Part shown: piece after piece, positions 1-64,000 of the stretch
How positions within the stretch are numbered: position 1 is the first letter of the stretch
Layout: every line of letters starts with the position of its first letter
Source of the DNA: Bacteroidota bacterium
GTDB taxonomy: Bacteria; Bacteroidota; Ignavibacteria; Kapaibacteriales; NICIL-2
Direction of reading: 5' to 3'
NCBI GenBank assembly: GCA_019695345.1
Contig: JAIBAE010000008.1
Span: 1 to 64,000 of the forward strand
DNA length: 64,000 nt
Notes under the pieces: generated by a model
Database searches by the model: none
What the model saw: the letters and a program-made list of their open reading frames with translations, nothing else
Told to the model about the DNA's origin: nothing
Made by a program: the position numbers and the translations under genes

Positions 1-370
1 TTGGCTTTTGGAATACCATACCTATTCTGCGGCGAACTGCTACGGCATCCATCGTCATCACGTTTTCGCCATCCAGCAAGATATCGCCTGTTACTTCGGC
101 ACCGGGTACTATATCGTGCATTCTGTTTAACGCACGTAATAGTGTGGATTTACCACAACCCGAAGGACCAATAATAGCAGTGGCACGCCCATCGTTAAAC
201 GTCATGGATATGTTACGAATTGCCTTGTTACCGCTAAACGATACACCAAGGTCTCGTACCGACAAACGCTCGATGTTGTTTGCCGTATCCGGATGGTTGT
301 GTTCCGGTTGTTGTGCCGACGTTTCAGGTTGTTCCGCCATAGGTGCTGTTACAGTTTCTACAGTGTCCAT
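1..370 (-). CDS. pstB: Phosphate ABC transporter ATP-binding protein PstB (partial, C-terminus off window)
   Basis: ATPase of the PstSCAB high-affinity phosphate importer; it sits on the cytoplasmic face and drives PstC/PstA. The first 123 codons are present. Walker A GPSGCGKST lies at about residues 68-76 and the Q-loop region VFQKP at 119-123, followed by the window edge. The spacing between Walker A and VRRRIGMVFQ is typical of PstB. The ATG at 370 gives an unusual N-terminal extension of about 30 residues (rich in Glu, Gln, Pro) before the first ABC strand; no in-frame ATG closer to the usual start is obvious except Met11. It lies 167 bp downstream of pstA on the same strand, so it is presumably co-transcribed. 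Identification is secure; the start is less so. Confidence 0.93.
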   Translation of the reverse strand, partial: MDTVETVTAPMAEQPETSAQQPEHNHPDTANNIERLSVRDLGVSFSGNKAIRNISMTFNDGRATAIIGPSGCGKSTLLRALNRMHDIVPGAEVTGDILLDGENVMTMDAVAVRRRIGMVFQKP

Positions 371-537
371 AAAATTATCTGTCTCTTGTTTGCAATATCG
401 TGAAGAATTTTGAAACTGTCTGTACATTATCGTATTCTTCTTTTGCCGCCCGGAAATTGCTATTTGGCCGGAGCGGACAGGGTTGCCGCGCTGAACATGT
501 GAACTACCGTGAGGGTACCCACAAACTTTCTGAATTC

Positions 538-1434
538 CTAATGCTGAATATTAAATTTTCCGCCACCTGTTACAGCACGCACTACCACACTTAGAATAAA
601 CACCAATACAATAAGTACTGCCGCGCCTGCCCATGCTTGTGCATGCCAATCGTCGTATGGTGCTTTTGCATACGTATATATTTGTAACGGCAGTGCCGCA
701 ATAGGTTCGTTAAATCCTTTGTGCATAAACTGATTGCCAAACGCAGTAAAGATTAGCGGTGCTGTTTCGCCAGCGGCACGGGCAATAGAAAGCATAACAC
801 CTGTTACAATTCCTTTGCCTGCTGTACTTAAAACAACACGTAATATCACTACCCATTTTGGCGCACCAAGTGCCAAGCCGGCTTCGCGGTAGGTTACCGG
901 AACAAGCTTTAAAAGTTCTTCGGTTGTTTTTGTGATAACGGGAATCATTAAAATGGCCAGTGCAATTGCGCCTGCGTATGCAGAAAAGTGTCCGGCAGGT
1001 TTTACTACAACGGTATAAGCAAAAATCCCAACAATAATAGATGGCAAACCACTCATAACTTCGGTTAAGAAGCGGATAATATTTGCTATGCGGTTAGAGC
1101 CGTACTCTGCAAGATATACGCCGGCTAATACACCAAACGGCACACCAATAAGCGATGACATTCCCACTAAAGCACATGTACCAATTAATGCGTTCTTCAT
1201 TCCGCCACCAAGTTCGCCAACGGGTTTGGGAAGTTCTGTAAAGAAGTTCCAGTTGATTGCGCTTAAACCTTCGCGTATGGTGTAAAACATAATTGCACCA
1301 AGCGGTATAAGTGCAAGTAACACGCAAACACCACACAAACCAAGCATAACATAGTTTGTAATCTTCCTACGCGAAATTGATGTTTTGGAAATGGTGATTT
1401 TTCTGTGTGTTGAGTGCTGTATGCTGTTGCTCAT
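538..1434 (-). CDS. pstA: Phosphate ABC transporter permease PstA
   Basis: Inner-membrane permease subunit of the phosphate importer, 298 aa, close to the usual PstA length. Several hydrophobic segments are visible, beginning with one at about residues 28-52. The EAA coupling motif (REAGLALGAPKWVVILRV) in the C-terminal half is the contact for PstB. Its ATG overlaps the pstC stop as ATGA (1431-1434), a classic translational-coupling arrangement, which supports both the start and the operon order pstC-pstA-pstB. Confidence 0.95.
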   Translation of the reverse strand: MSNSIQHSTHRKITISKTSISRRKITNYVMLGLCGVCVLLALIPLGAIMFYTIREGLSAINWNFFTELPKPVGELGGGMKNALIGTCALVGMSSLIGVPFGVLAGVYLAEYGSNRIANIIRFLTEVMSGLPSIIVGIFAYTVVVKPAGHFSAYAGAIALAILMIPVITKTTEELLKLVPVTYREAGLALGAPKWVVILRVVLSTAGKGIVTGVMLSIARAAGETAPLIFTAFGNQFMHKGFNEPIAALPLQIYTYAKAPYDDWHAQAWAGAAVLIVLVFILSVVVRAVTGGGKFNIQH

Positions 1435-2432
1435 AATCTTCCTCCGGCAAAACGTTTACGGGTAACACTCCATACTAACAAGCGTGCAAGCATATTTACA
1501 ATAAAGGTAGTTATTAACAACACCAATCCAATTTCTATAAGTGCGCTGTTGTGCATTGCGCTGGTTGCTTCGTTTAGCTCGTTGGCAATTACCGAAGCCA
1601 TGCTATATGATGATTGCAAAACACTTGCGTTAATGTGGGGATCGTTACCAATTACCATTGTAACAGCCATTGTTTCGCCAAGTGCGCGACCTAATCCTAA
1701 AATTACCGCACCAAGAATTCCCCAGCGAGCGTTGGAAACTACAATCTTAATTGCTTCCCACTTGGTAGAGCCAAGTGCCAACGCTGCTTCGCGTTGAGAC
1801 ATCGGGATAGCCAACATAACATCGCGAGAGATAGAGGTAATGATAGGTAAAATCATAATGGCCAGAATAACAGCCGAAGATAAAATACTTGGTCCGTAGA
1901 AAAATGGAACGGTATCACCGTATGCATCGCCGTAATGGTTTTGCAAATACCCGCCAATAATATTGGAAAGCATAGGCACCATAACAATAATGCCCCACAA
2001 TCCGTACACAATACTTGGGATAGCAGCTAATGTTTCTACTAAAAACGAAAGAACTGTACGTAAGCGCGTACCGGCAATTTCTACTAAAAATACAGCTATA
2101 CCCAAACTAAGCGGCAGAGCTAACAGTAATCCCAGCACCGAGGACATAATAGTTCCGTAAATAAACGGGGCAGCACCAAACTGCTCGTTTACGGGGTCCC
2201 AAACCGAGGAAGTAATAAACCCTAACCCAAATTTAGAAATGGTTAGGTTAGAATTGACAATCAATTGCAGAATCAAACCGGCAATCACAGCCATAATCAG
2301 TATGCCGGAAAAAGCACACACGATATAAAAAATACGGTCGCCAATTCTGCTCTTAGCCGAGCCGATAAGCGAGCGTATTACAGTTGTTCGTTCGTTCTGC
2401 GATGTCCCAGAAATCGCTTGTGGAGTGTCCAT
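1431..2432 (-). CDS. pstC: Phosphate ABC transporter permease PstC
   Basis: Partner permease of PstA, 333 aa from the ATG at 2432. A GTG at 2480 would add 16 residues, but the ATG (MDTPQAIS) is the more natural start. The hydrophobic N-terminal segment, the six-helix permease core and the EAA loop (REAALALGSTKWEAIKIV) are present. It is the first gene of the pst operon. No pstS phosphate-binding protein or phoU is adjacent in this window, so these must be encoded elsewhere or beyond the left edge. Confidence 0.94.
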   Translation of the reverse strand: MDTPQAISGTSQNERTTVIRSLIGSAKSRIGDRIFYIVCAFSGILIMAVIAGLILQLIVNSNLTISKFGLGFITSSVWDPVNEQFGAAPFIYGTIMSSVLGLLLALPLSLGIAVFLVEIAGTRLRTVLSFLVETLAAIPSIVYGLWGIIVMVPMLSNIIGGYLQNHYGDAYGDTVPFFYGPSILSSAVILAIMILPIITSISRDVMLAIPMSQREAALALGSTKWEAIKIVVSNARWGILGAVILGLGRALGETMAVTMVIGNDPHINASVLQSSYSMASVIANELNEATSAMHNSALIEIGLVLLITTFIVNMLARLLVWSVTRKRFAGGRL

Positions 2433-2530
2433 AACGCCACAAAGATACGGAAAGAATCCAACGTACTGAATCAATCTCACCGAATGTTACGATTTAATGA
2501 TGTGACTGTTTGTTACATAGATTTAAGGTG

Positions 2531-2600
2531 GTTCCCGCCTCTGCCGCAGCGCGCCTTCTGCGCCGTCACACGGGCGGGGCAAAGCAGGTGTGCGGCGCGG
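2531..2600 (+). repeat. Family B intergenic repeat, copy 1
   Basis: It carries CCGCCTCTGCCG-like and GCGCCGTCACACGGGCGG boxes, the second subtype of the family B hairpin. It fills most of the 125-bp gap upstream of pstC. Confidence 0.6.
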
Positions 2601-2605
2601 TATGT

Positions 2606-5107
2606 TTATAGTTTAATAATTGGAATTAATCTTGATTTTTTAGATATATAAACCCTGATTATATATATTCCTTTGGGTATTTCTTCACAATTCCAACGTA
2701 ATATTCCTGAGAATGGCTGAGTTTGCTCGAAACTAATTTTCGGTTCAGTTACTGTGTTGCCTAATACATCATATATCTGAAACTTAATATCTTTAATGGA
2801 AAATCCGTTTTCCCAATAAATTTGTGTTGAGATTTGATTTGTGGTTGGAATAGGATATGGCGGGGAGTTCCACAAATACTCAGTTTCTTCTATTTGATTT
2901 TCTACTGAAGTTGGAAATTGTATTTTTTTCAATCTTGCTAAGTTTACAGAACTATTTAGATAGTTCTTGCTTGTAATTGTTGTAAGCATAATACCGATTG
3001 TATCATTAACTGATATTGTGCCAACAATAACATCCGTGTTTTCTTCATTAGGAACATTTTGAGATGGTATCCATTGTTCAAACAGTTGTGATGATAGTAT
3101 GGAATCCCACTCAACTTCTTTATTATAAATTTTACTGGTTGTATAAAGTGTTTGATATAACGAAGTAACATAAAGTGTGGAATCTATTGAAAACATTCCT
3201 CCTTTGTTTGTATTGTAACGGGTTGAATTTTGAATGGTATCAAAAGTATTGGTTGTGATATTAAACCGCAACAATGATTGAGAACCAAGTAAATACACAA
3301 TATTCTCATTACTAATGCAGCTGTTTGAATTTACAGAATTTACGATATAGTATTTGTTACCTAACTTTAAGGTGAGACGAGGAACAGGAACAGTTGTAGG
3401 GATACTATCCCAAGTTAATCCTTTGTCTTTAGAGCGCAACATAAAACACGAGAATTGATATGCATCCAGTCCAGATAAACTATCTGATACTGTTGGACCG
3501 GATGTATTCATACATAATGCGTATAAATCACCATTTTTTATTTTTGTTAAATGTAACACGGTATTAGCTTTAACGATACTTGAGTCTATAAATCGAAAAG
3601 AACTATCAAACCTTAATATGTAGTTATAAGGTAGTAGCTTGTCACCTGAAGTAGTTCTGTTTCTTTTAACGCCTGCAATTACATACTCACCACCTATATC
3701 CATTGCTTGTTTGTATTGCCAGGAAAAAATTGGCAAAGAAAGGATAGTTGTATCCAACGTGTGATATAATTCCATGTTGTAGTTGGGTGTAAATGTTTCA
3801 CCAAAATCATGTGTTACAAGCACATTGCTATCTTGGGAATTAAGCGTAGTATATATTATAAAACCATTACCTTTTGTATCAAAATGAGTAGCACTATATT
3901 GATGATTAACTGTCTGTGGGTAACCATTATATTTTTGAGGTAACCAAGTCACGCCACCATTTGTTGTGTGATATATGGATCTTGCATTGTCGCCCAAAAC
4001 ATAGATAATATTTCCATTCGGGCAATGTACATATTCCAATGTTGTAGAATTATACAAAAAGTAAGAGATGGTATTCCACTTTTTGCCACCATTTGTTGAA
4101 CGAGTAATTAGTTTATTAGTACCTACGGCAACCAGTATTGTATCGTGTAATTTAATTAAACCGGTAAATTCCTGTGCCCTTTTGAAATTTTGAGTTTTGT
4201 ATGATATTGTTCTATCAGGAATAGTATCGTCAATAGTGAGGTGTTCCTGTTTGGTGAAAGATATTCTTTGGCAATCTGTTGAAAATCCATTGAGATATTT
4301 TACTCTTAACTCTCGTGCTCCAACTATATACATCGTACTGTCATCAAAAGTATATGCGCTATGATCTCCGGTTCCAGACATTGATGTGAATGCTTTCCAA
4401 GTGTTCCCGTTATCAGCCGTGTATCCGTATTGATATGGTACACTTTCACCTGCTTGATTTTGATAAATTATTAGAAAAACTTCATTGTTGCTCTTCCGCA
4501 TTCTTGTTAGGTGTGTACAATTAAAGCAAGAAGGATTTACCATATTTATCACATCAGTTTTTGTTAGCATTCCTGTTGACAGGGAATATCTAAGAACATA
4601 ACGTTTATCAGCCAAACAATAAATCATTCCTTTGTGCACCACCATTTCAGTATATGTGACTGAGCCATCTAAATTGATTACGGATTTGTTCAGTATTTTA
4701 CCCGATAAATCTGCTTTAAGAATTTCTTTATCGGTTAGTATGTATATTGAATCATTGTAAATATCTGCATCAATTGAATTAGAGAGTGGAATAAATTTCC
4801 AATCATTTGCATTGTTGTGTGATATGAATAACGCATGGTTACTGATTCCATAGTACGTACCATTCAATGATATTATTTTCTTAATATTATGTTTATCACC
4901 TATTGTTTTCTGTGACCAAGTAGAACCGTCATCTGTTGTGTATGTTATTATACCATAGTTCCCATAACATAGAACCGACACTCCATTTGTTACTATACCT
5001 GCATAATCAGTATTTAATCTCTCAATTGTAAACGGAACCTTTTGTGCATTAACGTTAATGATTCCTAAAACAACTATAATAAAACTATAAATTAGTAACT
5101 TCACCAT
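2606..5107 (-). CDS. Secreted Asp-box/sialidase-like beta-propeller protein with T9SS sorting domain
   Basis: 833 aa. The N-terminus is a clear Sec signal peptide ending near NVNAQ (residues 17-22). The body contains many Asp-box-like motifs of the form S/T-x-D/N-x-G-x-T-W (for example DDGSTW, DNGNTW, NGGKKW, NGGVTW, KDKGLTW), spaced as in BNR/sialidase-fold or photosynthesis-stability-factor-like propellers. About the last 85 residues form a Por-type C-terminal domain (ISTQIYWENG...IKDIKFQIYDVLG...IPKGIYIIRVY), the signal for type IX secretion. It is therefore probably exported and surface-attached or released. Catalytic sialidase residues were not identified, so the Asp boxes may be purely structural. 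It is AT-rich compared with its neighbours. No specific substrate can be inferred. Confidence 0.8.
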   Translation of the reverse strand: MVKLLIYSFIIVVLGIINVNAQKVPFTIERLNTDYAGIVTNGVSVLCYGNYGIITYTTDDGSTWSQKTIGDKHNIKKIISLNGTYYGISNHALFISHNNANDWKFIPLSNSIDADIYNDSIYILTDKEILKADLSGKILNKSVINLDGSVTYTEMVVHKGMIYCLADKRYVLRYSLSTGMLTKTDVINMVNPSCFNCTHLTRMRKSNNEVFLIIYQNQAGESVPYQYGYTADNGNTWKAFTSMSGTGDHSAYTFDDSTMYIVGARELRVKYLNGFSTDCQRISFTKQEHLTIDDTIPDRTISYKTQNFKRAQEFTGLIKLHDTILVAVGTNKLITRSTNGGKKWNTISYFLYNSTTLEYVHCPNGNIIYVLGDNARSIYHTTNGGVTWLPQKYNGYPQTVNHQYSATHFDTKGNGFIIYTTLNSQDSNVLVTHDFGETFTPNYNMELYHTLDTTILSLPIFSWQYKQAMDIGGEYVIAGVKRNRTTSGDKLLPYNYILRFDSSFRFIDSSIVKANTVLHLTKIKNGDLYALCMNTSGPTVSDSLSGLDAYQFSCFMLRSKDKGLTWDSIPTTVPVPRLTLKLGNKYYIVNSVNSNSCISNENIVYLLGSQSLLRFNITTNTFDTIQNSTRYNTNKGGMFSIDSTLYVTSLYQTLYTTSKIYNKEVEWDSILSSQLFEQWIPSQNVPNEENTDVIVGTISVNDTIGIMLTTITSKNYLNSSVNLARLKKIQFPTSVENQIEETEYLWNSPPYPIPTTNQISTQIYWENGFSIKDIKFQIYDVLGNTVTEPKISFEQTQPFSGILRWNCEEIPKGIYIIRVYISKKSRLIPIIKL

Positions 5108-5225
5108 AGGTATATCTCTTACACTTTAGAAAAACTAAAATTTAATATAAAGGGTATTCATAATATTCATATTTACAAATACCCTTTAAATTCAAAAAAA
5201 TTATAAAAAACTAACCAAAGTAAGA

Positions 5226-5870
5226 TTAAAAAGTACACTCTTCTTCTTGATAGCAATCTTGCCAAGGCTCGTTATTCACATTGTAGTGCATCGTTGCGGG
5301 GTCAAAAAATTGTGGCCAAGGTATTTTAGCAGTATTTGGACATGCTGTTCCTCTTGCTGTCTTTATTATTTGCCATGGTTGGCACTTAATTACTTGTCCT
5401 GTTGCTTGATCATAACATACTTTGTACCAGGTGCCACAAAATCGCTCACCGCAAGGAACTCTCCAAGAGTAAAAATGCCACTCTCCATTAATAAAATTCA
5501 TATTGTAATACCATTGCCAACAACTTGGCATCTCAATAAGTAGCGACATTTGTAAAGAACAATCTCCACCGCATGGTTGCACTGTACATAAGTTCTTATA
5601 ATCTGCTATTAAAGCGAGTCTAACATCCTCTAGGTCTACGGGTGGACAACCATTTTGATCAATATTTAATACCGTAACAGTTGCCGGATTAGCTCCGGTT
5701 GGGCTGCAGGTATAGCATATTGAGACATTATATGTACAACCATTAATTACCAGAGGTCGAACTGCATAATTCCAGCCTGGAGGGCATTGTGCATATACAT
5801 TCTGATAAAATTGAAAACACGTAAAAATTAATACGAATGCTATAGATAGATTAAAAAAATTCTGTCTCAT
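5226..5870 (-). CDS. Cysteine-rich secreted protein of unknown function
   Basis: I do not recognise the family. The ATG at 5870 is preferred over the longer frame from 6005, because it is preceded by AGAAGG and starts directly into a signal peptide (MRQNFFNLSIAFVLIF, cleavage near VYAQ). The mature part of about 190 residues has roughly 18 cysteines, several in CxC or CxxC-like arrangements, and is rich in Trp and Tyr. This suggests a disulfide-stabilised extracytoplasmic domain. No catalytic motif is visible. It sits 118 bp upstream of the T9SS-sorted Asp-box gene on the same strand, so the two may be co-expressed surface or secreted proteins. Confidence 0.7.
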   Translation of the reverse strand: MRQNFFNLSIAFVLIFTCFQFYQNVYAQCPPGWNYAVRPLVINGCTYNVSICYTCSPTGANPATVTVLNIDQNGCPPVDLEDVRLALIADYKNLCTVQPCGGDCSLQMSLLIEMPSCWQWYYNMNFINGEWHFYSWRVPCGERFCGTWYKVCYDQATGQVIKCQPWQIIKTARGTACPNTAKIPWPQFFDPATMHYNVNNEPWQDCYQEEECTF

Positions 5871-6118
5871 CGAATTACCTTCTGATAGTTTGTTAAATTT
5901 GGTAGGAATACTATTTATAAGCGGCTTATCTCTACCATCATCACATGACCCACTCATGCGGGAGCGAGAAAAAAAACTTGTATTTTTACCATAACCCTCC
6001 GTCATTGTTCAACATACAGTTCATAAGGTGTACCGCGTTGGTGCTTAGTGGTGCGTAATGCGGTACGCCTGCTGTGTGTTAGCCACATGTGCAAAATACT
6101 TTGCATAGTTTCAATTGC

Positions 6119-6160
6119 TACAGGTATTTTACAAGTATATTACAGGTATTTTACAGGTAC
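6119..6160. promoter_or_regulatory. Array of 11-bp direct repeats (TACAGGTATTT), operator-like
   Basis: Four adjacent units (TACAGGTATTT, TACAAGTATAT, TACAGGTATTT, TACAGGTAC) start at 6119, 6130, 6141 and 6152. The 11-bp period is close to one helical turn, so the units face one side of the DNA. The array lies just downstream of the LuxR-type regulator and about 250 bp upstream of the secreted Cys-rich gene. A regulator-binding array is an inference. Confidence 0.5.
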
Positions 6161-6167
6161 ACTGATT

Positions 6168-6440
6168 CTATTCGGTGTTAATAGCTACAAGATATTTATA
6201 CAAATGCTCTTTTCCAGTGATACCAAGTTTGCGTTTAATATTTCTGCAATGTGTTTCTGCCGTACTTTGTGCTATATTTAAGAATTCAGCCGTTTCTTTT
6301 AAGGTAGAGTACATACGCAGTACTGCACAAAATCTACATTCGCATTTGGTTAACGTGGGTATTTTGATTGTATAGACGTGTTCGAATTGAAGAATTTCTT
6401 TGGAATGAATCTGTATATTTTGTTGCAAGTTCAGGTGCAT
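6168..6440 (-). CDS. Small LuxR/GerE-type helix-turn-helix regulator
   Basis: 90 aa, essentially a lone DNA-binding domain. Residues about 30-86 read as a GerE four-helix HTH: LTKCECRFCAVLRMYSTLKE, followed by AEFLNIAQSTAETHCRNIKR and KLGITGKEHLYKYL. No receiver or autoinducer domain precedes it, only about 28 residues. It may therefore be a constitutive or partner-regulated transcription factor like other orphan GerE proteins. It lies upstream of, and in the same direction as, the two secreted-protein genes, and an 11-bp direct-repeat array lies just beyond its stop codon. Function as their regulator is inferred. Confidence 0.75.
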   Translation of the reverse strand: MHLNLQQNIQIHSKEILQFEHVYTIKIPTLTKCECRFCAVLRMYSTLKETAEFLNIAQSTAETHCRNIKRKLGITGKEHLYKYLVAINTE

Positions 6441-6510
6441 GGGGATATACCTTTATAGTAATAAAGTTAGATGAAGTACATTTCTACATTCGGTTATTGG
6501 CAAATTTAGA

Positions 6511-6548
6511 GCGTGATGCGTGATGCGTGATGCGTGATGCGTGATGCG
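6511..6548. repeat. Heptanucleotide tandem repeat (GCGTGAT)x5.4
   Basis: Five perfect copies of GCGTGAT plus GCG, about 70 bp upstream of the LuxR-type gene start on the minus strand. Length changes by slippage would alter promoter spacing. The rest of the 6441-6749 interval shows no convincing gene. Confidence 0.9.
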
Positions 6549-6749
6549 CAAGCATATTTATGCTTACATTACTACATACTATGAGATTGGGCCTATTCAA
6601 AATACTAAGTCCTTTTATGGGAACAGTAATAATATCAAGTACTATTATGCAAGTGCTACCGTAGTTTACAAAAATCGCTTCGGGGTAAACGATTTTAGTC
6701 CGTGTGCAATATACAACCAATTCCAACAACAAATATCATAACATATAGC

Positions 6750-6797
6750 AACCCTTCTGCGCCGTCACACGGGCGGAGCCAACCGTACTACGCCGCA
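6750..6797 (+). repeat. Family B intergenic repeat, copy 2
   Basis: It contains GCGCCGTCACACGGGCGGAGCC-type sequence followed by CCAACCGT. It forms an inverted B(+)/A(-) pair with the family A copy at 6835-6897. Confidence 0.7.
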
Positions 6798-6834
6798 CAA
6801 GTATATTCACGGTAAAGGCAATGCGATATACAAG

Positions 6835-6897
6835 GTTCTGCTCCGCAACATGTTGGATGTTTGTTGCCGAACGTTTGGCGCGGTCGGGCGATAGCAA
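6835..6897 (-). repeat. Family A structured repeat, copy A1
   Basis: The minus strand reads GCTATCGCCCGACCGCGCC ... TGCGGAGCAGAAC. The stem CCGC/GCGG is kept, with a G-T wobble at the fifth pair. It lies upstream of leuS. Confidence 0.75.
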
Positions 6898-7003
6898 AGC
6901 AACCTGGCTAAAACTTTCCCAACTGCCAACGCAAGCCCCACGCGGCAAATTCGTACATTTGCATACGGATTAATTGTTTCACCAACTTGAAGTAGAACGC
7001 GGC

Positions 7004-9550
7004 ATGTCGTCTTATCCTTTTCACGAGATAGAAAAAAAATGGCAACAGTATTGGGATGAACACCACACCTTTGCCACACCCGATGATTTTTCCAAACCTA
7101 AATACTATGTGTTGGATATGTTTCCGTATCCAAGTGGTGCAGGATTACATATTGGTCACCCCGAGGGTTACACTGCAACCGATATTATTGCACGCTACAA
7201 ACGTATGAAAGGGTTTAACGTGTTACACCCAATGGGGTGGGATGCGTTTGGCTTGCCAACAGAGCGGTATTCTATGACAACAGGAATTCACCCGGCAACA
7301 GCCACAGCCGCTAACGTGATGAATTTTACACGCCAGCTAAAAATGTTAGGGTTTGGGTATGATTGGTCGCGTCAGGTAAACACAACCTATCCGCAGTACT
7401 ACAAGTGGACTCAGTGGATGTTTTTATTGTTGTATAATTCATGGTACGACGAAAAAGAGCAACGCGCCCGCTATATTGACGAACTGTCTATTCCGGCAGA
7501 TGTATCCGACGTAGAGGCGTATAAAGATGAGCACCGTTTAGCGTTTATAGCAATGATTCCTGTTAACTGGTGCGAGGAATTAGGAACTGTGTTGGCTAAC
7601 GAAGAAGTAGATGAATGGAAAGAAAAAGGATATAGCGTAGAACGCCGCCCTATGCGCCAATGGATGTTACGCATTACCAAATACGCCCAACGTTTATTAG
7701 ATGATTTAGAGTTAGTGGATTGGGTTGCAAGTACAAAAGAAATGCAAAAGAACTGGATTGGTAAAAGCGAAGGTGCGGAAGTTCAGTTTCCGATTTTGGG
7801 TACAGAAGATACTGTTCGTGTGTTTACCACACGTCCGGACACCATTTTTGGAGCTACCTATTTAGTATTGGCTCCGGAGCATCCATTTGTAAAGGATATT
7901 GTTACGGCAGAGTTTGCCGATGCTGTTAAAGAATACCAGGACAAAGCCGCAGTAAAAAGTGATTTGGAACGTACTGAATTAGCAAAAGAAAAAACAGGCG
8001 TGTTTACCGGAGGGTTTGCGTTAAACCCGGCAACGGGTGAACCTATCCCCGTGTGGATTGCAGATTATGTGTTGGCACATTACGGCACAGGTGCAATTAT
8101 GGCTGTACCTGCACACGATGAGCGCGACCATGAATTTGCACGACAGTTTAACTTACCGATTACCGAAGTAATTGAATCGCCACATGATGTCTATGAACAA
8201 GCATTTACCGGCAAGGATTCTCCTTGCGTGAACTCAAGCAATGCCGAGGTTTCGATTGATGGATTAGCATATAACGAAGCATTTAAAACAATCGTAGGTT
8301 GGTTAAAAGAAAAAGGAATAGGGCATAGAACCATAAACTATAAACTGCGCGACTGGCTGTTTGCACGCCAACGTTATTGGGGCGAGCCAATTCCTATTAT
8401 GTTTTTTGAAGACGGAACAAAACGTGCGTTGGATATTGATGAATTACCATTAGAGTTACCCGAAGTAGAAGACTTTAAACCGGCAGGCACCGGCGAAAGT
8501 GCTTTGGCAACTGTTGAAGCATGGGTAAACTTTATAGATAAAAAAACAGGTAAACGTGCACGCATGGAAACCAATACTATGCCGCAATGGGCTGGCAGTT
8601 GTTGGTATTATCTGCGGTTTTTAGACCCACATAACGATGCTGCCTTTTGCGACCCCGCTAAAGAAAAATACTGGATGGGAACAAACGCAGATAGCGGTGG
8701 TGTAGATTTGTATGTGGGCGGTACGGAACATGCGGTTCTGCACTTGTTATATGCACGCTTCTGGCATAAAGTACTATTTGATTATGGCTATGTATCAACA
8801 AAAGAGCCATTTACAAAGTTGTTCCACCAAGGAATGATACTTGGTGAAGACGGAAGAAAGATGTCGAAGTCATTAGGGAACGTTATTAACCCCGATGACG
8901 TAGTACAAGATTATGGTGCAGATGCATTGCGGTTGTATGAAATGTTTTTAGGACCGCTGGAGGCAACAAAACCTTGGTCTGGCAAAGGTATTGAAGGCGT
9001 TAGCCGTTTCCTTAACCGTGCATGGCGTTTGGTTATGACGGAACACAAAACTTTATCGCCCGATGTAGTGGATATTCCGTTAACGCCCGAGCAAAACAGA
9101 ACATTACATCAAACCATTAAAAAAGTAGGCGAGGATATTGAGACGATGAGTTTCAATACGTCGGTTGCGCAGATGATGATGTTTGTAAACGAGTTCACCG
9201 CAGCAGAGAAAAAACCACGCGAAGCAATGGAAAAATTCGTGTTGTGTCTGGCTCCGTTTGCGCCACACATTGCAGAAGAGTTATGGCAAGTGTTGGGGCA
9301 TACAACATCCGTTGCATTAGCAAGTTTCCCTGAGTACGATGAAAACGCGCTTGTACAAAACGAGGTAGAGATTATTCTGCAAGTGAATAGCAAGATTAGA
9401 GCAAAAGCAATGGTAGGCGTAACAGCATCCGAGGGCGAGATGGAAGCTATTGCTTTGGCAAATCCCGAAATACAAAAACATATTGATGGAAAATCCATCA
9501 AGAAGAAAATAATTGTTCAAGGGAAGTTAGTGAACTTTATTGTTGGGTAA
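7004..9550 (+). CDS. leuS: Leucyl-tRNA synthetase
   Basis: Class I aminoacyl-tRNA synthetase charging tRNA-Leu, 848 aa from the ATG at 7004 ([17 protein letters not shown], the usual LeuRS opening). An upstream TTG at 6974 would add ten residues and is not favoured. HIGH is at residues 49-52 inside [22 protein letters not shown] is at 619-623 inside [11 protein letters not shown]. The CP1 editing domain (including [12 protein letters not shown] and [16 protein letters not shown]) lies between them. The C-terminal anticodon-binding and extension domains are complete. It is a single-copy housekeeping gene, transcribed alone. Confidence 0.97.
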
Positions 9551-9595
9551 GATTATTTACCGTTGCAACACATTATTTCTTTCAACAAGATTATT

Positions 9596-9700
9596 TCACG
9601 CAAGGTTCGCTAAGGGCTAAGACATCGGGCGCAAGGATATATACATGCACTTTGCGAACGTATTGACTTACTCGTTGCGACCTTTGCGAGAACTTACTCA
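9596..9700. repeat. CGCAAAG-rich repeat patch
   Basis: It contains ACGCAAGGTTCGCTAAGG, CTTTGCGAACG and TGCGACCTTTGCGAGA, partly inverted copies of a CGCAAAGNNCGCAAAG motif. Similar motifs occur at 17755-17840 and 63290-63370. In my recollection, such patches often accompany GxxExxY genes in FCB genomes. Confidence 0.6.
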
Positions 9701-9712
9701 TACTAACTTGCT

Positions 9713-10090
9713 ATGAATGAGAATGAAATTTCGAAAGTAATCTTTGACTTCTCACTAAAAATACACCGAACTCTTGGTCCGGGACTTCTTGAGAGTGCCT
9801 ATGAATCCTGTTTGTATTATGAATTACATAAAGCAGGATTTACTGTTTCCCAACAAAAGCCATTGCCATTAGTATATGAAGATGTTATGCTTGAAGCGGG
9901 ATACAGAGTTGATTTATTAGTTGAGAACTCTGTGATTATAGAAGTTAAATCTGTAGATAAACTTGCTCCTGTTCACTTTGCACAAGTTCTTACATATTTA
10001 AAATTTTCAAACTGCAAGTTGGGAATTCTCGTGAATTTTAATGAATTTCTATTGAAAGATGGATTTAAACGTGTAGTGAATAAACTTTAG
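9713..10090 (+). CDS. GxxExxY family protein (PD-(D/E)XK-like)
   Basis: 125 aa. The family signature GLLESAY is at residues 24-30. A nuclease-like core follows, with D67 in YRVDLLV and E77-x-K79 in IIEVKS, matching the D...ExK arrangement of PD-(D/E)XK folds. The length is normal for the family. Biological function is unsettled in the literature. It stands alone between a CGCAAAG-rich patch on the left and a family B repeat on the right, and its AT content exceeds that of the neighbouring housekeeping genes. This fits a mobile, repeat-associated gene. Confidence 0.88.
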   Translation: MNENEISKVIFDFSLKIHRTLGPGLLESAYESCLYYELHKAGFTVSQQKPLPLVYEDVMLEAGYRVDLLVENSVIIEVKSVDKLAPVHFAQVLTYLKFSNCKLGILVNFNEFLLKDGFKRVVNKL

Positions 10091-10114
10091 ATATGAAGTA
10101 CAATAATTGAGTAT

Positions 10115-10184
10115 GCGCCGGATAAACGGTTGGCTCGCACCGGGTTGGCGCGCTGTATGGGTTGCTTCGGCAATGACGGGAACC
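10115..10184 (-). repeat. Family B intergenic repeat, copy 3
   Basis: The minus strand reads GCCGAAGCAACCCATACAGC then GCGCCAACCCGGTGCGAGCC, a near-consensus subtype 1 copy, immediately downstream of the GxxExxY gene. Confidence 0.75.
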
Positions 10185-10327
10185 ACCATTTTTGCCAATA
10201 ACAATATGTTTATGCTATACACGTTGGAATTTATCAACTAATAATACAGTGGTTGGTATTAAGTGCGGGGAGTTTTCTATATTTGCCCACGCATTTGTTA
10301 TAACCAGTATACTCACACGGAGTTACT

Positions 10328-10687
10328 ATGAAATTCCTGATAGAACAAGACGACAACGTTGTTGTCTTTACGCTGAAAGAAAATCGTTTAGATTCACTTG
10401 TTGCACCCGATGTAAAAGCAGAATTACTTATTGTTTGCCAGCCAAACATCGAAGCACTGATAATAGATTTATCCAAAGTGGATTATGCTGACAGCACCGG
10501 GCTAAGTTGTTTACTATTGGCACACCGCCAATTAAAAGAACACGATGCACCAGTTGTACTTGTTGGTGTACGCGAAACCGTCCGCAACTTATTACGCATC
10601 TCGCAAATGGAATGGCTATTTGAGTTCTACGAAACCGTAGAGCAAGCCTTTGCCGATATGCAAACCGAGGGCGGCAACGGCGCATAA
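10328..10687 (+). CDS. STAS-domain anti-sigma factor antagonist
   Basis: 119 aa, a single SpoIIAA/RsbV-like STAS domain. The phosphorylatable serine is S56 in the motif DYADSTGLSC (DSTG at 55-58). Proteins of this family bind an anti-sigma kinase when unphosphorylated and so release a sigma factor or act in partner switching. No cognate kinase or phosphatase lies nearby, so the partner is unknown. It is monocistronic, with a good terminator at 10715-10750. Confidence 0.88.
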   Translation: MKFLIEQDDNVVVFTLKENRLDSLVAPDVKAELLIVCQPNIEALIIDLSKVDYADSTGLSCLLLAHRQLKEHDAPVVLVGVRETVRNLLRISQMEWLFEFYETVEQAFADMQTEGGNGA

Positions 10688-10714
10688 CACAAACGCATTA
10701 CAAACGCAACACGC

Positions 10715-10750
10715 AACGCCGCAATCTTTAACCGGGTTCGGCGTTTTTTA
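10715..10750 (+). terminator. Rho-independent terminator of the STAS gene
   Basis: Stem AACGCCG (10715-10721) pairs with CGGCGTT (10739-10745), and a T-run follows directly. It lies 28 bp after the STAS stop. Confidence 0.75.
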
Positions 10751-10767
10751 TTTGGTAGTTGTTTATG

Positions 10768-10831
10768 GGCTACCGCCCAAGCGGCACCAAAACGTATTGC
10801 AGTACAACAACTTCATTCTGCCGGAAAGAAC
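10768..10831 (+). repeat. Family A structured repeat, copy A2
   Basis: GCTACCGCCC box, then CGGCACC and TGCCGGAAAGAAC. The stem is CGGCA/TGCCG, a compensated C-G to G-C change at the second pair relative to the consensus CCGCA/TGCGG. Confidence 0.75.
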
Positions 10832-10957
10832 ATTGGCGTACAGCCAAACACACATCGTATAGTAGTGTGCTAAGAAGAAATCATTTTTGGATAAACCATA
10901 ACTTAGCAGGATATTCGTACTATATGTTGATGTTCACAATAATAACAAAGGAAAACA

Positions 10958-11665
10958 ATGAGTACCAACATTGATGAAATCATGAAAAACTCTTTTGCCG
11001 TAGATTCATCGGCAGATGCACAACGTGCTTTTATGCAACGTATTTATGCCTGGATGGTTGGCGGGTTACTATTAACGGCAGCGTTTGCGTGGCTAACAAT
11101 AAGTGTAGGAGCAATCACCGAAATAGTATTTAACATCCGTTGGATATTAATGCTTGCCGAATTTGGATTAGTATTCTATTTATCGGCACGGATTGAAAAG
11201 ATGGCTGTTTCTACTGCCCAGATTATGTTTATGGTGTACTCGGCACTAAATGGATTAACCCTTAGCATAATATTCTTTGCATACACTCTCGAATCAATCA
11301 GCACGGTGTTCTTAATTACTGCCGCAACATTTGGCGCGACATCATTGTTTGGTTATGTTACCAAACGCGATTTAAGCAGTGTTGGCAGTTTTATGTTTAT
11401 GGGATTGATTGGTATTATCATTGCATCAATTGTAAACATCTGGTTACAAAGTTCAGCACTGTATTTTGCTGTATCGGTAATTGGTGTTTTAGTATTTGTT
11501 GGTTTAACAGCATGGGATACACAAAAATTCAAATCAATGTACGAAGTTGAATTACAAAACCCCGAAGCAGCTGCAAAAATTTCAATACTGGGTGCATTAA
11601 ACTTATATCTGGACTTTATTAATATGTTCATATTTATTCTCCGTCTGTTAGGTAACCGCAGATAA
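10958..11665 (+). CDS. Bax inhibitor-1/YccA family membrane protein
   Basis: 235 aa integral membrane protein with about seven hydrophobic helices, in the BI-1/UPF0005 (TMBIM) family. A cytoplasmic N-terminus of about 30 residues is followed by the usual RIYAWMVGGLLLTAAFAW opening helix. The helix containing LSIIFFAYTLESISTVFLI and the late segment FVGLTAWDTQKFKSMYE are also characteristic. Eukaryotic and bacterial members are linked to ion (calcium) leak or membrane stress, but the bacterial role is poorly defined. AAAGGA lies just upstream of the ATG. It is followed after 30 bp by the TPR gene, possibly as an operon. Confidence 0.9.
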   Translation: MSTNIDEIMKNSFAVDSSADAQRAFMQRIYAWMVGGLLLTAAFAWLTISVGAITEIVFNIRWILMLAEFGLVFYLSARIEKMAVSTAQIMFMVYSALNGLTLSIIFFAYTLESISTVFLITAATFGATSLFGYVTKRDLSSVGSFMFMGLIGIIIASIVNIWLQSSALYFAVSVIGVLVFVGLTAWDTQKFKSMYEVELQNPEAAAKISILGALNLYLDFINMFIFILRLLGNRR

Positions 11666-11695
11666 TCAACTTGTTATTGGATAAACGCAACCTTT

Positions 11696-13441
11696 ATGTC
11701 AGCATCGTACAAATTTGCATTGGAAGCACAAAAACACCTTGGTAGCGGAAACGCTGCCGAGGCAGTACGTATGTTGGAAGAAGGTTTGCAAACATACCCC
11801 GAGTATGCAACGGCATATACCTTACTTGCCCGTGCGTACATGAACATTAACGATAACACAGCAGCAATGCAATCGGTTGAACGCGGGTTAAAGTATGTTC
11901 CGGCCAATAAGGCATTGGTTACGTTGCAAGGTCACATAGAATCGCTGATAGCTGTACAAGCATCAACTACGTTAACCGAAACACGTACAGATACGCCGTC
12001 GGTAACCACAACTCCTACGCACGAAAAAGTATTTGTAGCAACGGAGCAATCTACAGCACCATCGGCGTTTGTTATTACAAACACAACCGAAACACATACC
12101 ATAACCGATACAATACAAAGCGATGGTTTTAGCAATGTAGAAGATGATTCGGAAAACTGGCTCACCGCCGCCGAACTAACCGAAGATGTTGTTGAAGATT
12201 CAATTGCAGAGCAACTTGAAGAAGAACAACGAACCGAACATGAACTCAATCATAATCCGGAAGTTCTGCAAAGCGATGTACTATCGAACGTGGAAGATGA
12301 TACCGACGATTGGTTAACCACAACCGAGTTAACCGAAGACGTTGTTGAAGAACAAATTATAGAGCAACTTGCCCAAGAAGAACGAACTGAGATTGCATTA
12401 AACAACAATCCCGAAATTATACAAAGCGATATTCTCTCGAACATAGAAGACGACTCAGGCGATTGGCAAACAGTAACAGAATTTGCCGAGGATGTTGTTG
12501 AAGATAAAATTGTAGAACAACTTGCCCAAGAAGAACGCACAGAAACATCACTTACCAGCAATCCCGAGGTTTTGCAAAGCGATATTCTTTCTATTACAGA
12601 AGACGACACCGAAGATTGGCAAACCGTTGCAGAGTTAGCAGAAGATGAAGCAATAACACGACTGCTATCGGAAGTACCTGCCGATACAGGTGTAATACTT
12701 CCAGCTCAAATAACCGAACAAGAACACTCTGAACAACACGACACACAAAAACCATTAACCGATTCCCTACTGGAAAAAATTACGGTAGTCGGCTCGGAAA
12801 TACGCGTAGATGATTCGGTAAAAGAAATCATCACTGCGCAACATCATGTCCCATACTTACGGTTAATAGAAACTGCCAAAGTAGAAGGACACACCGGGCG
12901 TACATTACGTAGCCATAATTTGCGGTTAATCCCCGGTTTAGAATACACGCCCTTACGTATAGAAAGTTCGCGCAAACAACAACGGCATAAAACTAATGTA
13001 CCCGAGCCGCCGCCATTTCCGGCAATACGTGGCTCGCGAATGCAGCAACACATGATGCCTTCGTTCACATTTAGTCCGCCACCGTTACCCGATTTAGAAT
13101 CATCCCTGCGGAACCGACTTGGCGCAATACCAAACGCCGAGCAACAAGAAGCATCGCGCAAGCTAAGTCCGTTAGAAGAATTAGCCGCACGCTTAGAGCG
13201 CGCACGCATACCCGCTGTTGCCGAGATAGACGAAACGCCACAACCAATACCGCCACCAACTACAACCAAAAACAAAACCGAAGGCATTGTTGTAAGCGAA
13301 ACCATGGCACTCATCTACGAAAAACAAGGCGCGTTAGACCAAGCAGTTTACGCCTACACACAACTCATTGCCGAGAAACCCGAAAAAGCAGAACACTTCC
13401 GCCAAAAGATAGAAGAGATTCAATTACGAATGGAAGTATAA
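11696..13441 (+). CDS. TPR protein with acidic 51-residue internal repeats
   Basis: 581 aa, no signal peptide, so probably cytoplasmic. TPR-like helices occupy residues about 1-75 (YKFALEAQKHLGSGNAAEAV, YPEYATAYTLLARAYMNIND). One more TPR sits at the C-terminus, about 535-578 (MALIYEKQGALDQAVYAYTQ). Between them lie three full and one partial copies of a 51-residue acidic repeat (from residue 143), then a proline-rich stretch of about 150 residues. The layout suggests a scaffold with protein-binding ends and a repetitive spacer. No enzymatic domain is visible and the function is unknown. Confidence 0.8.
   Translation: MSASYKFALEAQKHLGSGNAAEAVRMLEEGLQTYPEYATAYTLLARAYMNINDNTAAMQSVERGLKYVPANKALVTLQGHIESLIAVQASTTLTETRTDTPSVTTTPTHEKVFVATEQSTAPSAFVITNTTETHTITDTIQSDGFSNVEDDSENWLTAAELTEDVVEDSIAEQLEEEQRTEHELNHNPEVLQSDVLSNVEDDTDDWLTTTELTEDVVEEQIIEQLAQEERTEIALNNNPEIIQSDILSNIEDDSGDWQTVTEFAEDVVEDKIVEQLAQEERTETSLTSNPEVLQSDILSITEDDTEDWQTVAELAEDEAITRLLSEVPADTGVILPAQITEQEHSEQHDTQKPLTDSLLEKITVVGSEIRVDDSVKEIITAQHHVPYLRLIETAKVEGHTGRTLRSHNLRLIPGLEYTPLRIESSRKQQRHKTNVPEPPPFPAIRGSRMQQHMMPSFTFSPPPLPDLESSLRNRLGAIPNAEQQEASRKLSPLEELAARLERARIPAVAEIDETPQPIPPPTTTKNKTEGIVVSETMALIYEKQGALDQAVYAYTQLIAEKPEKAEHFRQKIEEIQLRMEV
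12122..12667 (+). repeat. In-frame 153-bp coding repeats (3.6 copies)
   Basis: Units start at 12122, 12275, 12428 and 12581 (partial). Each encodes a 51-residue module with shared landmarks: a start such as DILSNIEDD, then a Trp, EDVVE, EQLAQEERTE and NPEVLQS. DNA copies have diverged, so the duplications are not recent. Confidence 0.9.
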
Positions 13442-13444
13442 TTC

Positions 13445-13507
13445 TGCTATCGCCTGACCGCACCAACACTCAATCCTACAACACCCTCACCATGCGGAAG
13501 AAAACGT
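13445..13507 (+). repeat. Family A structured repeat, copy A3
   Basis: It starts 4 nt after the TPR gene stop, in sense: GCTATCGCCTGACCGCACC ... ATGCGGAAGAAAAC, stem CCGCA/TGCGG. Confidence 0.75.
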
Positions 13508-13605
13508 CTCTGTACAAAACAACGGTTATCGTGAAATATGTAAAGACGTGATTTGTTATTACACAGGTATGATTTAGAAATGATTAATTCTGTCTTACCA
13601 TTTTT

Positions 13606-13634
13606 GTCGTAGCGACGCGATACCTCGCGTCGTA
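13606..13634. repeat. Perfect hairpin GACGCGA-tacc-TCGCGTC
   Basis: A 7-bp perfect stem with a TACC loop (13614-13631) inside GTCGTAGC...GTCGTAAC flanks. It has no T-run, so it looks like a small palindromic repeat rather than a terminator. The remainder of 13508-13683 shows nothing further. Confidence 0.6.
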
Positions 13635-13683
13635 ACAGGCAAAAGGAATAATTCTTAGAGATTCGACAAGGAATTAGCAGTCT

Positions 13684-13849
13684 TAGAAACTGTTTAAGAA
13701 TTATTTAGAAACTGTCACACCCGAGAAATCGGGTGTCCATTTCACGAGATTAGAGATATGTGGATTCCCGATAAACGTTTACTCAGCGTTTTCGGGAATG
13801 ACGATCTTTGCTTTACATCATCCGATTTAAAACTTAAACAGTTTCTTAA
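13684..13849. mobile_element. Family C MITE-like element, copy C1
   Basis: About 166 bp bounded by inverted TAGAAACTGTTTAAG and CTTAAACAGTTTCTTA. Inside are a perfect hairpin ACACCCGA-gaaa-TCGGGTGT and a second arm pair ATTCCCGA ... TCGGGAAT. It has no coding capacity. It matches the copy at 18492-18660. Confidence 0.8.
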
Positions 13850-13867
13850 TTCATATTAGTATTGCCC

Positions 13868-14395
13868 TTATTGATAATCAGATTTGTGCAAACACATAAT
13901 AAGTTGATCCCAATATGTACTGTTATGTTTAAAGGCATGGTGCAGGTAACTGTATTGCGTAAAGCCCAACCGTTTATACAATTCTATTGCATTGTTATTA
14001 TCATGAACAACACCAAGTTCAATAATCTCGATAGATTCATTGCTAAAGGCGTGTTGTATTGTTTGCCGAAGTAGCGTAGTTCCTATACCGTTACCTTTAT
14101 ATTCTTTACGTACGTACATATTGCTGATTGTGCCACGGTGCTGTTTCTTTATTCTTGTTTCGTGTATAAAACCGCACATGCCAATTAGTGTATCGTTATC
14201 AAACGCTCCATACAGAAAGCTATCGGTAGTGTTACGTTCTAAGTACGTATCAAACTTTAGTGTTGGTGCTGCTATTTCTTCTTGATACAATACACCAAAG
14301 TTATCGGGGTATTGTTGCAAACACTCAAGGCGTAGTATTCTGTACTGTGCCTTATCGTTATTGGTAAGCAGACGGTATGTAATGTCTGTATTCAT
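13868..14395 (-). CDS. GNAT family N-acetyltransferase
   Basis: 175 aa, about the usual length of a single GNAT domain. Motif A, the acetyl-CoA pyrophosphate loop, reads VRKEYKGNGIGTTLLRQ, with K100-GNGIG-T. The preceding strand with the MYV motif and the C-terminal ELGVVHDNNNAIELYKRLGF segment are standard. It transfers an acetyl group from acetyl-CoA to an unidentified amine; the sequence resembles the RimI/small-molecule acetyltransferase type. It is isolated between repeats, and its stop lies about 20 bp from the MITE-like element C1. Confidence 0.88.
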   Translation of the reverse strand: MNTDITYRLLTNNDKAQYRILRLECLQQYPDNFGVLYQEEIAAPTLKFDTYLERNTTDSFLYGAFDNDTLIGMCGFIHETRIKKQHRGTISNMYVRKEYKGNGIGTTLLRQTIQHAFSNESIEIIELGVVHDNNNAIELYKRLGFTQYSYLHHAFKHNSTYWDQLIMCLHKSDYQ

Positions 14396-14459
14396 GTTTT
14401 TGCTCTTTTACAAAGTTGCATTACATCTATCAACGATAAACGTTTGGTAGCGTTGTGCA

Positions 14460-14520
14460 TGTTCTGCTCCGCACACTACGGTTGTTGTGCGCACACCACA
14501 CGGCGCGGATTGCGTTAGCA
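14460..14520 (-). repeat. Family A structured repeat, copy A4
   Basis: The minus strand reads GCTAACGCAATCCGCGCC ... GTGCGGAGCAGAAC. Stem CCGCGC/GTGCGG with one G-T pair. It starts 12 nt after the stop of the beta-helix gene, in sense. Confidence 0.72.
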
Positions 14521-14531
14521 AAACTTGTGTG

Positions 14532-16358
14532 CTATTCTGTTATCGCAAATAAATACGATGTTACAGTAGTTGAACTTTGCAGTACAAACGCGTACACACC
14601 TTTTGGCAAACCAAGATGATGCAGTTGTAGTTGTGTTGTGTTAGGTTGCAACATAGCACTGTAAACACTGTTGCCGTTAATAGAGTACATTGTAACACGG
14701 GTTGCAGTAAATATAGTTGTATGGATGTGCAACGTGCCATTGTTATACCAAACAACATTTGAGTTGTGTTGTGTGTTGTTATCGGTTACATCGGTAGTTG
14801 GTGAGTTTTGAATTGCACCCGCCACCGGATTACCATCGCGGAAATCATTCTTAAAATCACGGAAGAAAAAGTTAGAATACCCCCCATGAACTGTTTCCGG
14901 TTTTGCAGGGCGGTCTTTACCGGTAAAGTCGGGGATAGTAAACGTTTTGGCAGTTTGGATTTTCCCTTTTGCAACCGGAGAAAAATCTCCGCGCTCGGCA
15001 TCGGTAAAGTCGGGTTGCAATGTATTTATGGAATTTTCTTTTCGGATTTGTTCTTCGTTACATGTTGGGTTATCAACGCCGCAACCGTTTTCATCGCCAA
15101 CGCCAAGTGGTTTCGATTCATTACCATTCCAAATAATATTACCTTTAAACACAAGATTATCGTCGGCAAGGGTTGGTGTAGTTACATTACTGCCTGCCTG
15201 AAAATCGCCGCTGTATTTTCCAGCAATTGTAAAATGCTGGAACTCGCTTTGGTATCCTTCGGGGTTGTAGAAGATGTTATTGTACACAAACACATTTTTA
15301 TTGGGGATGCGTGTGTAATTATCACCATCGGCAATACGGCTGTTGCCCCAACCACCATAGGTAAGATACACACCACATGTATCAAAGTCACTTCCGGGTT
15401 GCCCATCGCACGAGCGAGAGCCAAACACTGCTTCGAACACGTGGCTACGTTTACCGCAACGGTACGCAGTGTTATGAGCAATAAGAATGTTATATCCGCC
15501 ATTTACACCAAACGCAGCGCCTTCGCAATCGTGTACAATGTTGTTTACAATTTTACAATCGTACGCTTCGTAGTGAAGCCACGGTACGGACATAAACTGA
15601 AATCCTGTTCCTTGTCCGGCGGTGTATCCGCCCGTACCGCCATCGTAAAATTCGTTACCGTTAATGGCTAAATATCCACTGCCACCTTTTGTATAAAAGG
15701 TCCAATCGCCGCTGTTGTGAATCTTGTTATTCTTAATATGCCCAAATTGTACGGCAACCATATCAACAGCGTTATCCCACGCACCGGAAATATCGCAATG
15801 TTCTATATACAAGTATTGGCTTTGGTTTACCTTTAAGCATTCTTGGGTTGTTGTTCTGTTCCCTTGTAGTGTGCAGTTGCGTAGTAATACAGTTTTGCAA
15901 TGGTCTATGTGAACTACATCGGCAGTAGCATCGGGTGCATTTAGTGTTAGCCCAATCAGATATATGTAGTTGCAATTGGCAATGTTAAATCCGGTTGATA
16001 TGCTAACCGATGAAGCTCCTTCTTCCGATTCAATTATCACAGGTGCTTGCATTGTTCCCCAACGGTTCTCCCAATACTGCGGAAAGTGCGCATTTGTATA
16101 GGTACCACGTTGCAGAACAATCTTAACGCCAAGTATTAAGTTAACATTTGGTGTAATCTTGTTCCATGCTGCGGTTACGGTAGCAAGCGGCTTTTCACGC
16201 GAACCGATGTTATCGTCACTACCCGTAGCAGGATTTACATACTGAATCATAAACTGTGGTGTGCCCATATCAAAAGCAAGATTGTTCACATCCTGTGCGC
16301 GGGAATCTACAAACACTATACTTACAACTGCAAAAACGGTACAAAGAAGTGACTTCAT
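14532..16358 (-). CDS. Secreted right-handed parallel beta-helix protein with T9SS sorting domain
   Basis: 608 aa. A Sec signal peptide (MKSLLCTVFAVVSIVFVDSR, cleavage near AQD) is followed by PATGSDDNIGSREKPLATV, the typical entry to parallel beta-helix proteins (the DUF1565/pectate-lyase-like class). Helix rungs extend over about residues 60-330 with recurrent N-x-I/V-x-N-N patterns (IKNNKIHNSGDW, IVNNIVHDCEGA, VYNNIFYNP). About the last 70 residues form a Por-like C-terminal sorting domain (VTMYSINGNSVYS ... LGLPKGVYAFVLQ). It is probably a surface polysaccharide-binding or lyase protein; no catalytic residues could be assigned. Confidence 0.82.
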   Translation of the reverse strand: MKSLLCTVFAVVSIVFVDSRAQDVNNLAFDMGTPQFMIQYVNPATGSDDNIGSREKPLATVTAAWNKITPNVNLILGVKIVLQRGTYTNAHFPQYWENRWGTMQAPVIIESEEGASSVSISTGFNIANCNYIYLIGLTLNAPDATADVVHIDHCKTVLLRNCTLQGNRTTTQECLKVNQSQYLYIEHCDISGAWDNAVDMVAVQFGHIKNNKIHNSGDWTFYTKGGSGYLAINGNEFYDGGTGGYTAGQGTGFQFMSVPWLHYEAYDCKIVNNIVHDCEGAAFGVNGGYNILIAHNTAYRCGKRSHVFEAVFGSRSCDGQPGSDFDTCGVYLTYGGWGNSRIADGDNYTRIPNKNVFVYNNIFYNPEGYQSEFQHFTIAGKYSGDFQAGSNVTTPTLADDNLVFKGNIIWNGNESKPLGVGDENGCGVDNPTCNEEQIRKENSINTLQPDFTDAERGDFSPVAKGKIQTAKTFTIPDFTGKDRPAKPETVHGGYSNFFFRDFKNDFRDGNPVAGAIQNSPTTDVTDNNTQHNSNVVWYNNGTLHIHTTIFTATRVTMYSINGNSVYSAMLQPNTTQLQLHHLGLPKGVYAFVLQSSTTVTSYLFAITE

Positions 16359-16422
16359 AAAAAGGGAACAGATAAATGGAACAACTGAATAAGTATCGGT
16401 AATTATTAACTACAGTAAAACT

Positions 16423-17553
16423 CTATGGCAATGTGCGGACTATGCGGAAACCAACATTATACACCGAGTGATGAGGTTGATTTTGTAACCTGCGCGGAAG
16501 GCGTTGATTAAATGCACCATCTAAAAAGCTACCACCGCGAATTACCCGTTCAGTACCAACAGCAACACCTGTTGGGTTAGTGCCCGATGATTGTTTGTAA
16601 GAAGTATTATCGTAATAATCCCAGCACCATTCTGCTACGTTACCGGTAACGTCGTAAAGACCAAACGCGTTAGGGCGTTTTAGCCCACCTTTGTGTACCG
16701 ACATATCGGAGTTTAAACAATACCAACCAATAACATCAAGGTCAGAATCCAACGTATCAGTATCCATACACGAAGCACGTATTTGCTCAACTGGTCCACC
16801 GTAGTAATCGGTTGTAACACCAGCACGGGCAAAGTATTCCCATTCAGCTTCGGTTGGCAGGCGGTAACCCGATGCCGAAAACAGACACTGCACAGTATCG
16901 CCCTTTATACTATAACATGGCGTGTAACCGGACCGAATTGACAAACGATTACAATAGTCAACTGCCTGAAACCACGTGATGTTTTCAACGGGGAACGAAC
17001 TATCCTGATGCCACGAAGGCGATGCCCCCATAATTGCATTCCATTGAGCTTGTGTTACCTCGTATCTACTTACTAACAGCTTTCTGGAAATAGAAACCTG
17101 ATGTACCGGACTTTCGTTTTCGGTAACGGTTGAACCCATAGAAAACGTTCCACCTGTAACAACCGCCATGTCAATCACGGGAATAACATCGCGGATATTG
17201 ATAAGCAATCCCGCTTCTTTAACAACGGTTCCTTTTTCGTAATTCACCATACGCACAGTTACGTTATACAACCCGGGTTTAGCAAACGTATGCGTAACCG
17301 ATGTTGAAGTTTTAAGCGATGTTGTTGTGGTATCTTCGTCAAAATTCCAATCGTAACGGATAGGTAAAGTAGTAAGCGAGTGGTTAGCAGTAAACGTGTA
17401 TTCTTTTGCTGTGTTGCCCTCGGTGCCAAGCATTAGATTGCTTGTTACATGCAGTTCATCAACGGTATTTATTACGGGTTCTACGGTGTTGCAAAACTCA
17501 GATGCACACACGCATAACGCCATCAAACAATATAGAGCAACCTGTTTACGCAT
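16423..17553 (-). CDS. PKD domain plus formylglycine-generating-enzyme-like (SUMF1) lipoprotein
   Basis: 376 aa from the ATG at 17553. The longer frame to 17616 is not favoured, because MRKQVALYCLMALCVCA begins a signal sequence directly. Residues about 30-125 form a PKD-like Ig fold (IRYDWNFDEDTTT ... FAKPGLYNVTVRM). Residues about 135-376 form an FGE-sulfatase domain: VTGGTFSMGS, EVTQAQWNAIMG, GYRLPTEAEWEYFARAG, VTGNVAEWCWDYY, RVIRGGSF. Bacterial proteins of this type often lack FGE activity and act as cell-surface structural or gliding-associated proteins. No sulfatase gene is adjacent, so sulfatase activation is not implied. Confidence 0.85.
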   Translation of the reverse strand: MRKQVALYCLMALCVCASEFCNTVEPVINTVDELHVTSNLMLGTEGNTAKEYTFTANHSLTTLPIRYDWNFDEDTTTTSLKTSTSVTHTFAKPGLYNVTVRMVNYEKGTVVKEAGLLINIRDVIPVIDMAVVTGGTFSMGSTVTENESPVHQVSISRKLLVSRYEVTQAQWNAIMGASPSWHQDSSFPVENITWFQAVDYCNRLSIRSGYTPCYSIKGDTVQCLFSASGYRLPTEAEWEYFARAGVTTDYYGGPVEQIRASCMDTDTLDSDLDVIGWYCLNSDMSVHKGGLKRPNAFGLYDVTGNVAEWCWDYYDNTSYKQSSGTNPTGVAVGTERVIRGGSFLDGAFNQRLPRRLQNQPHHSVYNVGFRIVRTLP

Positions 17554-17639
17554 ATTCAATAATACAACAAAGTAATCAATAATTACACAGAGTATTGCAA
17601 CACGGTAAGGACACAACTACAGAGTATTGGTTTCACTCT

Positions 17640-17702
17640 GTTGCCGAAGCAAGCCATACTGCGCCGTCACACAGGCGGAGCCAACCGTTACAGCGGCGCG
17701 GG
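17640..17702 (+). repeat. Family B intergenic repeat, copy 4
   Basis: TTGCCGAAGCAAGCCATACT then GCGCCGTCACACAGGCGGAGCC-type and CCAACCGTTACAGCGGCGC. It is the left arm of an inverted pair with 17886-17943. Confidence 0.75.
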
Positions 17703-17754
17703 TTTACTTGCGGATTCCGACTTAACATTGACGAACCACTTAGCGAAACGAAAG

Positions 17755-17850
17755 GTTGTTTAGCCCTTGCGTTCTTTGCGTGATATATTCTGTGTACGTC
17801 GGATTGCTCGCAAAGTACGCAAAGATTCGGTCAGGTGAAGTACGCAAGGA
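17755..17850. repeat. CGCAAAG inverted-repeat patch between two family B copies
   Basis: CCTTGCGTTCTTTGCG at about 17764 faces CGCAAAGTACGCAAAG at about 17810. The same layout recurs at 63290-63370. Between 17554 and 18030 no gene is seen. Confidence 0.6.
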
Positions 17851-17885
17851 TGTGTATAAACACGATGTATTCTGCGCGACGCAGA

Positions 17886-17943
17886 TCGTGTGGCTCGCAC
17901 CGGGTTGGCGCGCTTGAGATTTGCTTCGGCAGAGGCGGGGAAC
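17886..17943 (-). repeat. Family B intergenic repeat, copy 5
   Basis: The minus strand reads CCCCGCCTCTGCCGAAGC then GCGCCAACCCGGTGCGAGCC: near-perfect subtype 1 consensus. Confidence 0.8.
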
Positions 17944-18030
17944 CAAATGCCTATCATGTTTTATTTGTCAGGGTAGTGTTGGGTAAAATAGTGTAAGTTC
18001 GTGCAGACTATATAAACGCAATGGAATGTT

Positions 18031-18495
18031 ATGAAAGTACTTGTAATGTTTGTGGTGTGCCTGCCGTTGTTATGGATAACATCGTGCTCCGATTCCGAGA
18101 CCACGGAAAACGAAGAGGCGTTTCTTCAGTCCAGTACGTACGGTTCTAAAAGCCATAACACCGGTTCCGATTGTATGCAATGCCATAAAAAAGGTGGTGG
18201 TGCAAAAGGGATATTTACGGTAGCAGGTTCGGTATATCAATTGGATAAATCCAGACCCAACCCAAACGGGTTAGTATTCCTATCGGCATTGGCTAACGGA
18301 CGTGAGCAAGAGGTACAATTAAACGTAGATGGCTTAGGAAATTTTTATACTACCGAAACCGTTGCGTTTGGCAAAGGGTTGTACCCGCAACATAAAAGTA
18401 GCAAGGATACAATACGGTACATGAACGATGCCATAACAAACGGAAGTTGCAACAGTTGCCACGGACGTACTACTGATGTAATTTATAATTATTAA
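18031..18495 (+). CDS. Diheme cytochrome c-like lipoprotein
   Basis: 154 aa. A lipoprotein signal MKVLVMFVVCLPLLWITSC has its lipobox cysteine at C19. Two CxxCH heme-c attachment motifs are present: C48MQCH52 and C140NSCH144, with about 90 residues between. The first heme site sits in an SHNTGSDCMQCHKKGGG context, as in small cytochrome-like redox lipoproteins. It would be exported, lipidated and probably diheme. No cytochrome maturation gene or redox partner is adjacent. The stop codon TAA lies inside the terminal repeat of the MITE-like element C2, so the natural C-terminus may have been altered by its insertion. Confidence 0.82.
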   Translation: MKVLVMFVVCLPLLWITSCSDSETTENEEAFLQSSTYGSKSHNTGSDCMQCHKKGGGAKGIFTVAGSVYQLDKSRPNPNGLVFLSALANGREQEVQLNVDGLGNFYTTETVAFGKGLYPQHKSSKDTIRYMNDAITNGSCNSCHGRTTDVIYNY

Positions 18496-18660
18496 GAAAC
18501 TGTTTAAAGAAGTATTCAATGGCTGTCATACCCGAGAAATCGGGTATCCATTTTACGTAGAAAGAGACTTATGGATTCCCGATAAACGCCTATTCAGCGT
18601 TTTCGGGAATGACAATCATTGCTTTACACCATTCAATTTAAAACGTAAACTGTTTCTAAA
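18492..18660. mobile_element. Family C MITE-like element, copy C2
   Basis: TTAAGAAACTGTTTAAAG at the left and ACGTAAACTGTTTCTAAA at the right form terminal inverted repeats. Inside are ATACCCGA-gaaa-TCGGGTAT and ATTCCCGA ... TCGGGAAT hairpins, as in C1. The first hairpin stem differs from C1 by a compensated pair (ACACCCGA/TCGGGTGT versus ATACCCGA/TCGGGTAT). Confidence 0.82.
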
Positions 18661-18740
18661 ATCTCTACGGCGTAAACCTAAGTACAAAGTGGTTGGTCTT
18701 GGCTGGCAGAATTGATATTGAATTAGCCAGGGGTACAGAC

Positions 18741-19703
18741 ATGAAATCATTGCTTCTTTTTGTTGTTGTAGTTGGATGTTGTGTTTTGCAAAGTTGCCGC
18801 ACGTCAACCATGATTTCCGTTCCGGTGTTGCATCCATCGGAGATTAACACCAACGGATACACCCGTGTATATGTGAGTGAATTTGCCGACTCCGACCGAC
18901 TTCGAAGAGATGGCGAGCATATACGTGCAATGGTAGAAGAAGAATTACTATACGGGAAAAAGATTGAAGTTATCAGCTCGCCTTTGGGTAAAATGCCGTT
19001 AGTAGATTCCGCTACGTTGGTACTATCGGGCAGTGTAACAGATTATTCCTACGCCGAAAAATTTAGCGAGCAGCAATGTATATTACCCCGTAAAGTTTGG
19101 TACAGAGACTCGCTTAAAAAGTGGCGCGATAGCACCGTACGCGATAGCATAGTAATAGATTACACCCGTAGCGGAACGTTACATCTGGCCGTACAGTTTA
19201 AAGTAACAAATGCAGTAACCGGTGCAATAGTTGGCGTGCGCACCATCGATGACATTATTCCAATAACGTTTACAGCACGTAATGCAACTCCTGCACCTAT
19301 AAATCCGGGGTTATACGATACGCAAATTCGCCGCAGTGTTGTGCAGAACTTTCTGGCAAAGATATTCCCATACCGTGTGTACGAGGGCGTGGAGTTATTA
19401 ATAGACGGCGACCTGCCGGAACTTGAACGCGGTAACAGATTTGCCGCACGCGGAGATTGGGATTATGCCATAGCAGAATATCGCAATGCCGTTGCCAACC
19501 ACAAAGGTCACGAAGAAATTCACAAAGCATATTTTAACATGGGCTGTGCGTTTATGTACACCTGCTTTTTTCCAAAAGCAATAGAGAACCTGAACGAAGC
19601 TATGCGCCTTGCGCCCGATGAAGAAAAATACGTTGCCGCACATAGCCATGCCCGTTATTTAGAACGCCAATACGCACAGCTACAAGAGCCCGCAAAAAAA
19701 TAA
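18741..19703 (+). CDS. TPR-containing lipoprotein, DUF6340-like layout
   Basis: 320 aa from the ATG at 18741, which starts the lipoprotein signal MKSLLLFVVVVGCCVLQSC (lipobox C19). The upstream frame to 18693 adds no recognisable sequence. The N-terminal 230 residues look like an outer-membrane lipoprotein fold with a segment (TRVYVSEFADSDR ... VEEELL) resembling CsgG/DUF6340-type domains. The C-terminal part has one or two TPRs (GDWDYAIAEYRNAVANHKGH, AYFNMGCAFMYTCFFPKAIE). It is probably a periplasm-facing or surface assembly factor. Family assignment is tentative. Confidence 0.7.
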   Translation: MKSLLLFVVVVGCCVLQSCRTSTMISVPVLHPSEINTNGYTRVYVSEFADSDRLRRDGEHIRAMVEEELLYGKKIEVISSPLGKMPLVDSATLVLSGSVTDYSYAEKFSEQQCILPRKVWYRDSLKKWRDSTVRDSIVIDYTRSGTLHLAVQFKVTNAVTGAIVGVRTIDDIIPITFTARNATPAPINPGLYDTQIRRSVVQNFLAKIFPYRVYEGVELLIDGDLPELERGNRFAARGDWDYAIAEYRNAVANHKGHEEIHKAYFNMGCAFMYTCFFPKAIENLNEAMRLAPDEEKYVAAHSHARYLERQYAQLQEPAKK

Positions 19704-19721
19704 TACGCTTTATGTTTCCCA

Positions 19722-19784
19722 CATCTGCCGAAGCAAGCCATACAGCGCGCCAACCCGGTGCGAGCCCACCGTTAAGCGGCGCAA
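19722..19784 (+). repeat. Family B intergenic repeat, copy 6
   Basis: CTGCCGAAGCAAGCCATACA, GCGCGCCAACCCGGTGCGAG, CCACCGTTAAGCGGCGC. It pairs in inverted orientation with family A copy A17. Confidence 0.78.
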
Positions 19785-19872
19785 TGTAAGTAAGGAACTT
19801 TTCAGGAACCTTATCTGTACCTTCAGACTCTTGTGATATCACAAACGATAAAGCTACGGCAATAGCAGTATT

Positions 19873-19934
19873 GTTCTTTCCGGCAGAATGAGTTGATGTA
19901 ATGCAGGTTGTTTGGTGCCGCAATGCGCAAGCAA
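19873..19934 (-). repeat. Family A structured repeat, copy A17 (diverged 5' box)
   Basis: The minus strand reads TTGCTTGCGCATTGCGGCACC ... TGCCGGAAAGAAC when taken in two parts. The 5' box is degraded, but the stem CGGCA/TGCCG is preserved in the compensated G-C form, as in A2 and A12. Confidence 0.6.
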
Positions 19935-20001
19935 ATACTTGTTTGTACAATCTATTCTGTGTAATGTTGTACTGTTATTTTTACTACGTGCAACTACCAC
20001 C

Positions 20002-22041
20002 ATGAAATCCGTACTTCTTCTGCTTAGTATTGTGTGCGCCAATATTCTGTTGGCACAAACGGGAACTGTTACCACAATATCCCAACGTGTGCAGGCAATC
20101 CCCGATGAACGCCTGGCTCCGTTTTATCATGGCGTTGCCAGTGGCGACCCACTTACCGACCGCGTAATAATCTGGACGCGCGTTACAACAAACCAGGAAA
20201 GTGTTCCCGTGCATTGGCGTGTTGCAACCGATACTGCCTTAACAAACGTTGTTGCCCAAGGCGATGCCACGGCAAATGCCAACCACGATTATTGCGTTAA
20301 AGTTGATGTTACCGGTTTGCAACCAAACACAACATACTACTACGGCTTTACTGCTTTGCAAGCACACTCGTTAACAGGTCGCACGCGTACCTTACCAACA
20401 GGAGATTATCCGCACGCACGTTTGGGAGTTGTATCGTGCAGTAATTACCAAAGCGGATACTTTAATGTGTATGCAAGATTAGCCGAACGCAACGACCTTG
20501 ATATGATTTTACATTTGGGTGATTACATTTACGAATACGGAGCCGATACCACAGGCGATAACAACTGGGTAGTAAAGAATAACCGCATTCCGCAACCAAA
20601 CAAAGAATTGCTAACCTTAGGAGATTACCGCACACGGTACGCATCGTACCGTTTAGATGAAGATGCACGGCGTGTACATCAGCAACATCCGTTTGTATGT
20701 GTGTGGGACGACCACGAGTTTGCCAACGATGCCTGGCGCGATGGTGCACAAAATCATCAGACGGGTGAAGGTGACTGGGCAACACGGGTAAGTTTAGCAA
20801 AACGTGCGTACTTTGAGTGGATTCCAATTAGAGATAATACCGATTCAGCGGTGTACAGAAGCTTTTCAGTTGGCACACTTGCCGATGTGTTTATGATTGA
20901 CTCGCGGATGTCCGGTAGGGATAAGCAAGTGTACAACACCGGTGCAAATGCTTCGCAGGCATCAAAGGATTCGCTTAGTAACCCCAACCGTACCATGCTT
21001 GGTAAACCACAATATACGTGGCTTACCGAAGGGCTAAAAAAATCAACAGCACAATGGAAAATAATTGGTAACCAGGTGATGTTTACACCAACCATTACAA
21101 CACCAGTAGATACAAACGGTATGTCTGCCAACACAAAATTCCTTCTTCCCCTTGCCGAACCCCTGTTACAAGAACGCTTCAGTGCCGATAGCTGGGGCAA
21201 CTATCCTGCCGAGCAAATGGGAATTATGAACACACTAAAAACAAACAACATTCAAAATGCTATTATCACAACGGGCGATTTCCACTGTTCGTTTGCATTT
21301 AATGTAACCGATTCCCCAAAAACGTACAACGGCACCGGTGCAGTTGCCGTAGAGTTTCTGGTTCCCAGCGTAACGGCCGATAACTTCGATGAGTATCTCT
21401 ATAATCCCGATGTACCCGATAACCTAAAGCAGTTTAAGGAAATTATTAAACAAGCCGCACCGGAACTACTGCGCAGTATGTACAGCACACTCCAAAAAAA
21501 CAACCCTAATTTGGAATGGGTAGATTTAGAGCACAACGGATATTACATACTTGATGTAAACAACCAACGCACACAAGCAGATTGGTTCTTTGTAGATACC
21601 GTGTTGTTACACACAACCAAAGAGCAGTTTATACGCGGTTACTTTACCAACAACAACCAAAACAAACTACAGCGTGCAGCACAACCTGCACCGTTAAAAG
21701 AAAAACAGGAAATTCCTGCACCATTGTTGCCGCCACAATTTGTGGTAAGTGTAGCAGATGCCAATCAACAACCCAACACCAATATTGTTGTTCTTTCGTG
21801 TTATCCAAATCCTGCAACAACAACACAAAACATTCAGTATGCACTGCGTACAACGTCTGTGGTGCGCGCATCGCTGTGCGATAACACCGGGCGCACAGTG
21901 CAACATCTGTTTACGGGCGCACAACAGCCGGGAATCTACCAGCTACGTTGTACTGTGCAATCGCTGCCAAGCGGAACATACTTCTACACCATAACCAACG
22001 GAACAACAACCGTAACGCAACCAATAGTTATAGAACGATAG
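20002..22041 (+). CDS. PhoD-like alkaline phosphatase with T9SS sorting domain
   Basis: 679 aa from the ATG at 20002 (signal peptide MKSVLLLLSIVCANILLAQ). A PhoD N-terminal Ig-like domain (FYHGVASGDPLTDRVIIWTR) precedes the metallophosphatase domain. Metal-ligand motifs visible are SCSNYQSGYFNVYARLAERN, HLGDYIYEYG, CVWDDHEFANDAW and TTGDFHCSF. The C-terminal 80 residues form a Por-type sorting domain (SCYPNPATTTQNIQYALR ... LPSGTYFYTI), so it is a T9SS substrate rather than a Tat substrate like Bacillus PhoD. It probably hydrolyses phosphodiesters or phosphomonoesters outside the cell to supply phosphate, in keeping with the pst operon in the same window. It is transcribed alone. Confidence 0.9.
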   Translation: MKSVLLLLSIVCANILLAQTGTVTTISQRVQAIPDERLAPFYHGVASGDPLTDRVIIWTRVTTNQESVPVHWRVATDTALTNVVAQGDATANANHDYCVKVDVTGLQPNTTYYYGFTALQAHSLTGRTRTLPTGDYPHARLGVVSCSNYQSGYFNVYARLAERNDLDMILHLGDYIYEYGADTTGDNNWVVKNNRIPQPNKELLTLGDYRTRYASYRLDEDARRVHQQHPFVCVWDDHEFANDAWRDGAQNHQTGEGDWATRVSLAKRAYFEWIPIRDNTDSAVYRSFSVGTLADVFMIDSRMSGRDKQVYNTGANASQASKDSLSNPNRTMLGKPQYTWLTEGLKKSTAQWKIIGNQVMFTPTITTPVDTNGMSANTKFLLPLAEPLLQERFSADSWGNYPAEQMGIMNTLKTNNIQNAIITTGDFHCSFAFNVTDSPKTYNGTGAVAVEFLVPSVTADNFDEYLYNPDVPDNLKQFKEIIKQAAPELLRSMYSTLQKNNPNLEWVDLEHNGYYILDVNNQRTQADWFFVDTVLLHTTKEQFIRGYFTNNNQNKLQRAAQPAPLKEKQEIPAPLLPPQFVVSVADANQQPNTNIVVLSCYPNPATTTQNIQYALRTTSVVRASLCDNTGRTVQHLFTGAQQPGIYQLRCTVQSLPSGTYFYTITNGTTTVTQPIVIER

Positions 22042-22048
22042 TTGTATG

Positions 22049-22109
22049 CTATCGCCCGACCGCACCGAACGGCATATTACCAACTACCGCACCATGCGGG
22101 AAAGAGAAC
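22049..22109 (+). repeat. Family A structured repeat, copy A5
   Basis: GCTATCGCCCGACCGCACC ... ATGCGGGAAAGAGAAC, close to consensus. It starts 8 nt after the PhoD-like gene stop, in sense. Confidence 0.85.
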
Positions 22110-22132
22110 CTTGAACTTAACAATTCACCAGT

Positions 22133-22285
22133 ATGAAGCTAACGCTGAAACATAGTATTCTGATAACCATTGCTCTGTTACTTTGCATTACGGCGGGATA
22201 TGTTATAAAGAAGAAGTATCTCGACCCAAACCAACGAGTTCAATATCTGTTGCTTATTTACAATTTATTGTCAACAAAGAGTTAG
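22133..22285 (+). CDS. Small single-helix membrane protein (50 aa), possibly truncated
   Basis: A 50-codon frame that starts with ATG and encodes MKLTLKHSILITIALLLCI followed by TAGYVIKKKYLDPNQRV and a hydrophobic tail. That makes one N-terminal transmembrane or signal-anchor segment flanked by positive residues. No homology is recognised and the ribosome-binding site is weak. It lies between repeat A5 and the AT-rich metal module, whose sequence begins near its stop. It may therefore be the 5' part of a gene interrupted by the insertion (compare the open frame at 24763-24915). Confidence 0.35.
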   Translation: MKLTLKHSILITIALLLCITAGYVIKKKYLDPNQRVQYLLLIYNLLSTKS

Positions 22286-22385
22286 TTTCGTAAAGTTTGA
22301 AACAATACATATCTGAAACTTATATAACACATATTTGTTATTAGTCTCAGCCAATTTTACTTCGAATTACCCTCACGTAACAACT

Positions 22386-22931
22386 ATGGGAACTCGTTTA
22401 ATTATCAAACATATGGTTTGTAGTCGTTGTATAAAAGTTATAACCGATGAATTCTTACAAAACGGATTTACCCCAACTGATGTAAGCCTTGGCTTTGTTG
22501 AGTTTAAACATGAATTAGGCAAAACTGATTTGAACAATATTGAGTTGATTTTAAATAAAAATGGATTTGAACTTGTTAAAAGCAAAGAAACTATTTTAGT
22601 TGAACATATTAAGTTAATAATTGAAAATGCGATTGATAAGGGTTGGTGTTTAGAATTAAATACCAAAACCTTCTCGGAATATATTAGTAGTAAATTACCT
22701 TATACTTATAACACACTGAGTCGTGTATTTTCGGAAAGTGAAGGAGCTACGTTAGAAAGTTTTATCATAGAATGTAAGATTGAAAAAATTAAAAGCTTGT
22801 TAATAGAAAACAGTTATTCCGTTTCAGAAATAAGTGAATACATGGGATTTAGCAGTGTACAGCATCTCTCAAATCAATTCAAAAAACGAACAGGATTTTC
22901 TCCCATAGAATTTAAACGCAATCTTATCTAA
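22386..22931 (+). CDS. HMA-like/AraC-type metal-responsive transcriptional regulator
   Basis: 181 aa from the ATG at 22386. Residues 1-75 resemble a heavy-metal-associated ferredoxin-like domain with C12-x-x-C15 (MVCSRCIKVI). Residues about 95-181 form an AraC/XylS HTH: FSEYISSKLPYTYNTLSRVF and then SVSEISEYMGFSSVQHLSNQ with FKKRTGFSPIEF. Proteins with this arrangement are common in Bacteroidota next to copper or heavy-metal genes. It is immediately upstream of the multicopper oxidase gene in the same direction, so it probably senses Cu(I) or another soft metal and controls the module. Confidence 0.82.
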   Translation: MGTRLIIKHMVCSRCIKVITDEFLQNGFTPTDVSLGFVEFKHELGKTDLNNIELILNKNGFELVKSKETILVEHIKLIIENAIDKGWCLELNTKTFSEYISSKLPYTYNTLSRVFSESEGATLESFIIECKIEKIKSLLIENSYSVSEISEYMGFSSVQHLSNQFKKRTGFSPIEFKRNLI

Positions 22932-23003
22932 TGTTATACAAGTCATCATACAACATTTTATTTATAATATATATTTTTTGGAACCAAACTTTTCTTTACA
23001 GCT

Positions 23004-24467
23004 ATGAATCGAAAAAAATTCCTTCAAATTATTACCTTATCAACTTCGGGCGGTGTTTTATTCGGTGTGGATTCTCTCCTTCAGTCCTGTAACTCTAATA
23101 ATATGGGAATGGGGAATATGGATATGAATATGAATGGTAATACCAATATTATAGAAGGTACATTCGAAAACATTCTTTCATTTCCTGAAACACATTCATC
23201 ACCATTAACGCTTACGGCTCAATTCGTGCAATCGTCAATGGGGGAGCTAAATGGCTTAGGGTATCATTCAGATAGGATCTTGGGACCTACGTTGTTGGCT
23301 AACAAGGGCGATAGTATTAACATTCGATTTGTAAATTCTTTAACCGAGCCAAGTAATATTCATTGGCATGGCTTAATGATACCATCTGATATGGATGGAC
23401 ATCCTTCCGATGTGATTACATCAGGAAATAGTTTTACTTATACCTTTATTGCGAACCAGAGAGCAGGATTATACTGGTATCATCCTCATCCGGATGCTTT
23501 TACAGCGAAACAGGTATATCGCGGATTAGCAGGACTGTTGGTAATACGGGATAGCGAAGAAAGTTCCTTAGCTCTGCCCGCCGGCGAGAGGGAAGTATTT
23601 ATGGTAATTCAGGATAAAGATATTGCCAATGGCACAGTACAATACTCTCCATCAATGATGCAACAAATGTCGGGATTATTAGGTAAATACGTGTTTGTAA
23701 ACGGTGCGTACTCTCCCCGGTATTTTGTGAAAAACGGGAAGTACCGTTTAAGAATATTAAACGGCTCTAATGCAAGAATCTATAACATCGCTTTCTCCAA
23801 CAATATGCCTTTTAGCGTAATTGGTAGCGATGGGGGGTTGTTGCCAGATGCAGTAAGCGTTAATGAAGTTCTTCTGGCACCCGGCGAACGCATTGATATA
23901 ATCGCTGATTTTGCGCAGATAGGACTAAACAACAATGTGTTCTTACTCAGCAAAATGTTTAGTTCTGGCGGAAGCCAAGGAAAACAACAGTATAATATCA
24001 TCAAATTTGTAGTTAATGCAGAAGCCAATGACAACACCAACGTTCCAAATCATCTTTCTGATATACAGAAACTTGATACAGCTACATCTTTAACAAACAG
24101 ATATTTTACCATTACATCTGGTATGATGATGCAGCATACTATTAATAACAAGACTTACGATATGAACCGGATTGATGCAGTGGTTAAAAGCAACAGTGTT
24201 GAAGTCTGGATATTTGATAATACCAATGGTAGTGAACCGCATCCTATTCACTTGCACGGGGCCATGTTTCAAGTTGTAGAACGTAGTGGCGGGCGTGGAA
24301 TGGTTTTCCCTCACGAATATGGTTGGAAAGACACTATTCTTTGCCTATCCGGAGAAAAAGTGAAGATTCTTGTACAGTTTGGCGAATACAAAGGCACCTA
24401 CGTTTTTCACTGTCACAATCTTGAACACGAAGATGCAGGCATGATGTTACAATACAAGATAACATAA
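23004..24467 (+). CDS. Multicopper oxidase (CueO/CotA-like)
   Basis: 487 aa with all four copper-binding clusters: H120-W-H122-G, W-Y-H160-P-H162, H413-P-I-H416-L-H418-G, and H469-C470-H471 with H475 and axial M480. The N-terminus MNRKKFLQIITLSTSGGVLF lacks a twin-arginine pair but leads to LLQSC, a possible lipobox at C29. A Met-rich stretch (GMGNMDMNMNG) follows, typical of copper-tolerance oxidases. Likely role: extracytoplasmic oxidation of Cu(I) to Cu(II). It is linked to the HMA/AraC regulator 70 bp upstream and lies near the efflux operon. Confidence 0.92.
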   Translation: MNRKKFLQIITLSTSGGVLFGVDSLLQSCNSNNMGMGNMDMNMNGNTNIIEGTFENILSFPETHSSPLTLTAQFVQSSMGELNGLGYHSDRILGPTLLANKGDSINIRFVNSLTEPSNIHWHGLMIPSDMDGHPSDVITSGNSFTYTFIANQRAGLYWYHPHPDAFTAKQVYRGLAGLLVIRDSEESSLALPAGEREVFMVIQDKDIANGTVQYSPSMMQQMSGLLGKYVFVNGAYSPRYFVKNGKYRLRILNGSNARIYNIAFSNNMPFSVIGSDGGLLPDAVSVNEVLLAPGERIDIIADFAQIGLNNNVFLLSKMFSSGGSQGKQQYNIIKFVVNAEANDNTNVPNHLSDIQKLDTATSLTNRYFTITSGMMMQHTINNKTYDMNRIDAVVKSNSVEVWIFDNTNGSEPHPIHLHGAMFQVVERSGGRGMVFPHEYGWKDTILCLSGEKVKILVQFGEYKGTYVFHCHNLEHEDAGMMLQYKIT

Positions 24468-25019
24468 AATTTTACTACTCATATTTGGCTTTGGCGACTC
24501 ATGTAAATATGGTGTAGAAGTACCAAGTAAGGAATAGTACTCATTGTTTTGTACTTCTGTACTGAATAATACAACCGTACTCCAACTCAAAGACTTTTTC
24601 TGTTCTGTGGTGGTGGCAATATTAGCCACATCATTCCTTATACGCAATGTTGATGGTACGGTATAGAATACACACAGCACCTCTCTCACGTAATGCAACG
24701 GTTTGTTTAGAGTACAACGCCCGGCGCTGCATAGGGCGGAAGCCCAAACAGTACATATTTAAGTTCTTATTATCTTGTTCGATAATTCCCCCCGAGGCGC
24801 ACTATATTTAACGGAAAACCAACGCGTACTCTTCAAGAACGAAGCATACCTCATACCCGTAACGGAAACCCACAGTATATACTTCACAAAGGAAGCCATT
24901 CTTAAAAGGATTTAGCACGGACGAACAAACCCGGTGTTTGTGCATTGGTATTCTGCATAACACGCCTTGGAATTTTCTGCAAATACAAGCTATTATCCAT
25001 TTTTACTTTTGGTGTTTCT
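24468..25019. other. 552-bp gap with a start-less open frame (24763-24915)
   Basis: No complete gene was found. From 24763 to the TAG at 24915 a 50-codon plus-strand frame reads like real protein (RGALYLTENQRVLFKNEAYL and IPVTETHSIYFTKEAILKRI) but has no ATG. It may be the 3' remnant of a gene broken by the metal module. A stretch around 24715-24750 contains CGCCCGGCGCTGCATAGGGC, a GC-rich patch of unknown nature. Confidence 0.3.
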
Positions 25020-26315
25020 ATGAAATACATCTTTGCGTTCGTGTTTGCTTTTGCAACTATGTGCAATTCTGCAGTTCATGCTTTTACAGCAGTTAAACTT
25101 AGCGATGAATCTGCTAACGCTATCGATCCCACAGCACTTACAGAAGAAGAATCAAATCCTGTTTTTTCCTATGGCTTACTTATGAGCGGTGTTATGCAAG
25201 GGCATAATGCTTTTTTTGAGCACGAGGGAACGCGACATGCACTTGGCAATGGTGCACTTTCGCTTACAGCACGTCCGTTTACTTCAACGGAAATTAATGT
25301 ATCACCTATGTGGATGTATGGCGGAATGACTCTTAATGGTTTTGGTATGGCGGGAAATTCAAACGCATTATTTTCTTCAAGTAGTGTCACTCCGTTTTTA
25401 GGAACAGCGTACATCAAACAACAAGTTACATTCGATGCCTCGGCAGGTGAAGAACAAGCAAATGCTGTTATTACCGCCGGTAAAATAGTATTGCCCGCCG
25501 TATTTGAAGCAAACTCGTATGCAAGCGACCCAACACAACAATTTTTGAATATGTCAAATCTGAGCTTTGGCGCGTGGGAAACAGCTCAGGAAACACGCGG
25601 TACAACGTATGGAGCTTCGGTAAAATTTGCAAAAGCATCGTGGAACTTAACTATTGCCGCCGGTATGATGCCAAGTTCGGCAGGTGGTTTAACATTCGAT
25701 ACCGATGTTAATCATGCTAACAGTATTGCAACACAATTCTGTTCTAATATCCACGGAACTTTACGTATGAGATTTCTTGGTTTTGTAAATCATGCAAATC
25801 AATTAAACTTTAAACAAGCAACAGCGGTGCTAAAATCATCAAACGGTTCCGATGAAGTTGACTTAGGGCCGGCTCGTTCTTATTCGGTTAAATATGGCTT
25901 TGGTATTGAAGCCGAAGATAAATTAGGCGAAGATGTTGGTGCATTTATCCGCGCAAGCTGGAACGATGGTACTTCCGAGTCATTTACCTTTACTCAAATA
26001 AACTCATCAGTTGGTGGAGGATTGGATTTCAACAATTCGTTTTTTGGTACTGAAACAAGTCACGGTGGTGTTGCATTTACCTACAACATGATTTCCAACG
26101 AACATCGTAGTTTTCTTGCCGCAGGTGGTAGTGGATTTATGCTTGGATACGGCTCATTAAATTACAAATCAGAGTTTATTGGCGAAGCGTATTATCGCAT
26201 TAATGTTATTGATAAAGTTTCCATGACTCTTGATTATCAGTTTATCGGGAACGCCGGATATAACAAATCGCAATCGTTACATTTTTTTACCACGCGCTTT
26301 ACACTCAGTTTGTAA
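25020..26315 (+). CDS. OprB-like outer-membrane porin, intact copy
   Basis: 431 aa from the ATG at 25020, the start of the signal peptide MKYIFAFVFAFATMCNSAVHA. The C-terminal third has the OprB carbohydrate-selective-porin ending: DVGAFIRASWNDG, GSLNYKSEFIGEAYYRIN, and DYQFIGNAGYNKSQSL, with a terminal strand TRFTLSL. Alternating hydrophobic strands are consistent with a beta-barrel. A second, truncated copy of the same C-terminal region lies at 35074-35494. It is followed by a good terminator at 26338-26374. Substrate specificity is not deducible; sugar porin is the family precedent. Confidence 0.8.
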   Translation: MKYIFAFVFAFATMCNSAVHAFTAVKLSDESANAIDPTALTEEESNPVFSYGLLMSGVMQGHNAFFEHEGTRHALGNGALSLTARPFTSTEINVSPMWMYGGMTLNGFGMAGNSNALFSSSSVTPFLGTAYIKQQVTFDASAGEEQANAVITAGKIVLPAVFEANSYASDPTQQFLNMSNLSFGAWETAQETRGTTYGASVKFAKASWNLTIAAGMMPSSAGGLTFDTDVNHANSIATQFCSNIHGTLRMRFLGFVNHANQLNFKQATAVLKSSNGSDEVDLGPARSYSVKYGFGIEAEDKLGEDVGAFIRASWNDGTSESFTFTQINSSVGGGLDFNNSFFGTETSHGGVAFTYNMISNEHRSFLAAGGSGFMLGYGSLNYKSEFIGEAYYRINVIDKVSMTLDYQFIGNAGYNKSQSLHFFTTRFTLSL

Positions 26316-26337
26316 TTCGTAGCTCATAAACAAATTC

Positions 26338-26374
26338 AAAGTCCTGTTGGGAGTAATTCTCAACAGGATTTTTT
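26338..26374 (+). terminator. Rho-independent terminator of the OprB-like gene
   Basis: TCCTGTTG (26342-26349) pairs with CAACAGGA (26361-26368), followed by TTTTTTG. It also lies between convergent transcripts. Confidence 0.85.
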
Positions 26375-26394
26375 GTTAGTGATTTTCTCAACAT

Positions 26395-28326
26395 TCATTT
26401 TTTGTGTTGTCGCGAAAGTAGAACGGAATCTGGCTTGTGAGCGTTTTCAAAATTCATCAAATTCAAACTTGTCAAAATTACAATAAGGGTTACCCCAACG
26501 TCTGCGGCTATTGCGAAAACTAAATTACTGTAACCGGTGAAAGCAAGTATTATGAATAATACTTTTACTCCTATTGCTCCGATGGTGTTGAATTTTATTC
26601 TGAGTAATGTTTTTCGTGATAGGCGAGTGAGAAACGGAATTAGTGAAAGTTTATCGTTCATCAAGGCAATGTTGGCGGTTTCAATTGCGGTGTCGCTTCC
26701 TGCTGCTCCCATTGCTATGCCTACAGTGGATTGGGCTAATGCTGGGGCATCGTTTATTCCATCGCCTACCATTGCTACTTTGCCGTATTGCTGCAAAAGG
26801 TTCTTGATTTTCTCGGCTTTGTTTTCGGGGAGCATATTGCCGAATATTTTTTTGATACCTACTTGGTTAGCTACAAATATTGCTGCGTTTTCGTGGTCGC
26901 CTGTAAGCATGACGGGTACAATGTTGAGAGTTTCTATCTCGTTTAATGCAGTTGCACTGTCGGGTTTTATATCGTCCATTAAGCCGATAATTCCTGCTAT
27001 TCCGTTTCCAAAACTTACCACTACGCTTGTTTTTCCTTGCGATGAAAGTTGTGCTACAATTTTTTCAGCTTCACTGTCGGTGTGGTGATGTTCTTTGATA
27101 AAATCCAACTTGCCTACATAAATTGTTTCGTCCTCACATACCAAGCATTTTGCCGTTGCTCCTTTGCCCATGATACTTTTAAATGCTTCGGCTTTGTGGG
27201 GTTCAAACCCTTCTTTGCGGCTTGCATTCACAATGGCTTGTGCCAAAGGATGTTCAGAAAATATTTCTGCTCCTGCCGTGCAAGCTAAAAGTTCTTCACG
27301 GCTTGTTCCGTTCAACGGAACAATATCACTTACAACCGGATTACCGAATGTGATGGTTCGTGTTTTGTCTAATGCAATGGCTTTGATGTTTGCTAATGCT
27401 TCCAGATATTTTCCACCTTTTACTAATGCTCCTTTTGCTGATGCGTTTCCGATTGCTGCATAGATGGCAACAGGTGTAGATATAACCAATGCACAAGGAC
27501 AGGCAATGACTAAAAGTGTAATTGCCTGTTGCAGCCAATGATTGAGGTCTAAGTGTAAAACAAAAACAGGAATTACAAAAACCAAAATAGACATTACAAT
27601 AATTGACGGTGTGTAATACTTTGAAAATTGCTGAATAAATTTTTGTGTTTCGCTTTTGTTAGCAGATGCTTCAAAAGTGAGCCGAATGATTTTTGAATAA
27701 GTTGTATCAATAGAAAGTTTGGTTGTTTCCATTTCAATGAAACCATTTTTGTTGAGTGTTCCTGCAAAAATAATATCACCAATGTGTTTGTCTATTGGGA
27801 TAGGTTCGCCTGTAATAGCGGCTTCATCCACCGCAGTTTCACCTGTAACAATTTTTCCGTCAAGTGGTATCATCTCACCAGGTTTTACCTGAATTATTGA
27901 GCCTATATCAATTTTATCAATGGAAATATTTTGATTTTTTGATTTTACTAAAGCTGTTTTTGGTGCTTTGCTTACCAACTCATCAAGAGCAGATTTGGAA
28001 TTTTCTATTCCAATATCTTCCAACCGTTCACCCAAAACGTATAGCACTATTACTACGGCAGCTTCGGAAAATTCTCCTAAATAAAATGCCCCGATAACGG
28101 CAATGGTCATTAGTAAATTGATGCTGCTGAATTTGAGTTTAAGGATTGCTTTTACTCCGTTCCACAAAACATTGTAGCCAATGCCTAAAATGAAAATGGC
28201 GAAAACAAAGGGTGCATAAGGCATTGGAATATGAATGCCGATGAGAGATAAAACTTCTAATGAAACAACTATTGCGATTGCGAAAAGAAGAAAGAGAAAT
28301 TTTTTATCGTTGATTGGTAATTTCAT
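26395..28326 (-). CDS. P1B-type heavy-metal ATPase (ZntA/CadA-like)
   Basis: 643 aa, no N-terminal HMA domain. Motifs: actuator TGEP (172-175), TM6 C276-P-C278, phosphorylation site D320 in DKTRTITFG, and hinge GDGINDAPAL. The last helices contain ADVGVTLIVILTSLNL, the D-x-G signature of the P1B-2 (Zn/Cd/Pb) group. The usual DKTGT reads DKTRT here, with Arg replacing Gly; the aspartate is intact. It is the last gene of the leftward metal operon and would export Zn2+, Cd2+ or Pb2+ to the periplasm for the CusBA-like pump. The exact metal is inferred. Confidence 0.9.
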   Translation of the reverse strand: MKLPINDKKFLFLLFAIAIVVSLEVLSLIGIHIPMPYAPFVFAIFILGIGYNVLWNGVKAILKLKFSSINLLMTIAVIGAFYLGEFSEAAVVIVLYVLGERLEDIGIENSKSALDELVSKAPKTALVKSKNQNISIDKIDIGSIIQVKPGEMIPLDGKIVTGETAVDEAAITGEPIPIDKHIGDIIFAGTLNKNGFIEMETTKLSIDTTYSKIIRLTFEASANKSETQKFIQQFSKYYTPSIIVMSILVFVIPVFVLHLDLNHWLQQAITLLVIACPCALVISTPVAIYAAIGNASAKGALVKGGKYLEALANIKAIALDKTRTITFGNPVVSDIVPLNGTSREELLACTAGAEIFSEHPLAQAIVNASRKEGFEPHKAEAFKSIMGKGATAKCLVCEDETIYVGKLDFIKEHHHTDSEAEKIVAQLSSQGKTSVVVSFGNGIAGIIGLMDDIKPDSATALNEIETLNIVPVMLTGDHENAAIFVANQVGIKKIFGNMLPENKAEKIKNLLQQYGKVAMVGDGINDAPALAQSTVGIAMGAAGSDTAIETANIALMNDKLSLIPFLTRLSRKTLLRIKFNTIGAIGVKVLFIILAFTGYSNLVFAIAADVGVTLIVILTSLNLMNFENAHKPDSVLLSRQHKK

Positions 28327-28338
28327 TTTATTATTAAT

Positions 28339-28953
28339 TTAGTGATAGCAACAATTATTATCAGTTTGAATTGACGGACATTTTACTGTTCCGTAACTGC
28401 AATAAACGCAACAGTCGCCTTGCTTTGGTTTCAAAACTGTTTTACAGTTTTCACACTCGTAAAAGAACTGACACTCTTCTGTCGGCATTATTTCTTTTTT
28501 CTTATGCCCGCAATTCGGACAAGTGATTTCGCTTTCAAGTTCTACTGTCTTGCCGTCAATAACTTTGCAAGTGTCGCAAGTGCCGTGAAGATTGTTTCGG
28601 CTGTAATTCCAAATTGTCGCAACGAAAAGTCCAAGCATACCTGCATACAAAAAGTAAATCCAATGTTCGTTGTCGCTAAAATGATAACCGTAGAAAACTA
28701 AAAGTCCGCTTGGAATTGCAACAAGCATCGGATAAGTGCAACGATGTTTGCGATACGAAATGTAAAGTCCGATTACAGAAATTAAAACCATTGCTTGAAA
28801 AATCCACATTGTCCAGCCACCAAAAAGTTCAGAGCTGCCAAGTCCAAGTGCCGAAGCCACAACTGTGAACAACGGAAAGCAACAAGGTGAAAGCAATGCT
28901 GTCAAAAAAAGTCCTGCTGTGCCGAACTTGTCTATGTTAGTTGTAAGTTTCAT
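28339..28953 (-). CDS. MerC-like membrane protein fused to zinc-ribbon and GDCCVxC domain
   Basis: 204 aa. Residues 1-115 contain four hydrophobic helices with the MerC vicinal pair C24-C25 in LLSPCCFPLF. Residues about 120-170 hold several CxxC pairs (TCDTCK, TCPNCGHKK, YECENCK), a rubredoxin or zinc-ribbon-like cytosolic part. The C-terminus has G179-D-C-C-V-Y-C185 followed by SYGTVKCPS, the GDCCVxC motif otherwise found as a separate small protein in mercury and heavy-metal loci. The protein could move Hg2+ or another thiophilic metal and hand it between thiols. It lies between the ATPase (12 bp) and cusB (9 bp). Confidence 0.83.
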   Translation of the reverse strand: MKLTTNIDKFGTAGLFLTALLSPCCFPLFTVVASALGLGSSELFGGWTMWIFQAMVLISVIGLYISYRKHRCTYPMLVAIPSGLLVFYGYHFSDNEHWIYFLYAGMLGLFVATIWNYSRNNLHGTCDTCKVIDGKTVELESEITCPNCGHKKKEIMPTEECQFFYECENCKTVLKPKQGDCCVYCSYGTVKCPSIQTDNNCCYH

Positions 28954-28962
28954 AAATCAATT

Positions 28963-30237
28963 TTAATGTTCGTGTGCCTCTCCTTTGTTGTTCACTTTAG
29001 CCAAAATAAAGAATGCTCCGTTTACCACAATTTTGCAGTTGGCTGGGATTTCTTTTAGTAAAGTAATTTCGCTGTAACCTACATCGGTAGTACCTTTTCG
29101 GATTGGTATTTTTTCAAATGTTGTTCCTTCTTCTGTATGCTCATGTTCTTCTTTTTCGCCGTGTTTGTGCCCATGTTCATCGTGTTTGTGAGCGGACATT
29201 TCATTTTCTTCATGATGTTCTTCTTCGCTGTGGGCATCAGTAACAATAAAAATGTAGTCTTGCCCCTCGTGGTTTACAATGGCATTGGTAGGCACTGCAT
29301 CAACGGTGGCATTTTCTAAGCTTACCAACGCAGTAATGCTCATTCCGTAAATCAATCCCTGCTTGTTTCCTTTTACCATTGCGTGAACTGATATGGCTTT
29401 GATGTTTGGCTCAAAGGTGTTGCTGATAGCGTAAACATCTGCATCGTATTCTTTTCCCGGGTTGTTGGTAAGGGTAAAATGAATGGTTTGCCCAACTTTT
29501 AGTTTTTGCAAATCTTTTTCATATACATACAAATCCAAATGCAGTTGGCTGTTGTCCACTATTTCGGCAATGGGGTTGTTGGCTTCTACATAGCTGCCGA
29601 TATTTACCATTACATTACTGATAGTTCCGTTTATCGGGCTTGTAATACCGACAACGGATTGGATATTTTCGCTTGTGAGAGAAGCGGTGTTAATGCCGAT
29701 TAGCTCCAATTGCTTTTGTAAACTTGCTTTTCGGGCTTTAAGGGTTTTTAGTTCTGCATCGGCTGATTGTAAATTTTTTAATGCTCCTGCATTGCCTTGT
29801 TGCAATTCTTTTTGTCGGGAAAATTCTAACTGTGCCAACTCTGCTTTTGAAGAAATGCTTAAAAATTCTTCCTGCAATGTGATAAAGGCATTGTTGGAAA
29901 TGGTGACAATTGCTTGTCCTTTGCTCACTGAACTTCCTGTTTGCACCAATATAGATTTGATTACTCCGCCTAATGATGCCGTGGCGTTTGCTTTGTTTTG
30001 ATTTGGCACTTTCAAAATTCCATTGGCTTTGAGTGAAGCGGTGAGTTGCTTTTTCTCAATGCTGCCCAATTCAATTTTAATGGATTTCATTTGCTCGGCT
30101 GTAAGCATAGCCGTGTTGGTATTTTCGTGTTCATCGTGATGCTCGGTTTCTTCTCCATGCGTTTCGGTTTTATTGCTGTTGCAGGATGCAAATACTATTG
30201 ATATTGCAAGGGCTGCTATGAAGATTGTATTTTTCAT
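28963..30237 (-). CDS. RND efflux periplasmic adaptor (CusB/CzcB-like), His-rich
   Basis: 424 aa lipoprotein (MKNTIFIAALAISIVFASC, lipobox C19). Its domains follow membrane-fusion-protein order: lipoyl-like half (GVIKSILVQTGSSVSKGQAI), coiled-coil hairpin (about residues 125-190), second lipoyl half, beta-barrel, and membrane-proximal domain. Two histidine-rich stretches, near residues 24-42 and about 335-370, are probably metal-binding sponges, as in CzcB/CusB relatives. It bridges the RND pump and outer-membrane factor encoded by the adjacent upstream gene. The short 12-bp spacing shows an operon. Confidence 0.92.
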   Translation of the reverse strand: MKNTIFIAALAISIVFASCNSNKTETHGEETEHHDEHENTNTAMLTAEQMKSIKIELGSIEKKQLTASLKANGILKVPNQNKANATASLGGVIKSILVQTGSSVSKGQAIVTISNNAFITLQEEFLSISSKAELAQLEFSRQKELQQGNAGALKNLQSADAELKTLKARKASLQKQLELIGINTASLTSENIQSVVGITSPINGTISNVMVNIGSYVEANNPIAEIVDNSQLHLDLYVYEKDLQKLKVGQTIHFTLTNNPGKEYDADVYAISNTFEPNIKAISVHAMVKGNKQGLIYGMSITALVSLENATVDAVPTNAIVNHEGQDYIFIVTDAHSEEEHHEENEMSAHKHDEHGHKHGEKEEHEHTEEGTTFEKIPIRKGTTDVGYSEITLLKEIPANCKIVVNGAFFILAKVNNKGEAHEH

Positions 30238-30249
30238 TGTTGTGAGATT

Positions 30250-33200
30250 TTATTTGTTGATTAAGAAATTGATGTTGATAATGGCTTGGTTGATTTGATT
30301 TACTGATTGCAGATAATTTAACTGCACATCAGTAGCGGTTTGCAATGCTTGTAAATACTCAATGTAGCCAATGTCGCCACTTTTGAAACCAACTTTTGCT
30401 GTGCCGATAATAATTTCGGCATTGGGCAAAGCGATTGATTTGTAGTAATTGTAGTGCGACAAATTCTGGTTGTATTGCTGAAAAGCGCCTTGCAGCTGAT
30501 TCTGCAAAATGAGTTTTCCGTTGTCGGCTTCTTTTTGCAATGCCTGTTGTTTGTAGTCAAGCGACTTGATTCTTGAAGCATTACTAAAAAAGGTAAGCGG
30601 TATACTGATACCGACATTGAAGCCCTGAAAGCGTTTGCTGCCATCAAAATTTACATCTGCCCCGTTAACGGTTTGCACGCCAATTAAAGACTGGTTGAAA
30701 TACCCTACATTGAAATCGGGCAATGTAGAAGCAGTTTCTACATTTTTGTTTTGCTCGGCAATTACTGCTTGCTGATACAACACTTTCAGCGATGCGTTAT
30801 TTGCAATGAGTGTAGTGTCGAATGAATTACTTAATTCAAGTGGTTGTAGTTTTTCACTGACAGTAATTGTAAAATCTTCGCTTGTATTCATTAGCGTTTT
30901 CAGCGAATTGTAAGCCGTTGTAAAGTCGATTTCGTTTTGTTTGAGCAAAAGCGTATGCTGTCCCCGCTTGGTTTCGGCTGTCGTTTTTTCCAATAAATTT
31001 GTTTCACCTGTTTTGTAACGCGAAGTGGCGGCACTCACAAAATCGTTATACAAACTGTCTAAAGATTGCAATTGCTTTTTAGTAGTTTGTAAATACTGCA
31101 ACTGATAAAACCAATATCTCACCTGTGCTTTTATTTGGCTGGCGGTGGCTTGCTGCTTTAATTCGCTACTTTGCAATTCGGCTTCATACAAATCTGATTT
31201 TGCTGTAAAATAGGTAGGGAACGGAATACTTTGCGAAACCTGAAACGCTTTGTCCTGATTGATGCTGTTGTATTGTCCGAATTGGAAATTGATATTCGTT
31301 TTAGGCAACTCAAACACCGATTTTTTCAAGGTTGTTGAAGATTGCACATTGAATTGCTGCGACTGAATTTCTAAATTGTTTTTCAATGCTGCGTTGATCG
31401 CGTCCTCAACGGAAATGGTTTTTACATTTGATGTTTGAGCATTGGCAGCATTAAATGAGAGCAATCCAGATACTAAAACGGACACTACTGAAATGGTGGT
31501 TTTTCTTTTGGCGGAAAACATCAGATACAACAACGGCAAAACAAAGAGCGTTAAGAAAGTTGCTGTGAGTAACCCACCTATTACTACGGTTGCCAATGGT
31601 TTTTGCACTTCTGCCCCTGCACCGTGTGAAAGTGCCATTGGCAAAAAGCCCAAGGATGCAACGGTGGCGGTCATTAGCACAGGTCGTAAGCGGATTTTAG
31701 TTCCTTCTTTTATTCGCTCCAAAATGTCGGTCATTCCGTCCTTTTCTAATTGGTTGAAAGTGCCTATCAGCACAATGCCATTTAGAACTGCTACTCCAAA
31801 CAAGGCGATAAAGCCAATGCCTGCCGAAATGCTGAAAGGCATATCACGAATGAGCAAAGCAAATACTCCGCCTATGGCACTCATTGGAATTGCGGTATAA
31901 ATGAGTGTTGCTTGTTTTGCTGAACTAAATGTGAAGTAGAGCAACATGAAAATGAGTGCTAATGCTACGGGCAAGGCAATCATCAGGCGTTTGCTTGCGG
32001 CTTGCAGATTTTCAAAAGTGCCTCCGTAGGTGTAATAATATCCTTCGGGCAACTTAACTTTTTCATTTAGTTGTTTTTGAATATCGGTAACTACACTGGC
32101 TACATCTCTGCCCGATATGTTAAAACCTATAACTATTCTGCGCTTGCCATCTTCACGGCTTATTTGTGCAGGACCCAATTCCATTTTTATTTCAGCCACC
32201 TGTGTCAATGGAATTTGTGTTCCGTTGGCAGTTGGGATGTACAAATGGCTTACATCGTCAATGTTGTTGCGGTGGGTGCTATCAAGGCGGACAACTAATT
32301 CAAATTTGCGTTCGTTTTCAAAAACAACACCTGCACTACCACCGGCAAAAGCGGTGCTTACAATGTGGTTAATGTCCTCAATGTTTAACCCATAGTTTGC
32401 AATTTGCGACCGGTTGTATTTGATTACGATTTGCGGAAGCCCTGCCACCCGTTCAACGCTTGGTTCTGTTGCACCGTCCACGCTTTGCACAACCCCATTT
32501 ACTTTATTGGCATAGTTTAAAAGTGTGTCCATGTTTTCACCGAAAATTTTTACGGCAACATCCTGTCGGATGCCTGTCATTAGTTCGTTAAACCTCATTT
32601 GAATGGGTTGGTTTTTTTCAAAGAATACACCTGGGATTGTGTTCAACTTCTCTTCGATTTCTTCTGCTAATTCATTATATGAATTATCGCGTTTCCATTC
32701 ATCGGGTTGTTTCAGAATTATCATCATGTCGGTGGCTTCTGGTGGCATGGGGTCGGTGGGAACTTCTGCTGCTCCGGTTTTCCCAACTACCATTTTCACC
32801 TCGTCAAATTCTTTGATTAGCCGGGATGCTTGCATAGAAGTTTCTAAACTTTGGGAAAGTGATGTGCCTTGCGGCAAGATGCAGTGAAAAGCAAAATCCC
32901 CTTCCTGCAATGTTGGGATAAATTCACCTCCCATATTTGAAAACAGAAAAACCGAAACCGCAAATACCGCAACGGTTACACCTACAATTATTTTTTTGAA
33001 ACGGATGGCTTTTTCTAATAACGGTGAGTAAATCCGTTGAAAGAAATTCATCATTCTATCGCTAAGGGTTTGTTTGTGCGAAGTGGTTTTGGGTAAAAAC
33101 ATTGCACACATCATAGGAATATAGGTAAGCGATAAAATCAATGCTCCGAAAATGGCGAAACCCACGGTTTGAGCCATTGGGCGAAACATTTTGCCCTCAA

Positions 33201-34605
33201 TGCCGATAAGGGTAAGAATGGGAATGTAAACAATGAGGATAATAATTTCGCCAAAGGCGGCACTGCTTCGGATTTTAGAGGCAGACTGAAAAACTTCCTC
33301 GTCCATTTCTCTTTGAGATAGCCTTCCAATGGATTTTCGTAAACCCAAATGGTGCAGCGTGGCTTCTACTATGATTACTGCTCCGTCCACAATCAATCCA
33401 AAGTCAATTGCTCCTAAACTCATCAGGTTTGCACTTACGTCAAATACATTCATTAAACCTAATGCGAACAACATTGATAAGGGAATGGCAGATGCTACAA
33501 TCAGCCCGGCACGAAGGTTTCCAAGGAATAAAACCAAAACGAAGATTACTATTAAAGCTCCTTCAATCAGATTTTTTTCTACGGTGCTGATAGTTCGGTT
33601 TACTAAATCGGTTCTGTCTAAATACGGTTCAATAACAACATCAACGGGCAGCGATTTTTGTATAGTAGGCATTTTATCTTTGATGCGGCTTACCACATCG
33701 GCACTGTTTGCTCCTTTCAGCATCATCACCACTCCGCCAACGGCATCTACTTCACCGTCGTAAGTCAATGCTCCATAACGCACGGCACTGCCCAAACGAA
33801 CTTCGGCAACATCTTTAATAAGAATTGGAATACCGTTTGGGTTTGCTTTCACGTCAATGTTTTTGATGTCGTCAAACGAACCAATCAAACCAACTCCGCG
33901 AATGAAATAGGCGTTTGGCTTTTTGTCAATGTATGCCCCGCCTGTGTTTTCGTTGTTCTTTTCTAAGGCGGTAAAAATTTCAGGAATGGTAATTCCCATT
34001 GCAATTAAACGGTCGGGGTTTACGGCAACTTCATATTGTTTGAGTTGACCGCCGAAACTGTTTACCTCTGCTATTCCGGGTGTGCCGTAGAGTTGTCGGG
34101 CTACAATCCAGTCCTGCATTGTTCGCAAGTCCATTGCAGTGTATTTACTTTCACTGCCTTTCTTCGGATGAATGATGTATTGGTACACTTCGCCCAAACC
34201 TGTGCTGACGGGTGCCAATTCGGGTGAGCCGACACCTTTGGGAATCTTGCTTTCGGCTTCTTTAAGCCGTTCGTTAATCAGTTGTCGGGCAAAGTAGATG
34301 TCCACTTCATCGTCAAACACAACTGTAATTACCGAAAGCCCGAAACGGGAAATGCTCCGCAATTCCTCCAAGTCGGGAAGGTTGGCAATGCTTTGTTCAA
34401 TGGGGTATGTTACCAACTGTTCAACCTCTTGTCCTGCAAGGGTTGGACAAACCGTAATGATTTGCACCTGATTGTTAGTGATGTCGGGGACTGCATCAAT
34501 AGGCAGTTTTGTTGCACTCCACACCCCCAAAACAATGAGTGCAAGCGTCATAACTGCAATGATGAATTTATTTTTAATACTGAACGCAATTATCCTGTCT
34601 AACAT
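30250..34605 (-). CDS. CusA/CzcA heavy-metal RND pump fused to a TolC-like outer-membrane factor
   Basis: 1451 aa. Residues 1 to about 1040 are a complete heavy-metal-efflux RND transporter. They start MLDRIIAFSIKNKFIIAVMT and contain the TM4 proton-relay signature GAIDFGLIVDGAVIIVEAT and two large periplasmic loops. After the last RND helix, a short hydrophobic segment ending in NAANAQ looks like an internal signal sequence. It is followed by about 400 residues of CzcC/TolC-type outer-membrane efflux protein (SVEDAINAALKNNLEIQSQQ ... repeated coiled-coil pattern). This single-chain pump plus OMF arrangement is known in Bacteroidota. Substrate is a divalent or monovalent heavy metal; Cu versus Zn/Co is unresolved. 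Confidence 0.93.
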   Translation of the reverse strand: MLDRIIAFSIKNKFIIAVMTLALIVLGVWSATKLPIDAVPDITNNQVQIITVCPTLAGQEVEQLVTYPIEQSIANLPDLEELRSISRFGLSVITVVFDDEVDIYFARQLINERLKEAESKIPKGVGSPELAPVSTGLGEVYQYIIHPKKGSESKYTAMDLRTMQDWIVARQLYGTPGIAEVNSFGGQLKQYEVAVNPDRLIAMGITIPEIFTALEKNNENTGGAYIDKKPNAYFIRGVGLIGSFDDIKNIDVKANPNGIPILIKDVAEVRLGSAVRYGALTYDGEVDAVGGVVMMLKGANSADVVSRIKDKMPTIQKSLPVDVVIEPYLDRTDLVNRTISTVEKNLIEGALIVIFVLVLFLGNLRAGLIVASAIPLSMLFALGLMNVFDVSANLMSLGAIDFGLIVDGAVIIVEATLHHLGLRKSIGRLSQREMDEEVFQSASKIRSSAAFGEIIILIVYIPILTLIGIEGKMFRPMAQTVGFAIFGALILSLTYIPMMCAMFLPKTTSHKQTLSDRMMNFFQRIYSPLLEKAIRFKKIIVGVTVAVFAVSVFLFSNMGGEFIPTLQEGDFAFHCILPQGTSLSQSLETSMQASRLIKEFDEVKMVVGKTGAAEVPTDPMPPEATDMMIILKQPDEWKRDNSYNELAEEIEEKLNTIPGVFFEKNQPIQMRFNELMTGIRQDVAVKIFGENMDTLLNYANKVNGVVQSVDGATEPSVERVAGLPQIVIKYNRSQIANYGLNIEDINHIVSTAFAGGSAGVVFENERKFELVVRLDSTHRNNIDDVSHLYIPTANGTQIPLTQVAEIKMELGPAQISREDGKRRIVIGFNISGRDVASVVTDIQKQLNEKVKLPEGYYYTYGGTFENLQAASKRLMIALPVALALIFMLLYFTFSSAKQATLIYTAIPMSAIGGVFALLIRDMPFSISAGIGFIALFGVAVLNGIVLIGTFNQLEKDGMTDILERIKEGTKIRLRPVLMTATVASLGFLPMALSHGAGAEVQKPLATVVIGGLLTATFLTLFVLPLLYLMFSAKRKTTISVVSVLVSGLLSFNAANAQTSNVKTISVEDAINAALKNNLEIQSQQFNVQSSTTLKKSVFELPKTNINFQFGQYNSINQDKAFQVSQSIPFPTYFTAKSDLYEAELQSSELKQQATASQIKAQVRYWFYQLQYLQTTKKQLQSLDSLYNDFVSAATSRYKTGETNLLEKTTAETKRGQHTLLLKQNEIDFTTAYNSLKTLMNTSEDFTITVSEKLQPLELSNSFDTTLIANNASLKVLYQQAVIAEQNKNVETASTLPDFNVGYFNQSLIGVQTVNGADVNFDGSKRFQGFNVGISIPLTFFSNASRIKSLDYKQQALQKEADNGKLILQNQLQGAFQQYNQNLSHYNYYKSIALPNAEIIIGTAKVGFKSGDIGYIEYLQALQTATDVQLNYLQSVNQINQAIININFLINK

Positions 34606-34632
34606 TTTTCTAAGTAGTTAATGAATAAATAC

Positions 34633-34669
34633 AAACTTGATTGTGGTGTAACACACTACAATCAAGTTT
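34633..34669. terminator. 17-bp palindrome between DUF6660 and the RND pump gene
   Basis: AAACTTGATTGTGGTGT, loop AAC, ACACTACAATCAAGTTT: a 17-bp stem with a single G-T pair. It lacks a strong T-run on the operon strand. It may be an attenuator, processing site or operator controlling the pump relative to the small upstream gene. Confidence 0.7.
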
Positions 34670-34704
34670 AACTTGTTCTGAGTTTGCAGAACATTATTGT
34701 ATCC

Positions 34705-35025
34705 TTAACTAATTTTGGGTGGTTGCCAAATACGGGAGTAAAGCTCCGAAGAAAAGGTGGAAATGTAAGCAGGAATGTTTAAGTCCGTTCTAACTGTCAA
34801 ATTAAAAAAAGTGTTTGAGTTGTAAGTGTGAGTGATGGATTGTCCGCAATGGGAGCAGGTACAAAATGGTGAGCAATGTTCAGAATCCTTGTCGTGGTTA
34901 GAATGACTCATATCGGAAATATTACCATGAGCTGAACTCTCTTGGTTACATTCGATATTATCGCAACATGGCATAACTGCCAATATCAAAAAATAATAAA
35001 TAAATATGTGGGTAAAAACTTTCAT
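34705..35025 (-). CDS. DUF6660-like small exported Cys/His-rich protein
   Basis: 106 aa. The N-terminal hydrophobic signal (MKVFTHIFIYYFLILAVMPC) leads to a Cys/His-rich middle: CCDNIEC, then HSNHDKDSEHCSPFCTCSHC. It fits the DUF6660 pattern of small proteins heading copper or zinc efflux operons in Bacteroidota, where a periplasmic metal-binding role is suspected but not proven. It is the first gene of the leftward metal operon, and its own 5' end abuts the truncated porin copy with only about 50 bp between. Confidence 0.72.
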   Translation of the reverse strand: MKVFTHIFIYYFLILAVMPCCDNIECNQESSAHGNISDMSHSNHDKDSEHCSPFCTCSHCGQSITHTYNSNTFFNLTVRTDLNIPAYISTFSSELYSRIWQPPKIS

Positions 35026-35073
35026 GAAGCAAAACTATAAAAAATTCGAGTTCTATAGGTGACATATTTTTAT

Positions 35074-35494
35074 GCAGCATGGCATAACAACAGAAGATAA
35101 GTTATCGGCAGATGTTGGTGCGTTTGTTCGCGCAAGCTGGAACGATGGTGCAACAGAATCGTTTTCGTTTACGCAAATCAATTCATCGGTAAGTGGCGGC
35201 TTGGATTTTAGCAATTCGTTCTTTGGTACAGAGTCAAGCCACGGCGGTGTAGCTTTTTCGTACAACATGATTAGCAGCGAACAACGCGAGTATCTTGCGG
35301 CGGGCGGAAGCGGCTTTATGCTTGGGTATGGCTCGTTAAACTACAGTTCGGAGTTTGTTGGCGAGGCGTACTACCGCATTAACGTTATCGAAAAAGTAAC
35401 CATGACTCTCGGTTATCAATTTATTGGTAACCCGGGCTACAACAAATCACAATCGTTACACTTACTTTCCACGCGCTTTACGCTTGGTTTATAA
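35074..35494 (+). pseudogene. 5'-truncated OprB-like porin (C-terminal 135 codons only)
   Basis: The frame encodes EDKLSADVGAFVRASWNDGA onward to TRFTLGL and is roughly four-fifths identical, by eye, to residues 290-431 of the intact porin at 25020-26315. It lacks a signal peptide and the first two thirds of the barrel. The apparent ATG (35072, MQHG) is fortuitous, and homology fades at about 35080-35090. Its own terminator at 35516-35557 is intact. It cannot form a porin and is best explained as the remnant of a tandem copy beheaded when the metal operon was inserted. Confidence 0.85.
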
Positions 35495-35515
35495 GCAGCC
35501 GCAGTTTTACAATAC

Positions 35516-35557
35516 AACGTCCCGGCGGAGAGCTATCCCGTCGGGACGTTTTGTTTT
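35516..35557 (+). terminator. Rho-independent terminator after the porin remnant
   Basis: AACGTCCCGGCG pairs with CGTCGGGACGTT (12-bp stem, one G-T pair), followed by TTGTTTTG. Confidence 0.85.
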
Positions 35558-35563
35558 GGGGTG

Positions 35564-35634
35564 TTCCCCGCCTTTACCGAAGCACTCCTTCAGCGCGCCA
35601 ACCCGGTGCGAACCGCACGGTACAGCTTCGCGCA
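35564..35634 (+). repeat. Family B intergenic repeat, copy 7
   Basis: CCCCGCCTTTACCGAAGCAC, then GCGCGCCAACCCGGTGCGAA, ending GCTTCGC, which can pair with the left CGAAGC. It is followed by an inverted family A copy. Confidence 0.8.
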
Positions 35635-35689
35635 GAACAAGTGCTTTCATCTCTGTTCAAAATAAACCGACGTGATAAAAACAACGTAT

Positions 35690-35751
35690 CTCTTCCGCAA
35701 ATACAAATGCCCTGTTTTTGCTGCAAGGCATGGTGCGGTCAGGCGATAGCA
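35690..35751 (-). repeat. Family A structured repeat, copy A6
   Basis: The minus strand reads GCTATCGCCTGACCGCACC ... TTGCGGAAGAGA; stem CCGCA/TGCGG. Confidence 0.8.
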
Positions 35752-35863
35752 ACACTTTACATATAGTACATTGTAGTAGTACGTACTGCTACGTATTGTT
35801 TTTAGGTGTTGGAACTTCTTATCTTATACTACAGTAAGTGTAGTTATTAGTATCTATTATAGG

Positions 35864-36547
35864 ATGTATATGCGTTTGATGTATGTTGTTTTTCTACCGT
35901 TGCTTTTAGTTATGGTTGGGTGTTCCTCATCAACCGAAGAGAATAACATTCCGCAAGTGCCATCTAAACTAACAGCATTGCTTTTTAGTGGTAATGTTGG
36001 TACTACCTATGTATTTAAAACTACGAACATCCACTATGGTGATAATGAAAAAGACACAACGTATTCGCACAACCGTTACACAATAAAAAACAAGAATGCA
36101 GTATTGGCAAACGGAAAGACTGCAATGGAAGTAGAGTTACTGCAAGATAACGGACTAAGCGAACGCCTGTTTTTTTCGGCAACGGATTCAACGTTATATA
36201 GATACACCTATTTTACAGGAACATCATCGTTATTAGAATCTTTATTGTTACAAACTCCGCTTACTACCGGTGCTACTTTTTCGCGCGGGGGTAATTTGCC
36301 CGGTAGCTTTGTAAAGATTGCAAGAACAGGCACATCGGTTACTGTGCCTAAGGGTAAGTACACTGCCGTACAGGTAGTGCAGGAATACACTAACTATATT
36401 GGTACCACCAAACAAGACTTCAATGAAACCTGGTATTACGTATCGGGGACGTTATGGGTTAAACACGTTACAACGCAAATACTAACTCCGCAAGGTGGTA
36501 ATCCTGCCCTTAATGTAGAAACAGAAGAACTCGTATCTATACAATAA
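35864..36547 (+). CDS. Lipoprotein of unknown function
   Basis: 227 aa with a type II signal MYMRLMYVVFLPLLLVMVGC (lipobox C20, then SSSTEE). I do not recognise the family. The mature part is beta-rich with NVGTTYVFKT and a SVTVPKGKYTAVQVV segment, reminiscent of the small secreted domains that monitor extraction or cell-wall ligands in FCB bacteria. No catalytic pattern is visible. It is monocistronic and flanked by repeats on the left. A weak hairpin plus T-run at about 36574-36597 may end its transcript. Confidence 0.72.
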   Translation: MYMRLMYVVFLPLLLVMVGCSSSTEENNIPQVPSKLTALLFSGNVGTTYVFKTTNIHYGDNEKDTTYSHNRYTIKNKNAVLANGKTAMEVELLQDNGLSERLFFSATDSTLYRYTYFTGTSSLLESLLLQTPLTTGATFSRGGNLPGSFVKIARTGTSVTVPKGKYTAVQVVQEYTNYIGTTKQDFNETWYYVSGTLWVKHVTTQILTPQGGNPALNVETEELVSIQ

Positions 36548-36678
36548 CATACGCATCTAAAATCATCTGAACGTTGGGGTAATTGCCCTACTTTTTTGTA
36601 TCCGTACAACGCAGATTGAAACAGGTGTGATACTTTTGCAGTCAGTACAGCAATCATACATCATAAAAACCGCGCTTC

Positions 36679-37458
36679 ATGCTTACATTTTTTGCTTCTA
36701 TCGGACGGATGGTAATGGGATTCTTTGCAGAGTTCGGTGCAATCCTGATGCTTCTTGGAAGAATCATTAGGTATATACCCGCATCATTTCGAGACCGCCG
36801 TTTGGTTATTGAACAAATGGAAGTTGTAGGAGCCGATTCATTACCATTGGTTATTCTTATTGGTTCGTTTACCGGAGCCATTGCAGCATTGCAGGCAACA
36901 AACTTGTTTGCAAAGTTTAATCTCATTGCAATTGCACGTCCGTTTATTGGTGGTTCAATTGCAACGGTAGTATTTACAGAACTTACACCGGTATTAACAG
37001 CGTTAGTAATTGCCGGACGTGTTGGCGGAGCAATTGCAGCACAACTTGGCACTATGGCGGTATCGGAACAAATTGATGCGTTAGAAATGATGGCAATAGA
37101 CAAAAACCGCTATCTGGGGATGCCACGTGTAATTGCCGCCGTAACCATGATGCCAATCCTTGCAGTGTTCTCTAACATTGTAGCATTAACCGGTGCATTT
37201 TTACTTACCATGCTCAAGTTCGATTTTTCTCCCGTTGTCTTCTTCGATTCCGTTCAGCGGTTTTTCAGTTTGCACGAGATATTTGTAAGTCTGTTAAAGT
37301 CGTTTACCTTTGGCGGTGTAACATCGGTAATTGGTTGTTATGTAGGTATGAGTACCACCGGTGGTGCCGAAGGCGTTGGGCACAGCACGGTACGTGCCTT
37401 TACTATTTCCGCAGCAATCATTCTAATTATTGATGCTTTGTTTGGGTATATTATGTAA
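36679..37458 (+). CDS. mlaE: MlaE-type ABC transporter permease
   Basis: 259 aa, the normal length of the MlaE/YrbE permease that, with MlaF ATPase and MlaD MCE protein, moves phospholipids across the periplasm to keep outer-membrane asymmetry. Characteristic segments: IGSFTGAIAALQATNLF, LTPVLTALVIAGRVGGAIAA, and LGTMAVSEQIDALEMMAID. Five to six hydrophobic helices are visible. The partner genes mlaF and mlaD are not next to it, which differs from the usual mlaEFD order, and the next gene downstream is an unrelated glycosyltransferase. Confidence 0.9.
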   Translation: MLTFFASIGRMVMGFFAEFGAILMLLGRIIRYIPASFRDRRLVIEQMEVVGADSLPLVILIGSFTGAIAALQATNLFAKFNLIAIARPFIGGSIATVVFTELTPVLTALVIAGRVGGAIAAQLGTMAVSEQIDALEMMAIDKNRYLGMPRVIAAVTMMPILAVFSNIVALTGAFLLTMLKFDFSPVVFFDSVQRFFSLHEIFVSLLKSFTFGGVTSVIGCYVGMSTTGGAEGVGHSTVRAFTISAAIILIIDALFGYIM

Positions 37459-37466
37459 TATCGCTT

Positions 37467-37528
37467 GCTATCGCCGGACTGCACCGCAAGTGGCTATTAC
37501 ATACATCCTTAGCTGTGCAGGATAGTAC
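37467..37528 (+). repeat. Family A structured repeat, copy A7
   Basis: It starts 9 nt after the mlaE stop. The stem reads CTGCAC/GTGCAG instead of CCGCAC/GTGCGG, a compensated C-G to T-A change. The 3' box is GTGCAGGATAG. Confidence 0.75.
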
Positions 37529-37590
37529 GACCATTAAGAAACTACGCCGTAAAATAAAATTTGCTTCTTATAATTAAATACTAAACTATC

Positions 37591-38592
37591 ATGCCTAAAG
37601 TACTCGTGTTGTGCCCCGATGAAAAAGCACCCATAGGAGGCATCAGAGTCTTATATCGTCACGTAGATACTCTGAATAAATATGGTATTTCCGCCGCTAT
37701 TCTACATCTTAAAAAAGATTTTCGTTGTACTTGGTTTCAAAACAATACCTCTATTGTAACATATAAAGACAGCAGTACTATTAGCGAAAGTGAAATAGTT
37801 GTAATTCCGGAAATCTATGGTTCTAATATGCACAACGAGGTAGTGATGCAGAAAAAGAACGCACTGGGTATTCGGAAGAATGTGACTCTTGATTTAAGGT
37901 CTGTGAAAAAAGTGATATTTAATCAAAACGGACATTATACATTCGACCACTACCCACACGAAATATCACATAGAACATCGCCATATCTTCAGCCGGATGT
38001 TCTTGCTACAATTGTTGTTTCGGAGCACAGCAGGCACTATATTCAAAGTGTGTTTCCTGAACACCGTGTACATCGGATTCGTTTAGGGTGTGATGAATCT
38101 ATTTTCTATTACAGCAAAGACAAGAAAAAACAAATTGCCTTTATGCCTCGAAAACATCCTATGGATATTACTCGTGTTATAAATACATTAAAATTTAAAG
38201 GTGCATTGGATGGTTGGCAACTTGTACCAATTGAAGGTAAAACAGAACGTCAGGTAGGAGAATTATTACGTGAGTCGTCCATATTTATGAGTTTTGGTTC
38301 GCAAGAAGGATTTCAATTACCTCCGGCCGAAGCTATGGCATGTGGTTGTATTGCTGTAGGGTATCATGGCTATGGTGGCAAGGAATTTATGGAGCAAGAT
38401 TTTGCCTATCCAGTTCCGGTACATGATATTGTTAGCTTTGCAGAAGTAATGGAACAGGTATTACAACAATTTGAGTCTAACCCGCTCCAAATGCAACTGA
38501 TGGGAAAACAAGCATCAGAATATATGCTTGCCAATCATACGTATGCTCATGAAGAAGCTGATGTTATGGCATTATGGAATACGTTACTGTAA
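37591..38592 (+). CDS. Glycosyltransferase family 4-like
   Basis: 333 aa GT-B fold enzyme. The N-terminal half starts with KVLVLCPDEKAPIGGIRVLY, the usual donor-binding glycine-rich loop region. The C-terminal half contains SFGSQEGFQLPPAEAMACGC, matching the E-x7-E nucleotide-sugar-binding motif of GT4 (EGFQLPPAEA). It probably acts on a surface glycan or lipid-linked sugar in the cytoplasm. No other polysaccharide gene surrounds it. Donor and acceptor are unknown. Confidence 0.82.
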   Translation: MPKVLVLCPDEKAPIGGIRVLYRHVDTLNKYGISAAILHLKKDFRCTWFQNNTSIVTYKDSSTISESEIVVIPEIYGSNMHNEVVMQKKNALGIRKNVTLDLRSVKKVIFNQNGHYTFDHYPHEISHRTSPYLQPDVLATIVVSEHSRHYIQSVFPEHRVHRIRLGCDESIFYYSKDKKKQIAFMPRKHPMDITRVINTLKFKGALDGWQLVPIEGKTERQVGELLRESSIFMSFGSQEGFQLPPAEAMACGCIAVGYHGYGGKEFMEQDFAYPVPVHDIVSFAEVMEQVLQQFESNPLQMQLMGKQASEYMLANHTYAHEEADVMALWNTLL

Positions 38593-38640
38593 TGATGGTA
38601 ATCCCTCAAGGTTTACTACTTTATTCTTATTGATATAATT

Positions 38641-39165
38641 TCATCTCTGTGCATTCCTCATTCTGATACACGAAAACTGTAGTGTAGATTGCACAACCGC
38701 CTCTTGTAACTTCCATAAACGTGGAACAATTCGTAACTCAACATTATGCAGTAACAACAACTCCGGTATGTTATGCAAAAGGCGTTTGGCTTTGGGTACT
38801 TCCGGCTTTGTGCTGATATAGTAGCCGGCATTTTCATCTAACTCTGTAAAGTTTGTTGTATCAAATTCATATTGTACCAAACTTGTAGTACACAGAGTTT
38901 CAAACCACGAGTGTTCTATGGCAATGATAGAGGTGGCGATACTATGCGCAAAGAATTCAGCAGCATCGTTGGTAGTGGTGGCAGAACCAATACGAATGCA
39001 AATTCGTAGGCAATCTCTGGGGAAGAAGTAGTTTGCTTGTAACTCATCGGTAATTGCAAAAACACAATCTTGGCTGAGTCCCTGAAAATGCGAGGGCGAA
39101 GGACGTGGCATAAATACATCTATAGTATCGTCTTGGCTTATGTGGAATAACCGCAGTGAATTCAT
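38641..39165 (-). CDS. DUF6886-like protein
   Basis: 174 aa, cytoplasmic, no membrane segment. It reads like the DUF6886 family: MNSLRLFHISQDDTIDVFMP at the start, FPRDCLRICIRIGS in the middle, IIAIEHSWFETL, and LWKLQEAVVQSTLQFSCIRM near the C-terminal RNAQ. Function is unknown in the family. It is convergent with the glycosyltransferase gene and divergent from the moaD operon, with a family B repeat between. Confidence 0.75.
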   Translation of the reverse strand: MNSLRLFHISQDDTIDVFMPRPSPSHFQGLSQDCVFAITDELQANYFFPRDCLRICIRIGSATTTNDAAEFFAHSIATSIIAIEHSWFETLCTTSLVQYEFDTTNFTELDENAGYYISTKPEVPKAKRLLHNIPELLLLHNVELRIVPRLWKLQEAVVQSTLQFSCIRMRNAQR

Positions 39166-39242
39166 ATGTATGCTCTATCTGTTGTATAAAGTACCTGAGT
39201 ATAGAATTTACGCATTGTATGTGTTTATCTCAAATTATGCGA

Positions 39243-39305
39243 TGCTGTAACGGTGGGTTCGCACCGGGTTGGCGTGCTGAACGTACGCTTCGGCAGAGGC
39301 GGGAA
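39243..39305 (-). repeat. Family B intergenic repeat, copy 8
   Basis: The minus strand reads CGCCTCTGCCGAAGCGTACG, ACGCCAACCCGGTGCGAACC, CACCGTTACAGC. It lies between DUF6886 and moaD. Confidence 0.78.
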
Positions 39306-39350
39306 GCATACTATTTTCTATGTTTGTAAAGAATTATACTATACAACACC

Positions 39351-39584
39351 ATGACCATTACTGTACTGATGTTTGGGCGTATTGCGGAACTAACCGGCGC
39401 ACAACGCCAAACGTTACACGATATACCCGATACTAACCGTTTGCAACAACACGTAACACAAATGTATCCGGATATGGCAAACCTTACGTATTCAATTGCA
39501 GTAAATACTGTGATGATACGTGAGAACACTGCATTAACCGATGGTGATACTATTGCACTAATGCCGCCGTTTTCGGGTGGATAA
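39351..39584 (+). CDS. moaD: Molybdopterin synthase sulfur carrier subunit MoaD
   Basis: 77 aa ubiquitin-like protein ending in Gly-Gly (MPPFSGG), the thiocarboxylation site. The fold signature ITVLMFGRIAELTG begins it, and DGDTIALMPPFSGG closes it. MoeB adenylates the terminal glycine, sulfur is loaded, and MoaD donates it to MoaE in molybdopterin synthesis. It is the first gene of a tight three-gene cluster: moeB starts 12 bp after its stop. Confidence 0.93.
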   Translation: MTITVLMFGRIAELTGAQRQTLHDIPDTNRLQQHVTQMYPDMANLTYSIAVNTVMIRENTALTDGDTIALMPPFSGG

Positions 39585-39595
39585 ATAAACGAATT

Positions 39596-40702
39596 ATGAA
39601 CCACGAGCAACATCAACGCTATAGCAGACAAATTCTGTTACAGGAGTTTGGCGAGGAAGCACAACACAAACTTCTGAAGGCACGTGTGTTGGTTGTTGGC
39701 GCGGGCGGACTTGGTTCGCCTGCATTGCAATACCTTGCCGCCGCAGGTGTTGGAACAATTGGAATTGTTGATAATGATGTTGTTGATATTTCCAACTTAC
39801 AGCGTCAGGTGTTGTTTACTGCTAATGATATTGGCACATATAAAACCACAGTAGCACGAACGCGCATAGTTGCGCAAAATCCCGATTGTATTTGTATTGA
39901 GCATACCGTACGAATTGATAACACTAATGCTTTAGATATTATTAAGGATTATGATGTTGTGTTAGATGGCACAGATAACTTCAGCACACGATATATGATT
40001 AACGATGCGTGTGTGTTATTAAACAAGCCGTTAGTGTTTGGCGCAGTACTACGCTTTGAGGGACAGGTTGCCGTGTTTAATCTTGCAGATGCACAAGGGA
40101 TAAAAACTAATTACCGCGACTGGTTCCCACTTCCACCACAACCAACCGAGGTTGTTTCATGTTCGGAAGCAGGTGTGCTTGGGGTTGTTCCGGGAATTAT
40201 AGGCACCATGCAAGCCACAGAAGTACTTAAAATTATTACCCGAATAGGAACGCCACTGCATAACACTGTGCTTACGTACAATGCTTTGCATAACACGTTT
40301 TATCAGTTTGGGGTACGGGCAAATCCTAATACACAATATCCGGCAACACCACAAGAGTTCATGGCATTTAACTACAATTGGTTTTGTAACATTGCCGATA
40401 CCGTACCAACAGTACGCGCAGATGAATTTACACAAATGTTGTTGCAGGGAAACATTCTTGTAATAGATGTTCGCGAACCGAACGAACAACCGCGTATTAC
40501 GGAGTTCAGTTCTATCAACATCCCATTACGTAGTTTGCAAACAAGGGTACCAACGCTAACTACGCAACAAACGGTTGTAGTATTTTGCCAAACAGGTAAA
40601 CGGAGTGCAGCCGCAGTGAAACTGTTACAACAACAGTTTCCAATGGTAAATGTGTTATCGTTACAAGGTGGAATACAACAATGGTTACATAACAACAAGT
40701 AA
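39596..40702 (+). CDS. moeB: MoeB/ThiF-like adenylyltransferase fused to a rhodanese domain
   Basis: 368 aa. Residues 1-250 form a ThiF/MoeB E1-like domain: nucleotide loop GAGGLGSPALQYLAAAGVG, IVDNDVVDISNLQRQVLF, DGTDNFSTRYMINDAC, and SCSEAGVLGVVPGIIG. Residues about 270-368 are a rhodanese with the active-site cysteine in VFCQTGKRSAA. The protein should activate MoaD and supply sulfur from the rhodanese. The structural zinc cysteines of E. coli MoeB (CYRC and CEVC) are both missing; the first site reads NYRDWFP. It lies between moaD and moaE. Confidence 0.92.
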   Translation: MNHEQHQRYSRQILLQEFGEEAQHKLLKARVLVVGAGGLGSPALQYLAAAGVGTIGIVDNDVVDISNLQRQVLFTANDIGTYKTTVARTRIVAQNPDCICIEHTVRIDNTNALDIIKDYDVVLDGTDNFSTRYMINDACVLLNKPLVFGAVLRFEGQVAVFNLADAQGIKTNYRDWFPLPPQPTEVVSCSEAGVLGVVPGIIGTMQATEVLKIITRIGTPLHNTVLTYNALHNTFYQFGVRANPNTQYPATPQEFMAFNYNWFCNIADTVPTVRADEFTQMLLQGNILVIDVREPNEQPRITEFSSINIPLRSLQTRVPTLTTQQTVVVFCQTGKRSAAAVKLLQQQFPMVNVLSLQGGIQQWLHNNK

Positions 40703-40704
40703 GT

Positions 40705-41151
40705 ATGAGCAAAGAACATAAAAAGAAAAACGTATTTATACAAGGAGCAATATCGCCTGCGTTTATAGGCGATTCCATTGCAAAGCACAGCACCAAAACC
40801 GAGATTGGCGCACATAGTATTTTTTTAGGTCAGGTGCGGAACGATATACTTGATGGCAAAGAAGTCGCCGCTATTGAATACACTGCTTATACCGAAATGG
40901 CAGACGAGGTATTCCATGCAATACGCGAGGAAACGTTTGCCAAATATCCACTAACATGTATGCACATGTACCACAGCATTGGGGTTGTTGCCGCGGGCGA
41001 GATAAGTCTGTTTGTGTTCACGTCATCGCGCCACCGTGCAGATGCTTTGGAGGCGTGTACGTACATTGTTAACCGCATTAAAGCCGAAGCACCTGTGTGG
41101 GGCAAAGAACTTTTTACCGATGGCTCGCACACATGGAAAGCTAATACCTGA
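40705..41151 (+). CDS. moaE: Molybdopterin synthase catalytic subunit MoaE
   Basis: 148 aa. It begins 2 bp after the moeB stop, so it is translationally coupled. Motifs: GAHSIFLGQVRNDILDGK near the start, MYHSIGVVAAGEISLFVFTSS, and the catalytic lysine region NRIKAEAPVWGKELF. It converts precursor Z (cPMP) to molybdopterin with two sulfurs from thiocarboxylated MoaD. moaA, moaC and mogA are not in this window. Confidence 0.93.
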   Translation: MSKEHKKKNVFIQGAISPAFIGDSIAKHSTKTEIGAHSIFLGQVRNDILDGKEVAAIEYTAYTEMADEVFHAIREETFAKYPLTCMHMYHSIGVVAAGEISLFVFTSSRHRADALEACTYIVNRIKAEAPVWGKELFTDGSHTWKANT

Positions 41152-41162
41152 TGTACCTTTTT

Positions 41163-41222
41163 GCTATCGCCCGACCGCACCGCACGTTATACAATACCCA
41201 ACGTTACTATGCGGGAAAGAAG
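41163..41222 (+). repeat. Family A structured repeat, copy A8
   Basis: GCTATCGCCCGACCGCACC ... ATGCGGGAAAGAAG, 12 nt after the moaE stop, in sense. An apparent N-terminal extension of the next ORF is just this repeat in translation. Confidence 0.88.
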
Positions 41223-41247
41223 TAACATCACACAACAAAACCACATC

Positions 41248-42060
41248 ATGATTCATCTGCGTTCTATATCGTTAAAAGAAAAATACGCCGAGCGTACAGA
41301 CTTTCCTTTTTCGCTTGGGGTTATAAAAGAGTTACAGGAACTTACATTTACATCGCCCATTACATTTCTGGTTGGCGAAAACGGTTCGGGTAAATCCACG
41401 CTGATAGAAGGGATTGCAGCCGCTACGGGGCTACCTGCAATAGGTGGCGATGACATTCACCGCGATACAACATTACACCACGCACGAACATTAGGAAGTG
41501 CGTTACGACTAACCTGGAATAAACGAACACACCGCGGCTTTTTCCTCCGTGCGGAAGACTTCTTCAACTTTGTGCGCAGGTTAAATTCAACACAACAAGA
41601 GTTGGATGATATGGTGAACGAATACGAACAAAGTATGAGCGGTTATGGGTTACAGTTAGCACGCGGTGCGGCACGTGCGCAACAACAACAGCAACAACAC
41701 CAATATAATGGTAACATGGAAGAACGCTCGCATGGCGAAAGTTTTATATCGCTGTTCCGCTCGCGTATTGTGCCGAACGGATTGTATATCATGGATGAGC
41801 CCGAAGCACCACTATCCCCACGCAGGCAATATGCGTTTATGTTTACGCTTGCGGAATTGGTTCGGCAACAGTCGCAATGTATTATAGCAACGCACTCCCC
41901 TATTCTTATGTCGTTTCCGGGTGCGCAGATACTATCCGTTTCAGGCGACACCATTGCGCAATCATCAACCGATGAGCTTGATCACATTCAATTCACCAAA
42001 ACATTTCTGAACAACCCACAGGCATTTGTACGGCATTTGAATGAAGTGCAAGAAGAATAA
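41248..42060 (+). CDS. ABC-like AAA ATPase (AAA_15/21 type, ATP-binding)
   Basis: 270 aa from the ATG at 41248 (MIHLRSISLKEKYAERTDFP), chosen because upstream sequence belongs to repeat A8. Walker A GENGSGKST is at residues 43-51. A Q-rich linker (QQQQQQHQYNG) and GESFISLFRSRI, a signature-like region, precede Walker B GLYIMDEPEAPLS. The switch ATHSPILMSFPGA completes the site. This compact single-domain layout resembles the AAA_21/OLD-like ATPases used for nucleic-acid or stress tasks. No partner nuclease or toxin lies next to it, so the function is open. Confidence 0.85.
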   Translation: MIHLRSISLKEKYAERTDFPFSLGVIKELQELTFTSPITFLVGENGSGKSTLIEGIAAATGLPAIGGDDIHRDTTLHHARTLGSALRLTWNKRTHRGFFLRAEDFFNFVRRLNSTQQELDDMVNEYEQSMSGYGLQLARGAARAQQQQQQHQYNGNMEERSHGESFISLFRSRIVPNGLYIMDEPEAPLSPRRQYAFMFTLAELVRQQSQCIIATHSPILMSFPGAQILSVSGDTIAQSSTDELDHIQFTKTFLNNPQAFVRHLNEVQEE

Positions 42061-42097
42061 TCTATCGCGGTAAAGAGTTGTACCGTACACTGCACTT

Positions 42098-42160
42098 TTC
42101 TCTCCCGCACACAGAGGTATATTGCTTGCACATGGCTTGGTGCGGTTAGGCGATAGCAAC
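42098..42160 (-). repeat. Family A structured repeat, copy A9
   Basis: The minus strand reads GCTATCGCCTAACCGCACC ... GTGCGGGAGAGAA; stem CCGCAC/GTGCGG. Confidence 0.85.
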
Positions 42161-42225
42161 TAACTATCACGTTATACTTCTATGCCGGAAAACATAATCG
42201 GTTGATTGTATGCAACATTGCATAC

Positions 42226-44313
42226 TTAAGGCGATTTACTAACACTACTAAAGGCGTCAATATTTTCCGTGCAGTTACAAACTTCTTTCAACTTTTTCTC
42301 ATTTTCCCATACGGTAAACTGTAGAGAACCACGATAGCGAGTTTGCTGAGTTTTGGAACTTGTAATGGCACCATTTATTTTTAGTGTTGCATTAGCATAC
42401 TCCCTACGGTATGTGTAAGTAAGATTCACAAGATAACGTACATCACTTAGGTAGCGGTAGTCCGGGTTTACTACAATTGTTCCGCTAATCTCTGCCGTCT
42501 CGTAATTAACAATGTTGCTGTTACCGCCGATAAAAACTACATAGCCCTGACCGTCAACATTCAAAAAGTACTTTCCACCTAACGACAGTGGGAAAGACTC
42601 ATTACTAGCTCCGCAAGGTGCACACGATGGCGTTGTTATTATAGTTGAGCCAATTTCCCATTTGCCGAACACAGGAGTTACAACCGGTGGTTTTATAGCA
42701 ATATTGCCTATTGTTAATGCCTCGGATGTTTTACGTGCCGGTGTAAAAGAACTTAGTGTAATGATAGTATCAATATCGGGCAGAATGGTTTTTTGTGAGA
42801 GCTTGATACGAAGTTGTATATCGCTAACGGGAAAGCCACGCGGTAATGTAAAGTTCCCATTTTCATCGGTCGTGTCTTCGGTTGTAGTGTACACACTTGT
42901 ACCTATTTTCATGATAGGTTGTACTATAACATTCTTTATTCCTTCGCCTGTAGTCCACGTAAGTTTTCCATTGATAGTGTATGTCCATCCGGTGCGTTGC
43001 ATAATAGTGTGAACTATTTTCATCTGCTCGGGTGTATATGTTGCTTTGAATGCGTTATATAAATCATCTGCTGTAAGCGGTTTGTGCTTAGCAAGAATAG
43101 TCCAAAGTTCGCCGTAGCTGCTTTGTAAAGAAGGGATGTTATCCTCATCTTCTCCTGCGGTATTACTGCTTATGTCGCTATTATTGATTGTAGTGGCACT
43201 ACTATGCAACCAACCCAGCAACATAGTTATATAACCTTCCTTAGCAACATAATCTACTGTAGAGGGCTTCCCTTTACCTTTTATCAGTGAAAACAATCCA
43301 TCCGGAGGTACAAATTTTGCCTGTTTAATCGAGCCATTCACTGTGAGGTCTGCAAATTGTGCATACTCTTCCAACAAACTTCTATTGGGGCGAACATCAC
43401 CTATATCGTGATAGCGAATTAAATTTGACCTCAGCGTTCTCATGTTATCATCACCTAACAAAACATGGCTAAGATAATGCCCTGTCTCGTGAGCAACTGT
43501 TGATTTTGTTTCGCCCTCTTTATCCTTACGCGCAAAACTGAAATAGGGGTTTACATAGCCAAGTGCCCAATGAAATGGGCTATAGGAAGAAAGGCTTGAG
43601 ATAATTGCCAGATCTGCTTTCGGCATTAGTCTTCCGTTAATTGCCCTAATGGCATCTTCTTTATAGGGAGAAGCAATTGGAGTAATGATTGTCTGTACAT
43701 CACTACGAATTAAATCAATACATTTATTTAAGTATAAATCTCTTTCGGTCAATGTTGCATAAGTAACAACACCAATTATGATAATAGGAACAAACTGTAG
43801 CTGATTGGATTTTTTGGATATACCCGATGTAGGAATACTCAAATCGTACACAGCGGGATTAGATGTTGTATCGGTGCGCGAAATTCCAAGCCATTCTTTA
43901 GTATGTGTACTTGGTTCATAAGTACTGACGTATGGTTCTGCATAGACAACAACAGATGGTTTTTCTCCGGCATTATGCTGTACTAACAACTGAAGTTTCA
44001 TGTTCTGAGGGTTGTTTATTCTGAAAACAGGCATATTATCCGGTGCAGGATAATCAAGCTTGGATGCTTTTTCGATACTAATTTCACCCTGACCGCCACC
44101 AACAACTTTCAGTTGAAGTCCGTGGACGGTATCGCGAATAATAATATCTGCTCCCGATGAAACAGGATAACGTACTAAACCGGTGAACTCTATTCCATCG
44201 CTGTTTCCGTTTGGTGGTACGGGGTTATCGGTATCCGGACACCCACTAAACATGAAAACAACAGTTATATAGAAGAACAGCCGTATCGAAGTATAGAGAA
44301 TACGCGGTTTCAT
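42226..44313 (-). CDS. Large lipoprotein with HExxH zinc-protease motif
   Basis: 695 aa from the ATG at 44313, preceded by GGGGAG; the longer frame to 44361 is rejected. The lipoprotein signal (MKPRILYTSIRLFFYITVVF, then MFSGC) makes it cell-envelope anchored. H275-E-T-G-H279 in STVAHETGHYLSHVLLGDD is a zinc-metallopeptidase signature of the HExxH type, with E276 as the expected base. A CarboxypepD-like regulatory Ig segment follows at about residues 430-520 (TTEDTTDENGNFTLPRGF). No family name is recognised. It may process or sense an outer-surface substrate. Confidence 0.75.
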   Translation of the reverse strand: MKPRILYTSIRLFFYITVVFMFSGCPDTDNPVPPNGNSDGIEFTGLVRYPVSSGADIIIRDTVHGLQLKVVGGGQGEISIEKASKLDYPAPDNMPVFRINNPQNMKLQLLVQHNAGEKPSVVVYAEPYVSTYEPSTHTKEWLGISRTDTTSNPAVYDLSIPTSGISKKSNQLQFVPIIIIGVVTYATLTERDLYLNKCIDLIRSDVQTIITPIASPYKEDAIRAINGRLMPKADLAIISSLSSYSPFHWALGYVNPYFSFARKDKEGETKSTVAHETGHYLSHVLLGDDNMRTLRSNLIRYHDIGDVRPNRSLLEEYAQFADLTVNGSIKQAKFVPPDGLFSLIKGKGKPSTVDYVAKEGYITMLLGWLHSSATTINNSDISSNTAGEDEDNIPSLQSSYGELWTILAKHKPLTADDLYNAFKATYTPEQMKIVHTIMQRTGWTYTINGKLTWTTGEGIKNVIVQPIMKIGTSVYTTTEDTTDENGNFTLPRGFPVSDIQLRIKLSQKTILPDIDTIITLSSFTPARKTSEALTIGNIAIKPPVVTPVFGKWEIGSTIITTPSCAPCGASNESFPLSLGGKYFLNVDGQGYVVFIGGNSNIVNYETAEISGTIVVNPDYRYLSDVRYLVNLTYTYRREYANATLKINGAITSSKTQQTRYRGSLQFTVWENEKKLKEVCNCTENIDAFSSVSKSP

Positions 44314-44480
44314 AATAATCTCCCCTCGTAAAAAAGAATACACATGCATCACCGCAAGCAAAATATTATGCTGAGCAAAAGGATACTATGACAATTGTCA
44401 TGTTTTATAAATCCTAAACAATGATGTACTACAAGTGTACTTGTTGGGTGTGTGCGATAACCTATTTACGTATACGGCAT

Positions 44481-44543
44481 TCTCTCTCCCGCACGCAGAG
44501 GTATGTTACTTGCAAATGGTTTGGTGCGGTTGGGCGATAGCAA
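44481..44543 (-). repeat. Family A structured repeat, copy A10
   Basis: The minus strand reads GCTATCGCCCAACCGCACC ... GTGCGGGAGAGAG; stem CCGCAC/GTGCGG. It is closely similar to A9 over its whole length, including the loop. Confidence 0.85.
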
Positions 44544-44590
44544 AGAGTTCGTAATTTGCATGAAGTGTTGTACCAAAAAATCTTATACCT

Positions 44591-45043
44591 ATGAAAAGCG
44601 TTTTTAACCGTGCCGATGTTGATGAAATGATTTCGCGTATTAATACACTTACGCCCGATACAAAAGCATTGTGGGGAAAGATGAGCGTTGACCAAATGCT
44701 TGCCCACCTTTGCGTGTCGTACGAAATGGTGTACGAAAACAAACATCCCAAACCTAATCCTGTAATGCGATTAATTTTGAAGATGTTTGTAAAAAACGGT
44801 GTAGTTGGCAGTAAACCGTATAAGCAAAACCTCCCTACAGCACCTGCATTTAGGATTACGGATTCCAAAAATTTTGAGGCAGAAAAACAACGCCTTATTG
44901 CATACATGAACCGCGTGCAACAAGACGGCATTGCGTACTTTGATGGGAAAGAATCACTCTCGTTTGGAGCGCTTACAAAAGACGAATGGAACACGTTATT
45001 CTATAAACATTTCGATCATCATCTTTCGCAGTTTGGTGCGTAA
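44591..45043 (+). CDS. DUF1569 (DinB-like) protein
   Basis: 150 aa. The opening KSVFNRADVDEMISRINTLT and DTKALWGKMSVDQMLAHLCV, with the middle KPNPVMRLILKMFVKNG, match the DUF1569 family of small four-helix DinB-fold proteins. Histidines H92-type positions that could bind metal include AHLCVSYEM and FDHHLSQFGA at the C-terminus. DinB relatives often act as thiol-dependent or metal-dependent enzymes, but DUF1569 itself has no assigned reaction. It is monocistronic and its stop lies 2 bp from the end of the convergent pentapeptide gene. Confidence 0.78.
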   Translation: MKSVFNRADVDEMISRINTLTPDTKALWGKMSVDQMLAHLCVSYEMVYENKHPKPNPVMRLILKMFVKNGVVGSKPYKQNLPTAPAFRITDSKNFEAEKQRLIAYMNRVQQDGIAYFDGKESLSFGALTKDEWNTLFYKHFDHHLSQFGA

Positions 45044-45045
45044 CA

Positions 45046-45606
45046 TCAGGTAATACTGATGTTGTATTTGTACAGTAACCCAACAACGCCTTGCAGACTA
45101 AACTTTGCTTTTGCTATTTTATTTGTTTCGGGGTCTAACGCGTAGTTGTAAGCGGTGCGGAAGTCTGCTTTTTCCAGATTGGTAAAATCGAACGAGGTGT
45201 TAAGTAAGTCGCAATTATCAAACGCAACACTTTGTGCATTGGTTTCGGTAAAGTCAGCTTCCTGAATGCTGCAATTTTTAAATAGGGTATTCTTAATATT
45301 GAGTTTATGGAACGAGGTGTTATTAAGAATACAATCTTCAAAATACCATTGCAGTAAAAACTCGCTACATTGCCCAAAGTTAACACCAAGTATTTTACAG
45401 TTTACAAATCGTACTTCCTTAAAAGCGGTATTCTTTACTGTTACCATACTAAGGTTACAGTTTCTGAACTCACATTCGGTAAACTCGCTGTTAGAAATAT
45501 CAACGTTGGTAAACGTACAACCAACAAATGTGCAACACTCAAATTGCTCAAGCAGTCTGGGTTGTTGGGTATAATCTATCTTCTCAAATTGTTGGTTCTC
45601 TATCAT
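45046..45606 (-). CDS. Pentapeptide-repeat protein
   Basis: 186 aa from the ATG at 45606 (MIENQQFEKIDYTQ); the longer frame to 45720 runs into repeat A11. Pentapeptide motifs of A(D/N)LxF type and the broader F/L-x-x-C/N pattern recur through the chain: CTFVGCTFTNVDISNSEFTE, CEFRNCNLSMVTVKNTAFKE, and IQEADFTETNAQSVAFDNCD. They form a right-handed quadrilateral beta-helix. Families like this include Qnr topoisomerase-protecting DNA mimics (MfpA), but many others have unknown targets. A cytoplasmic location is likely, as no signal peptide is present. Confidence 0.8.
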   Translation of the reverse strand: MIENQQFEKIDYTQQPRLLEQFECCTFVGCTFTNVDISNSEFTECEFRNCNLSMVTVKNTAFKEVRFVNCKILGVNFGQCSEFLLQWYFEDCILNNTSFHKLNIKNTLFKNCSIQEADFTETNAQSVAFDNCDLLNTSFDFTNLEKADFRTAYNYALDPETNKIAKAKFSLQGVVGLLYKYNISIT

Positions 45607-45654
45607 AATTCTTTGCATTATGGTGTGCGGCAATATAACGCATTCTACTCTTTT

Positions 45655-45713
45655 GCTACCGCGTGACCGCGCCGCACCACACATTCTAAATAACCTTACT
45701 GTGCGAGAGAGTA
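45655..45713 (+). repeat. Family A structured repeat, copy A11
   Basis: GCTACCGCGTGACC, then CCGCACC ... GTGCGAGAGAG. The first C pairs with A here, but the other stem pairs hold. It forms an inverted pair with A12, 35 bp away. Confidence 0.7.
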
Positions 45714-45747
45714 CAATCATTCACAAAAAACGGTTATCGTTGTTGGG

Positions 45748-45809
45748 GAACTCTCCGGCACATTGTGGTTGTACAATGCGCAATGTTCGGTGCCGTCCGG
45801 CGGTAGCAA
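45748..45809 (-). repeat. Family A structured repeat, copy A12
   Basis: The minus strand reads GCTACCGCCGGACGGCACC ... GTGCCGGAGAG; stem CGGCAC/GTGCCG, a compensated form. Confidence 0.75.
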
Positions 45810-46028
45810 AAAACTATTTAAAATAAAATCTGCTGCCATATCTATACATCGTCCGTGATGCAGTAGTATGCGCAGCAGATTCTCTCCAACCGAGTAGAAC
45901 CGTTTTTTGAACGATTCTATTTTCCTTGCTAATCCGTTAGCATCTTCCGGTTCTTCCGTGAAATGCTGTGTTACCAACTTAACCGTTTCTAATTGTGCCT
46001 TATGCTTGTACCATCCGTGGTAGCTGCA
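45810..46028 (-). pseudogene. Possible gene remnant running into repeat A12
   Basis: The minus strand is open from 46028 to 45717 without an ATG. It encodes protein-like sequence (HGWYKHKAQLETVKLVTQHF, TEEPEDANGLARKIESFKKR, FYSVGENLLRILLHHGRCID) that then passes into family A repeat A12 and beyond. The in-frame codon right upstream is TAA, and only a TTG at 45977 could start it. This looks like a gene that has lost its 5' end and has a repeat in its 3' end. No family is recognised. Confidence 0.35.
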
Positions 46029-46062
46029 TTAGTGCACGTGTTTACCTGTTACCTATTACCTA

Positions 46063-47388
46063 TTATCGTTTCAACTGATTGATTTCCTGCAAGAACTGAT
46101 CGCTTATGGTGATTGTTCTTGATGCGGCTTCAAATGCACGCTGTGTAGAAATCAAATCGGTAAATTGTTCTGTTAAGTCAACATTCGATTCCTCCAACGA
46201 GCCACCTAACATAGCCGTTGATGGGAAAATCTCTGTTGCTGTACCAATGTTTGGCAAACCACTGTTTGGCGATACACTGTATGTGTTATTACCTTCTTTT
46301 ACCAAGCCGCCCGGGTTTACAAATTTTGCAACCGCAACTTGCGCAAGAACTTCAGATTGGCCATTGGTAAACGCGCCAATTACACGGCCTGTTTTATCCA
46401 CGCTTACTCGCGATAAGTTACCTGCAGTGTAACCATCTTGCTCATATGCAGTAACTGAGTTCTGCCCGGCATATTGTGTTAGCCCGGAAAACAAGTTACC
46501 TGCTTGGGCTAATGTTACAGCAATATTTTTGGTTGAATCGAATGCAGTTGATGATGCGCCAAGGGCTGCATTAAGGTTTGTACCTGTAACATTAAAGTTC
46601 AATGGTGTGTTCATAGAACCATCGGCATTAAACGAAACAGTACCTGCGGCACTTGGTAATGTTAAAGCGTTGCCATCTAATGTCCCTGTTAATGCATATT
46701 GATTTGCAGTAGCTGATTTAGTAAATGTCATCTGCAATACGTGCGAGTTACCGATGTTGTCGTAAATAGTAATGGAAGTTTGAGCAGTCTCGCCAGTAAG
46801 CATAGAGGCATTTAAATTACCGGCAAGTTTTACTTGTTCTGTTTGGCGTGGGTTTGATTGGGAAAGGTTCAGGTTTACGTGCGTTAATTCTCTTTCTAAA
46901 ACGTTATTGCCACTGCTATCTTTTACTGGGCGTCCGTTCACGTCTTTCTTAAAATTATATCCTTGTACAAATGCACCCGTATTGGAATCTACCAGGTTAC
47001 CGCTTCTATCTAAAGAAAAGGCACCTGAACGTGTGTACAAGTCCTGCCCGTTTTGTTCCAAGGCAAAAAAGCCATCACCGGAAAGACCTAAATCTAACGC
47101 ACGGTTGGTTGTACGTATTGAACCTTGCGTAAAGTCTGTGCGAACTGCACCAAGTTTAACACCTAATCCTATTTGGATTGGGTTCATACCACCGTTACCT
47201 CCGGCAGAGATGTTAGACGGAGCAACCCCCAAAGCTAAGCTCTGAGAGAACTGCTCGGCAAACGATGCCTCGCTGGATTTATAGCCCGTAGTATTTACGT
47301 TGGCAATATTGTTGGAAATCACATCAAGGCGTTGCTGATGCGCTTTTAATGAGCTTGTACCTGCCGTTAAAGAACGAAGTAGTGCCAT
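46063..47388 (-). CDS. flgE: Flagellar hook protein FlgE
   Basis: 441 aa from the ATG at 47388, preceded by GGAGGG; a TTG at 47403 is excluded by that site. The rod/hook N-terminal motif (SLKAHQQRLDVISNNIANVN, TTGYKSSEASFAEQFS) and the C-terminal heptad region (TEQFTDLISTQRAFEAASRT, ITISDQFLQEINQLKR) are the axial helices of hook subunits. The middle holds the D1/D2 beta domains (GDGFFALEQNGQDLYTRSGA). It polymerises into the hook outside the cell, secreted by the flagellar type III system and capped by FlgD. It is last in the operon after FliK, FlgD and flg_new, and has a 267-nt leader. Confidence 0.95.
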   Translation of the reverse strand: MALLRSLTAGTSSLKAHQQRLDVISNNIANVNTTGYKSSEASFAEQFSQSLALGVAPSNISAGGNGGMNPIQIGLGVKLGAVRTDFTQGSIRTTNRALDLGLSGDGFFALEQNGQDLYTRSGAFSLDRSGNLVDSNTGAFVQGYNFKKDVNGRPVKDSSGNNVLERELTHVNLNLSQSNPRQTEQVKLAGNLNASMLTGETAQTSITIYDNIGNSHVLQMTFTKSATANQYALTGTLDGNALTLPSAAGTVSFNADGSMNTPLNFNVTGTNLNAALGASSTAFDSTKNIAVTLAQAGNLFSGLTQYAGQNSVTAYEQDGYTAGNLSRVSVDKTGRVIGAFTNGQSEVLAQVAVAKFVNPGGLVKEGNNTYSVSPNSGLPNIGTATEIFPSTAMLGGSLEESNVDLTEQFTDLISTQRAFEAASRTITISDQFLQEINQLKR

Positions 47389-47655
47389 AGGAAAACCCTC
47401 CAAAACTATCTGTAGTTATACAAAACTTATTTGCGTGTTGTGTTACGGTTGCCGTTACTGTACTACAAACCACATGCAAAAAGGCATGGTGCTCATACAT
47501 CAATACAAAACCGAAAACTTGTGTGGTAAGTTGTGCGCGATTACCCTCAGTCGTTCGGATAGTTCGCTCTTGGTGGGTCTCCTGTTGGCAGTTACATCGG
47601 TGTAACGTCCAAGCTAAGGTCCAACCCTGCATGCAGAATAATTATTACCACATAA
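47389..47655 (-). promoter_or_regulatory. 267-nt leader of flgE
   Basis: No gene is evident between flg_new and flgE. The transcript strand shows hairpins such as GTTAC-accgat-GTAAC and a CATGC/GCATG stem, but I could not fit any known riboswitch class. It could hold a promoter or leader regulating late hook expression. Confidence 0.35.
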
Positions 47656-48039
47656 TTATGCTACAATTGCCGAATCAATATTTGTAAACACATTATCTTG
47701 TGCTTGTTCGCCCTTCAATGCTGTAATCACTGTGCGGTTCTGAACACTCACAATAAACGCCATATCACGTAAAAGCACTAACGAATCTTTTGCCCCTTTG
47801 TCGTCTGCCTTATTCACTGCAGTTTCCAAACGTTTCATATCATCGGTCGATAGATTCATCTCTCTGCTGGTAATACGGCTTTGGGCATGGGCTGAGAACT
47901 TTAACTTGCCAACTTCTTCTTGTAAAATATCGGCAAACGGCTTCTGGGGTTCCTGTGCAGGCATGCGTTGCGGCCTGCTGTTCAGTTCGCCTACTCCGCC
48001 AAGCGGAACAAATGGTAGTTGTACGCCGTTCAGTTCCAT
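47656..48039 (-). CDS. TIGR02530-like flagellar operon protein (flg_new)
   Basis: 127 aa. The central motif LKFSAHAQSRITSREMNLST followed by a helix with MKRLETAVNKADDKGAKDS is the conserved core of the TIGR02530 family found beside flgD and flgE in many flagellar operons. Function is not well defined; a role in hook assembly or regulation is inferred from the constant gene order. Start: ATG at 48039 (MELNGVQLPFVPL). Neighbours flgD (upstream) and flgE (downstream) match the expected order. Confidence 0.85.
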   Translation of the reverse strand: MELNGVQLPFVPLGGVGELNSRPQRMPAQEPQKPFADILQEEVGKLKFSAHAQSRITSREMNLSTDDMKRLETAVNKADDKGAKDSLVLLRDMAFIVSVQNRTVITALKGEQAQDNVFTNIDSAIVA

Positions 48040-48204
48040 AAAGTATCAGTCTTGCTTCCGGTCGTCCTTGACTCGTGAATGCGTTTAATAATTTGTCAAC
48101 GAATTTTTTAATACTATCGGCACTTCTGTTGTAATACTTTAGTGCCCTTAAAAATATATTTCAATCAAATCGAAAAATGTGTTGGGTATCTCTCACAATA
48201 CATC

Positions 48205-48245
48205 CGGTTCTTCAGCGCGCAAACCCTGTGCGAGCCCACCCTCTG
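48205..48245 (+). repeat. Family B repeat fragment, copy 9
   Basis: It contains TTCAGCGCGCAAACCCTGTG and CGAGCCCACC: the core only, degraded. It lies in the 233-bp flgD to flg_new gap. Confidence 0.5.
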
Positions 48246-48272
48246 TTTAATTCGGAAAAAGATATCTCAGAA

Positions 48273-48977
48273 CTAATTAGAAAGCTCAACAATACTTCCC
48301 GCCGGTACTTCTGCTCCATTAATAATCACAACCGGACCCGACTCTTTATACCGCACACCGGTAATCTTACCCGTAACCGAAGGTGAAATAGTTAAATCGG
48401 TATCTTGCATATCAGTACCGCTCATAACAAATGTGTAATTACCTGCCTCCGCCGTTTTGCCATTGTTATCTTTACCATCCCATAAAAAAGTATTATCACC
48501 ACTTTTTACAGGTATATATGGTGCCGTATAACTTCTAACAATTACACCAGATTCGTTTTTAATATCAATTTTCAATGTTTTAGCTGGAAATTGAAGGTTA
48601 TATCCAAACGGCACACCCGATGCGCCATCAAAACTAATGGCATTAGAGTTTGCCTTAACTTGTTTCCCAATCATAGAAGGCAACGTTGACTGCGACATAG
48701 TTGCCGATAATGTTGTATTCATTGTAATCAATTTTTCCAGATTGGTATTCATATTCTGCATTTGCTCTAAAGAACTATACTGAGCAAGTTGTGCCGCCAT
48801 TTGTTCAAATCCACCACTGGGGCTGGTAGGGTCTTGCGATTTCATCTGCTCCATCATCAACTTCAGAAATGCATTCTTATCTAAGTCTTTTGCAGCAGCT
48901 GTTGTTGTATTTTTTGTACCAAGTTCGTCGAATAACTTTTGTGTTACCGATGATGTAGTTGTAACTGCATCAGCCAT
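48273..48977 (-). CDS. flgD: Flagellar hook cap protein FlgD
   Basis: 234 aa. The N-terminal FlgD signature is present: LDKNAFLKLMMEQMKSQDPT, then FEQMAAQLAQYSSLEQMQNM. A Tudor/FnIII-like C-terminal half (GVPFGYNLQFPAKTLKIDI, NTFLWDGKDNNGKTAEAGNY) follows. FlgD caps the growing hook and is needed for FlgE polymerisation. It lies 21 bp downstream of fliK in the same operon. Confidence 0.94.
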   Translation of the reverse strand: MADAVTTTSSVTQKLFDELGTKNTTTAAAKDLDKNAFLKLMMEQMKSQDPTSPSGGFEQMAAQLAQYSSLEQMQNMNTNLEKLITMNTTLSATMSQSTLPSMIGKQVKANSNAISFDGASGVPFGYNLQFPAKTLKIDIKNESGVIVRSYTAPYIPVKSGDNTFLWDGKDNNGKTAEAGNYTFVMSGTDMQDTDLTISPSVTGKITGVRYKESGPVVIINGAEVPAGSIVELSN

Positions 48978-48998
48978 AATGATAACTCCTTAAATCAA

Positions 48999-51900
48999 TT
49001 AAGCGTAATATTCAAATTGGTTGTTTCGCACACGTTGTTGTTTGCGTCTTTGATGTTGTTTTGTATTAGCATCACCGCGTTCGCGTTGCGTAGTTTCTTC
49101 GCGGTTACTGCCAAACGAACGTAAGAATGCAGCACGTTGCTCTCTATCTTCCTGACGTTGTTGCTGTCCGGCAAATTGCTGCTGTGCACCCTGAGATGTT
49201 TGCTCAGGTTGTTTAACCTGAACAGATACAGAGTCCATACGCACACCATTTTGCACGAACTGTTCTCTCAAAGCAGGAAGTTGTGCTTCAATAACATTAC
49301 GTGTTTCATGAGATTCCACCTCTATACGAAGTAGATTCTCTCTTTCATTCATCTGCATTTGTACAACTACCGTGCCAAGCGCTTCCGGGGTAAGAACCAA
49401 GCGTACGGCACTACTCTCACCTATTGGGCTATTACGCACTATAATCGAAGTTGTATGGGCAAACGACTCAACAGGAATCTTAAACATCGGTAATGGCGCT
49501 GATTCTTTAGCAGACTGCGTTGGTGTGCTCTTTATCGTATCACCAGCAAACCCCATTATTCTGTGTAACGGTACATATTGAGTTCCATCAATTGCTTTGC
49601 TACTCTGATTTTGCTGTTCAGCAGAAATAGTATTTTGTATTGTATTACCACTTGCCTTTATATGCTCTTCTGTTGCTTGAGCCATTGTAAAGGAATAAGA
49701 GTGTTGAGTAGATGGTTGTACAACATTGTTTAGTTGCTGCCCGGTGAATAATTCTTGATTCTCGTTATCAGTAAATGCCGACGAATCAGATTCACCGTCA
49801 GAATTAGAGCTATCAGTGGAAAGAATGTTATCCACTATATCATGAGCATTACCCAAGTTGTGAGTGTGATGTGCATGTAATGCTTTGTTAGGAGTAGAAA
49901 CATGAGCAGACATTTGCTGTGTTACTTGTTCCTGATGAATTGTATAATCCGGTTGTTGTTGATTAACAGTAGTATCAAATGCAGAATCCATGCTGGTAGG
50001 TTGTAGCATATTATCCAAACGAGTTGGCACAGCAACAGATGTGTCTACCGTCCTTCCGGCAACAATTCCTGCGTTGTTATTAACAGACGTTTGTTGACGA
50101 AACGCCCTCATTTGTTCAGATTGTTGCTCAAAACCTGAAATCTTAACCATCGTTTTAAATAATTCCGAACGAGACCGCAAGTCGCGTACTTGTAAACGGA
50201 TATCTTTCTTTTTATCGTTTCCGTTTAGACTGCTATCCTCATTATTATTTTTTACAGGGTGTTGATCAGTAACTACAGTTTCAGATGTTGGTGCTGATAC
50301 ACTCAGCCTAGGTGAAGTACTTTCAACAACTGGATATCCAGCATTCACTTCAATGTTGTTCGTTCCACTATCAACGTTAATATTGTTTTCAATACTAGGT
50401 TGAAAGCCTTCAATAATATTCATGGTGCTTGATTTATCAACTGTAGACAGAACACTATGTAGCGGACTATCATTATCTGCTAGTAGTTCATCATTGAGTA
50501 CCGAAGGATTGTTTTTTATATCTGTTTTTGATACAACGTGCGCTTGTTGTTGTGTATGTACTTGAGGAGAATTCTTCTTCTCAATAGGTGTAGCGTCGTG
50601 ATTTTGAGTAGCATTTAACACGAGTTCAGAAGTTGGCTCTGTAGCAGCTGTTTCAGTCGCAAAATATTCTTTTAACTGATGTACATCATGTAAGGGTGTA
50701 CTTGTAATCTGTTCTGTACTTGGCTTATCATTGTTCGTAACAAAAAACTCATTCTCTACCATTGGAGTTTTGGTGGATTGAGATACAGTGGTGTTCAACT
50801 CAGCTGTAACTTCGTCATCATTGTGTACAGCTTCCTGTACAGGTACTGTTGTCGCTTCCTCGAGAACAGTAGTTTGCTTAGTATTGATAGTGTTAACTGT
50901 AGGGATATCCAATACTGCTTTTTCTACTGCAATCTCACTATTCAAATCTGGAGTAACACTTACATGATTGCTATGTGATATATCATTTACTGAGTTTTTT
51001 TCGTTCGGTTCTTGTTCGGTAGTATAAATACTAGCATTGCTTGGTTTAATACTCTCGGCAGATATTGTAGTGCCTTTTGCTTTTGTATTTGACACCTTAG
51101 GTAGTAGAGTATCCGATACGTCTTGTGTACCAGTTACTGTTGCATCATTTACAAATTCTTCTATAGGTATTGCGCCAGCAAAAGATGTTGTATTTGTAGT
51201 ACTGTTAGAATCTGCCTTATCAATATCATGTGTTTTTGACTTGATTGTTGTGTAGGGCAACTCTGTTGTATCCTTTACAGAATGTGCACCAGTACTATCT
51301 CTTTCCTCTGCTGCATACCCTTCTTGGGTATTATGAACCATAGTTTGTTCACCCTTCCCTCCGTGAGGAATGGTATCATCCGTAGTACTTTTTGTAGCCG
51401 TTTGTACTACATCAGTACTATTCTGAATCACAGAATCGGAAGAAACGCCATCACTTGTTTGTGGTAATACTAATGATGGGGTGTTTGTGTTGTTTGTTAT
51501 GTACTCTACTGAACTACGAACCTTGTGTTCTGCCGGATTCTCTTGTTGTGGCGGAACACTATGTGCTGAATTTTGATGTACATCATAAATGTTTTCAGTT
51601 ATCTCTGGTTGTGCTGTTGCCTGAATAACAGTAACAGGTTGATGAGATGTATCTACTACTACGTTAGAACTTTCAATAGCATTCGTGATTGTAACAGTAT
51701 TGTTTTTATACACTCCCTTGTTCTGACTATCTGTGTTTTCCGATTGTAATTGAGAGGCAACGCTTACAACAGGTCTGTCTACATTCGTATTAGCAGCAGT
51801 TATACTAGCAGGATTAACCTCGGTAATAACCTGATCATCTGTTCTATATACCGAAACATTAACAGTATTCTCAATCTTCTCATTCTTGCTGATTGGCGCA

Positions 51901-54197
51901 ACATCAGTCTGCTGAGTGTGTAATAACGAATCACTCTTTATAACGGGCTCTATTATAACCTGCTGAATAGTGCTTATAGGTTGCTTGTCATCCTTCTGTT
52001 CTTGAGGCAGAGCTTGGTTTGTGAGACTGCGAGTATTGGCAGTGGTTTTATAAACTTGTTGTGTGGAGGTGAAGTTAACTGGCTCAAGTACAGCATCAAA
52101 TTCATTTTTAGTTTGCGCTGAGTTTAAAGAAACAACACCTTCCGGCTTTTCGATACCACGAGGAGTTGTACTATGTTCCGGAATGTTAGTAGATTTACTA
52201 TTAGGCTGCTCCTGTGTACTCTTATCACTATACTGCATTGAGGCAGTAACAACATCTCCGGCTTCAACGGCAGTAGACTCTATGGCACTGAAAGTACTTA
52301 CTGTAGAATTCCTTGTTGATTGCTCAACGATAGCAGATCTGTTATCTTCTTTACGTACTACATCGTTTTGTATTCCATTTGAGTAGTTCTCTGATAATGC
52401 CTGTAGTTCAGGTAGTATCCCTGTGTTTACATCCGTTGGCTTAGCTGCAACTTTTACTTCAACATGTTGAACCGAAAGTCCTAGAGCATTTGCTTTCTCA
52501 ATTACGTTAACCAGAGCGTAAAGTGTAGTTATGCCCTGTTGTGGATTAGATACGAGCTGTGCATCTACAGACTTTTCACGGGTAAGGGGTGTTATTATAT
52601 ACTGTTGGTTGTGTTCAACAACTTCTGTCTGCTTGTTTTTTGACTCTGTAGATTGAACATTCTTGAGAGTAGCACCGCTTTTTTCCAACTCAACAGATTG
52701 AGTCGCATTTTCGGTACTCGCTACACGGTTACTGTTAGTTATAATATCATTCTGTTCAGCAACACTATGTTGGCTTACATCATTGCTATCTGATTTCACA
52801 GTATTCTGTACAGGATCCACCAATTCAGGTAACAGTTCATCTGTTCCAAGCGGTGTATATTGCTTTGAGTTTTCTTTTACATCATCAATCTGAGCTGTAT
52901 GCTCAACAGTATCATTTGATACTTGTTCTGTTTCGTTCTGTACAGATGGAACACTTGTACTAACATCATCGCCTTGTTGTTCAGAACTCTTTACCGATAT
53001 CGGTTTTAAACTAACCTGATTTTTACGTATAGATTTATCGTCATTAACTGTGCTACCGTTACTTGCTTCTACAATGGGTTCATTGCCGATAGATGTTGAG
53101 TTTTCCGGCAAAGCGATAGAAGGAATCGTAATTGCTACAGTAAACAAAGCAGGAGTAAAAGTTGTAGCAGTTGTATTATTGTCTAAGCTATCTGCTTCAG
53201 TATTAGGTATATCTGTATTTGTTTCTTTATGTACTACTGGTGTAATAGCAACCTCTGTATATGTTGCGTCAACACCAATGGTATTCAGTACATCAGCTAT
53301 AGTATTTCTAACTGATTGTTCATTTGGGTTGGTTGTTTGCAATACAATACGTAACTCCGCGGGGCTCTGAGCGTTTTCTTGTAGTATTGTTATCGCCTGT
53401 GTTAGTGCAGTTTCAGGTTCACCAACAATAGAGTTGTTTGTAAGCGCATTGATATTTGCTTTTACACTTGCGCCATACCCTAATGTTCCTTTGGTCAACG
53501 CTGTCAGTAACTCAATTGGCAGAACAACTATGTTACTCTTAGAACTATTCACATTTTGTCTGTCAGTTAGCACAACCGGACTTTGAGCAACCGGAGCTTC
53601 GGTAATATTTTCATCCGAAGTCACCTGCGTAGTAAGCGCTTCTGCTTGTATGTATAAAGCATTCTCAGAAGATACTTGCGTTAATAATGCAAGGGTATCT
53701 GTAGTATCAGCTGGAAATGCTGTTGTAGTTGTGTTTGGTAACAACAAGTCCACTGGTTGAGATTGCTTCCCAATATTTAAGAACTCTGCTAAATCCGAGG
53801 TAACTTCTCCCACCGAATATACAGTCTCTACATTTTGTAGTTCAGTGCTTTCCTGAGGTATGGTAGAGTAATTGGGTACATCGGCAAATATGCTTTGTTC
53901 TTCGGCTGATAGAGGTTTTAATGTTGTTGGGATATCACTTTCAGGCAATGCAACAGATACTGCTTGAGGTGTAACAGATGTTGTAATGGTACTCTGATTA
54001 TCAATACTATTTTGTAGTACAGGTTGTACATCTACCCCAATACTCTGAACTTCATCGCTGAAAATGGAATCGAATCCCAATGCCGATGCTGAATCCTGCT
54101 CACCGGATACACCCAATATACCACCGCCTAAAGCACTCTGCTTAACGGGTATTCCATCTGCGGGGAATAATGAAGAAAGTATGTCGGATAGATTCAT
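48999..54197 (-). CDS. fliK: Very long flagellar hook-length control protein FliK
   Basis: 1732 aa, three to four times the usual 400-650. The N-terminus and an enormous low-complexity middle (Thr, Ser, Asn, Gln and Val rich) show no domain. Residues about 1590-1670 form the FliK C-terminal Flg_hook domain (SAVRLVLTPEALGTVVVQMQ, MNERENLLRIEVESHETR, LPALREQFVQNGVRMDSVSV), followed by a Gln/Arg-rich tail. FliK measures hook length as a secreted ruler and switches export specificity through FlhB. Position between motE and flgD is the usual one. The extra length is inserted in the ruler part. Reading frame is intact throughout. Confidence 0.9.
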   Translation of the reverse strand: MNLSDILSSLFPADGIPVKQSALGGGILGVSGEQDSASALGFDSIFSDEVQSIGVDVQPVLQNSIDNQSTITTSVTPQAVSVALPESDIPTTLKPLSAEEQSIFADVPNYSTIPQESTELQNVETVYSVGEVTSDLAEFLNIGKQSQPVDLLLPNTTTTAFPADTTDTLALLTQVSSENALYIQAEALTTQVTSDENITEAPVAQSPVVLTDRQNVNSSKSNIVVLPIELLTALTKGTLGYGASVKANINALTNNSIVGEPETALTQAITILQENAQSPAELRIVLQTTNPNEQSVRNTIADVLNTIGVDATYTEVAITPVVHKETNTDIPNTEADSLDNNTTATTFTPALFTVAITIPSIALPENSTSIGNEPIVEASNGSTVNDDKSIRKNQVSLKPISVKSSEQQGDDVSTSVPSVQNETEQVSNDTVEHTAQIDDVKENSKQYTPLGTDELLPELVDPVQNTVKSDSNDVSQHSVAEQNDIITNSNRVASTENATQSVELEKSGATLKNVQSTESKNKQTEVVEHNQQYIITPLTREKSVDAQLVSNPQQGITTLYALVNVIEKANALGLSVQHVEVKVAAKPTDVNTGILPELQALSENYSNGIQNDVVRKEDNRSAIVEQSTRNSTVSTFSAIESTAVEAGDVVTASMQYSDKSTQEQPNSKSTNIPEHSTTPRGIEKPEGVVSLNSAQTKNEFDAVLEPVNFTSTQQVYKTTANTRSLTNQALPQEQKDDKQPISTIQQVIIEPVIKSDSLLHTQQTDVAPISKNEKIENTVNVSVYRTDDQVITEVNPASITAANTNVDRPVVSVASQLQSENTDSQNKGVYKNNTVTITNAIESSNVVVDTSHQPVTVIQATAQPEITENIYDVHQNSAHSVPPQQENPAEHKVRSSVEYITNNTNTPSLVLPQTSDGVSSDSVIQNSTDVVQTATKSTTDDTIPHGGKGEQTMVHNTQEGYAAEERDSTGAHSVKDTTELPYTTIKSKTHDIDKADSNSTTNTTSFAGAIPIEEFVNDATVTGTQDVSDTLLPKVSNTKAKGTTISAESIKPSNASIYTTEQEPNEKNSVNDISHSNHVSVTPDLNSEIAVEKAVLDIPTVNTINTKQTTVLEEATTVPVQEAVHNDDEVTAELNTTVSQSTKTPMVENEFFVTNNDKPSTEQITSTPLHDVHQLKEYFATETAATEPTSELVLNATQNHDATPIEKKNSPQVHTQQQAHVVSKTDIKNNPSVLNDELLADNDSPLHSVLSTVDKSSTMNIIEGFQPSIENNINVDSGTNNIEVNAGYPVVESTSPRLSVSAPTSETVVTDQHPVKNNNEDSSLNGNDKKKDIRLQVRDLRSRSELFKTMVKISGFEQQSEQMRAFRQQTSVNNNAGIVAGRTVDTSVAVPTRLDNMLQPTSMDSAFDTTVNQQQPDYTIHQEQVTQQMSAHVSTPNKALHAHHTHNLGNAHDIVDNILSTDSSNSDGESDSSAFTDNENQELFTGQQLNNVVQPSTQHSYSFTMAQATEEHIKASGNTIQNTISAEQQNQSSKAIDGTQYVPLHRIMGFAGDTIKSTPTQSAKESAPLPMFKIPVESFAHTTSIIVRNSPIGESSAVRLVLTPEALGTVVVQMQMNERENLLRIEVESHETRNVIEAQLPALREQFVQNGVRMDSVSVQVKQPEQTSQGAQQQFAGQQQRQEDREQRAAFLRSFGSNREETTQRERGDANTKQHQRRKQQRVRNNQFEYYA

Positions 54198-54285
54198 ATC
54201 GTGCGTCCTTGCATTTAGGGGATGCAGTGCACCTTGGTCGTCCTGACATCAGGTATAAAGCACTACATATTCCAAATGAGTTGTG

Positions 54286-54843
54286 TTATTCTTTCGCAAT
54301 AGAATTAGCTACTGCAACAGCTTTATCCGTAGGAAGTTTTTCCATTACCTTAGCAGCACTCTTGCGTTTCATCATTTTCAGGATGTCCGCAGCGTATTTA
54401 GTATCTGCTTTGGCAAGGATTTTTGCCACTTCTTCCGGGTCGGCCTTATCGTACATTTCGGCAAATGCCTGCATATTCTTTAATCGCAGAGTATCTCGCT
54501 CTGCTTTCTGTTGTGCGGCTTTTTGCTCTTTTTCTTGCTGATTTACCTGCGATTTCAACGATTGCGCTACGTTTTTTAACGAATCTGTTCGGTTGTTTGC
54601 CTGCAATAAACTATCGTTAAACGTTTGCATCTTCTTGGCAAGCGAATCATTTTGTTTACGTAACTGCTGTGCTTCAAGTTCAAATGGGTTGGGTTGTTTA
54701 ACGGCGGTATCACCGGGCATAACACGTTTTGGCAAGCCAAGTGCTTCGGGGTTAGTATAATACAAATAACCGCCCGCGCCCAGTATCCCCAAAAAGGAAA
54801 CCGACGTGATAAGTACTATAAAAAGCAGTTGTTTGCCCGACAT
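54286..54843 (-). CDS. MotE-like flagellar protein with MgtE-N-like domain
   Basis: 185 aa. An N-terminal transmembrane helix (about residues 8-30) is followed by a coiled coil (about 55-120) and a C-terminal MgtE_N-like helical domain (MQAFAEMYDKADPEEVAKIL, then MKRKSAAKVMEKLP). This is the layout of MotE, a periplasmic chaperone of MotC, and of the related FliK-adjacent ylxF proteins of flagellar operons. Its place between fliJ and fliK supports the ylxF/MotE assignment. Confidence 0.8.
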   Translation of the reverse strand: MSGKQLLFIVLITSVSFLGILGAGGYLYYTNPEALGLPKRVMPGDTAVKQPNPFELEAQQLRKQNDSLAKKMQTFNDSLLQANNRTDSLKNVAQSLKSQVNQQEKEQKAAQQKAERDTLRLKNMQAFAEMYDKADPEEVAKILAKADTKYAADILKMMKRKSAAKVMEKLPTDKAVAVANSIAKE

Positions 54844-54891
54844 ACGGCGTGCCCGTAAGAATGAAACACCTAAACCCGAACAAAATGGCTT

Positions 54892-55320
54892 TTACAATAC
54901 CTTTACGGCTCGTTGTGCCATTTCATCCATAGTATTCATTTCTTCGTGCAGAACGGATTCATTATACTCGGCGAGTTTTTTCTCTTTCAGGTTATCAATA
55001 ACCTTCTCATCGCGCATGGTTTGGGTGAGTTCATTACGGCGCATGCTTTCAATTTCCATGATATTTCGTAACTCTTGCTGCAAACGCTCTATATCTGCCG
55101 TAACCGACTGAATATGAGCAAAATGCGCTTGCATCTGGCTTGCCTTTACAGTAGAATTCTTCCACTGTAACGAATCCAAATACTCCTTCGTTTCAGAAAT
55201 TTCACGTTCTTTAGCCATCCGTGCTTGGGCAATTGCCCCCAAAGCATTTTTTGCCTCGGTGGTTTTGTGTTGCCTGTATTTATGCAACCCCTCAAGCCGG
55301 AACTGAAAACGTTTTGCCAT
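54892..55320 (-). CDS. fliJ: Flagellar export chaperone FliJ
   Basis: 142 aa from the ATG at 55320 (MAKRFQFRLEGLHKYRQHKT). An all-helical, charged coiled-coil protein with the FliJ opening FQFRLEGLHKYRQHKT and length typical of FliJ. FliJ couples the FliI ATPase to the FlhA export gate in the cytoplasm. The longer frame to 55413 is rejected because it encodes hydrophobic non-FliJ sequence. It is the first gene of the fliJ-motE-fliK-flgD-flg_new-flgE operon; fliI and fliH are not in the window. Confidence 0.85.
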   Translation of the reverse strand: MAKRFQFRLEGLHKYRQHKTTEAKNALGAIAQARMAKEREISETKEYLDSLQWKNSTVKASQMQAHFAHIQSVTADIERLQQELRNIMEIESMRRNELTQTMRDEKVIDNLKEKKLAEYNESVLHEEMNTMDEMAQRAVKVL

Positions 55321-55441
55321 AGTGAATCCCAAACAATGGTTCCATCCACCACGATATACTACCTTGTATGTATCGGATGAAACCGTAAAAACATAAAGTA
55401 ACCATACAAACATGATACCAAAACAAGGTAGCAGGTACTAT

Positions 55442-55520
55442 GCTATCGCAATCCGCACCGTACCGTTAGTAGTTTGTAGGGGCGTATTGCATACGCCCGC
55501 CTTCATCTGCGGGAAAGAGT
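55442..55520 (+). repeat. Family A structured repeat, copy A13, with nested palindrome
   Basis: GCTATCGCAATCCGCACC ... TGCGGGAAAGAG. Inside its loop sits GGGCGTAT-tgc-ATACGCCC, a separate palindrome (about 55480-55498). It pairs in inverted orientation with A14. Confidence 0.8.
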
Positions 55521-55639
55521 CTCGTGCGTAACACAGCATTAATCGCAATGAGAATTTAACACGGAGAAGCGGAGACACAGAGCGTTACACAGAGTTCTTT
55601 TATTACGCAATCATGATAACCGTTTATTTATTGCAAACC

Positions 55640-55701
55640 GTTCTGAATCCGCGCTGAATTGTTGTGGTGTACTACGCCGTACGGTGCGGTTTGCGTTAGC
55701 A
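55640..55701 (-). repeat. Family A structured repeat, copy A14
   Basis: The minus strand reads GCTAACGCAAACCGCACC ... GCGCGGATTCAGAAC; CCGC/GCGG retained. Between A13 and A14 lies an ACACGGAGAAGCGGAGACAC patch; no gene occurs in 55321-55755. Confidence 0.65.
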
Positions 55702-55755
55702 TAATGTTATATTGCACTACCGGATTAAAACAAACTAAAAATTAGAAGAGGTCCC

Positions 55756-57300
55756 ATGTACTCTCGGTTAGCATCGGCTGCAGTGTTTGGAATTAACGCG
55801 TATCCCGTAGAAGTTGAAACCCACTTAGAAAATCAATTACCAAGTTTTGTGATGGTTGGCCTGCCCGATAGCGCCGTACGGGAATCCAAGGAACGAGTGA
55901 TGGCGGCTATTAAAAACTCTTCGCTGCCAATGCCGCAAAAAAAGATAACGGTTAACCTTGCCCCGGCAGACATACGCAAAGAAGGCTCATCGTTCGATTT
56001 ACCTATTGCTATTGGCGTACTGAGTGCTTTTGGTACTATTCCTGTTGCCGCCCTAGAGAAAACAATGATTCTTGGCGAGCTTGCACTTGATGGTTCGTTG
56101 CGACCTATTCATGGCTCACTTTCCATTGCCATAGAAGCAGGCAAACAAGGTTTTGAACGATTGATACTTCCTAAAGAAAACGCAAGTGAAGCCGCATTAG
56201 TAAATACCGTAAAAGTAATTCCGGTGGAATCGTTAAAACAATGTGCCGATTACCTATGTAACGATGCCGACATTGCCCCATGTAATGTTGATGTTGCCGA
56301 TTTGTTTGCACATCATCAGGAACATTTGCGCTTTGATATTTCCGATGTAAAAGGTCAGGAAGGCGTTAAGCGTGCGTTGGAAGTTGCCGCCGCAGGCGGA
56401 CATAATATTATTATGGTTGGACCGCCGGGTTCGGGTAAAACAATGTTGGCAAAACGCATTCCGGGAATCTTGCCACCGCTTAGCTTACAAGAAGCACTGG
56501 AAACAACCAAGATACATTCTGTTACGGGTATTCTTCCCGCAGGCGAAGCACTTGTAACGCAACGTCCGTTCCGCGCACCGCACCACACCATAAGCGATGC
56601 CGCACTTGTTGGCGGCGGCGTTGGTGTTGTCCGTGCCGGCGAGATTTCTATGGCGCATCACGGTGTATTGTTTTTAGATGAACTTCCCGAGTTTGCCCGC
56701 AACGCGTTAGAAGTTCTGCGCCAACCCTTAGAAGATAAACGTATTTCTATATCGCGCTCTAAAATGAGTGTAGAGTATCCGTGTAATTTTATGTTGGTGT
56801 GCAGCATGAATCCGTGTCCGTGCGGAAACTACGGTAACCCAAACCAAGCATGCACATGTTCGCCACAACAAATACAACGGTACATGGCAAAGATATCGGG
56901 ACCGTTGTTAGACCGCATTGATATTCACGTAGAAGTAGCCGCCGTAAAATATCAGGAACTAAGTGCCGCACGAACAGGCGAAAGTGCACACACCGTACGC
57001 GAGCGCGTTGTGCATGCACGTACAATACAAACCGAGCGATACAACGGACGCAAAGGAGTTTATAAAAATGCCGACATCGGCACCAAAGAACTCGAAGAGT
57101 TTTGCAAACTGGACGACGCATCGCAGCAACTACTTAAAATAGCCATGACCAAGATAGGTCTCTCTGCCCGCGCCTACGACCGCATCTTAAAAGTAGCACG
57201 CACCATTGCCGATTTAGCCGGCGCAGAAACCATACAAGCCGCACACATCAGCGAGGCAATTCAATACCGCAGTTTAGATAGGCAATACTGGAACGCATAG
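55756..57300 (+). CDS. YifB/ComM family Mg-chelatase-like AAA+ ATPase
   Basis: 514 aa. N-terminal Lon-protease-S5-like domain (VEVETHLENQLPSFVMVGLP, FDLPIAIGVLSAFG) then an AAA+ Mg-chelatase-like domain: Walker A GPPGSGKTM, Walker B VLFLDELPEF, and the YifB C-terminal region (CSMNPCPCGNYGNP, LLDRIDIHVEV). ComM relatives act as branch-migration helicases in natural transformation and in recombination; YifB is often simply annotated so. The gene stands alone and its own stop is followed after 17 nt by repeat A15. Confidence 0.92.
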   Translation: MYSRLASAAVFGINAYPVEVETHLENQLPSFVMVGLPDSAVRESKERVMAAIKNSSLPMPQKKITVNLAPADIRKEGSSFDLPIAIGVLSAFGTIPVAALEKTMILGELALDGSLRPIHGSLSIAIEAGKQGFERLILPKENASEAALVNTVKVIPVESLKQCADYLCNDADIAPCNVDVADLFAHHQEHLRFDISDVKGQEGVKRALEVAAAGGHNIIMVGPPGSGKTMLAKRIPGILPPLSLQEALETTKIHSVTGILPAGEALVTQRPFRAPHHTISDAALVGGGVGVVRAGEISMAHHGVLFLDELPEFARNALEVLRQPLEDKRISISRSKMSVEYPCNFMLVCSMNPCPCGNYGNPNQACTCSPQQIQRYMAKISGPLLDRIDIHVEVAAVKYQELSAARTGESAHTVRERVVHARTIQTERYNGRKGVYKNADIGTKELEEFCKLDDASQQLLKIAMTKIGLSARAYDRILKVARTIADLAGAETIQAAHISEAIQYRSLDRQYWNA

Positions 57301-57316
57301 TTTAACGTAAGTATCT

Positions 57317-57375
57317 GCTATCGCAAACCGCACCGTAAGTAGTACACATCAAAACCTTTGCTTGCGATGAGAAAC
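57317..57375 (+). repeat. Family A structured repeat, copy A15
   Basis: GCTATCGCAAACCGCACC ... TTGCGATGAGAAAC; CGCA/TGCG stem retained, first pair lost. It starts 17 nt after the yifB stop, in sense. Confidence 0.75.
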
Positions 57376-57507
57376 ACAAGTATTAAACACTGTTGTTCGT
57401 GAGAGAAGTGTTGTTATGTTTGTAAAAAGAACTAAAAATAAAAGGAAATGTGTAATCAAAAAACTTCCTCTATAAACAAGTTAGTGCCAATGCAAAGACG
57501 ACTGAAA

Positions 57508-58455
57508 ATGAAACGACTATTCACAATATTAATAATGACATTAACTGTGCAGACAGTTTTGGCATATCCAATTACTCCTCAGACATTAAGAAAGTTGATT
57601 GAAAGAAGTCAATATATAGTTATTGCGACAGTAGACAATCCTGAAAAATCCGAAAGGTATTATGACGAAAAAGCAAAAGACACACTTGAACTTTTTAGTT
57701 TTGGAGGTGACGGACTTGCAGACCTTTACATAAAAGAAATTTTAAAAGGTAGACCAAGTAATTCAAATCACATTCAAGTGACTTACGAAGTAGGAATGAT
57801 TTGTCCAGCACCCGCATGCTACCCTGACAAGAAAGTGGTAATTGCATTCTTAGCAAAAGACGACACAAGTAAAACGTACTACACGGTTGGACTTTCTTAC
57901 GGTTCAAAAATTATGGATACTGAGGCTGAGTTAAATTCATTTAAGACAAGAATTGTTGAATATTTAGAAATTCTTAAAATCAGAAACAAACATAAAAGAA
58001 AAAGGGCAACGGTTGAGTGGTTAACCAAATGTGCAGAAGACAAGAGTACACGTTGGGAAGGTGCCTATGAATTATCAAGACAAGGTTTCTTTATGTCTTA
58101 CTATGACCGTTCTAAAGACCCGCAATTTTACAAGGAACTTACGAAGTTACAGTTGCATCGTCTTGATTCTGCTTTTTTCGCAACAGACACTATTGCTTAC
58201 AGCGAATTATGCTTAGCCAATCTTATTTCAAAAAGCAATTACCCCAAACTTAAAGGCCATTTACTGAAAAGTTTAAAATTTTCCGACTATTATATTGCTA
58301 ACGACATTATGCAAAAAATAATTGAAATTTCGCCCAATGCAGAATTACAATTGATACTGGAAGAAGTTGACAAGTTGGGCTATGACGACAAAGAAAGAGA
58401 AGCCAAGCAAAAGGTTTTAATTGAAAAATTTATTATTACTGCTACGAGACAATGA
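57508..58455 (+). CDS. Secreted protein of unknown function, AT-rich
   Basis: 315 aa from the ATG at 57508, the start of signal peptide MKRLFTILIMTLTVQTVLA. The frame extends upstream to 57448, but the extra part is polar. The mature domain opens YPITPQTLRKLIERSQYIVI and contains FSFGGDGLADLYIKEILKGR, IQVTYEVGMICPAPACYPDK and a helical C-terminal third. I do not recognise it. Base and codon use are clearly more AT-rich than yifB next door, and it has no gene neighbours with related function. It precedes a WG-repeat gene also of foreign character. Confidence 0.6.
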   Translation: MKRLFTILIMTLTVQTVLAYPITPQTLRKLIERSQYIVIATVDNPEKSERYYDEKAKDTLELFSFGGDGLADLYIKEILKGRPSNSNHIQVTYEVGMICPAPACYPDKKVVIAFLAKDDTSKTYYTVGLSYGSKIMDTEAELNSFKTRIVEYLEILKIRNKHKRKRATVEWLTKCAEDKSTRWEGAYELSRQGFFMSYYDRSKDPQFYKELTKLQLHRLDSAFFATDTIAYSELCLANLISKSNYPKLKGHLLKSLKFSDYYIANDIMQKIIEISPNAELQLILEEVDKLGYDDKEREAKQKVLIEKFIITATRQ

Positions 58456-58640
58456 GATGCACTGGCGCTAACCCGTGTAGCTGTTGCACAACTACCTAAG
58501 GTTTTACGATGGTTGTATAGTGCGCAGTAGTATGATAGTTTTTATGTGGTGTGTTATGGCACATTGCATAGGTAAAAGAACAAGAAACGGTGCATGTAGG
58601 GCAGTATGTGTGTTGTTTGTTGGCATCGGGACACACTTCA

Positions 58641-58660
58641 CAAAGCCCGAAAACGTTACC
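58641..58660 (+). repeat. attC-like 20-bp direct repeat, left copy
   Basis: CAAAGCCCGAAAACGTTACC, 17 of 20 positions shared with 60844-60863. Preceded by sequence (AACG...GGGC...GTGTG) that can pair with it imperfectly. Suggested cassette boundary. Confidence 0.5.
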
Positions 58661-58714
58661 AGCTATTCTATGGCGACAATGCTAACTTTTGACTGACAAA
58701 ATAAACAGACGGCA

Positions 58715-60718
58715 ATGGCACGAGTAAAAATAATTTTTCTCCTGACAGTTCTGAATCTATCAGCATTTGGACAGGACAATCTTTACCCAATTATAAAAGC
58801 AAGTCTTTGGGGCTACATTGACAATACTGGCAAGGAGGTAATTAATCCTCAATTCAAATCTGCTGGACAATTTTCAGAAGGACTTGCTGCGGTTCGCTTG
58901 AATGGGACTTATGGTTATATTGATAAATCAGGTAGCTTTATTATCAAACCTATATATGATATTGCACTGCCTTTTCAAAGCGGACTAGCAAAAGTTTTTC
59001 TTGATGGTAAACCTTACTTCATTGACAAAAAAGGAAACATAACTTTTCAGCACAACTTCAAAAGTATTTCATCTTTTGAAAAACACTCTTTTGCTATTGC
59101 CATAACTCAAACTGACAAGTATTGCTTAATCAATAGAGATGGAAAACTAATCGCCGACACGGCTTTCAAAAAAATCAATTCTTTTAAAGATGGTGTAACT
59201 GTGGTTTACGGTCTTAATCATTTACCTTATCCGCAAGACTCGACACAATTAGAAAAGTTTGAAACAGGTGTAATAGATTCAACTGGAAAATGGCTGATTC
59301 AATATGGCAAGTACAAGGACATTGGAAGTTTCAATAATGGCTTTGCTTCTGCCATAAGGTTCAATCAAACTGAAAAGGAACGTGGCTGGTCTCGTGATGA
59401 TGCCATTATTGATAGAAATGGAAAATTAAAATTCATTTTACCTGCTGGAAAATACTTTCTTGACTTTAACAACAAAGGTTTTTATGATGATTTAGCCGTA
59501 GTATATATTTATCCTGAGAAAAAAGATTCAACTGAATCTTATAACTCTTATGACAAAAGAAAATACAAGGGTATTATCAATACTGATGGGGTTATATTAT
59601 TTAGTGATACTAATTGGAAAGAAATAACACCTTATAGATATAATAGGGCTTTCGTGCAAGACAAAAGTGAAAAATGGAAATTGATAAATACAAAGGGTAA
59701 GCAAGTTTGTGATTCAACTTTCAATAACATTCTTTACAAAACATACAGGGGTAATCCAGATGACATATTTACAAATGGAAAAGCTTGGGTAAAGCTTTCA
59801 AGCGGATGGGTTGCTATCGACACAACAGGGAGAATTTTAACTCAACCTAAAGTATTTACAGGAATTCACGACAGTCAATTGAGTAGGATTGGCGATATGA
59901 TTTTTATTGAGGAGGATATTAGCGTTGAAAGCGATAAATACTCTTTTCGTTACGGATTTTGGAATCCAAAAACTAATACTAGCATAATCCCAACCTATCA
60001 CGATATTGATAAGAACAGTTTTAATAGTGACCTAATCTATGCAATGAAGGATGGAATTACTTATTACATTAATTCCAAAGGTGAGGTTATTTGGCAAGGC
60101 ACAAAAAATAAAACAACGACACTTGCTAACCTTAATATTGACTTTATGAACAGAGGGTATTTCTATGCATACTCAAAGCCAAATAATAAAGACCTTGGTG
60201 GTTTTGGTGGTTCAGATAACTTACCTAAAAAAAATTCAAAATCGGTTACCTTCACAAAGAAAGAATTAAGTGTTGTCGTTCATCCTGAATTAAAAGACAC
60301 AATTTATGGAGAGAATAATGCAATAACCGTTTACATTAGAAATACAACAGACGGTAAAATTAATTTCAATGCACAAGATAGTAGACTATATATGAAAGTT
60401 CAAGCCTTGAATTCAAAAGGAGAATGGAAAGATATTGAGTATTTACCAAGTAGTTGGTGCGGTAATAGCTATCACACATTGACATTAAATTCCAAACATT
60501 ATTGGACATTTCTCACACCTGTTTATGAAGGAGAATTTAAAACCAAACTTCGCATCGAATTAAAATACATTGACCCAACTGATAAATCTGAAAAGCGCAG
60601 GGATAAGAATGAGATTACTGTTTACAGCAATGAATACGAGGGAAGTATAAACCCAGGACAGTTTTGGAACAAGAGAGAGTATTATCCAAGTGGACTAATG
60701 GATCCTTATAATGACTGA
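58715..60718 (+). CDS. WG-repeat secreted protein
   Basis: 667 aa with a signal peptide (MARVKIIFLLTVLNLSAFGQ). At least eight WG repeats of about 45 residues follow (LWGYIDNTGKEVINPQF, TYGYIDKSGSFIIKPIY, GWVAIDTTGRILTQPK), the beta-sheet modules whose function is unsettled. A distinct C-terminal domain (about residues 520-650; VVHPELKDTIYGENNAITVY) follows. The whole gene lies between two nearly identical 20-bp motifs in direct orientation, consistent with a mobile cassette. It is markedly more AT-rich than murG and nuoAB. Confidence 0.85.
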   Translation: MARVKIIFLLTVLNLSAFGQDNLYPIIKASLWGYIDNTGKEVINPQFKSAGQFSEGLAAVRLNGTYGYIDKSGSFIIKPIYDIALPFQSGLAKVFLDGKPYFIDKKGNITFQHNFKSISSFEKHSFAIAITQTDKYCLINRDGKLIADTAFKKINSFKDGVTVVYGLNHLPYPQDSTQLEKFETGVIDSTGKWLIQYGKYKDIGSFNNGFASAIRFNQTEKERGWSRDDAIIDRNGKLKFILPAGKYFLDFNNKGFYDDLAVVYIYPEKKDSTESYNSYDKRKYKGIINTDGVILFSDTNWKEITPYRYNRAFVQDKSEKWKLINTKGKQVCDSTFNNILYKTYRGNPDDIFTNGKAWVKLSSGWVAIDTTGRILTQPKVFTGIHDSQLSRIGDMIFIEEDISVESDKYSFRYGFWNPKTNTSIIPTYHDIDKNSFNSDLIYAMKDGITYYINSKGEVIWQGTKNKTTTLANLNIDFMNRGYFYAYSKPNNKDLGGFGGSDNLPKKNSKSVTFTKKELSVVVHPELKDTIYGENNAITVYIRNTTDGKINFNAQDSRLYMKVQALNSKGEWKDIEYLPSSWCGNSYHTLTLNSKHYWTFLTPVYEGEFKTKLRIELKYIDPTDKSEKRRDKNEITVYSNEYEGSINPGQFWNKREYYPSGLMDPYND

Positions 60719-60741
60719 GGAAAGAAGAACATCCGATAATG

Positions 60742-60863
60742 CGGGCTTTTCGTCAGGCGGGGTGACGTGCAAACTTGAAGCATTGTGCTTCTAATGAACT
60801 TAAGTGATAAATTGAAACTTTGTGCTCCGAAACCCGCCAGAACGCAAAGCCCGACACCGTTAC
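60742..60863 (+). other. Large imperfect palindrome ending in attC-like repeat, right copy
   Basis: CGGGCTTTTCGTCAGGCGGG (60742-60761) pairs with CCCGCCAGAACGCAAAGCCCG taken in two parts (60833-60853), a roughly 20-bp stem with about two mismatches around a 71-nt loop. It ends in CAAAGCCCGACACCGTTACA (60844-60863), the near-copy of 58641-58660. Confidence 0.6.
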
Positions 60864-60898
60864 ATACTCCTTCACGATAAACAATGTTATGCGCTGAA

Positions 60899-60963
60899 CA
60901 TTCTGCCCCGCAAGGTAAGGTTGTTGTTTGTTGCGCAACGCTTGGTGCGGTCACGCGATAGCA
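60899..60963 (-). repeat. Family A structured repeat, copy A16
   Basis: The minus strand reads GCTATCGCGTGACCGCACC ... TTGCGGGGCAGAAT; stem CCGCA/TGCGG. It starts 8 nt after the murG stop, in sense. Confidence 0.82.
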
Positions 60964-60970
60964 ACAACTA

Positions 60971-62059
60971 TTACTTGCCAAGTAATTTCATTACGGCGTG
61001 TGCGGCATCACGGGCGGCGTGTGGCTTTCCGTGCGATGCCATTGCCGTTGCCATGTGTTGTAGTGCGTTGGGGTTTGCCAAGAGTTCCATAACCGTTGGC
61101 TCCAGTTGCGCGGCAAGGTGTTCATCGTGAATCAGTTTTGCCGCACCAATGTTTTCTAATGCACGGGCGTTGTGTTCTTGTTCCTTGTTTGCCGCATACG
61201 GATAGGGAACCAGTAATGCGGGCTTACCAACAACGCCAAGTTCGGCAACAGTTCCCCCTCCCGAACGCGAGACAACGATATCGGCCGCAGAGTACGCGCT
61301 TGCCATGTCGTCTATAAACGGCAGTACCGTAACATTAGCGGGAAGATGTTGGGGAACGGTGTAGTTTTTTCCGGTTTGCCATAATACCTGCGCTCCCATT
61401 TGTTCCAGTTGTGGCAACATGGCAACCACTGCATTATTAATAGAGCGCGCCCCAAGCGAACCGCCAAATGCAAGTATGGTTTGTTTATTGGGCTGTAACC
61501 CAAAGGTAGTGCGGGCTTGTTGTTGGTTGGGCAACGCACCAAATGTTTGGCGGATAGGATTACCCAGCACCTGTACGGCACGTGCCGCTTGTTCGGATAA
61601 GAATTGTTTACATTCATCGAATGCAGCAACAATAAGATTAGCGCGTTTGGCAATACTGCGGTTAGCTTTTCCCGGAATTGCATTGGATTCTATTAACACC
61701 ACCGGAACTTTTGTGTGCGATGCCGCCAACCCCAACGGATAACTGATATATGTTCCGGCACATAAAGCAACATCGGGCTTAAATGTAGAAATCAGTTTGC
61801 GTATAGTTAGGTACGATTGCACAATGGTAAACGGCAACATATACGTTTGTAACGAGCGTAAACCTTTATACCCTTTAACACTAAGCGGCACAAACCTAAA
61901 CCCAAGTTTAGGAACCACATCGGCTTCTATACGGTTGGGGTTGCCCACAAAAATTGCCTCTACATTGGCAATGTGCTGAAGTTGTTCAACTACGGCAACG
62001 GCAGGGAATAAATCTCCGCCTGTGCCTCCGGCAGCAACTATAAGTTTGATTGTTTGCAT
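60971..62059 (-). CDS. murG: MurG, lipid I to lipid II N-acetylglucosaminyltransferase
   Basis: 362 aa from the ATG at 62059 (MQTIKLIVAAGGTGG). A TTG further upstream (62128) would add 23 residues with no MurG similarity. MurG transfers GlcNAc from UDP-GlcNAc to lipid I at the cytoplasmic face of the inner membrane. The first G-loop reads GGTGGDLFPA: the family's near-invariant His (GGTGGH) is Asp here. The second G-loop (AFGGSLGARSINNAV) and the UDP-GlcNAc site (VSRSGGGTVAELGVVGKPAL and LVPYPYAANKEQEHNA) are normal. No other mur or ftsW gene is adjacent, although murG usually lies in the division cluster. Confidence 0.93.
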   Translation of the reverse strand: MQTIKLIVAAGGTGGDLFPAVAVVEQLQHIANVEAIFVGNPNRIEADVVPKLGFRFVPLSVKGYKGLRSLQTYMLPFTIVQSYLTIRKLISTFKPDVALCAGTYISYPLGLAASHTKVPVVLIESNAIPGKANRSIAKRANLIVAAFDECKQFLSEQAARAVQVLGNPIRQTFGALPNQQQARTTFGLQPNKQTILAFGGSLGARSINNAVVAMLPQLEQMGAQVLWQTGKNYTVPQHLPANVTVLPFIDDMASAYSAADIVVSRSGGGTVAELGVVGKPALLVPYPYAANKEQEHNARALENIGAAKLIHDEHLAAQLEPTVMELLANPNALQHMATAMASHGKPHAARDAAHAVMKLLGK

Positions 62060-62247
62060 TGGGGTTGTTTCTGGTTCTTTGTTCGGTTTTGGCTGCAAAA
62101 CTACGGGTTTGGTGTTTTGCCACGGCAACGGGCATAAAATTTTGCAGGAATATCAATAAAGGGTGCTTTTGGCGTGCTTCCCGTTGGAAAATTTTACCTA
62201 AGTTTGCGACGTTCAAAAAAGGTACAACACAGTAACAGAAGTAAGCC

Positions 62248-62604
62248 ATGATTGAAACGTATATTCCGGTTATCATAATGATACTTGTTGGGCTAGGATT
62301 TGGCGTAGCAAATATTCTACTTGCCGAATACATAGGTCCGCGCCGCCCAACCAAAGAAAAAATCTCGACGTATGAATCGGGGATGGAGCCTGTAAAATCG
62401 GCCCGCGAGCGTTTTTCGGTGAAGTTTTACATGGTTGCCATGTTATTCATTCTGTTTGATATCGAAGTAGTATTTATGTATCCGTGGGCAGTACAGTTTA
62501 AGGCATTGGGAACCGTAGGGTACGTTGCAATGTTCTTATTCATGATTCTTTTATTTGCCGGGTACATCTATATCATCAAAAAAGGAGCATTGAAATGGGA
62601 TTAA
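62248..62604 (+). CDS. nuoA: NADH-quinone oxidoreductase subunit A
   Basis: 118 aa, three transmembrane helices, the small membrane subunit of complex I (NuoA/ND3). The loop between helices 1 and 2 contains the signature [20 protein letters not shown], and [14 protein letters not shown] lies in helix 2. The start is ATG at 62248. nuoB starts ten bases before its stop, the usual coupling. The transcript is divergent from murG across 188 bp that should hold both promoters. Confidence 0.94.
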
Positions 62605-63149
62605 ACGAGCAATTAGCACGCGACGGATATATAACAACCACCGTAGATGCCGCTATGGATTGGGCAAAATCCAACTCCATGAATATCATAGATAAAACAA
62701 TTGCATGGGGTCAGAAAAATTCCATGTGGCCAATGCCACTTGGTATCAGCTGCTGCGGAATCGAAATGATGGCGTTTGCAAGTTCACGCTTCGATGCCGC
62801 ACGCTTTGGTTCCGAAAAAATGGGGTTCACCCCGCGCCAGTCCGATTTACTTATTGTAGCCGGAACGGTTACCTACAAAATGAGTTGGATTGTACGTAAA
62901 ATATACGACCAAATGCCCGACCCAAAATGGGTAATTGCAATGGGTGCATGTTCAAGTAGTGGTGGTATGTTCCGCAGTTACTCGGTAGTACAAGGTGTTG
63001 ACCAGTTCATCCCCGTAGATGTGTATGTATCGGGTTGCCCTCCGCGCCCCGAGTCGCTTTTAAAGGCACTTGTAACCATACAGGAAAAAACATTCCGCAC
63101 ATCGCCAACACTGTTGGACTTTGGTAAAAAAGAAGAAGTAGAAGCGTAA
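62595..63149 (+). CDS. nuoB: NADH-quinone oxidoreductase subunit B
   Basis: 184 aa. The N2 [4Fe-4S] cluster ligands are C53-C54 ([11 protein letters not shown]), C119 ([11 protein letters not shown]) and C148 (SGCPPRPE), all present. It is the peripheral subunit closest to the quinone site. The upstream overlap with nuoA is 10 bp. nuoC and later subunits do not follow; a strong terminator and family B repeats come next, so the rest of complex I must be encoded elsewhere. Confidence 0.95.
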
Positions 63150-63172
63150 GCACAAACTCACAAAAATTTCAC

Positions 63173-63207
63173 AAGACCATGATACACCAATCATGGTCTT
63201 TTTTTAT
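63173..63207 (+). terminator. Rho-independent terminator after nuoB
   Basis: AAGACCATGAT (63173-63183), loop acacca, ATCATGGTCTT (63190-63200), then TTTTTATT. A perfect 11-bp stem. Confidence 0.93.
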
Positions 63208-63217
63208 TCCATCATGG

Positions 63218-63284
63218 TTCCCCGCCTCTGCCGAAGCTAACGTACAGCGCGCCAACCCGGTGCGAACCGACCGTGGTGCTTCGC
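63218..63284 (+). repeat. Family B intergenic repeat, copy 10
   Basis: CCCCGCCTCTGCCGAAGC, GCGCGCCAACCCGGTGCGAA, ending GCTTCGC. Left arm of an inverted pair with 63415-63484. Confidence 0.85.
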
Positions 63285-63289
63285 ATTGA

Positions 63290-63370
63290 CTTTGCGTTCT
63301 TATGTCTGAATCCTTGCGTTCTTTGCGAGCAATACACATAAAGAGAAGTTCACGCAAAGTTCGCAAAGCA
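63290..63370. repeat. CGCAAAG inverted-repeat patch between two family B copies
   Basis: CCTTGCGTTCTTTGCG at about 63311 faces ACGCAAAGTTCGCAAAG at about 63352. Same layout as 17755-17850. Confidence 0.6.
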
Positions 63371-63414
63371 GGGGAACTTGAAGTATGGTAAGTAAAGCAA
63401 ATCCGTAATTGAAT

Positions 63415-63484
63415 CCGCGCTGCTGCAACGGTTGGTTCCGCCCGGGTGACGGTGCAGAAGGATTGCTTCGGCTTATGCGGGGAA
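63415..63484 (-). repeat. Family B intergenic repeat, copy 11
   Basis: The minus strand reads GCCGAAGC, ACCGTCACCCGGGCGGAACC, CCAACCGTTGCAGCAGCGC: the second hairpin subtype. Nothing else is seen up to 63609 besides a promoter-sized gap. Confidence 0.7.
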
Positions 63485-63609
63485 TCAAAATACTTCCCAT
63501 TTTATTTTTTGGCATCCGCTGCCGATACTATTGGCAAACTACCGCACCGGATGCGCTTAGGTGTGCATGGATAGCACACAGTCACCACACTCCATACAAG
63601 GAGCTTTCT

Positions 63610-64000
63610 ATGGCATCACCCATAGTACAACACAGTATATTCTATAGATTACTACAATACACAACCTATGTGTTGTTGTTGGCAGTTGCATATTACCAAA
63701 CAGGATGCAGCGACCCCGTTGTAGAACCTGATGCAAGTTTAACCTACTACGATGCCGCCGATTACGATGGCGACCGTTTAGCTACCGATTGGTTTGATGT
63801 AATGAACGATTGCGTACGCCTGACGCCCGGGTTCACCGACCCCGTTGCAGCACGCGCGTATGGATATGCCGGCATTACCTTTTACGAATCCGTTGTGTAT
63901 GGTTTCCCCGATAATAAATCGTTGGTTGGGCAAATTAACGGGTTAACATCGGTACCACGTCCGGACACTACTAACAAACGGTTCCAATGGTCGGTTGTTG
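63610..64000 (+). CDS. Vanadium-haloperoxidase/PAP2-like lipoprotein (N-terminal part)
   Basis: Partial, 130 codons to the window edge. ATG at 63610 is preceded by AAGGAG. A lipoprotein-type signal (LLLAVAYYQTGC, lipobox Cys about 33) is followed by TDWFDVMNDCVRLTPGFTDP and VAARAYGYAGITFYESVVYG, the N-terminal region of FCB vanadium-dependent haloperoxidase/PAP2 phosphatase-like proteins. The catalytic Arg/His residues would lie further on and are not visible, so haloperoxidase versus phosphatase activity is undecided. Confidence 0.75.
   Translation, partial: MASPIVQHSIFYRLLQYTTYVLLLAVAYYQTGCSDPVVEPDASLTYYDAADYDGDRLATDWFDVMNDCVRLTPGFTDPVAARAYGYAGITFYESVVYGFPDNKSLVGQINGLTSVPRPDTTNKRFQWSVV

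Follow-up and report, generated by a model that had tools for sequence, protein, structure and literature searches.

The hairpins of the widespread CGTC-tagged REP superfamily, which includes the neisserial dRS3 (CGTC-1), carry a CGTC or TGTC tag and a CCA tail, have A–T pairs at the first positions of a stem of 8–9 bp, with a loop of 4–5, and occur as head-to-head dimers (PMC3733652). Their mode of dispersal has been stated as open, with no mobiliser known, and Di Nocera et al. have described palindromes that enclose REP dimers in Halothiobacillus and Anabaena, reading these palindromes as targets (PMC3733652). QMITE2 of Coxiella burnetii is a MITE of 150–190 bp that holds a GTAG REP and is flanked by direct repeats of 7–11 bp; its smaller, end-less copies resemble plain REPs, and have been proposed to result from MITE decay (PMC5896051). 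Insertion sequences of the IS1031 subgroup of the IS5 family make 3-bp TNA repeats, and one member, ISLrh, possesses the terminal inverted repeat (TIR) GAACCTGTCTAGTATCT and the terminus GAACCTGTCTAG (PMC12016507). The element described herein, termed family C, is closest to QMITE2 in its layout, while its ends come nearest to IS1031 and its interior to the CGTC-tagged REPs.

Two copies of family C, C1 and C2, lie within the window (the whole stretch of DNA that was analysed, at 64,000 nt), and display 81–84 % identity to each other. The original prediction had placed them at 13684–13849 and 18492–18660; both copies are real, but those bounds partly cover the flanking 3-bp direct repeats, with the exact limits being 13686–13845 for C1 (160 bp) and 18496–18656 for C2 (161 bp). 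The terminal inverted repeats that the two had been said to share are likewise present, matching over 13 of 13 bp in C1, and over 10 of the first 11 bp in C2. From left to right on the forward strand, C1 is preceded by a target-site duplication TTA (13683–13685), identical to the TTA that follows the element (13846–13848), and opens with the left TIR GAAACTGTTTAAG (13686–13698), whose 13 positions are all complementary to the right TIR (13833–13845, reverse strand). Between these ends lie a short hairpin, REP1, of the form TGTCACACCCGA-GAAA-TCGGGTGTCCA (13713–13739, forward strand), delineated by alignment, covariation and model match, and a long hairpin in the opposite orientation, REP2, which reads GTCATTCCCG...CGGGAATCCA on the reverse strand (13761–13803). 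C2 has the same arrangement, with a TAA at 18493–18495 repeated at 18657–18659 (both forward strand), the left TIR GAAACTGTTTAAA at 18496–18508 (forward strand), REP1 as TGTCATACCCGA-GAAA-TCGGGTATCCA at 18524–18550 (forward strand), REP2 at 18572–18614 (reverse strand), and the right TIR at 18644–18656 (reverse strand; CGTAAACTGTTTC when read on the forward strand). No ORF of at least 80 aa overlaps either copy.

Whilst two copies of family C had been noted in the window, this figure proved too low for the genome, as a search for further copies using C2 as query returned 44 BLAST matches, spread over many contigs of the draft (4.56 Mb, 163 contigs). Searching with a covariance model built on the paired hairpins gave 63 matches at E-values up to 1, weak and reverse-strand matches included, and the end 12-mer GAAACTGTTTAA occurs 14 times, compared to 0 for its reversed control. 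There are dozens of family C copies in this one genome, mostly decayed. They take a short form of ~160 bp and a long form of ~183 bp with a longer right arm, alongside forms that bear an extra insert of ~20 nt in the second hairpin, which measure ~202 bp when the long arm accompanies it. This insert, near GAACTNCRTTGGGCTTCGCC, is common to L013, L017, L020 and L026, and interrupts the long hairpin on its 5′ side. A further copy, L103 on contig C15, has both ends present but only one REP. Beyond this genome, the element was not found in seven other genomes of the same taxonomic family, nor in plasmid and phage collections, and yielded no match in an exact pattern scan of a collection of genome contigs. 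Across 40 relatives it was not found either, bar one 31-base match in G034; this sequence was rejected as a copy, being a separate TGTC-tagged REP dimer, TGTCATTCCCGCGAAGGCGGGAATCCAG ... CTGGATACCCGCCTTCGCGGGTATGACA (L082, G034:C5:6607-6637), which lacks the GAAACTG ends and comes from a different family within the same order.

With regard to the ends, a consensus fitted to 30 copies left 13 that passed the thresholds for both inverted ends (GAAACTGTTTAAG). Immediately outside these, the flanking triplet conforms to TNA on the left in 10 of the 13 copies, and on the right in nine, against a background of 6.7 % in nearby flanks (P ~4 × 10−10 and ~1 × 10−8, respectively). Identical triplets flank both sides of five scored copies, namely C1 (TTA), C2 (TAA), L003 (TGA), L006 (TAA) and L020 (TTA); L016 is also flanked by TAA on both sides, but its left end is too decayed for the threshold, and so it falls outside the 13. 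Taken alone, the identity of the two triplets is no more than suggestive (P 0.06 in each of two tests). Among the seven copies with TNA on both sides, however, direct matches of the triplet outnumber inverted matches by five to one, which indicates that the TNA is not just an extension of the inverted repeat. An arms-only search of the genome recovered no arms detached from the REP core, and uncovered no autonomous or REP-less element. The MITE-like character originally proposed for family C is therefore borne out by its terminal inverted repeats, its TNA flanks with direct repeats and its many copies. The family C end agrees with that of ISLrh at nine of the first 12 bases, and family C resembles IS1031-subgroup elements and their derived MITEs in its related ends, its TNA target and its 3-bp direct repeat, whilst differing in that it lacks a transposase gene and has a REP dimer as its interior. 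As its ends and TNA duplications are like those of the IS1031 subgroup, family C is best read as a MITE, and, judging from ends and target alone, as a putative derivative of that subgroup.

Turning to the interior, in both hairpins one end carries the TGTC tag and the opposite end CCA, the first stem positions hold A–T pairs, and the two are arranged head-to-head. The suggested likeness to dRS3-like units consequently holds, in that both fit the CGTC/TGTC-tagged REP superfamily to which dRS3 belongs (PMC3733652), sharing with it the tag, the first-position A–T pairs, the CCA tail, the head-to-head dimers and an intergenic location. The stem of REP1, at 7–8 pairs, is roughly within the described 8–9 bp, but that of REP2 is far longer, at 14 pairs, and has a larger loop. 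A second departure from the described CGTC-tagged REPs is that most of the dimers here are enclosed in an element that has ends and is flanked by TNA. The compensated change noted in the stem of the first hairpin was confirmed, and such changes are seen across a set of 24 copies; here, 97.4 % of stem cells pair, and at five stem pairs both partners have changed, giving 18 doubly changed cells where shuffles give 4.0. Moreover, C1 and C2 each fold better than all of 200 shuffled sequences, with z-scores of −7.2 and −4.6.

Taken together, it is likely that family C is a MITE, probably moved in trans by an IS5/IS1031-type DDE transposase, and carrying an amplified REP dimer. Under such a mechanism, the transposase would have recognised the 13-bp ends and inserted the element into TNA, duplicating those 3 bp, with the interior TGTC/CGTC-tagged REP dimer being carried and amplified along with the MITE. 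The type of transposase is presumptive, as would be any effect of the hairpins at the RNA level. Within the assembly, neither an insertion sequence of IS1031 type nor a partner transposase with family C ends was found. Two PF01609 genes on a single 3.2-kb contig (C133) were set aside as partners, being without family C ends, as were the PF01797 genes at L031–L033, which are without family C REPs or ends. Two of the latter loci, L031 (G000:C123:46025-46369) and L032 (G000:C53:24389-24763), hold Y1_Tnp genes, one intact and one broken, which are bordered by other short palindromes and resemble REPtrons unrelated to family C. The exact 13-mer end has 12 copies in this genome and at most two in each of 394 other genomes of the phylum, amongst which no insertion sequence with exact 13-mer ends was detected; inverted 13-mer pairs at 30 loci from other phylum genomes numbered two versus one in the control, and are thus at control level. 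Nothing relevant to the end sequence emerged from the literature. A partner transposon is not strictly required, however, since one could have escaped the draft assembly, and a MITE may persist after its partner has been lost.

The strong folding and compensatory changes could also be expected of an element kept as a functional 3′-UTR or terminator, whose copies reflect selection more than transposition, and the location of the copies between genes (~9 convergent versus 3 divergent pairs by simple ORF calling) is in keeping with this. Such a role appears unlikely, as C1 and C2 bear no intrinsic-terminator signature, no Rfam family matches the element, it was not found in the seven other genomes of the taxonomic family, and the TNA flanks point to transposition. 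A different possibility is that what moves is the REP dimer itself, as a REPIN mobilised by a RAYT tyrosine transposase, with the outer palindrome serving only as an insertion target. The reading given by Di Nocera et al. to the palindromes around REP dimers in Halothiobacillus and Anabaena is of this kind (PMC3733652), PF01797 genes are present in the genome, members of the same REP family are seen without ends as both singles and dimers, and L082 provides a TGTC REP dimer without family C ends in the same order. Nevertheless, we consider this quite improbable, given that the search recovered no arms lacking the REP core, that a pre-existing target palindrome would not need TNA and direct repeats outside its ends, and that the PF01797 loci examined lack family C REPs and ends, with L031 and L032 being bordered by palindromes of other sequence. 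In comparison with the reported palindrome-flanked CGTC REP dimer, palindromes without REPs are similarly not found here, but the palindrome sequence differs, and its authors read a target rather than transposon ends.

If family C is accordingly taken as a MITE, there is still the matter of how its REPs relate to those outside it, which include singles, such as L087, L101, L104 and L106, and the dimers L108 and L111. The layout recalls QMITE2 (PMC5896051), in that a MITE of similar size holds a REP and is accompanied by smaller end-less copies resembling plain REPs, although family C has TGTC/CGTC rather than GTAG REPs, and 3-bp TNA rather than 7–11 bp repeats. By this precedent, the free REPs might be nothing but decayed MITE copies that have lost their ends, with no independent REP history in this genome, and L018, L021 and L026 do look end-less yet retain remnants of the ends, spaced as expected. 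That decay accounts for all of the free REPs is possible, if somewhat doubtful. The REP1 loop is mostly GAGAAATC in end-bearing cores but mostly GTGAAAAC in free dimers, and the free copies fall largely elsewhere on the tree; in addition, contig C157 has a close group of three REP2-like units and there is a canonical singleton (L101, L087), and L082 represents an end-less REP dimer from another family of the order. End-bearing cores cluster on a weakly supported tree, with five label changes versus a shuffled mean of 10.7 (0 of 500 shuffles), and a single clean clade of such cores was not accepted, as tree support is weak. This clustering, the loop difference and L082 lend mild support to a REP dimer having been captured by the MITE and then amplified, rather than the reverse. 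Decay of MITEs into bare REPs is the main alternative to capture, and probably contributes.

C2 adjoins a gene for a diheme c-type cytochrome-like lipoprotein of 154 aa with two CxxCH motifs (18031–18495, forward strand), and it had been proposed both that C2 supplies the stop codon of this gene and that it may thereby have set the C-terminus of the protein. The TAA at 18493–18495 is indeed the stop of the gene, yet it is no part of the element, adjoining C2 from the outside as one copy of its target duplication. Among 123 genomes of the order that were searched, a sole orthologue was identified, L148 in genome G087 (E-value 2.8 × 10−32), and a scan of a collection of genome contigs found no relative. 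In both proteins, exactly 10 residues follow the second CxxCH motif (CNSCH), and the L148 locus resembles C1 and C2 only at the level of chance words. Given this equal tail in an element-free orthologue, C2 neither shortened nor extended the lipoprotein, as far as one orthologue tells, and the second proposal is not upheld. Insertion of C2 would have occurred at the TAA stop codon, with the target duplication rebuilding the stop and leaving the protein intact. An element adjoining a stop codon therefore need not change the protein, because the TAA stop is itself a TNA target that the duplication rebuilds. Elsewhere, the left end of L008 (G000:C79:19147-19271) directly follows the TAA stop of a 230-aa ORF, and that of L012 (G000:C152:10691-10812) gives the in-frame TAA of a 272-aa ORF (...EETV*). 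L012 is thus a candidate for an element that set a C-terminus, and the idea first raised for C2 may apply there.

A REP dimer within clear transposon ends and TNA flanks offers a testable dispersal route for the CGTC-tagged REPs, and hints that an ordinary cut-and-paste transposon can disperse REP hairpins as its passengers. More speculatively, and with some doubt on our part, CGTC-class REPs might have spread in this lineage as the cargo of IS1031-type MITEs, with the 41-bp Halothiobacillus palindromes likewise being transposon ends; if true, REP dispersal would often be DDE-mediated hitch-hiking.

The window also contains other dispersed repeats. One, of ~40–60 nt, comprises TGCTATCGCCCGACCGCACC and its reverse complement, and occurs at positions 6858, 13445, 22047, 35713, 41162, 42120, 44504, 45654, 45770 and 60925, with the copy at 13445 lying directly 3′ of a gene end. 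Another, around GCGCGCCAACCCGGTGCGAGCC, is present in both orientations at 2530, 10132, 17630, 17892, 19714, 35563, 39256, 63217 and 63434. Separately, positions 9713–10090 encode a PD-(D/E)XK nuclease-family protein (PF13366, E-value 5.8 × 10−41).
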